Part shown: piece by piece, positions 1 through 34,533 of the stretch
Position numbering within the stretch: position 1 is the stretch's first letter
Layout: every line of letters begins with the position of its first letter
NCBI GenBank assembly: GCA_947170225.1
Contig: CAMVSQ010000012.1
Coordinates: 1-34,533, forward strand
DNA from: an uncultured bacterium
GTDB lineage: Bacteria > Patescibacteriota > Gracilibacteria > Absconditabacterales > Absconditicoccaceae
Reading direction: 5' to 3'
DNA: 34,533 bases
Translations under genes and position numbers: made by a program
Notes under the pieces: generated by a model
The model's database searches: none
Told to the model about the DNA's origin: nothing
The model's input: only the letters and a program-made list of their open reading frames with translations

Positions 1-711
1 TATTATCCCATGTCTAGAACAGGACCTCACTGGTATTTGATAATGACAATCCCAATAAGCAGTTCCGATTTGTCTGGAAATATTAGCACACAAAACGATG
101 AAATAATTAGGTTGGAGTTTCCATACGGCGAAATAAAGGACAAAATGCTATCAATAAATATGCAATGATCTGGTAATATTCAGTGATATTTCGTCTGAAT
201 TTGCCCACTACTGCACTGTCAATCATGGATAATTAACGAACATTGATTATGTGAAACACCATTAAAACATTTTTCACGGACACTTCGCTTATTTTCTATA
301 TTTCAAAAAAAATGGATAGCTAGACAAAATATCGCACAACTAACAAATGATGATATAAGTGAGCTATTAGTACTAAATGAAGATACATATCTAGTATTGA
401 GATATAGTTTGGGATGACGAGCGGCTCGCTCTTTTCCTCATACTCTATTTGATTACATGCTAAAAAAAAGTGATATGGAAGATATGTTTCCTACAGATGA
501 TAAGCCAAATTGATATACAATAGTCTATTTAAACAACAATCAAACAAATAATATAATTTTTGATCCATATGATGTATTTAAGGAATCTGAAAAAATTGGA
601 TATATAATTTATTTGTCGTGATGATCCGAAATAAACTGGAAGTTTGTATATGATCCATTATCTAAAACAGATGAAGAACGAGTAAAAACATGAAAAGATT
701 GGGTAGAATAA
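1..711 (+). CDS. Hypothetical protein, 3' part
   Basis: The frame is open from the first base of the window to a TAA at 709-711, giving 236 residues. The true start lies outside. Seven or more in-frame TGA codons must be read as Gly. I do not recognise the family. The visible part is a mixed alpha/beta soluble sequence with many aromatic residues, several cysteines near the start (CPLLHC), a basic stretch (FQKKWIARQ) and a short acidic C-terminus ending DWVE. No membrane segment is visible in this part. It converges on the polysaccharide deacetylase gene with 47 bases between the two stops and no obvious terminator. That the frame is real follows from its length under code 25 and from coding-like composition; any function would be a guess. 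Confidence 0.7.
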
Positions 712-758
712 TTTTCCCCAGAAGATTCTTTTGAATTTTTTGATGTAGAACTATTTGC

Positions 759-1700
759 CTACTCAATGCCCCAAAAATGATTTAAATCACCAGTTTTTGT
801 CGTTGGATTGATGCGAATTGTAGGTAATTCAAATCTTCTGTTTACTTTGAGTTTTGTGCCATTGTGTGTTGTACGAGCAAAAATATAATAATCCTTTATT
901 AAATTCAATACAGTATTTGAGTACTTTCACGATGGATAGCAAAAACTAATTACTGGCAAACCAATTTCTTCCTGTATTTTCTTTTTTGATTCTTCCAATT
1001 CGTACAATACATTTTGGCGAGATAGTGCAGACATACTGCTATGGCTTACAGAGTGCGATCAAATTTCAAATCAATTTTCCGCAATTTCTCTTATCTGATC
1101 CCAGTTTGCAAATTTTGGATCATTGTCTGGTTTGTTTGAAATTATAAAAAATACAGCTTTTGCACCATGTTTTTTCAGTACAGGAAAAGCATTTGTATAG
1201 TGATCCAAATGTCAATCATCAAAAGTCAAAATTACAGATTTATCTGGTAATTCCTTTTTTCCTTCAATAATGCTTTTTAAATCCCAAAAAGTCAGCATTT
1301 CTATATCATTTTCTTTGAAAAATAGCAAAAGAGTTTCCAATTTTTGTGGAGAATAGGATAGCTTGTATCACAGTTGGTCTGTGGTATTGCTCGGGATATC
1401 TTGTATATAGTGAAACATCAAAATTGGGACCTCAAAAATCATATTTTCGTTTTGCTCACTTATGACAAAATTTGCATCTTGAAATGTTGGTTTCCATATT
1501 TCAGATAGTTCTGCTATTTCTTCCGCTTGATTTGGTATTATGATATTTTCAATTTTATCAAAATCCCCAAAATCTCCTACATTTTCAAAATTTTCTCATT
1601 GATTATTTTTGTATATATCATGATTTTTTCCCGTTAGTATATAAATAGCACAACATATAAACAAAAAGCTAATTATACAAAAAAACAAACTCTTTTTCAT
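759..1700 (-). CDS. Membrane-anchored polysaccharide deacetylase (NodB/CE4 family)
   Basis: A 313-residue protein. Residues 4-23 form one N-terminal membrane segment (signal anchor), so the enzyme should sit outside the membrane. A low-complexity linker follows, then a segment typical of PdaA/IcaB-like enzymes (PILMFHYI). The NodB catalytic motifs come in order: LTFDDG with Asp161/Asp162 (general base and metal ligand), SHSVSH with metal ligands His216 and His220, and FCYPSG as the motif 3 region. The glycines of LTFDDG and YPSG are TGA codons. CE4 enzymes remove N-acetyl groups from peptidoglycan or other GlcNAc polymers; the substrate cannot be told from sequence. The start is the ATG at 1700-1698, immediately before the hydrophobic segment. 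ftsK reads away from it on the other strand. The family call is secure, the substrate unknown. Confidence 0.9.
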
Positions 1701-1831
1701 ATCAAACAAAAAAATTTAAATATTTTTATTTATATATTCTTTTAGGTTGAAAAAACAAACAAAATCTCTAAACTGAATTTGTTGGTATATATTTTTGTGA
1801 TACAGATTTTTATTAGCTAAATTTTTTTGTT

Positions 1832-3991
1832 TTGGCTAGGAGGAGAAAATACAAAAGATCAAAAAAAACACTAATTTTAAACAAAAATAAATTGTGAATT
1901 TTTATGGTCGTTTTGTGATGACTATTCTTTTTTTCACTATTTTTGGCAAAAGGATCACCAATTTTTGATTTGCTGGTAAAATATGCTTCTATCCCATTTG
2001 GAGAAGTATGATTGTATGTATTTTTTTGAATATGTATTTTAGCATGAATATTGATATTGATCAAATGATACCTCATGAATATACTTATCAGACAGTCTTT
2101 GGTGGTTTTGATGTTGGTATCTGCAATATTAAATTTCCCAATTTTGGATAGTGGAGTGGAAAATTATCAAGAATATGGATGATATCTTTCTTGGCCTATT
2201 TTTTGGCTTTTAAAGCAAATGTTTGGGACAAATTGAGTTGTAGCCATCAAAGCTTTAATCATAATTTTCTTTGTATGAAGTATTATTTGGGTTTTGTATA
2301 CTTTCAATTTCACATTACCAAAAATAAATTTCAAAGTAGAAAGAGAACCAGCACCTAGCAATACAAAAACTTCACAACCAAAAATAGAAAGGCAATCCAC
2401 AAAAGAAATAGTAGAAAAAATAAATCAACCAAAACCATTTGGTATCCAAACTCAAACCACACCATCTAGTAATTCCAGATCTTTCCTAAAAGAACTGATA
2501 AAATGAAAAGTGGAAGAAAAAATACAAGAAAAAAAACCAAGACCGATTATCAGTTTTGCTGGTGACAAACCCACTTTTAGTACTTCGCTTTTGAAACCAT
2601 GAGATATAAACTCATCTATAAATGAGAGATTTTTGGTAGAAAAAGCCAAAGCCGTCCAAGATAAATTGATGGAATTCAATGTACCAGTGACTATTGAATG
2701 ATTTGACCTTTGACCGTCGGTTGTGCAAGTTAGAATCAAGCCAGAAGCTTGAGTTGCAATTTCAAAAATTGAATCATTGGCAAATGATATTAAATTATCT
2801 TTGAAATCCAAATCTTTGAGAATTGTGGCACCAATTCCATGAACCGATACTGTCTGAATCCAAATCCCAAATCCAGATCCAAAAATGGTCCGCATCCAAG
2901 ATATTTTGGCTTCCGATGAATTCCAAAAATGAATGGCAAAAGACCCAACAAATTTGACACTTTGAAAATGAATTGACTGATCTGTTATCGTCAAAACATT
3001 GGATTCTATGCCACATTTGCTTGTTGCATGAGCAACTTGAAGCTGAAAATCTGTATGAGTAAACTGATTTATATTGTCATTGATGTACCAAAACACACCA
3101 TCAGAGCTTAAATTTCTTATGGTTGATCCAAAACAAGTTGAATTGGAACTGTATTCAGGACTGCCATATATGCTTGGACCAATAGTCTCTGATCCAGACA
3201 AAGCATTGAAATTGCTTCGTTGGGCTGTGGATGAGATGGAACGCAGATATTCACTTTTGAAAGACAAAAGAGTGAGAAATATAGAAGAATACAACCAAAA
3301 AATAATTGGAGAAAAAATGTTTCGTATTGTATTTGTGATTGACGAATTAGCTGATATGATGATGCACAAAAACAAAAAAGATGTGGAAACTTGCATTACT
3401 CGTATCGCTCAAAAAGCTCGTGCAGTCTGAATTCATCTGATTGTAGCTACACAGAGGCCGTCAGTAAATGTCATCACATGACTTATCAAAGCAAATATGC
3501 CAACCAGAATTGCATTTGGAGTAGTTTCTCAGGTCGACTCTATGACCATTTTGGGTAGAAAATGAGCTGAAGATTTGGTTTGAAAATGAGACTTACTTTA
3601 CATAGACACTACCACAAAACGACCAATTAGAGCTCAATCTCCATTTGTAGAAACATGAGAGATTGAAAGAGTAGTCCAAACTCTCAAAGACAAATATATG
3701 CAATGACTATCTGAAGAAGATATTTACAACCCAGAGATAATTCAAGCTTTGGAAGACAAAGTCGAAACAGCAAGTGGCTCTTTTTGAACAGGATGATCTG
3801 GCTGAAGTGATGAAGAGTTGGTCCAACAAGCTATCCAAGTAATCGCCGAAACTAGAAAAGCATCAGCCACACTGCTCCAAAGAAAATTGAATGTCTGATT
3901 TGCAAGAGCTGCAAGAATTATGGATGAATTGGAAGAAAGATGAGTTATCTGACCTCAACAATGAGCAAAACCAAGAGATATTTATATATAG
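1832..3991 (+). CDS. ftsK: DNA translocase FtsK/SpoIIIE
   Basis: A 719-residue membrane-anchored DNA pump that moves chromosome ends through the closing septum. Four hydrophobic segments lie within about the first 160 residues, followed by a short charged/proline linker (much shorter than in E. coli FtsK) and the motor domain. Walker A is GATGSGKS at residues 400-407, with all three glycines encoded by TGA. Walker B is VFVIDELAD with Asp504. The FtsK segment IVATQRPS follows. The C-terminus is a winged-helix gamma domain (KASATLLQRKLNVGFARAARIMDE broken here: KASATLLQRK, then RAARIMDELEERG) that reads KOPS-like DNA. The start is uncertain: no ATG precedes the first membrane segment, so I chose the TTG at 1832, which gives a basic N-terminus (MARRRKYKR). 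An ATG at 1904 would cut the first helix. The gene ends in TAG. Read with the standard code it breaks into more than ten pieces. Confidence 0.95.
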
Positions 3992-3995
3992 GAGA

Positions 3996-4080
3996 GTCAT
4001 TTTGACGATTCTGTAATTGTACGGATGATGAAAAATCCATAAAGGTTTAAATGGATTTCTCACCTACGGTTCGAAATGAC
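3996..4080. repeat. Diverged inverted repeat, copy A of the GTCATTCTGA family
   Basis: The gap between ftsK and the carboxypeptidase gene begins with GTCATTTTGACGATTCT and ends with a reverse-orientation partner (GGATTTCTCAC ... GAAATGAC). In the middle is a perfect 8-base stem, AAATCCAT/ATGGATTT. It resembles the cleaner copy at 4895-4960 in arm sequence and overall layout, so I read it as an old, decayed member of the same family. It could instead simply be a local hairpin. Confidence 0.55.
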
Positions 4081-4108
4081 ACAACATTCATCAATAATTA
4101 ACAATACC

Positions 4109-4885
4109 ATGTGACAAACAAAAGAAAGATCAATATTTCCATCAATATTTGTACTGTGCTTTGTGCTTTTAGCATTTGTTTTTGTTGTAATACAAAACAT
4201 AGCTACGGCAGACACACCAAAAGATGTCTCTTATACAAATGAAACAATTTCTGATTTTTTTGAAAATACAGCAACAGATATTATTACTTCAAATATCAAT
4301 TTGGCTAAACAAAAATATATACAAGAATTTGACACAGTTTCTGACTATTCTTTCCAAAAATATCTGTCAGACAAACATGTGCTACAAAATAGAAAATATG
4401 AACCGGCAGACCTAGTTTTGATTGATGCTGAGCATGTAGTAATCAAAGCATGAAGACCATATTTGAGACAGGCAGCAGCTACAGCATTTGATGAAATGGC
4501 AGAATCTTTTTACCAAGAGATGGGAGAAGAAATGTATGTTTTGAGTGCATATAGGACTTACCAAGATCAAGCTCGTTTGGTAGATGATGGTTGCTCAAAT
4601 ACCAGATGTGCAAAAATATGAGCAAGCGAACACCAATTGGGGTTAGCTGTAGATATCCATGTAGCTACCAAAAATTGATATACCCACTTTTCATCTGGGT
4701 ATTTAGACCGAATGAATGAAAATGCTCACAAATATGGCTTCATAAACACATATAGAAAATGACCAAAAATAGATGGTAAAATGAAAGAAATTTGGCATTG
4801 GAGATATGTTTGAGTGCCATTTGCTACAGAACTTCATGAGAAAGATATGTCATTTGGAGAGTGGGTAAAGAGCAATGAAGAATAA
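4109..4885 (+). CDS. D-alanyl-D-alanine carboxypeptidase, VanY/M15B family
   Basis: A 258-residue zinc peptidase that trims the terminal D-Ala from peptidoglycan stem peptides. Residues 10-32 form a membrane segment (signal anchor or signal peptide), placing the enzyme outside the membrane. The M15B signature is complete: SEHQLGLAVDIH supplies zinc ligands His175 and Asp182, and EIWHWRYVG supplies the catalytic Glu and zinc ligand His230. The segment LSAYRTYQDQ before it is also typical. About 110 residues between the membrane segment and the catalytic domain are not recognised. Several glycines, including the one in WHWRYVG, are TGA. The ATG at 4109 is followed directly by a TGA codon (Met-Gly). 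It lies downstream of ftsK in the same direction, in a run of division and envelope genes. Confidence 0.92.
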
Positions 4886-4894
4886 AATAATCTT

Positions 4895-4960
4895 GTCATT
4901 CTGAGTGAAACGAAGAATCTATTTGATGTTAATTAGATTCTTCACTGCGTTCAGAATGAC
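4895..4960. repeat. Palindromic repeat, copy B (GTCATTCTGA family, 'empty' form)
   Basis: A 66-base imperfect palindrome. The left arm is GTCATTCTGAGTGAAACGAA followed by GAATCTA. The right arm reads back as the same sequence (TAGATTCTTC ... TTCAGAATGAC). The centre is a short AT-rich loop. The arms match the two halves that bound the GIY-YIG element at 21456-21819, so this looks like the same pair of ends without cargo. It sits in the gap between the carboxypeptidase gene and grpE, where as RNA it would fold into a long hairpin. Confidence 0.85.
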
Positions 4961-4992
4961 GTATTAATCATTTAAATTATTAATTACGAACT

Positions 4993-5637
4993 ATGACTGA
5001 TTTAGACGAAGAATTAAAAAAAGCACAACAACAAGCTGCTCAAAAATGAGATGATAATCAAAAAAAAGATGATAAAAAACAATCTTGAGATGATCAAGAT
5101 TTTTCGGAAATTGAAAAGGAAATTTGAGCAATGGATCAAGTAGAAAACATTCAAAAAGAAGTAGAAAAACTACAAAAAGATCTCCAAGAGCAAACAGAAA
5201 TAGCAACTAGAGCTCAAAGAGATTACATAAATTTGAAATTAGATTTTGATAGATATCAGAGACAGACAGCAGAAAAAGAACAAGATTTGGAATTAATGTC
5301 TTTGTTGTCTAGTGTAAAGAAATTTCTGCCATTTGTAGAAGATTTGAGGAAATCTTTGGACAATATTCCACAAGAAAAAATGTCAGACCCATTGGCTCAT
5401 GGAGTGCAATTGGTTTACAATAATTTTTTGAAGACTTTGGAATGAATCAATGTGTACCAGATAGAAGCTATAGGATTAGTGCCAGATGCAATTTTGCACG
5501 AGCCAGTTTCGGCAGTACCAGCTACAGACGAAAAGCAAAAATGAAAAATCGTCCAAGAATTTGAGAGAGGCTTTGTTTATAGGAAAAGCGATAAACAGAT
5601 AGTCCTTAAAACTTCAAAAGTTATAGTTGCTCAATAA
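4993..5637 (+). CDS. grpE: Nucleotide exchange factor GrpE
   Basis: A 214-residue co-chaperone that releases ADP from DnaK. The N-terminal 45 residues are charged and Gln-rich. A long coiled coil follows at about residues 45-110 (VENIQKEVEKLQKDLQEQ ... RAQRDYINLKLDFDRYQRQ), including the GrpE dimer helix. The C-terminal beta domain holds the family signature: GINVYQIEAIGLVPDAILHE split as GINVYQIEAIG and PDAILHEPVSAVP, then ERGFVYRKSDK. Of the eight glycines, five are TGA and three GGN. The start is the ATG at 4993. dnaK and dnaJ are not in the window, so the usual heat-shock operon is broken up. The Lys-rich small gene follows after 22 bases and may be cotranscribed. Confidence 0.95.
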
Positions 5638-5659
5638 TTTATTTATTAAATATAAAATC

Positions 5660-6019
5660 ATGGCACAAAAAAAATCATCAACATCATGACTGTCTAGCAT
5701 AATGAACAAGTGTAAAAATTTGGTAAATGGTAATAATTCTTCACTAAGTGATTCAATAGAGTTTTTGAAAAAGTGAAAAGATTTATTAAAAAAATGAAAA
5801 GAGACATTTGATACTATCAAAGATAAAAAGAATTTAGCAAAAAATAAAGATAAAATAATAGCAAATGGAAAGGATTTATTGGAAGGTGGAAAAGAACTTT
5901 TTAATCAATGAAAAGACATAGCAAAAAGTTTTAAATCTTGATGAAAGACTGATAAAACTACAAAGACTGCAAAAGTTACAAAATCTAGTAAATCAACCAA
6001 GAAAACAACTAAGAAATAA
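5660..6019 (+). CDS. Lysine-rich small protein, histone-H1-like tail
   Basis: A 119-residue basic protein. Residues 30-95 carry amphipathic repeats of the type GKDLL/GKELF/GKDIA. Residues 97-119 form a Lys/Thr/Ser-only tail (AKVTKSSKSTKKTTKK) like the C-terminal domain of bacterial H1-like proteins. Its composition suggests nucleic-acid or polyanion binding, for example nucleoid compaction, but there is no recognisable globular domain, so this is inference. Most glycines are TGA. It starts 22 bases after grpE and is followed by two terminator-like hairpins, so it is probably the last gene of that transcript. Confidence 0.75.
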
Positions 6020-6049
6020 AAGCCTAATTATCCTTGATAACACGTATAC

Positions 6050-6074
6050 AACCTCACATTTTTTTGTGAGGTTT
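6050..6074 (+). terminator. Rho-independent terminator after the grpE unit
   Basis: Stem AACCTCACA / TGTGAGGTT encloses a T-rich loop. It lies 30 bases after the stop of the Lys-rich gene. The T tract after it is short, so the second hairpin at 6123-6156 may do most of the work. Confidence 0.65.
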
Positions 6075-6092
6075 CTCAACTACTTTCTGGAT

Positions 6093-6118
6093 GTTATTCT
6101 AAGCAAGGCGAAGAATCT
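6093..6118 (+). repeat. Solo half copy C of the GTCATTCTGA repeat
   Basis: GTTATTCTAAGCAAGGCGAA followed by GAATCT matches one arm of the 4895-4960 palindrome with a few substitutions and has no partner arm nearby. It lies between two terminator hairpins in the convergent gap. A half element left by deletion, or by single-ended copying, would look like this. Confidence 0.65.
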
Positions 6119-6122
6119 AAAT

Positions 6123-6156
6123 AAAAAAAGCAAGTCAGTCTGGCTTGCTTTTTTTG
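6123..6156. terminator. Bidirectional rho-independent terminator
   Basis: AAAAAAAGCAAG and CTTGCTTTTTTT flank a 9-base loop, giving a stem with A and T tracts on either side. It can end transcripts from both directions: the rightward grpE unit and the leftward zinc-ribbon pair, whose last stop is at 6174. Confidence 0.85.
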
Positions 6157-6173
6157 TATTGGTTATTTTGTCC

Positions 6174-6815
6174 TTAATATTTGTTATATTCTCTTTTTCA
6201 ATCTTTTTCGCAATAATCTACTTTTCTTTCTCAAGCTTTTGTCACACATTTTTCTATCAATTCTCATTTTACATAAACATTTACTGTTGCTTTTTTTCGA
6301 TTTATTTCACTTGCTAAATTATAGGCTTGTCATCTTGCTACAGTATCTTCAGTGACTACATCTATCTCTTCATCTAATTTATCATTGAAGTATAAAGCTA
6401 TTTCTGCATTATTACAATTTCAGATACATTCTGCTTTTTCAAACTTATCTCGTTCTCCTGCTCATCAAGGTCCAAAATCTGTATTTATAGTGTTTACTCT
6501 TTTTTGTACAGCTAATCATACTTCAGCATTATTTGTTGTTGAATTATTCTTAATTTCTCCTGCTCTTTCTTTTGCACTTTCAGTATTTGGTATTATTGCA
6601 GAGATGATAACTCATATTAAAAATATGATTAATATCCAACCCAAACATCATATTTTTTTCTTAGGTTTTTCTGCTTTTTGTTCAATAATTATTTTTGTTT
6701 CAGTTTCTTTTTCAGGAGCTTTTTCTTTATTAGTACCATCAAAAAATTCTCAACAATAACGACATTTTTTTGCAGAGTCTTGTATCTCTTCTTTGCAAAA
6801 TGGACAAATTTTCAT
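6174..6815 (-). CDS. Zinc-ribbon membrane protein (short paralogue)
   Basis: A 213-residue protein. Residues 1-22 are a zinc ribbon with two CxxC pairs (CPFCKEE ... CRYCGE). A Lys/Glu linker follows, then one membrane segment at about residues 58-78 (CLGWILIIFLIGVIISAII). The C-terminal domain of about 130 residues contains four cysteines in two groups (AECIGNC and KCVTK/DYCEK) that could pair if it faces outward. Zinc ribbon plus one helix is a common bacterial layout of unknown role; the ribbon should be cytoplasmic. It begins 25 bases after its longer paralogue and shares almost the same first 22 residues, so the two form an operon born from tandem duplication. The terminator at 6123-6156 follows. 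Confidence 0.85.
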
Positions 6816-6840
6816 GTTTTATAAATTATATTCTAAAATA

Positions 6841-8094
6841 CTATTGTATAGTCCAATCAGATGGTGTATCCATTGTATAGTATGTATATTCTGTATATGA
6901 TGAATCAACCCATTTATAATTTGCTCTTTTGAATCTTAATCTTTCTAGTATAGTTACTACTGCAGAATGGAACTCACTTATATTTTTATTTAGTGCAAAA
7001 CTATGATGTATTATAGTTATAGTTGTTCAATTACATTTTACTTTATAATCATCTATTCGTAATTGATCGTTAATTATTTTACAATATTCTCCTCTTAATG
7101 TTGGAAATAATTTCTTTTGTGTAGATATAAGTTTTGTTTCTAAGTTTTTCCTTGATGTTTTTACATCGTTATATTCTGAATTATTATATATGTTGAGAGT
7201 TGCTTTTGCACTTTCAAATAAATTCAATGTACTTATTATTCAATCTACAGAAGAATAGCTTTGTGGCACTGTATCTAGTTTCTTTCGCATTTCTCAAATT
7301 TTTTCTTTTTGATTTGCAATTATTTGTTGCTTTTTTTCTTCTTCCTCTTTGGCTTTTTTTTCTGCTTCAATTCTTTGTTCTTCTTCGTATGCAGCTTGTT
7401 CTTCTTCTGTTCTATTCCTTGAAACTTTTACGTTATAAGAATTGCTTTTGTATTCGTTTTTTGCGGATATAACAATTGATAATTCAGGTTGTTCCAAACT
7501 ATAATCTTTAGAAATTTCTCAATTGCTTGTTTCGATAGATTCTCAATCAATAGTTATTTCTGTTGCGTCTTTAATTGTTGCTTGTAATTTATAAGAGCTA
7601 ATATCACCTAATTCTCATTCTTGAGAGTTTATTTGAATTGTTGGAGTTGGCGCGGCATTATATGCTGCAATTCTTTTTTCTTCATGTTTTTTCTCAGAAT
7701 AATTTGATATTCAAAGTCATCAAAATAATAAAATCATTATTCCTCAGACAATTAATCTAGAAATTTTTTTATATCTTTCTGGATTGCAACATGCTTTAAA
7801 ATCTATTAGTTTTTCATCTTTTCGTGAGCATAGTGTATACCAAGCACAAATTACAGCAGTAATTAAAACAAAAAATCGAGACACATCACAAAGACTAACT
7901 GAAATTGATACTAGTACTAAAAAAATTATGAATTGCCAAAAAATTTTACCTAATTTTCATAATTTCTTTTTTTCTTTGATTGAATTTCAATTTTTTGTAA
8001 GATTTTTTTCAGCATTTTCGTTTAAAAATTCTCAACAATAGCGACATTTTTTTGCTCAGTCTTTAATTTTTTCACCACAAAAAGGACAAATCAT
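6841..8094 (-). CDS. Zinc-ribbon, multi-helix membrane protein with coiled coil
   Basis: A 417-residue protein. The N-terminal zinc ribbon (CPFCGEK ... CRYCGEF) is nearly identical to that of the neighbouring 213-residue protein. Two hydrophobic segments at about residues 50-90 and one near 115-130 follow. Next is a small beta-rich domain at about 150-220 (ISSYKLQATIKDATEITI and similar), which resembles the Ig-like bacterial domain seen with zinc-ribbon proteins. A strongly charged coiled coil covers about 230-265 (EEEQAAYEEEQRIEAEKK). The C-terminal domain is not recognised. The start ATG is 19 bases downstream of the T tract of an RNA-like hairpin on the same strand. The gene may therefore be reached by read-through or by an undetected start site inside that region. 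Function unknown. Confidence 0.85.
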
Positions 8095-8112
8095 TTTATT
8101 ATTTTATAATAT

Positions 8113-8140
8113 AAAAAAAGACACCATAATTCCTGGTGCT
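8113..8140 (-). terminator. Terminator of the structured RNA
   Basis: On the minus strand, CACCA/TGGTG encloses a 7-base loop and is followed by T7 (8119-8113). It ends 19 bases before the start codon of the zinc-ribbon gene. Confidence 0.6.
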
Positions 8141-8264
8141 TGTGAATAAATATGAACTGGTTTAATTTCAGAAACAATTATTCCCACGAACTATGATGTC
8201 GTTTGTTGTTTCTAAAATTATTTGAACCAATTCAAAAAACTAAATTTCATAATATTCACAAGCA
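8113..8264 (-). ncRNA. Candidate structured small RNA (6S-like fold) or leader with terminator
   Basis: On the minus strand a sigma-70-like promoter points at 8264. About 150 bases fold into one long interrupted hairpin ending at a T7 tract. The closing stem pairs GCTTGTGAATA at the 5' end with TATTCACAAGC near the 3' end. An asymmetric bubble follows, T-rich on the 5' side. An upper stem pairs GAATTGGTTCAA...AGAAACAA with TTGTTTCT...AACCAGTTC. The apex contains a small ACGA/TCGT hairpin. No reading frame fills it. Paired ends, a large one-sided bubble and an upper stem are the outline of 6S RNA, but I see no sequence signature that proves it. The alternative is an attenuating leader of the zinc-ribbon operon. 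Confidence 0.5.
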
Positions 8265-8270
8265 ATTTCA

Positions 8271-8298
8271 TTGATACAAATCTAATTTTTATTTTCAA
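8271..8298 (-). promoter_or_regulatory. Promoter for the structured RNA
   Basis: On the minus strand TTGAAA (8298-8293), a 16-base spacer and TATCAA (8276-8271). The predicted start near 8264 is exactly where the closing stem of the RNA begins, which supports both calls. Confidence 0.5.
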
Positions 8299-8350
8299 GT
8301 TTTTTTTACTTTGAAAAAGAATTTACTTTTTATATACTAAAATGTATATT

Positions 8351-8379
8351 ATATTCTTCGGCTAAAGCCTCAGAATGAC
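8351..8379 (-). repeat. Solo half copy D of the GTCATTCTGA repeat
   Basis: The minus strand reads GTCATTCTGAGGCTTTAGCC followed by GAAGAATAT, one arm of the family with a small change in its middle. It lies 23 bases upstream of uvrC. It may sit in that gene's leader. No partner arm is visible nearby. Confidence 0.7.
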
Positions 8380-8402
8380 ATTAATCGATAAATAAGTACT
8401 TT

Positions 8403-10049
8403 ATGACTCCTGATTTTGATATAGCAAATATTCCACACAAACCTTGAGTTTATCAGTTCAAAGATAAAAAAGGTAATATTTTGTATATCTGAAAAGCTAA
8501 AAATCTGAAAAACAGAGTTTCTCAGTACTTTAACCCAAATTCTGTCTGGAAACAAGAAATGTTGAATTTGGCAGAAACTGTAGATTTTTTTCAAGTAAAA
8601 ACAGAATCAGAAGCTCTGTATTTAGAAGATAATTTGATAAAAAAATATCAGCCACCATTCAACAATATGCTGAAATGATCAAATAGTTATGCTTATATCA
8701 AAATCACAAACGATGATTTTCCACAGATAATCATCACCAGAAACAAAATCAAAGACGGATCAAAATACATCTGACCAAAACACAATACCAGAGAATTGAA
8801 AAACTTTTTGCAGTATTTGAGGTATATCCTCAAATGGAGATGATGCAAAAAAACTGAATTCAAAAAATGAAAAGTTTGTTCAGATTGTCATTTTGGTCTG
8901 TGTCAATGACGATGCTCCAAACAATATTTCCCAGATCGTGAACAAGCAAAAAAAGAGTACTCGGACATAATTTATCTAATCGAGCAATTTTTCAGATGAA
9001 ATACAAAACCAGTAGAGCAGGAAATAAAAAAGCAGATCCAATCTGCTATTCAAGAGCAACATTTTGAGCGAGCGGCCAAACTCAGAGATATTTATCTGCA
9101 GATAGAAAATTTAGTCGAAAAGCAGACAGTGGTAATGTCCAAAGATACGACTTGATATATATGTCAGATCAGAGAAATCTCAGGTTGGCTCGTTTACACT
9201 GTGCTAAATTTTTACGAATGAAAGTTGATTGATGTGATTGTCAACAAAAAAAATAAAGAAGATTTTGACGAAAATTCAGTACTATCAGCACTGGAATCTG
9301 AGCTCGGAAATTTAGAGAAAAAAGAAATTGATGGCTCAGTATTTTACCATACAAAAAAAATCAAACTAAATAAAACACAGACAAATGATATCAATACTTT
9401 GATAGATTGATTTTTTGATTCGTATGTTGTCTGAGAATCCTTTAGAGATGAAAATATGATCAACTGACTTCTTGCCACCCTACAACAAAAATACAATCTC
9501 AAAAACTTCCCATATCAAATTGAATGTGTCGATATTTCCCATTTATCTTGAGCATATACGAGTGGTTGACTTTCATGTTTTGTATGATGAATACCAAATT
9601 ACAAACTATACCGCAAATACAAAATCACATCAAAAATTGATGTGAAATCAGGAGATGATTATGCAGCATTGACTGAAGTTATTACCAGAAGATTTCAAGA
9701 TACACAAAATTATCCAGATTTATTTATTCTTGATGGATGAAAAGGACAGCTTGGAATTCTCAGAGATTTATTAAAACAAGAACGATTTCAAAAAGTTTAT
9801 TCCAAAGTAGATTTTGTATCGTTGGGAAAATGAATAGCAAGGCACACAGGAGGAAAGCTTAAATGAGAAAAAGAAAAAATATTCAAATTCGACGATTCTT
9901 TGGAAATCCAACAAATCGATTTAGACTATGATCAAGCTGACAAAATATTGGTAAAAATCCGTGATGAAGCACATAGATTTTGTAATGCATATAGAAAAGA
10001 GCAGATGGCTTGATGATTGAAGACTCAACTCAAAAATGCGAATAAATAA
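8403..10049 (+). CDS. uvrC: Excinuclease ABC subunit C (UvrC), lacking the C-terminal HhH domain
   Basis: A 548-residue nuclease of nucleotide excision repair; with UvrB it cuts on both sides of a lesion. Residues 10-90 are the GIY-YIG 3'-nicking domain (GVYQFKD ... ILYIGKAKNLKNRV). A cysteine cluster lies near 155-175 (CSDCHFGLCQGRC), as in UvrC proteins reported to carry an iron-sulfur cluster. A UvrB-binding UVR motif follows near 200-230 (EQHFERAAKLRDIY). The RNase H-like 5'-nicking domain shows DISHLSG and VGGIPNYKLYRKYKI. The protein ends about 20 residues after the family landmark RDEAHRF, where most UvrC proteins continue with a helix-hairpin-helix domain of roughly 60-80 residues. 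No remnant of that domain follows the TAA. The start is the ATG at 8403. Confidence 0.95.
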
Positions 10050-10147
10050 TAATTTTAATGTGTTTAATAAATATAACAATAAGTCAATATTTTTTATTAA
10101 AACTTATTAAAAACAATAGATTCTATTTCCAAATTTTCATCCATTTT

Positions 10148-10199
10148 TTGATAATTTTTTTTTTTTGAATATAATTAGATTAGCTAATAATTGTTAGCT
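10148..10199 (+). promoter_or_regulatory. Promoter and leader hairpin of the solenoid protein gene
   Basis: TTGATA (10148-10153), a 16-base spacer and TATAAT (10170-10175) make a near-consensus sigma-70 promoter. The predicted start falls at about 10182, at the base of a small hairpin AGCTAA/TTAGCT (10182-10199) 30 bases before the ATG. The AT-rich stretch 10050-10147 after uvrC shows nothing else I can support. Confidence 0.65.
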
Positions 10200-10228
10200 G
10201 ATAGCATTTACAATTTTTTAAATTAATT

Positions 10229-11827
10229 ATGTCAAAACGCGGAAAACATATATTGTGTTTTATGGCTTTGTGTACACGAGTAGTCATACTTTTTATGGAG
10301 GCTTTTTCTTTTTCAAAAAAGGAAAATGCTGAAACAACAGAAACAACAAGTATTTCAAACACACATGGTGCAGCAGATATTATACTGTCCTGAGAAAATA
10401 CATCATCTTGAAGTGAAACGACAACAAATATAATAAATTCTTCACCTATTTCAGCTAATTACGACAAAAATTTATCAACCCCAAGTCCCACAAACAAATC
10501 AAAACCAAACTCTACCAACAAAGTAGAGCCATCCATAGAATTAGAATCTGTAAATATGGAAAAAATATCGCTGGATACTTTGTCATCAAATATAGCAAAC
10601 AAAACTGAAACTTTGGAATTGCTATACAAAAAAACCAATGATGAAAAAGTTTTAAAAGTATTGATAGACAATTTATTACAAGATTATCAATTTGAAAAAG
10701 TTAGATGATATCTAGCAAATATTGATATTTTTTCTTCATCAGCTATAGACAAACAAAGCTATATTTATACATATATAAACACACTGTCCATCACCGATCC
10801 AAACAGTATGAATAATTTCATAAATTTCATTGAACAAATGAAATCAAAAAATTTGATATCATCAGATGAATACTTGTTTTACAAATGATTGCAAAAAGTT
10901 TGGGACAAAGATTATGATGTGGCCATAGAAACATTTAAACAAATAACTAGTCCAGCTTATTCATGATTTACAAAACAATTGGAATCTGCGGTCTCAAATT
11001 TCAAAAGCCAAAAATGAATGCCTAGTTATTACCAAGATGCTTTAGTTTCACTCACAGCTTTGAAAAATTGATATTTCTCCATTGCAAATAAATTAGCGGT
11101 TTATTCTATTTTAGAAGACAATGACTATATTTTACCATATCAAGTTTTGGCTTATTCAAATTTCTTGACCAAAAATTGGGACAAAGCAATTTCATATTTT
11201 TTCAATTTATCATCACTGGATATAGAAAACAAAAATAAATACGATTTCTATCTATGAATTTCCTACTATCGACAATGAGAATACGAAAAATCTTTGACTA
11301 CATTATACCAATTGGTAAATGATTCTACATACAAAACAGATGTTTACAGATACTTATTACTAGACTACGAACAGCTTGGACAGACCGAAAAAATGGTCCA
11401 AATTTGGCAAAAACTCTTGTGAGAATATAATTTATCACAGTCTGATTTCAAATATTTTTATGATGTAGTATTTTTCAAACCATTTTCCAAATGAGAAAAA
11501 AGCGTAGTTTATGAAAACTATAGACAAATATCCTACGATATGGTGACAATTTGTTATGATAAATTTGGCTACAAAAATGATACATGTATATATGGAGAAG
11601 TCGGATTTAGTATCTCAAATTGATTACGAAATTCTGTAGAAGAAAATCTACTCTATTTAGCCCAAAATTACCCACAAGCAAATATTTTCCAAGCACTGTG
11701 AGATTATTACAAAAATAATAACGAAAAAGACAAAGCTAAATCAAATTACATAAAAGCAATTTCTTTGAGTGAAGATTCTACACAAAAATCAAATATCCAA
11801 AATGTTTTGTTAAAATTGATGGATTAG
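10229..11827 (+). CDS. Secreted or anchored helical-repeat (TPR-like) protein
   Basis: A 532-residue protein. The N-terminus is basic (MSKRGK) and followed by a hydrophobic segment at about residues 8-28, a likely signal or anchor. Next come about 90 residues rich in Ser, Thr, Asn and Pro, a flexible linker. The rest is helical and carries repeated patterns of the sort found in TPR-like solenoids (KVWDKDYDVAIETFKQI, NFLTKNWDKAISYFFNL and RQGEYEKSLTTLYQL, spaced regularly). I infer a protein-binding scaffold outside the membrane; partners are unknown. Glycine is mostly TGA. It has its own strong promoter and leader hairpin. Its TAG stop overlaps by a few bases the end of the convergent frameshifted gene, so there is no room for a terminator. 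Confidence 0.75.
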
Positions 11828-13196
11828 TTTGATAAATTTGAAACTATTTTTTCACACAAATATTTTAATTTTTGTATATCAGATTCAGATATTTTTGCAA
11901 GTTTTTCATTTTCTCCAGATTGCAAAGTATTCATATATTTATCAAAATTTCAATCATCTCTAGCATACAAAGCAATCAATTCACACACATCTTCGGTAGA
12001 TTTTTTTTCAGCATTATCATATTTTTCACTAGTAGACACAGAAAAAAAGCTGTTTGCCATAATTTTTGTTTAATTCTTTCACATAATCAACCAGTGTTTC
12101 GCTTCATTCTACTTTATCTTGGATCACTGCATGAGAAATTTCGTGTAGTAATATTTGAGGAATTTCAGCCTTATTTTTTGTTCAGACAATAATTTTGTTT
12201 CCTTTATCTGCTCAGTACAGATGTCATTCGCTATTTGAATTATCAGTTTCAATCTTAATTTCTGGATGATTTTTTTCCAAATATTTTACCATAGATTTTC
12301 ATTTATCTGAAAGCTCTACAAATTCAGAAACTCTATCAGACTTTTACATCCTTTTTCCCTTCAGGTCACTTATCTCCAGACTTTTTTTCTTCTTTTTTCT
12401 CCGATTTTTCTCATTTATCTTCTTTTTTTTCAGACTTAGTTTCTGTTGGTTTATCAGATTTTTTCAATGATTCCAATAATTTTTTCATATCATCATTTCA
12501 TTTTTTTAGTTCAGCATTTTCTTTTGATAATTTTTCGTTGCTAGCCAAAACATTTTTCAATTGATCCGTCAATTCTCATAATTTAGTAGTCAAACTATCC
12601 ACTTTTCATTTCAAATCTGCAACTTCTTTTGTTCAAGCAGCGGCGGTCGTCACAGCGGCAGCGGTAGCAACTTTTCATGTATCTTTTTTTCCAGAGTCTA
12701 CATTTACCCATTCTCATTTCTTTTTTCCAAATTGTAGTCTAGAAAACCGATTTTTGTCTTTTTTGATTACATCAGCAGTTTTCAATTTATCATAGGAAAA
12801 ATCCGAAATAGGTTTTTTGGAAAAAACTCTACCAAATGTAGATCTCCAAGCATTAGTCACGCTATTTTTTACAGTATTTCGGCTGTTTACCACTCCATTT
12901 ACAGCGGGAGTAATTATAGATCTTATTCATCATTCCACAGCAGTTCATGTAGCGATTACAGGACTCAAAATCACATTTCAAATTTTGTGATACCATTTTC
13001 ATTTTGTCCAAGAATCTACAAAAACATTTTTTATATCGTGTGCTGTATTTTTTGCCACATCCAAAATGTCTTTTGGTAGTGCTACAGCAGTGTCAATTAT
13101 ATCAGTAGCAGTGTTTAGAGCAGTACCAGCTACTCTAGGAGCTATCATAGCTGTATTTCCCAATCTATTTCAAAAATTTTTAGCTTTTTCTCACAT
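11824..13196 (-). pseudogene. HExxH (metallopeptidase-like) protein with two frameshifts
   Basis: Three frames join into one protein of about 455 residues. Frame 1 (13196-12333, 287 codons) has an amphipathic Ala/Gly-rich N-terminus (PRVAGTALNTATDI and similar), a TTAAA-type Ala/Thr stretch, a coiled coil near 195-245 and a Lys/Glu-rich linker, then stops at TAG. One extra base at about 12341 moves to frame 2, which holds LLHEISHAVIQ, an HExxH zinc motif with following helix. An extra base in a seven-base homopolymer (12042-12048) moves to frame 3, which holds STEDVCELIALYARDD, a plausible third-ligand helix, and runs to TAA at 11824. Both lesions are +1. They may be true decay, an assembly error in homopolymers, or recoding. 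The start ATG at 13196 is preceded by a good divergent promoter. Confidence 0.65.
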
Positions 13197-13230
13197 TTGG
13201 AAAAATAAACCAAATAAAATTTTATACTCT

Positions 13231-13258
13231 ATTATATATATTTTTTTCAATTTGTCAA
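13231..13258 (-). promoter_or_regulatory. Consensus sigma-70 promoter (leftward) for the HExxH gene
   Basis: On the minus strand TTGACA (13258-13253), a 16-base spacer and TATAAT (13236-13231), both hexamers perfect. The start site should lie near 13224, 28 bases before the ATG. It mirrors the rightward promoter at 13287-13315. Confidence 0.8.
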
Positions 13259-13286
13259 ATAAAAATAGACTTTTTAGGGTGAAATT

Positions 13287-13315
13287 TTGACAAATAAAAA
13301 AATTTGTAGTATAAT
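13287..13315 (+). promoter_or_regulatory. Consensus sigma-70 promoter (rightward) for the coiled-coil operon
   Basis: TTGACA (13287-13292), exactly 17 bases, TATAAT (13310-13315): a perfect match to the bacterial housekeeping consensus. The start site should lie near 13322, 28 bases before the ATG at 13350. The -35 boxes of the two promoters are 28 bases apart and form part of an inverted TTTGTCAAA/TTTGACAAA pair. One regulator could control both. Confidence 0.85.
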
Positions 13316-13349
13316 AATGTATAGGATTTTATATATTAAACCAAAAAAA

Positions 13350-14195
13350 ATGGTAAATACCATCAATAACTCCACAAATAGTGAGATTGATTCACTAAAA
13401 AAACATCGAGAATCTCTATCCCAATGAGCATTACAACAAGAAATGGGAATCTATTATGCCAAATGAGATTTTGAAAAATGAGATGCTTTGAGGCAATTTA
13501 TACAAGAAAAAAACAATCCTTCGGCAGTAGAACAAAAAAGCAAAGTTTTTGAGGAAAAATATCAAAAAATGCAGGATGAAATAGATGAAATTAGAAAAAA
13601 ATATGAACAGGAGAGAAAAAATATTTCAAAATGAACCAAAAATTTTATAGAAAATCAAAAGGAGGAAGAAAGAGCCGTAAACGAAAAAATGAGACAATTT
13701 TTTTCTCAAGATATGCAAAATTTTGTTTCAAGTACAAATGAAGATATAAATGAACTAAAACAGAGCAAAGATAGCCAAATTGACGACTTAAAAGCTCAAC
13801 TTTCGTGAATCGTCACCAAATGACCAAAACTTTGAGAATATCTTTCATTAAAAAGGAGGAGATTGGTCTCAATAAATGATAAAATTGAAAATTTAAAAAC
13901 TGGAGAAGACAAAGAAAATTATCCAAAAAATGTTTTAATTTATTTGATGGCATTGACAAACCGTTCTTTGTTTTGAGCTAGACAATGGGCAAACAGGCAA
14001 GGGATCAAATTGACATGGAGACGAAAGTCTGAAGACATAAAAAAACATTTAGAGACGATTGAAGATAAATTGAGGGTGACAGACAAAGATTCTCTATGGA
14101 CAAAATGACTCAAAACTCAATTACAACAGCACCTTTTGGATGCTAAACAGGCCTATGTAGAAAAACAAAGACAAAGTGTAGGTTTGACAGCATAA
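13350..14195 (+). CDS. Coiled-coil protein of unknown function
   Basis: A 281-residue, highly charged soluble protein with no signal peptide. Residues 60-165 are predicted long helix (EEKYQKMQDEIDEIRKKYEQ and onward), rich in Lys, Glu and Gln. A second helical section covers about 185-275 and contains a short hydrophobic stretch (NVLIYLMALTNRSLFGARQW) that is not long enough to be a sure membrane helix. No known domain was recognised. It is the first gene after the perfect promoter at 13287-13315. The next two genes follow after 28 and 23 bases, so all three are likely cotranscribed, ending at the terminator 17222-17257. Confidence 0.8.
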
Positions 14196-14223
14196 AAAAT
14201 TTTTACCAATTAAATCAAAAAAA

Positions 14224-14529
14224 ATGATAAAAACATTAAACGAGGCAAAAGAATATATGTTTGACAGAATCCAAAAAATATCTGGAGAGCCCGTAGATGA
14301 AACTGAAAAAGCAATAGTCTCTACTTTACTAGAAGAAAATTTTTATGAAAAAATCTGATCAGTAATTAGTGAAGAAGAAATAGCACAAATGCAAGCTCAA
14401 GATGACAACGATTTGGAATGAAAACTTTTTTATAAAATACCAAATTATGTATCCATATTAGAAGAAACTACAGCTGAAGTTTTAGCCGATTATTTAAGTC
14501 CAGATATTACAGAAAATACTGATGAATAG
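14224..14529 (+). CDS. Small acidic protein
   Basis: A 101-residue protein, strongly acidic toward the C-terminus (ISEEEIAQMQAQDDNDLEG, then LSPDITENTDE). It is all helical by eye and has no membrane segment. It resembles in size, charge and layout the 107-residue protein at 20326-20649, which likewise sits beside a very large gene of the same block. The pair may be paralogous chaperone-like or partner proteins of the large products, but that is inference from size, acidity and position only. Only two TGA codons need reassignment. Confidence 0.75.
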
Positions 14530-14552
14530 TTTATTTTTTTTAATTTATAGAC

Positions 14553-17210
14553 ATGGCAGACAATAGTAGAGCAAAGTCACATTTGGATCAAGTGGAAACC
14601 AAATTAAATCGTATAGATGATATAGATAGTATAAATGCAGTAGTCGCAGCAAGATCTTTGGATCTGTTTAGAAATTTGACATCCAAAAATCTTTTTGTAG
14701 ATGAAGATGTAAAATCGTCTTTGGCTACTATCAAAAATCAATTGGATACACAATTAGTCTCAGATGCAAATAGTAGGATTTGATATTTGACTACAGAATT
14801 GGCATGATTACCTGCCAATCCATGAAATGCTACCAGAAGAGCAGCGATAGCTAGAGAAATTTCCAATCTCCATAGGATAGTAGATACTACATGAAATAGG
14901 ATGCCATGAATAACAAATAGATATGATGAATATTCTAGATTACTTACATTTGCAAATTATTTCAATCTTTCTTGAAATCTTACAGATCTAAATATCAATA
15001 CATCTACTACTCCAGTTTCATGAACTACAGTTGTAAATTTATCTAATTTTGTAAATACTTGAGCACCTACTCCAAATTACGAACTTTGTGATGAACAATG
15101 AAATAAACTGCCACAAACATGATGAAATTACAAAATCAATATATGATGACAAGAGTATACATTATGATGAATTCCACCTTTATGATGAAATTTGGATTGT
15201 AGTGCTATGACTATAAGTCCAGCCCTTTTGAATTCTCCACTGGAAGTTGCACTTTCTATCAATGCAGTGTACAAAGATACACCAACAGGTACAAATGTCC
15301 AATGAGTAAATGTCGTCTGCAACAAAAAATTTAAACTAAAATTAAACGATGGAAATATCCCATTGAACGACATCGCCCGTGGTGTACAATTTGATAATTA
15401 CAACAACACACTGCCTGTATGACACAAAATATGAGATACAGTAGAGACAAATTTTGCTACAAATAGGTACAAAATTGAAAGAAAAGTATTGGAAAAAATT
15501 TTGAAAAAAAATGGATGAACAAAATTTGATACATTAAATCCAAAGCAAAAAGAGGATTTTTATCAAAGGATCAGAAATCAAGTTTTGTGATGATGAGTGC
15601 CATATTTTGACAATATCTACAATGTGGAAAATATAAATATCCCAGCTGATAGATATGAAGCATACAAAAACCGATTTATAGCAGACTGAAAAGATCGAAA
15701 CAAATGAGATAATATCAAAAAAAATGCAAATTATATCGCTTTAATCCACAATACTGTGACAGACAAAATTGATGATTTCTTTTGATCTAAACTTGAAAAT
15801 TTTATGTGAAAATTACCAGAAGAAACCCGCCTAAAATCAGAATTGACAAGATTTTTGGACGAAATAGAAAAAAACAAATTAGACGATGATCTCAATACTC
15901 GTGTAAATACAGATGTTTCAAGGAAAAATCACAAAATGGACAAATGACCACGGTCCTTGCTACACAATAGAGATACAAATTATATGAGATTTTTTTCAAA
16001 CTCTTCAACAAGTGTTAGATGACAAAAAGTAGATATAAAAACAAATACAGACCCAAATTCTATCGACAATCTAGAGCCAGTGAAATACGATATGGATGTA
16101 AATATTACCTGAAAAAATAATATTTCAGTAGAAATTAAAATCGAATGAACAAACGAAGTTATAAAACATAAATCTGGTGAACCATCAGCTTTGATCCGCA
16201 AAATTATGAGAGATCAGAGAATTAAATATTGAAAAGCTAGGGCTCATATTGGATTTAATGTTTACAAAGCTATGGTCCAAATGGCAAAAGAAAAAGATAT
16301 TAGCCTACAATACCGTGATAATGCAAATCATACCAGATTTATTGATATTGAAAATGGAAATATAGTAGTTAGACAGATTGACAATCTGACAACATTATCC
16401 AGAGAAGATTCAAAAATAATTTTTGATCAAGAAAAATTTTTGAATTCAAATGAATTTGACAAAGTTAATCATAATTGAGCTCTCAGGCAATGATTGGACA
16501 AAATTTGAATTCATTTCAATCTAGCAATGAATCAACTACACAAACAGTATCGCAAATGAGTAGAAAAGAGATTTGGTTCTCTTATTTCATCAAAAAGTAG
16601 GATGACTTTGCCGACATCATTTTGGCTTTCTCCAGTCAAAAAAATATTAAATTTAGGAGATATTTCCAAATTTGATTTCAATACTACGGTTCAATCTGGA
16701 TGAAAAAATATAAACATAGATTTCAAAAAAAATAAATTTACCATCAATATGGAATGATTAAAAAAACCGCTTTCATCCAGAGATTTGTGAAAAATATTAA
16801 ATCATAGACAAAAAAGGATGAGAGTATTTGATGGTATGGAGAGAGATATCGTTGAATGAATCTATTCTGCTTTAATTTCCAAACTCAGAGAAAATTCAAA
16901 GATAAATCGTACAGATTTTTGAGTAAAAGATGATATTACTGGAAATATGTATGTTTTGGATCAAGATGGAGAATTTGGCATGATTACCAGAGAAGATTTA
17001 AAATCAATAAGTAATCCAATCAGATGAGTTAGCTGGAAAAATTTTGGATCCTTGAGCCAATTAAAATTATCATGAGTGACTGTCAGAAAATTGGAAGAAA
17101 AACAAGTAAAAGAATTGATGAAAAACCCATTCCTCATGCAAAGACTTGTAAAAGCCATGAATCAGAGAATGTGATTTGGAGAAAGTATAAAAGCAATGTT
17201 TCGTAAATAA
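14553..17210 (+). CDS. Large protein of unknown function (885 residues)
   Basis: One open frame under code 25 of 885 residues. The ATG at 14553 follows the small acidic gene by 23 bases. Residues 1-130 are helical. Residues about 140-280 are beta-rich and contain paired strand segments and several Cys (YELCDEQGNKL, LDCSAMTISP, VVCNKKFKLKL), reminiscent of Ig-like modules. Residues 290-450 are helical and basic. The C-terminal half mixes helix with short beta patches (INIDFKKNKFTINMEGL) and ends with a basic tail. I see no signal peptide and no clear membrane helix, and no enzyme motif. Glycines are overwhelmingly TGA, including runs of two and three. It is the last gene of its unit. Function unknown; an assembled or injected structure is possible but unsupported. 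Confidence 0.8.
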
Positions 17211-17221
17211 ATAAAATATAG

Positions 17222-17257
17222 AAAATCTAGATATCATTTGTGTGTCTAGATTTTTTT
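17222..17257 (+). terminator. Rho-independent terminator after the 885-residue gene
   Basis: AAATCTAGA/TCTAGATTT with a 13-base loop followed by T7, 12 bases after the stop codon. Confidence 0.85.
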
Positions 17258-17287
17258 ATAAAAACAAAAAAAGTCAAGATATGTATG

Positions 17288-17335
17288 GCAAAAATTCGTT
17301 AGATTTTTGCATTTTTTAGTTTTTTTGGATAAAAT
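17288..17335 (+). promoter_or_regulatory. Hairpin and promoter before the 967-residue gene
   Basis: A second hairpin GCAAAAAT/ATTTTTGC (17288-17310) runs into a T-rich stretch. It overlaps a possible promoter, TTGCAT (17307-17312), 17 bases, TAAAAT (17330-17335), with a start about 30 bases before the ATG. The two readings are not exclusive. This fills the 160-base gap between the large genes. Confidence 0.45.
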
Positions 17336-17371
17336 TGTATATGGAAAAATTTTAATTATTATTCGGGTAAA

Positions 17372-20275
17372 ATGGACAATAAAAAAACTTACGAATCAAT
17401 TGGAAATCATTTAGAAGATAGGCTCAAAAAGGACACAAGAGTAGTAGAATGAATCAAATGACAACTTTTTGATGTACTTACACTTTGAGATGATGAAAGC
17501 AGTCGTAAAGAAATTTGTGAAAATATAGAAAAAGAATTAGATGAAAGGATAACAAGATTACAAACCAAAAAAAATCAATCTTGAATGGATAAAAAACAAA
17601 TAGAAAACTTAAAAAGACTAAAAAATGATGTTCAAAAAAGAAAAAATGAAAACAGAAAAACAGAACCAGATCCATCATATTATATCAATTTAGATAGAAA
17701 ACAAGACAATTTTGACGCAAAAGTGATAGAAAATGTATGAAATAGTGTTATTTTACGAACAAAAACACACAATAACTTTCCAAATGAAGCACTGGTAAAT
17801 AGAATATCCAAAAATAATGAATATAACAAACAACTGGTGGATCATCTGGAATCTGAAATATGAAAAATAAGTGACACAATACACAAAACTAATTTGCAAA
17901 AAATCATTGACGAGCTAAAAAATATGCATACAACTCCTGTATCAGCTCCGACCACTTCAACCACATCTGTATCAACATCTACTGAAGATGTAGTAATAAA
18001 TGCAACAATTTCGGATATGTGAGCGGATGTGCTAAAAGAAAAAGTAGCACACAATGTAGAAGAAGAATTGAGAAAAGAATACAAAGAAATTGCAAAATGA
18101 AATGTATTCAAAAGAGCATATTTTTTCCTAGCAAGATGACAAATGAGAAATAAGAGAATCAAAGATGAAATGAAAAAAATATCTGGAAAAGCATTTACTG
18201 GGGATACTACAATTGATACTCATACACAAAATGCTACAGATCGCCATGAACTAGAAAAAGCAACTTCATTGGACGATAAAATAAAAAATATTGATGAATC
18301 TTCCAATATTATCTACCAAAATTCACAAATCGATGATCTATGCAAAAGATATATCCAATCTTATTGAGTCACCCCAATGAGTGATGCTCAATTTCAGACA
18401 GAATTCAACAATATTTTACAAAGTGATACAGCATTGAAAGCAGAATTAGACAAAGCAAAAGTTACTCATATGGGTACAAATATCCTTTTGAAAATGAAAC
18501 AAAAATGTGAACGAAAAGATCTGGTTTCTCAAGTTTCAAATAACTTGGAAAATTACGACAGGACAAAAGCCAATAGCTATATAGATAATATAAATATTGC
18601 TATACAAAATTATATAAAAAACTACCAAGATAATTCAAAAGAATTATTAAATGTATACAATGATTATCTTTCAGACAAAACTGACACTACCAAATTAGAC
18701 GCTCTCAAAAATTACCTAAATCACCAAAAATCAGTCATGGCACTGACCACAAATAATATAAAAATAAAATTAGATATAGTAAAATGATGAAAATCTGCAT
18801 ACCAGATCGACAACAAAGACCGTGAAAAATGATGGAAATACAGACTTGGACATTGGATGGACAGACATCCAGTTTGGACTACAGTTGGTACAGTATGAGC
18901 AAGTATTGGATTGTGAGCTCTTACATGATGACTTTGAACTGTGGCTTCTGCTATAGTTTCTACAGCATGATTTGCAGGTATAGTATGAACTACAAATGCA
19001 GTCAAAAAATGGACTCACCATACCAAAGAGCAAAATACACACGAAAAAGATTTGGTCACAGATCATGCAAACGAAATGAGAAAAGTGCAAGAGCGGATTG
19101 ATACGATGAATAATTGAAGATGATGGAAAAAATACAAAGCAAAAAGACAGCTGAAATTATACCATGAAACAACCCAAAGCAAAATCGCGATTACAAATAT
19201 CCTTTCTGATGATATAATAAATATTTCATCCAAAATTTGAGTTTTGTCTCCAGATGATGAAAATAGATTGAAATATAGTTTGATGGAGTGACGAGCAAGA
19301 CTAAAATATTATAGAGAAGTTTGACACAATTTCCTTGCTTCAAACGATAGATCCAAAACAGAAGAAGATTTCAACAAATTAGAAAAATCCATATTTTTGT
19401 GAGTCGATAAATTATGAGCGGCAGGCCTATCGGATATTGAATCTTATTCCGCACAAAATAATTTATCTAGGACTGTATCATTCAATGATATATATAATGA
19501 AATAAAAGATGATTTTGTCAAAACAGACAAGACATTTAGAGACAGAAGGAGAAATTTATCCATTAAATACTGAGTTTGCACAGCATGACTTTCCGCATTA
19601 ACGGCACTTGGTATGCAATATATCACTCATTCGTGAGTCTTTGCATGAAAATGAACTGAAGCGGTCGCATGATATAATTCAACTAATTCTATGTCAGATA
19701 ATTTTGAATTATGAAAGCATGAATTATTGGATACCTGAACCAGAAATGAAATATACAATGGTACAAAAAATGCACTTTCTGGAGCTCCAGACGGTTCAAC
19801 ATTAAATATTCACTATTGAGCAGGAACAGATGCTACAGGATTTATAAATACTCCGCCTTCCTCAACAGATTTAGCTACAAAAATCCAAACAGTATCCGAT
19901 AATATCAATTGAATGTCTGGTTTGACAGCATGAGACAAAGCTACATTCGTCAAAGAAGTGGCAAATCTATCATGAGGTCAATGAACAAACGGAGTACTAC
20001 AAAATATGAGACATGCAGAATTCCTTGAACAGGCGGCACAAGCTCTTTCAGATTCATGACAATCTGGTAAAATGGCGGTTTCTCTGATTCATGACTCATG
20101 ATTAGATGTGGTTTGAACTACTGTCCATAGTGCACCAGATAGAGTAGTAAACGGAATGATTGAAATTACAAAAGCTGAAATTCCATGAAAAACACCAAAA
20201 ACTTGGTGAAAACGATTGATGGGTATGCCAACATTTTTCAATACATTCAAAGATAGAGAAAAACCAGTTGCATAA
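17372..20275 (+). CDS. Large protein of unknown function (967 residues) with internal glycine-rich hydrophobic segments
   Basis: A 967-residue protein open only under code 25. Residues 1-190 are charged helix/coiled coil. A Thr/Ser/Pro/Val linker lies near 190-210. More helix follows to about 500. A Gly/Ala-rich hydrophobic segment lies at about 505-545 (VGASIGLGALTGGLGTVASA), most of whose glycines are TGA. A second helical region contains another hydrophobic stretch near 735-755 (CTAGLSALTALGMQYI). A Ser/Gly-rich region of low charge precedes the basic C-terminus. Long coiled coils around glycine-rich hydrophobic hairpins recall tape-measure, colicin and pore-forming proteins, but no family motif is present, so this is analogy only. 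There is no N-terminal signal. It is followed by the 107-residue acidic gene after 50 bases and then a terminator. Confidence 0.8.
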
Positions 20276-20325
20276 CACATCAAAAATATTACAAACAAAT
20301 AAATTTACATATAAAAAATACACAA

Positions 20326-20649
20326 ATGGAAAATAAAATATCAAAAACATTTCAAGAACAATTTTTGGATGAACTAATCCAAAAGGCTTGATTCGACTCT
20401 GAAAATGCTGATCTTCTCAAAGAAGATTTGAGACCAATTTTGAAAGAAAGAATCATGTTATACATCTACAAAGAAATACAAAATAATCAAAACGATGTAG
20501 ATATGGTCACTCGCTTGCTAAATGAAGAAAAATACGAAGAATTGACGGCTCGTCTACAGTTGATTATCCCAGATTTTGATGATTTTATATACGAAATTTA
20601 TGCCCAATTTGAAGATGAATATCTAGAAAACTTTGCAAACAAACAGTAA
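20326..20649 (+). CDS. Small acidic protein, possible partner of the large protein
   Basis: A 107-residue soluble protein, acidic and helical, ending in a segment rich in Asp, Glu, Tyr and Phe (IIPDFDDFIYEIYAQFEDEY). Only one TGA codon. It resembles the 101-residue protein at 14224 in size, charge and in pairing with a huge neighbour. It starts 50 bases after the 967-residue gene, and the unit closes with a strong terminator. No family recognised. Confidence 0.8.
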
Positions 20650-20666
20650 AAAACATGATAATATAA

Positions 20667-20703
20667 AAGATCCTGCTTTCAAAATTTTTGCAGGATTTTT
20701 TTT
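20667..20703 (+). terminator. Rho-independent terminator of the accessory block
   Basis: ATCCTGC/GCAGGAT stem with a 13-base loop followed by T8, 20-50 bases after the stop of the 107-residue gene. Confidence 0.88.
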
Positions 20704-20749
20704 AATCTTTACTTTACTTTCCAAAAAATTATTATAAACCTATTCTGCT

Positions 20750-20798
20750 GGCTACTGACTGACAGCTAGCGACTGAAAATTTTATTTTATAAAATTTT
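20750..20798. repeat. CTAGCGACTG-type repeat and adjoining palindrome
   Basis: The gap before rlmE holds GCTGGCTACTGACTGACAGC followed by TAGCGACTG. This is a simple imperfect reiteration resembling the palindrome at 25612-25687 and the CGCTAGTTGCTAG end of rlmE. Next comes a perfect 11-base hairpin GAAAATTTTAT/ATAAAATTTTC (20774-20798) ending five bases before the rlmE start. As RNA the hairpin would sit over the ribosome-binding region. Confidence 0.5.
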
Positions 20799-20802
20799 CT
20801 CA

Positions 20803-21447
20803 ATGCACTGAATTTACAACCCATATGATTTCTATTTCAACAAAGCAAAACAGGAGTGATACAAAGCTCGTAGTGTTTTTAAGCTGGAAGAAATTCAAGA
20901 AAAATTCAAAATAATAGATAAAAACACACACAAAGTACTCGATATTGGTTGTGCACCTGGAAGTTGGATGCAATACACTCATTCATTACTCCAAAAAATG
21001 AATGTAAAAGATTTTTCAATTATTTGATTTGATATTAAGGAAAGTACTGTAAATTTGCCGAATGTACATCCTTATGTCCAAGATGTTACAGTGATAGAAA
21101 AAGTAGATGATATATTAGAAAAAGAATGAATTATTCCTTATGATCCAGAAGTAAAAAATTCATGAGTAGATTTTATACAGTCAGATATGGCTCCAAATAC
21201 TGTAGGACACAAATCAGTGGATGCACTTCGTTCTGTTTGATTACTTGAAGAAACCTTGCGAATTTACAAAAAATATTTAAAACCAAATTGAAGGTTTGCT
21301 ATCAAAATTTTTATGTGACCATGATTTGATGAATTTGTAGCAGACCTAAAACAGCATTTTGGATGAAAAAATATAAAAGTCTTTAAACCAAAAGCTTGCC
21401 GTGCTATATCAAAAGAGACATACATAGTCAAAATCGCTAGTTGCTAG
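20803..21447 (+). CDS. rlmE: 23S rRNA 2'-O-methyltransferase, RlmE/FtsJ family
   Basis: A 214-residue Rossmann methyltransferase that puts a 2'-O-methyl on the 23S rRNA A-loop uridine (U2552 in E. coli). The SAM-binding loop is [11 protein letters not shown] near residues 48-58. The K-D-K-E catalytic tetrad is visible: Lys27 in ARSVFK, Asp128 in QSDMAP, Lys168 in FAIKIF, Glu205 in SKETYIV. Length matches the family. The ATG at 20803 gives the usual short N-terminus before the YKARS segment. The last codons (CGCTAGTTGCTAG) overlap the start of a repeat-like sequence, so the C-terminal end of the protein may have been rewritten by a repeat insertion. Confidence 0.93.
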
Positions 21448-21455
21448 ATATCGAT

Positions 21456-21480
21456 GTCATTCTGAACGAAGTGAAGAATA
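21456..21480 (+). repeat. Left end of the GIY-YIG element (copy E)
   Basis: GTCATTCTGAACGAAGTGAA followed by GAATA, matching the left arm of the 4895 palindrome except in the central few bases. Confidence 0.85.
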
Positions 21481-21505
21481 TAAATTTATATAAAAAATTG
21501 TTCAT

Positions 21506-21790
21506 ATGAATATTTATTATGTTTATATAATATCTACAAAAAATAATAAATTAGTTTATATTTGAGTTACAAATAATTTAGAAAGGAGACTTTACGAACA
21601 CAAAAATAAAATAATTGAATAATTTACAAGTAAATATAATATAAATAAACTTGTATATTACGAAGAAACATCTAGTATAAAAGATGCAATAGCTAGAGAA
21701 AAAGAATTAAAATGACGATTAAGAGTAAAGAAAAATAAGTTAATAGAATCTATGAATAAAGATTGGCGTGACTTAGCAGAAAATCGGTAA
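21506..21790 (+). pseudogene. Small GIY-YIG endonuclease with one in-frame TAA at a glycine position
   Basis: A 94-codon frame encoding a stand-alone GIY-YIG nuclease of the YhbQ/UPF0213-like group: YYVYIISTK, then VYIGVTNNLERRLYEHK with the catalytic Arg, then IAREKELKG with the metal-binding Glu, and a C-terminal LIESMNKDWRDL. Two glycines are TGA. At 21620-21622 the frame has TAA, just before FTSKYN, where relatives have Gly (GFTSKY). A single G-to-A change in a TGA(Gly) codon gives TAA, so this is most simply a nonsense mutation that is possible only in a code 25 genome. The rest of the frame is intact, so inactivation is recent or the TAA is a sequence error. Confidence 0.8.
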
Positions 21791-21793
21791 GTT

Positions 21794-21819
21794 ATATTCT
21801 TCGTTTCACTCAGAATGAC
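21794..21819 (-). repeat. Right end of the GIY-YIG element (copy F)
   Basis: The minus strand reads GTCATTCTGAGTGAAACGAA followed by GAATA, which is identical in its first 20 bases to the left arm of the 4895 palindrome. It ends 29 bases before the ychF start, so element material forms part of the ychF leader. Confidence 0.87.
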
Positions 21820-21848
21820 AAAACAATTTACTTTTATACAATTTTTCC

Positions 21849-22955
21849 ATGAAAATCTGAATAGTTTGATTACCAAATGTCTGAAAATCTACATTGTTTA
21901 ATGCATTGACAAATTCGTACTCTGCACCCGCAGAAAATTTTCCATTTTGTACAATCGAACCAAATGTTGGTATCGTAGATGTTAAAGATCCTAGAGTAGA
22001 AAAACTAGCAGAACTTTCAAATAGCAAAAAAACCGTTTTTGCAAATATTGAATTTGTAGATATTGCAGGACTTGTTCGTTGAGCAGGAAAATGAGAATGA
22101 CTTGGAAATCAATTTTTGGCAAATATCCGTGAAGTTGATGCGATAGTTCAGGTTCTTCGTTATTTCAAGGACAGTGATGTTGTCCATGTGGAGTGAGAAG
22201 TTGATCCAGTTAGAGATGTAGAAATTATAAATTCAGAATTAGCTTTTTCAGATTTGGAAAGGATAGATAGGATTTTGCCATGATTACAAAAAAGAGCACA
22301 AAGCACATGAGATAAATTTGTAAAAAGAGAAGCTGAACTTTTGGCAAAAATCCAAAAGACATTGGAAGAGTGAAAATTGGCAAATACAATAAAAAATGAA
22401 TTTACTCCAGATGATGAAAAAGTATTGAGGACATACGGTTTCTTTACACTCAAACCATTTATCTATGCAATAAATATCTGACAAGACGATATAAAAAACA
22501 AAGATACAATCCAAGCGGAATTCCAAGCAAAATTAAATGCACCAGTAGTGATTGTCTGTGCAAAAATAGAATCTGAGATGATGTGAATGTCCACAGCAGA
22601 AAAGTTAGAATTTCAGACAGAACTTTTGGAAATCCAAGATCAATCAAAAATACCAACTCTTGACGATTTGATTTGATTAGCATTTGATACTGTGGGACTT
22701 ATGTACTATTTCACCACTGGAGAAAAAGAGACTAAAGCTTGGACAATCAAAAAATGATCTACAGCACCACAAGCAGCTGGAGCAATCCATACGGATTTTG
22801 AGAGATGATTCATCAAAGCTGAAGTAATAAATTACGATGAATTTGTAGAACTATGAAGCCGACCAAAAGCAAAAGAAAAATGAAAAGTCAGGCTTGAATG
22901 AAAAGAATATATTGTCCAAGATGGAGACATCATGGTATTTAAATTTAATGTGTAA
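21849..22955 (+). CDS. ychF: Redox-regulated ATPase/GTPase YchF (OLA1 family)
   Basis: A 368-residue P-loop protein of the Obg-related group that binds ribosomes and prefers ATP. G1 is GLPNVGKST at residues 7-15, with Gly7 and Gly12 both TGA. The switch/G3 region is DIAGLVRGAGKGEGLGNQF, with several TGA glycines. A coiled-coil insertion covers about 140-190. The C-terminal TGS domain holds [29 protein letters not shown] and [11 protein letters not shown]. The length matches the family (363-370). The start is the ATG at 21849. It stands alone with a strong terminator behind it. Confidence 0.96.
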
Positions 22956-22968
22956 ATTAAACATACAT

Positions 22969-22995
22969 AAGTCACACATTTGTGTGACTTTTTTA
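22969..22995 (+). terminator. Rho-independent terminator of ychF
   Basis: AAGTCACACA/TGTGTGACTT with a two-base loop and T6, 14 bases after the stop. Confidence 0.9.
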
Positions 22996-23036
22996 TTAAC
23001 AAAAATAAGCTAAAAAAATTTTTGCTTAATTTGTTC

Positions 23037-23096
23037 TTGACATTACTGTTTCAATAATTATACATTATTGTATCAAATGTGAAAATTTACATTTGT
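23037..23096 (+). promoter_or_regulatory. Promoter and leader hairpin of the sigma-4/HARE gene
   Basis: TTGACA (23037-23042), 16 bases, TATACA (23059-23064). The start should fall near 23071, leaving a leader of about 85 bases that contains the hairpin CAAATGT/ACATTTG (about 23075-23096). The leader may carry regulation, but nothing more specific is visible. Confidence 0.65.
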
Positions 23097-23154
23097 GTTT
23101 CTATTGTTTTTCTTTTATAAGATAATAGGTAAGTAAATGAATTTCCACGTAAAA

Positions 23155-24225
23155 ATGGACGACAAAAAACTTAGAGTAGATATAGAGGCTACAAATTTAA
23201 AAGACATATTGATCTACTGCAAGCCAAAAGAAAGGCTTGTGCTTATGAAAAAGTTTGGATTAAATGGAGAAAAATGAGTTCCTCTTCAAAGGATATGAAA
23301 GGAATACAATTTAACTAGGGAAAGAATTAGACAAATAGAAACACAAGCACTTATGAGATTTAGGAGATTGATCGTTTGAAATGACACCTATATGGACGTT
23401 TTGCAAGAAGCAAAAAAAGTATTAGATGCACAGTGATGATTTTTGGTAGAGGATTCATTGGTGTCCAAGTTGGTAAACAAAAATATGTTTAAATTTACTA
23501 GACAAGAACTGAAATTGATATTGGTATCAGATTTTGATGTGTCATACCTAAAAAGAAACAAATATTTGGACAAAGCATTTTATTTGGAACCATTGTATGA
23601 AGACCTTTTGACTAGGACGACTTTGTTTGTCCAAGATTATTTCAAAAAAAGATGATCTTCTCAAGATGTATACGAATTTATTTGATACCTTAGAGAAAAC
23701 TTTGCAAAAGATTTCAAAGAAATATCATACCTAAAAAATGATTTGTTTTATATAAATTTCTTTGAATCTATCAAGGAAATGTCCGTATTTGACTGAAAGA
23801 TTTGATTACCAGAGTTTGAGGATGTTAATCCCAAAACAATCAAATTGAAAATGCTTTATACAATGAGAAGAGTAAATAAGCCTATCCATTACCAAGAATT
23901 ACCTACAAGGATTATGGAGCGATTCCCAAAAAAATCAGTAAAATTAAATACAATACACAATGAATTAGTAAAAAATAATGATGTATTTGTCAATTTATGA
24001 CTTTGAATATACTGATTAAAAGAGCGATGATACGAATGATGACAGGTAAAAGACATATTGATTAGGATATTTGAAAAACACGATAGACCTATGAATGTAA
24101 AAGAGTTGTGCAGAGAAATGCTAAAAGAAAAAATGGTAAGCCCAAATACAGTTATGTTAAATCTCCAAAAATACAAAGATTTGTTTATCAGAGTAGAAAA
24201 AGGAATATATACACTAAACAAATAG
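23155..24225 (+). CDS. Sigma-70 region 4 protein with C-terminal HARE-HTH domains
   Basis: A 356-residue DNA-binding protein. Residues 24-75 match sigma region 4 (RERLVLMKKFGLNGE, then NLTRERIRQIETQALMRFRR), the helix-turn-helix that reads the -35 box. There is no region 2, so it cannot act as a full sigma factor. The middle (about 85-245) is helical and unrecognised. The C-terminus has two consecutive segments like HARE-HTH domains (PIHYQELPTRIMERF and RPMNVKELCREMLKE, each followed by a Tyr/Gly beta wing such as GIYTLNK). That domain is also found in the RNA polymerase delta subunit. I infer a transcription regulator that touches the polymerase or the -35 region. It has its own promoter and terminator. 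Confidence 0.85.
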
Positions 24226-24247
24226 TTGATAGTAAGCTAAAATATAG

Positions 24248-24280
24248 AAAAAGTCGTGAGCTGAATTTCACGACTTTTTT
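24248..24280. terminator. Bidirectional rho-independent terminator
   Basis: AAAAAGTCGTGA/TCACGACTTTTTT with an 8-base loop. It serves the sigma-4/HARE gene on the plus strand and the antiporter gene on the minus strand, whose stop is at 24304. Confidence 0.88.
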
Positions 24281-24303
24281 GGTTCAAAGAATTTATTACA
24301 GTT

Positions 24304-25497
24304 TTAGATTCCTAATAGCCCCATAAAAAATGTAGGACTTGCTTGAAAAGCCAAAACTAAAATGGAAATGATCAACAAAATACATCATTCAACTCTAGAA
24401 AGTTTCCATCATCTTCTCATAAACAAAACTATTATCAGCATAGTGAAAAATAATAACATAAACGAAAATGAAGTATCTTGCATCAAATGTGCGATTCAAC
24501 TACACTCTCCTGAAGAAAGTAAACAAACAGGAGATAGTGTAATTGGCGTGATTGTGGCACTTATTCCAATAATTCCAAGTGTATTAAAAATATTTGACCC
24601 GACTAAATTTCCCACTCACATATCATATTTTTTTTTCAAAACTGCAGTCACGGTGGTTGCCAGTTCTGGCAAACTTGTTCATGCTGCAATTATCGTGGCT
24701 CATATCGCCCATTGTGACATACCAAAATGTTCGGCAATAAACACGGCTGCATCTACCACAGTATCAGAAGCCAAGACCAAAAGTCAGAGGCTAGCAACCA
24801 GTTTTGTCACATTTAGTAGCATCATTTTTGATCACTTTTTTTTGCTTTGTAGTATAGACAGCACAAAAAGTATCGCTAATACTCATATAAATATTGCACT
24901 AAAAGTTCACAATCCAAACGAGATATCAAAAGCTCAATTTGCAGAATCTATGTGTATTACTGACAAAATTACCGTACAAACAAAAAGATATACAAAATTT
25001 TTTATTTCTGGTAAAGAAATTTCACTATCCTCTTCTGTAGGAGCTTCCTTTTTTATCCACAAATACGCGTTGTATCATACCAAAAAACATAGCAAAAGTA
25101 TTCAGTTTCGTCTATATATCTGTCCATCTCGAAGCATCCAAAATATCAATCCAGTGATCAGCAATAAAAATAGTCAGTCTCTGTAAACCAATTTTTTTGG
25201 TATAATTACAGGTATAGCCAGAGCAGAAATAGACAAAATTATTCACAAATTAAAAATATTTGATCAAATAATATTTCCAATAGACAATGATCAGCTATGA
25301 TTTATAGCAGCCATACCAGACAAAAACAATTCTGGAGCAGATGTTCAAATAGACAAAATTGTCAATCCTATAAACAAAGGAGATAACTTAAAAAATTTAG
25401 CAATTCTGACACTGGAATTTACCAATTTGTCAGCAGAAAATCCAAGTAAAACTAATCAAACAATCAATAAAATAATAGCTCGAATCATATTTATCAT
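24304..25497 (-). CDS. Calcium/sodium:cation antiporter (CaCA superfamily, YrbG-like)
   Basis: A 397-residue integral membrane protein with about ten or eleven hydrophobic helices and the two inverted alpha repeats of the CaCA superfamily. Repeat 1 has GTSAPE with Glu56 and GNIIGSNIFN. Repeat 2 has GTSLPE with Glu278 and GNLVGSNIFN. The paired acidic residues bind the cations. A short acidic cytoplasmic loop (EAPTEEDSE) lies between the halves. The usual role is to export Ca2+ or exchange it for Na+ or H+; the ion cannot be decided here. The start is uncertain: I chose the ATG at 25497, with a second ATG three codons later and a TTG further upstream. A 274-codon standard-code frame on the opposite strand (24362-25186) is a shadow of this gene. 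Confidence 0.93.
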
Positions 25498-25611
25498 AAT
25501 TCAAATAAATCCACTATATAATGGCAATTTAAAATGAAAAAGCAATAAGAATTATATTTTTTTGCAATAATTTGTTGTTTTTTGTCCTGAAAAGGTTATT
25601 TTATATTAGTC

Positions 25612-25687
25612 TATAGTCTCTAGATACTAGTCGCTAGTAAAAAATTTTGTAAGCAAGCGACAATATACTAGTGACTAGAGACCTATA
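25612..25687. repeat. Long palindrome of the CTAGTCGCTAG type
   Basis: The left arm TATAGTCTCTAG-AT-ACTAGT pairs with the right arm ACTAGT-GA-CTAGAGAC-CTATA. An inner stem GTCGCT/AGCGAC closes an AT-rich loop. It lies in the 213-base divergent gap between the antiporter gene and glycyl-tRNA synthetase. The rest of that gap is AT-rich and shows no feature I can support. The sequence resembles the direct repeats at 20750-20773, so this is probably a second small repeat family in the genome. Confidence 0.65.
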
Positions 25688-25710
25688 TTTATCCTTAATT
25701 CTTAATTATT

Positions 25711-27135
25711 ATGTGATTTTCATTAGACACAATTGTATCTTGGGCAAAAAGAAAATGATTTGTTTATCCAAATTCAGAAATTTATGGCGGACTTGCAAAT
25801 GCTCGAGATTTCGGACCTTATGGATCTAAATTGAAAAAAAATATTGCTGATATTTGGGTAAAGCATTTTACTCAAGAGAGAGATGATATGGTTTTCATGG
25901 ATACTGCAATAATTGCACATCCGACTACTTGGAAAGCTAGTGGACATTTGGCTTCATTTTCTGATGCACTTATTGACGACAAGCAAACAGGGCAGAGATT
26001 CCGTGCAGACAAAATCATAGAAGATTTTTTTGAGTCAAAGAGAGATTGAATGACTGATGATGAATTAGCTGAAAAATATTGAGTCCCAAATTTATCTCCA
26101 GAATCTTGGGGAAATGACTGAATGAGAGATTTCATAATAAAAAATATTCCAAACAATCCTGACACAGGAAAAATCGCAGAATGGACTGACTGTAGAAACT
26201 TCAATTTAATGCTTGATACTCATCTGTGACCTGTAGCAAATGATGCAAGCAAAGTTTACATGAGACCTGAGACTTGCCAATCTCTATTCACAGATTTCAA
26301 AGCGGTATTAGATACCACTAGATCTAGGATCCCATTTGGATTAGCTCAGATATGAAAAGCATTTAGAAATGAAATCACACCAGGACAATTCCTGTACAGG
26401 ACGAGAGAATTTGAACAAATGGAAATTGAATATTTTGTAGAAGACAATGAAGAGATAGCAATGAAAGCTTACAATCAATGGAAAGAAGATTGTATGAATT
26501 ACTGGACAAATGTGGTTTGAATCAGCTCTGACCATTTGAGATTCAAAGATCATGAAAAATTAGCACACTATGCAAAAGCTGCTACAGATGTAGAATATCT
26601 ATATCCACGAGGATTTGGAGAAATTCAGTGAATCCACAATAGATCAAATTTTGATTTAACTCAACATCAAAATGAATCGTGAAAAGATATGCAGTATTCA
26701 GATCCATATACATGAAAGAGATACATCCCACGATGTATTGAAGCTTCATTTGGACTTGGAAGACAGGTAATGGTAGTGATGCTTGAGTTCTACGATGAAG
26801 AAGAATTGGAATGATGAGATAGTCGTGTAGTAGTGAGATTTCCAAAGAAATTAGCACCAGTGAAATTCGCTATCTTGCCGCTTGTAAAGAAAGATGAAAA
26901 ACAAGTAGAAATTGCAAAAAAGATTTTCAAAGATTTGACTAAACAGTTTGCTTGTGAGTATGATGACAATTGAGCAATCGGAAAAAGATATAGGAGACAA
27001 GATGAAATTTGAACTCCATATTGTATCACAGTAGATCAGCAAAGTTGTGAAGATGGAGAAACTGTGACTATCAGAGATAGAGATACTATGGAACAAAAAA
27101 GAATAAAAATTTCAGAAATAGCTGATATGATGTAA
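25711..27135 (+). CDS. glyQS: Glycyl-tRNA synthetase, dimeric class II type
   Basis: A 474-residue enzyme that charges tRNA-Gly. The N-terminus has the family landmark [14 protein letters not shown]. It is followed by the insertion segment [14 protein letters not shown]. Motif 2 is [25 protein letters not shown] split as [13 protein letters not shown] and EFEQMEIE. Motif 3 is [15 protein letters not shown]. The C-terminal anticodon-binding domain holds [17 protein letters not shown]-like helices and [21 protein letters not shown] split as [18 protein letters not shown]. The single-chain alpha2 type fits its length. In this organism the enzyme must also charge the UGA-reading tRNA-Gly, so it is a key partner of the altered code. 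The second codon is TGA. smpB follows after 10 bases in the same transcript. Confidence 0.96.
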
Positions 27136-27145
27136 TAAAGTTTAA

Positions 27146-27601
27146 ATGAAAATAATTAGCAAAAATAAAATAGCATACCATGATTACTCTTTTGAGAAAG
27201 ACTACGAAGTAGGAATAATTTTGAAGTGACATGAAGTTAAGTCTATCAAATCCGGTCAGGTGAATTTGAAAGATTCTGTAATTAGGATTCAAAATAGGGA
27301 ATTACGAATCAAAAATATGGATGTACCACTTTACAAGATGACTTCTCCAAATCTTGTTCCTTGATATAATCCAAAATGAGATAGAAAACTCCTTATTACA
27401 AAAAGAGAATTAGCAAAAATTTCGGCATTGACTGATAAGCCGTGAAATGTAATAATTCCTTTGGAAATCTATATAAACAATAGATGATTTTTGAAGCTAA
27501 AAATCTGAGTTGGAAAGCTGATGAGAAAAGTAGAAAAAAAACAAATTTTGAAAGAAAAAGATATCCAAAAGCAGATGGATAGAGAAATGAGAAATTATTA
27601 G
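27146..27601 (+). CDS. smpB: SsrA-binding protein SmpB
   Basis: A 151-residue tmRNA partner for ribosome rescue. Family blocks are in order: NKIAYHDYSFEKDYEVG, LKGHEVKSIKSGQVNLKDS, then LLITKRELAKI and the KLKIGVGKLMRKVEKK region. The C-terminal tail is basic (KEKDIQKQMDREMRNY) and enters the mRNA channel. Six glycines are TGA and three GGN. It starts 10 bases after glyQS, so the two are cotranscribed. It converges with the glycosyltransferase gene, the stops being 15 bases apart with no hairpin between. Rescue of stalled ribosomes may matter more where UGA decoding depends on one tRNA; that is inference. Confidence 0.96.
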
Positions 27602-27616
27602 AAAAATAATTAAATT

Positions 27617-28651
27617 TTACCTAAAAAATATTTTTTTATAAATCAAATTTTTCACTATATTAAAAGCATTACTGATTTTTTGTCATTTAGACATTGAGTA
27701 GTCAGAGTAAATTACTACAATAGGTACTTCTTTATATCTTATTTTTTTTGATTTAATTATATCCAATATTTCAGAAGCATGTTCCATCCTATTCATAGTG
27801 ATATGGATTTTATCCAATGTTTCTTTTTTCATCATTCTATATCCATTGTGTGTATCTGTTAGCTTGATTCAGCTAAACACTCTAGTAAACAGTATTCCAA
27901 GCTTCAGTGTTACTTTTTTTGATTTTGGCATGTTTATTGTTGAACCAAGGAATCTTGATCAAAGGACAATCTCTAATTGGGGATCTTCTTTGAAAGCTCT
28001 TTGAAACTCTCCCAAATCTTCCAATCTGTGTTGTCCATCAGAATCAAAATGAACAACATATTTTATTTTATCTCAAAATCTTCTGACATATTCAGCCCCA
28101 GTTTCCAGTCATCATCACTGTCATAAATTTACAATATGTTTGATCGTGACAATTGGTTTTCATTTGTATTTTTTATGTAATTTTTTCGTTAAATCTCAGT
28201 TTTTACCATCATCGATAAGTATTACCGAATATCATTTGTCCAATATTTTTCCAATTACAGGTATTGGAGCTTCATTTTCACCATAAGCTGGCATGATAAA
28301 TACAGTATCTGTGTTTCACAAATTTCATTCAGCTTGAGATATAGAAATTTCTCTAATTATTTGTGTATTTTTTAAATCATTTCTATTTAGTTTGTTTAAT
28401 AGTGAAACATAGGAATAGGCAAGCAACACAATTGATCAATAAACCACTAAATCAGCTCATCTAGCTACTCAAAAAAAGTTTCCAAATCTGTCTAATGTGG
28501 CTCAATTTACAGCGAATAATATCAAAGTTCAAGCTCCAAGCACAAAAACTATTAGGTGTAGTGCATTTAATTTTTTGCGTTTAAATAAATCAATGCCAAA
28601 AAAAACAAATATTATAGAGACAAATATTATCATAAACTGTAATGGCGTCAT
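27617..28651 (-). CDS. Membrane glycosyltransferase, DUF2304 fused to GT2
   Basis: A 344-residue protein. Residues 1-95 hold three membrane helices (MTPLQFMIIFVSIIFVFFG and on) ending in LLAYSYVSLLNKLN, the layout of DUF2304. Residues about 117-344 are a GT-A glycosyltransferase family 2 domain: FIMPAYGENEAPI, VILIDDG, HIVNLGQGGGLETGAEY, and the metal-binding DxD-like VVHFDSDGQHRLED. The later segments LGSRFLG and DTHNGYRMM are also typical of GT2 enzymes of the dolichol-phosphate mannosyltransferase type. DUF2304 and GT2 are usually separate neighbouring genes; here they are one chain. It likely makes a lipid-linked sugar at the membrane. It starts 31 bases after galE and is probably in its operon. 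Confidence 0.9.
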
Positions 28652-28682
28652 ACTGGAAATCTACATTAATATATAAAATTTA

Positions 28683-29726
28683 CTAATTCATAAATCTCCA
28701 AGCATCTTCGATAGCTTGATAAACTGATCTTTTATATTCCCATCCCAAAACTTGTTTTGCTTTTTGTGGGTTTGCAATGCTTGTGGCAATATCTCAAGGT
28801 CTTCTGGAAACTATTTGCGTTGGGATTTCTTTTTCTGTCACTTTACTCACTAAATCGACAATTTCTTTTACAGATTTTCCATCTCAAGTTCATATATTAA
28901 ATATATCAAAATATCATTTATCTAGATCAATTCAGTTTTCTTTTTTGTAATTTTCATATTTTTGTATTTGGTTGTATGCGGCTAAATGAGCTTCAGCCAC
29001 ATCCATTACATGTATATAATCTCTCACTCATGTACCATCTGGAGTATCGTAATCATCTCCAAAAATTTGCACACAATCTATTTCTCATTTAGCTACTTTG
29101 AGAGTATATGGCACCAAATTGCTAGGAATTCATACAGGATTCTCTCAAATCAATCAGGATGCATGTGCTCAAATTGGATTGAAATATCTCAAATTTACTA
29201 CATTAAATCCTTTGAATGTTGCCAAATCTTTTAACATATATTCCATCACAAGTTTAGTAGTTCCATATGGATTATATGTTCAAACACGATCATTTTCAGT
29301 GAATGGTGGCAATATTTTTGGTGAGTCATAAACTGTAGCACTACTAGAAAAAACTATGTTTTTTTTCCCATATTTTTGCATTACCTTCAAAAGTACTTCA
29401 GTTCACAAGATATTGTTGTCATAATACAAAAAAGGATCTTGACAACTCTCTCATACAGCTTTTTTGGCTGCAAAATGGATTACTCAATCAATTTCAGGAT
29501 GATTTTTGAAAACTTTTTCCAAATTTGCCTCATCTCTGATATCTTGTTTATAAAAAATTGGTTTTTTACCAATGATTTCAGCAATTTTGTCCACAATTTC
29601 TATACGAGAATTTGATAGATTGTCAATTATTACCAAATTATACCCAGCTTCTCCCAGAACTGTACATGTATGAGATCATATATATCCCAATCATCATGTG
29701 ACCAAAATTGTACCAGAATTTTCCAT
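28683..29726 (-). CDS. galE: UDP-glucose 4-epimerase GalE
   Basis: A 347-residue extended short-chain dehydrogenase that interconverts UDP-glucose and UDP-galactose (or their N-acetyl forms). The NAD loop is GGLGYIG at residues 11-17. The catalytic set is SSSATVY and YNPYGTTK (Ser...Tyr-x3-Lys). The substrate segments NLRYFNPIGAH and RDYIHVMDVAEAH are also present. Several glycines of the NAD loop are TGA. The length is usual (about 330-345). The start is the ATG at 29726. It precedes the GT2 gene, to which it may supply the sugar nucleotide. A possible promoter with an AT-rich -10 lies near 29770-29800 on the minus strand, but it is not clear. Confidence 0.95.
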
Positions 29727-29826
29727 CAAAAAATTTACATTATAAAATGTATTTAAACACTTACTTATAATAACTCAAAAGTAAATTGCAACAAAAACTT
29801 GATTTACTAGCAATTTTCTATATTTT

Positions 29827-29857
29827 TTGTCACAAAATCAATTTTCATTCGTATACT
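29827..29857 (+). promoter_or_regulatory. Possible promoter of the ABC exporter leader
   Basis: TTGTCA (29827-29832) and TATACT (29852-29857) with a 19-base spacer, longer than ideal. If used, the leader would be about 160 bases and would include the two overlapping hairpins at 29939-30006. Confidence 0.35.
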
Positions 29858-29938
29858 ATACTATAGTTTAGCTTTTTTAAAATTTCATTTATCATACGAT
29901 GCATACAGCACAATTTGACGAAATTCTTTATCTTCACA

Positions 29939-30006
29939 AGCTTGGTATCTAAAGTAATATTTTTGTTGGTATACCAAGCTGCAGAGAAAATTTGCAGCTT
30001 TTTTTT
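29939..30006 (+). promoter_or_regulatory. Overlapping hairpins (attenuator-like) in the ABC exporter leader
   Basis: The first hairpin is a perfect 10-base stem AGCTTGGTAT/ATACCAAGCT (29939-29980) with a 22-base loop. The second is a terminator, AGCTGCA/TGCAGCT followed by T7 (29977-30006). The four bases AGCT belong to both stems, so the two compete. The T tract ends 17 bases before the exporter ATG. This layout matches transcription attenuation. No known riboswitch or T-box signature was found. It could also be a free small RNA ending before the gene. Confidence 0.6.
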
Positions 30007-30023
30007 AATTTATATTTTGATAC

Positions 30024-31823
30024 ATGAAAATGACGGAGGAAAAGAAGACAAAGGTAACATTACGGATGGTGATTAAGTACTTCCTCAAAAAGAGTAAACC
30101 ATATAAACGATTGATTCTCTTGAGTTTATTAGGTAGTATAATTATTGCATTAGCATGATTGATATCTCCAATTTACCAAACAAAATTAGTTGATATTGTT
30201 GCTATGACGTGAGTGGAGAGAGTGGAACAAGTAGCAATACTTCTTAAGATTCTTTTGATAATTTTAGCATTAGATCTTATCAATATTGCAGCTCGAAGAA
30301 TGGTATGATTCCCTATGATTAAATACGAGAATGAGGCAACAAAAGATATTTACCAAGAATGTTTTCAATACATGCATAGACATTCTTACAAATTCTTTAC
30401 AGATAATTTATCTGGATCATTAGTGAGAAAAATAGGTAAATTAGCTGGATCATATGAGACAGTTGTAGACATATTTATATTCCAGATATTAAATATAATA
30501 ATATTTATTCCGATGACTATTGTCATTGTGATGAGACAAAATGCAAAAATATGACTTATGTTTTTAGCTTTTGTACTAGTATATTCTACATTGCAAGTAA
30601 TATTCTTTAATATAACAAAAAAATATGAAATACAATCAAACGAGGAAAATTCAAAGGCTACATGAGAATTATCTGATTCTATTATAAATAATTATAATGT
30701 GACAATATTTGCATCACTATCATATGAATTCAAAAGATTTAGTGAAACACTTACAAGCCGGTTAAAAATTAGAAAAAAACAACGAACTATTTGAGAATGG
30801 ACTTATTTTATAAGTGGAATTGTTACATGTTCATTTTGAATTTGATCAATTTATTTTTCTATCAGAGCATGGTGAACTTGATTAATACCAGCATCTGTAA
30901 TACTTTTGGTACAAATGTATGTGGTTAGGATAGCAAATCAATTGTCAAATGTGAGGCATATACTTAAATCTATGAGTAGAGCACTGTGAGAATCTACAGA
31001 GATGCTTGAGATACTAAATACTCCACATGAAATTCAAGACCATACAGACAAGAAATTGAAAATTACAAGTGGAAAAATTGATTTTGAATGAGTTGATTTT
31101 GGTTATATTGATTGAAGCAAGATATTTGATTGATTGGATTTGAGTATAAAACCAGGTGAAAAAGTAGCAATAGTTTGAGCATCTGGAAGTGGAAAGACAA
31201 CTCTTACAAAATTGCTATTCAGATTCTATGATATACAATGATGAAAGATTTTAGTTGACTGACAGGATATATCTCAAGTTACACAAGATTCTTTGAGATG
31301 ACAGCTTTCTATGGTGCCACAAGATCCAATATTGTTTCACAGAACCATCAGAGAAAATATTGCATACTGAAGACCAAATGCTAGTGAAGCAGAAATCATC
31401 GCTGCAGCAAAGATGGCAAAATGTCACGACTTCATCAGCAAATTAAAGGACTGATATGATAGCTTTGTTTGAGAGAGGTGAATTAAGCTTTCAGGTTGAG
31501 AGAGACAGAGGATTGCTATTGCAAGAGCAATTTTGGAGAATAAAAAAATCCTAGTGATGGATGAAGCGACATCATCATTGGATTCAGAATCTGAAAAATA
31601 TATCCAAGATGCTATGGACGAAGTTATGAAAAACAAGACTTGTATAGTAATAGCTCATAGACTTTCAACTATAGTCAAAATGGATAAAATTATCGTCATG
31701 GATCAGTGAAAAATAGTAGAAAAATGAAGTCATAAGGTTTTGATAAAAAATAAGGATTGAATTTATCACAAGCTTCGATCAATTCAGTCTGGATGATTTT
31801 TATCTAGTGAGGAAGAAAAATAA
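30024..31823 (+). CDS. ABC exporter (fused membrane and ATPase domains, MsbA-like)
   Basis: A 599-residue half-transporter that works as a dimer. Residues 1-330 hold the six-helix type I exporter membrane domain. Residues 345-599 are the ATPase. Walker A is GASGSGKT at 385-392. The Q-loop is [10 protein letters not shown]. The signature LSGGERQR starts at 489. Walker B is [10 protein letters not shown] with Asp513 and catalytic Glu514. The H-loop is IAHRLST. One glycine of the signature and one of Walker A are TGA. The substrate (lipid, peptide or drug) cannot be told. Its C-terminal end (RSIQSGGFLSSEE) recurs in a gene remnant at 32767-32820. ATG codons at 30024 and 30030 are both possible starts; the second is followed by a GGAGG that is inside the frame and thus not its own ribosome site. 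Confidence 0.95.
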
Positions 31824-31831
31824 AAGTATTC

Positions 31832-31859
31832 TTGATAAATATTTGAAAAATAGTATATT
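31832..31859 (+). promoter_or_regulatory. Promoter of the nucleotidase gene
   Basis: TTGATA (31832-31837), 16 bases, TATATT (31854-31859), with a start near 31866 and the ATG at 31899. Confidence 0.55.
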
Positions 31860-31898
31860 CAAAGATGCTATATTCTTTATTTAGATATTTTGTATATT

Positions 31899-32759
31899 AT
31901 GGAAAATAATGAGATAATTTATTGAGAAAAATTTAAGGATAAAATACAAAAATTACGCAGTTGTAATCCTGATTTAATCCAAGTGATTTCTGATTTTGAT
32001 TGAACTTTGACGTACATAAAAGATAAGAAAACAAATGAAATTATCCCTGCTATAATTTCTGTATTGTACAACAAATGATATCTATCTGATGAATATTCCA
32101 AAAAAGCAAAAGAATTGGAAAGTATCTACATCCCTATTGAAAAAGATGAAAACATACCATTGGAGACCAGAAAATTAAAAATGGATGAATGGTGGAGAAG
32201 ACACAAAGAATTGTTGGTACAAAGTGGTTTATCCAAAAAGCATATTGATGATGTAGTCAATTCGTGAGTTATACAATTAAGAGATGGTTGTGATAAGTTT
32301 TTTAAGATGTTAAAAGATGAAAATATTCCTATCACGATATTCTCCGCGTCTTGATTGTGAACTTATGCAATATCTTTATATTTGGAGAAAAATAATGTAA
32401 ATTATGACAATATACATTTTGTATCAAATGAGTTTGTTTGGGATGAAAAATGAAATGCAGTAGCTTGGAAAGAACCGTTTATCACCTCATTAAACAAGGA
32501 TGAAACAGTAATATCTAGTGATACATATCCAGAATTATATGAAAAAATAAAAGACAGAAAAAATGTAATATTACTGTGAAATGGTACCGGAGATGCAGCT
32601 ATGGCAAAAGATGAAGATAACGATTTAGTTTTGAGAATATGATTTTTGGAAGATAAAAATTCGAGTAAGTTTGAAAAGTTTAAAGAATTATTTGATGTCA
32701 TTTTGCTTTGAGATTGATGAATGGATGAAATTATAGAAATATTAAGCCAAAATATATAA
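31899..32759 (+). CDS. Pyrimidine 5'-nucleotidase, UMPH-1 (HAD) family
   Basis: A 286-residue soluble HAD phosphatase resembling eukaryotic cytosolic nucleotidase III (UMPH-1). Motif I is DFDGTLT with nucleophile Asp32 and Asp34 (its Gly is TGA). The cap-domain helix has the family segments EYSKKAKELESIYIPIE and MDEWWRRHKELLVQSGLSK. Motif II lies in IFSASGLG. Motif III and the metal site are GNGTGDAAMA. The reaction would be hydrolysis of UMP or CMP to the nucleoside. The family is common in animals and plants and scattered in bacteria. In a cell that depends on a host for nucleotides it fits a scavenging role; that is inference. It has its own promoter and no obvious terminator. Confidence 0.85.
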
Positions 32760-32766
32760 CAACAAA

Positions 32767-32820
32767 TTTCGATCAATCCAGTCTGGATGATTTTTGTCTA
32801 GCGAAGATAATTCCAAATAA
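32767..32820 (+). pseudogene. Remnant of the 3' end of a second ABC exporter gene
   Basis: Eighteen codons ending in TAA encode FRSIQSGGFLSSEDNSK, nearly the C-terminus of the ABC exporter (31774-31823). The DNA copies differ at four positions within the aligned 38 bases before the ends diverge, and three or more of these are synonymous (ATT/ATC, TTA/TTG, AGT/AGC). Such a pattern arises when both copies were translated under selection. It is thus the tail of a lost paralogue rather than a fresh duplication. It has no start codon of its own and lies between the nucleotidase gene and a convergent gene. Confidence 0.7.
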
Positions 32821-32825
32821 TGCTT

Positions 32826-34533
32826 TTACATATTTTCAAAAGCCTTGTCCAAATCTGCTTCCAATTTGGTCTCAGCATGACTTCTGTCTTTTTCGTCTTG
32901 TCGTTCTTTGGCAATTTTACTGAAATTTCATCCATTACCATCCAAATCCCTATATAAATCATCAAAATTTATCATTTTCAATTTTCAGTCATTTAGTTGA
33001 TCAATTTTTGTATACTTTTCAAATAAATCAAAAAGAGTTTCATCATCAGAGGGATATCAGTTTATTATCTGTCTAGAGTTGTATATATTGTCTTTGTCTG
33101 TGATGTAATTTTTTATAATTTCAGGGTAATTATCTCACACATCTTTGTCACTTTTTCCATATTCAGCAACCAAACTATCTATCTTTTGCATACAATTATA
33201 AATCTTGTTTTTTTCTGCAGTGGTAGAATTTTTTATATTAAAATTTATCAAATCCACAAATTCAAATAATCTACCATTATTTTGGTCTATAGCGGATCAA
33301 ATATTTCATCATTTGATAGATTCTATGAGTCAAATGGTTTTATCACATATTTTTTCTCATTTTATCTTGTCTGTCACAAAATGGTCAGTAAATTTTGTAT
33401 CACTGTACAAAAGATCCATCTTGTCAGATATATTATCTTGCAAAAATTTTGTGTATTCGGTGGGTGTGCTAGATTGTTCAAGTACAGATTTATCTACACA
33501 AGATAGTGCAATTTGAAAAACTTCTCACTGAGTGGGCAATTTAAACGGAGAATCTTCAAAATTTTCTCAAATCAAAAATTTATTTTCGTGATTTTTTACA
33601 ATCTGTGATGATGTCTGTAGACGAGCATTTGCATCATTTGTATCATGACGAAAAGAAAATCTGAGTCAACTTACATTTCATTTTATAGTCAATACTCCAT
33701 TTTCATTTTTGATTTCATTTGCCTTGTTAAATTGAAAATTATCTCAAAAATTTTTTCCTATACACATGGTCATTCATTTTACTTGAGAAAGTATGCACAT
33801 TTCTTCTATCAAATTTTTACTATTTTCATCCATATTTTGCTTTATGTCTTTTGTACTTCAGAGCAATTGCTTGTATTCGTCATCTGAAAGACTACCTTTG
33901 TCTCTACTATATCTATCAAAAATATTTTTCAAATTATCATCTATTATAAATTTTCCATAATTTTTTATTATTTCTGTATCGTCCATATTTTCAAAAAGTT
34001 TTTCATAAATTTCGGCATGAGATTCTTTGTTTTTTCATCTTTGCATAATCAAATTTTTGTTTCAGATATTATCATTAAACAGTTCTTTCCTTGTTTGTTC
34101 AATATTATTTTTGGAAAAATTATTTAGTTTTGTATCTGGTATATTACAACTATTGTTCAAATTTTTTATTATTCTTTCATATCGCGAAATTTCATCTTCT
34201 TTGTAAATTGGATTGTTTTTTACCTCCTTCAATGTAGCTTGTACCAGTATGAATTTACTGATAAAGTTTTCATCATGATTACTATTTTTCAGTTGCTGGA
34301 TTACTCAATTTTGTTCAAGTTCATATTTGGTGTTTTTAAACAATTCAGATTCTTGGTTCGTTTTTCCTTCCAGTTCTGGATGTTGTTGGATCAACGCTTG
34401 ACGAGCTTGTAAAGCATCATTTAGTTCTTTTATTCATGTCATAGCTTCAATAGCTTGTTGGTTTTTTTCAATACTTCCTTGTTTATCATCATCAATTTGT
34501 TGTTTATCATCATCAATTTGTTGTTTATCATCA
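32826..34533 (-). CDS. Large protein of unknown function, C-terminal part
   Basis: The frame is open from the window edge to TAA at 32828-32826, 568 codons; the start lies outside. The visible N-terminal end begins with exact DDDKQQI repeats. A Gln/Glu-rich coiled coil follows, then a long helical region with charged residues, a central section with some beta pattern (NGVLTIKGNVSGLRFSFRH), and a Lys/Glu-rich C-terminus (ERQDEKDRSHAETKLEAD). There is no membrane segment in the visible part. In composition and TGA use it resembles the 885- and 967-residue proteins at 14553 and 17372, but I could not find a shared motif. Function unknown. Confidence 0.78.
34480..34533 (-). repeat. 21-base tandem repeat encoding DDDKQQI
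   Basis: Two complete identical 21-base units (34480-34500, 34501-34521) and a partial third run to the window edge. The period is a multiple of three, so copy number can change without breaking the frame. More units probably lie beyond the edge. Confidence 0.9.

What the first reader, a model, noticed from the sequence alone, without database searches (positions are those of the whole stretch)
11824..20649. Accessory block of large unknown proteins with divergent consensus promoters and small acidic partners
Six genes in a row (an HExxH protein, coiled-coil protein, 101-, 885-, 967- and 107-residue proteins) match nothing I recognise. Each giant gene neighbours a small acidic protein. The two best promoters in the window drive the block. 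Another large protein of similar make-up lies at 32826-34533, and a secreted solenoid protein borders the block. In this lineage, known relatives live as predatory or parasitic epibionts. A dedicated attachment, effector or assembly system is therefore a fair hypothesis, but no motif proves it.
Basis: inference. Interest (0 to 1): 0.75.

Follow-up and report, generated by a model that had tools for sequence, protein, structure and literature searches.

The report
Giant envelope protein with small partner
This stretch of a parasite-like ultrasmall bacterium's genome holds an undescribed gene set, a giant probable membrane protein always accompanied by a tiny acidic partner, and the same pair recurs across the whole candidate phyla radiation, often fused or linked to enzymes that act on proteins, sugars or cell wall.

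Summary
The block is real and is more than a local oddity. The small acidic proteins (14224-14529 and 20326-20649) are homologous to each other and belong to the DUF5663 superfamily, which has no known function and is otherwise found across Patescibacteria. The 967-aa protein (17372-20275) founds an undescribed family: about 757 conserved residues, a Gly-rich hydrophobic hairpin, an exchangeable outer domain and a conserved NTF motif. Relatives occur in 25 of 49 genomes of its taxonomic family and, by profile, in 18 of 287 phylum-wide genomes. In 14 newly fetched loci found without using DUF5663, 12 still have the small gene beside or within two genes of the giant. The giant's C-terminus, or the next gene, carries swappable enzymes: a new HExxH/NExxT metallopeptidase-like domain, a GT2 glycosyltransferase-like domain, L,D-transpeptidase, VanY. 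The same HExxH and GT2 domains are fused in some genomes and separate genes in others. The window's copy carries no enzyme. The 885-aa protein co-occurs with it. Two perfect divergent promoters are confirmed. The large protein at 32826-34533 is unrelated. Best reading: a surface or envelope enzyme platform with a dedicated small chaperone, plausibly serving host interaction. The module is well supported; the mechanism is inferred.

The parts
13231..13258 (-). perfect sigma-70-type promoter (12/12) reading into P1
13287..13315 (+). perfect sigma-70-type promoter (12/12) reading into P2-S3-P4-P5-S6
   Evidence: same-strand genes follow with gaps of 23-161 nt
12333..13196 (-). P1, basic coiled-coil protein; likely start ATG 13196, inside the 305-codon ORF
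   Evidence: homologues in 4 other P5 loci
13350..14195 (+). P2, basic coiled-coil protein; likely start ATG 13350; directly upstream of S3
   Evidence: direct homologues L024, L030, L032
14224..14529 (+). S3, 101-aa acidic helical protein, DUF5663 superfamily by transitive homology
14553..17210 (+). P4, 885-aa protein of new family, no signal or TM, net +28
   Evidence: 19 of 49 family genomes, co-occurs with P5 (p=0.003)
17372..20275 (+). P5, 967-aa giant, founder of the new family; core at residues 205-962
18878..19006 (+). P5 residues 503-545: Gly-rich hydrophobic hairpin followed by conserved KK..HHTKEQNTHEK
19685..20206 (+). P5 residues 772-945: exchangeable alpha/beta outer domain (type A), invariant TD..N..L...R..R
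   Evidence: pLDDT 73, pTM 0.76
20240..20248 (+). P5 residues 957-959: NTF motif kept across outer-domain types
   Evidence: 25 of 29
20326..20649 (+). S6, 107-aa acidic partner of P5, DUF5663 superfamily by transitive homology
   Evidence: S gene downstream of 23 of 29 P5 genes, counting L032
10229..11827 (+). TPR solenoid protein with N-terminal hydrophobic segment; syntenic in 3 other P5 loci, not in most
12029..12292 (-). 87-aa HExxH ORF of doubtful status, overlaps the ORF at 11824-12060; not shown to belong

Best explanation
P5 is probably a giant, inner-membrane-anchored platform whose C-terminal part faces the cell envelope or the outside, and the adjacent DUF5663-type acidic protein is probably its dedicated chaperone or adaptor. 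It would bind the large protein (perhaps its hydrophobic hairpin) in the cytosol and hand it to the membrane or an exporter. The platform positions exchangeable enzymes, either fused at its C-terminus or encoded by the next gene: a metallopeptidase-like domain, a GT2-like glycosyltransferase, L,D-transpeptidase, D,D-carboxypeptidase. Their targets would be the envelope of the cell itself or, in these episymbionts, of the host cell. In the window's organism the platform is enzyme-free and is expressed from a strong divergent promoter together with a second basic-protein and acidic-partner set (P2-S3) and P4. SHOWN: homology, gene pairing, domain swapping, fusion versus separate gene, co-occurrence, promoters. 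INFERRED: topology, chaperone role, envelope or host target.
For: Pairing in both directions. The S gene lies downstream on the same strand of 23 of 29 P5 genes: 16 within 70 bp, 6 with an enzyme or other gene between, 1 detected by the Pfam model. In 20 phylum-wide loci chosen by DUF5663, 16 adjoin an uncharacterised protein of 379-1779 aa. In 14 newly fetched loci chosen by a P5-like profile without using DUF5663, 12 have the S gene adjacent or within two genes. The phylum-wide giants join P5 by iterated profiles (L160 E=1e-37). Swappable enzymes: the HExxH + NExxT domain is fused in L025-L028 and in L160, a genome of the phylum outside the window's class, and separate in L036; the GT2-like domain is fused in L155, L157, L198, L199 and separate in L035, L094, L099, L105; YkuD genes sit beside P5 in six loci; VanY in L094. 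Enzyme genes share an N-terminal domain (hold-out E from 5e-8 to 1.5e-4 for 6 of 8). S is kept whichever enzyme is present, or none, which points to binding the P5 core and not to immunity. Charge: all 35 S net negative; P2, P4, P5 net positive.
Against: No signal peptide seen; hydrophobic segments are modest (KD 1.5-1.6; the second segment is below threshold in the window copy). The full-length P5 model is poor, and the outer-domain model matches no solved or viral fold at E<=0.001. A GT2 enzyme normally needs cytosolic sugar nucleotides, which is awkward if the C-terminus is outside. Genomic context apart from the small gene is very mixed. No complex prediction or experiment supports S-P5 binding. 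The A11 seeds L155, L157, L160 and L105 themselves lie near S genes, though the 14 loci counted are others.
Confidence: 0.45

Rival explanations
1. The pair is a scaffold for the bacterium's own division or wall assembly: P5 is a membrane scaffold that places peptidoglycan enzymes, and the small protein is a structural subunit. Host interaction is not involved.
For: In L159 and L160 the giant plus DUF5663 lies directly next to ftsZ, and in L160 ftsA lies upstream. YkuD and VanY act on peptidoglycan, and L105's enzyme has peptidoglycan-binding domains.
Against: Patchy: 25 of 49 genomes of the family and 18 of 287 phylum-wide by the A11 profile, which does not suit a core division part. Strong divergence and domain swapping. 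ftsA or ftsZ neighbours were noticed in 2 of 34 phylum-wide loci.
Confidence: 0.27
2. P5-like giants are substrates or auxiliary parts of the Patescibacterial type IV secretion system, with DUF5663 as the secretion chaperone.
For: In L204 the DUF5663-giant pair lies between a VirB4 homologue (P-loop_TraG 6e-28) and a VirB2-like pilin (TrbC 3e-7), with a PrgI-type gene upstream; in L163 it lies beside a TrwB/VirD4-type coupling protein. The window's genome has a VirB4-type ATPase on another contig. This T4SS is essential for epibiotic growth in Southlakia (PMC10633639).
Against: Only 2 of 34 phylum-wide loci show it. VirB4 is near universal in the family (45 of 49) while P5 is in about half. 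The five family T4SS loci examined hold no P5 or S gene.
Confidence: 0.15
3. The giant is a remnant of a phage tail or contractile-injection module: a tape-measure-like protein with small tail chaperones.
For: Large helical protein with a hydrophobic hairpin beside a small acidic protein, as in tape measure and tail chaperone pairs (recalled resemblance only; gene layout).
Against: No significant PHROGs match, no relative in viral contigs, no sheath, tube or baseplate genes noticed in any locus, chromosomal synteny with uvrC and other housekeeping genes.
Confidence: 0.03

Closest known systems
DUF5663 (Pfam PF18908)
   Same: S3/S6 relatives match it (9 of 24 members, best 1.2e-7; two relatives above the curated cut-off), with similar length and an IPxYxxxLxEI..EF..EYL-like C-terminal half
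   Different: the window's own two proteins do not reach the Pfam model; the family has no known function, and I found no paper naming it or its giant partner
Polymorphic toxin or effector systems (PMC3482391 as overview)
   Same: conserved carrier, exchangeable C-terminal enzymes, fused or stand-alone cassettes
   Different: the small gene is constant whatever the enzyme, so it is not a cognate immunity gene; the window copy has no enzyme; no known trafficking domain
Secretion chaperone with large hydrophobic effector (T3SS or T6SS EagR type; from memory)
   Same: small acidic helical partner encoded beside a large protein with a hydrophobic hairpin
   Different: no sequence match to known chaperones, no such secretion system in the loci
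Patescibacterial T4SS of MPF-FATA type (PMC12102498)
   Same: two related loci lie with VirB4/pilin or VirD4 genes
   Different: not linked in the window or in the five T4SS loci of its family that were checked
Giant surface proteins of Vampirococcus lugosii (PMC8080830)
   Same: large membrane proteins in an Absconditabacteria predator
   Different: no homology tested to this family; those are reported to carry interaction domains, none was found in P5
OmpA-like peptidoglycan-binding domain
   Same: P5 outer domain keeps TD, N-x2-L-x3-R and a late R in OmpA-like order
   Different: about 50-residue insert; neither Pfam, HHalign nor Foldseek confirms it

Membership tests
DUF5663 (PF18908) | match to the Pfam profile by the window's own S3 and S6 | tested here: not met
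   no DUF5663 hit up to E=1 for P0003 or P0006; none in the own genome
DUF5663 (PF18908) | match by orthologues in the same gene position | tested here: met
   9 of 24 S proteins match, best 1.2e-7; all five genome hits in relatives lie beside P5
Patescibacterial T4SS | location in a VirB4-containing operon in the window's lineage | tested here: not met
   own VirB4-type gene on contig C6, no P5 or S gene near it
Patescibacterial T4SS | location in a T4SS operon in some relative | tested here: met
   L204 and L163; 2 of 34 phylum-wide loci
Polymorphic toxin system | exchangeable C-terminal enzyme on a conserved carrier | tested here: met
   HExxH and GT2-like fusions in relatives; absent in the window copy
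Polymorphic toxin system | cognate immunity gene that changes with the toxin | tested here: not met
   the same S family is kept with every enzyme type and with none
Phage tail or tape measure module | homology to phage protein families or presence in viral contigs | tested here: not met
OmpA-like peptidoglycan-binding domain | OmpA fold by profile or structure comparison | tested here: inconclusive
   motif order matches, but Pfam none, HHalign probability 3.4%, no OmpA fold in the 50 best Foldseek matches
Zinc metallopeptidase, gluzincin type (relatives only) | invariant HExxH plus downstream NExxT | tested here: met
   six sequences from two lineages; no Pfam or PDB match; activity not testable here

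The most novel reading that the evidence does not exclude
A Patescibacteria-wide host-interaction system of a new kind: a DUF5663 chaperone paired with a giant membrane protein that carries or recruits interchangeable enzymes (new metallopeptidase, glycosyltransferase, cell-wall transpeptidase) and presents or injects them at the contact site with the host cell.
Probability: 0.3. Interest if true: 0.9.

Novelty: new variant of a known kind. Interest (0 to 1): 0.7.

Why it matters
Patescibacteria are a very large group of mostly uncultured bacteria, and how they grip and exploit host cells is still largely open. A phylum-wide gene pair with swappable enzymes, which I could not find described in the papers searched, gives a concrete, testable candidate. 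It also gives DUF5663 a constant partner and therefore a first functional hypothesis.

Tried and rejected
OmpA-like reading of the outer domain: attractive motif order, not confirmed by profile or fold search. AlphaFold of whole P5: pLDDT 53, unusable for fold search. Foldseek of the outer domain: only a three-helix sub-part resembles protein A modules, E above 1. Common N-terminal domain of P5 and the enzyme genes: not supported, although enzyme genes share one among themselves; L036 and L093 failed the hold-out test. Viral origin: no hit. P0007 as a member: rejected. T4SS presence as predictor of P5: no power, since VirB4 is near universal. First genome-contig scan with P5 alone: nothing. 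P4 has no relatives in a 192-genome phylum sample.

Full report
1. The observation. The window is a whole contig (G000:C12) of a 952,577-base genome, 94% complete. The many in-frame TGA codons read as glycine (45 in each giant), as expected of the Gracilibacteria/Absconditabacteria group. Named relatives of the 967-aa protein are Candidatus Gracilibacteria and Candidatus Absconditabacteria records. The genes described are present. S3, P4, P5 and S6 have no significant match in Pfam, NCBIfam or PHROGs; the coiled-coil genes P1 and P2 match only generic coiled-coil models. Two perfect 12/12 divergent promoters at 13258-13231 and 13287-13315 are the best of 70 sites in 10000-21500; the number of sites overall is no more than chance, but no other site reaches 12/12. 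They move the likely starts of P1 and P2 to ATG 13196 and ATG 13350. The 'HExxH protein' is an 87-aa ORF without a family match. The large protein at 32826-34533 has weak similarity in only one other of 59 relatives and none to the block.

2. The block in relatives. P5 has relatives in 25 of 49 genomes of its family and in a few other families of the class. P4 has relatives in 19 of 49; the two co-occur (15 both, 4 P4 only, 10 P5 only, 20 neither; Fisher p=0.003; genomes of one family are not independent, so the p-value is optimistic), and P4 usually lies just upstream of P5 on the same strand. The two small acidic proteins are homologous: 24 of them form one cluster, later 35, all net negative. 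The typical order is P2 - S - P4 - P5 - (enzyme gene) - S. P2-S also occurs without P4 (L024, L030). An S gene follows P5 in 23 of 29 cases, 16 of them within 70 bp.

3. What the small proteins are. Nine of 24 match Pfam DUF5663, best E 1.2e-7, and in genomes of the relatives all five DUF5663 hits lie beside P5. The window's own two copies are too divergent to hit the model. DUF5663 occurs in 26 of 145 sampled genomes of the phylum. In 20 such loci, 16 adjoin an uncharacterised protein of 379-1779 aa (two of the 16 are cut by contig ends); the four without one (L151, L153, L154, L156) lie between infB and fmt/def.

4. The giant family is phylum-wide. Iterated profiles join P5 to L160 (E=1e-37), and through it to L155, L157, L104 and L105; a second seed joins L165, L168, L161, L162 and L166. 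A four-row profile of the wide family (A11) found relatives in 18 of 287 genomes. In 14 loci fetched from that search, 12 have an S gene next to or within two genes of the giant; the exceptions are L201 and a contig edge (L205). Because DUF5663 played no part in choosing these 14, this is a fair independent test; with a handful of S genes in a genome of roughly 900 genes, chance adjacency would be of the order of 1% per locus (my estimate).

5. Anatomy of P5. A variable N-terminal extension, a core of about 757 residues, a Gly-rich hydrophobic hairpin at residues 503-545 followed by a conserved KK..HHTKEQNTHEK stretch, a second weak hydrophobic segment near residues 730-750, an outer domain of at least two unrelated types, and a terminal NTF motif kept in 25 of 29 whatever the outer domain. 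The type A outer domain is modelled at pLDDT 73 and pTM 0.76 but has no significant fold match. Its invariant residues TD..N..L...R..R follow the order of OmpA-like peptidoglycan-binding domains, but no profile or fold comparison confirms this, so it stays a lead.

6. Swappable enzymes. A domain of about 400 residues with invariant HExxH and NExxT, and no Pfam or PDB relative, is fused to P5 in L025-L028 and L160 and is a separate gene beside P5 in L036. A GT2-like domain is fused in L155, L157, L198 and L199 and separate in L035, L094, L099 and L105. YkuD genes sit beside P5 in L032, L034, L092, L093, L094 and L097, and VanY in L094. The same two domains appearing fused in some genomes and separate in others is strong evidence of a functional link. 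Enzyme genes of different kinds share an N-terminal domain in hold-out tests (6 of 8 pass). The S partner is present whatever the enzyme and also where there is none, as in the window, so it is more likely a chaperone or adaptor of the giant than an immunity protein (inference).

7. Context. L159 and L160 lie next to ftsZ, L160 also downstream of ftsA; L204 lies inside a T4SS operon with PrgI, VirB4 and a VirB2-like pilin, and L163 beside a coupling protein. The window's genome has a VirB4-type gene elsewhere, without P5 or S genes near it. Host use, own-envelope use and T4SS use therefore remain open; patchiness and domain swapping lean towards interaction with other cells. The T4SS is essential for epibiotic growth in a cultivated Saccharibacterium (PMC10633639) and is widespread in the phylum (PMC12102498). 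A related predator, Vampirococcus, has many giant membrane proteins (PMC8080830). I found no paper naming DUF5663 or describing this pair in the searches made.

8. Verdict. A real, conserved module that I could not find described; mechanism inferred. P5, P4 and the HExxH domain are families without a match in the libraries searched. I file it as a new variant of the carrier-with-swappable-enzyme kind, since that is what it works like, while membership in polymorphic toxin systems and in the T4SS is not established.

Noticed in passing
L204:1686-11057: T4SS operon of another Patescibacteria family with PrgI fused to a long tail, VirB4, DUF5663, P5-like giant and VirB2-like pilin in a row.
   Followed up: partly
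L025:11587-12807, L160:13716-14891 and relatives: Undescribed metallopeptidase-like domain with a TRGQKI..DYGKEYP linker, HExxH and NExxT, found in two distant Patescibacteria lineages.
   Followed up: partly
L159:7730-11568, L160:6641-16253: Giant plus DUF5663 lies directly next to ftsZ; in L160 ftsA lies upstream.
   Followed up: partly
window:4076-4885: Gene with N-terminal hydrophobic segment and VanY-like features; it clusters with the enzyme genes of P5 loci, probably through the VanY domain.
   Followed up: no
window:6174-8094: Two adjacent paralogous proteins with N-terminal zinc-ribbon-like CPFC...CRYCGEF motifs.
   Followed up: no
window:32826-34533: Large protein running off the contig end, weakly similar only to one 722-aa frame in G221; lineage-restricted.
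   Followed up: partly
L106, L107, L108: A second P4 group lies away from P5 in three genomes of one genus, beside a conserved 543-aa gene.
   Followed up: no
L151, L153, L154, L156: DUF5663 without a giant neighbour, between infB and fmt/def, so the small protein may also act alone.
   Followed up: no
L034:11862-14945, L098:3966-4988: Enzyme gene with a methyltransferase-like stretch (FADTMGKNVVHLDRD), in L034 fused to YkuD.
   Followed up: no
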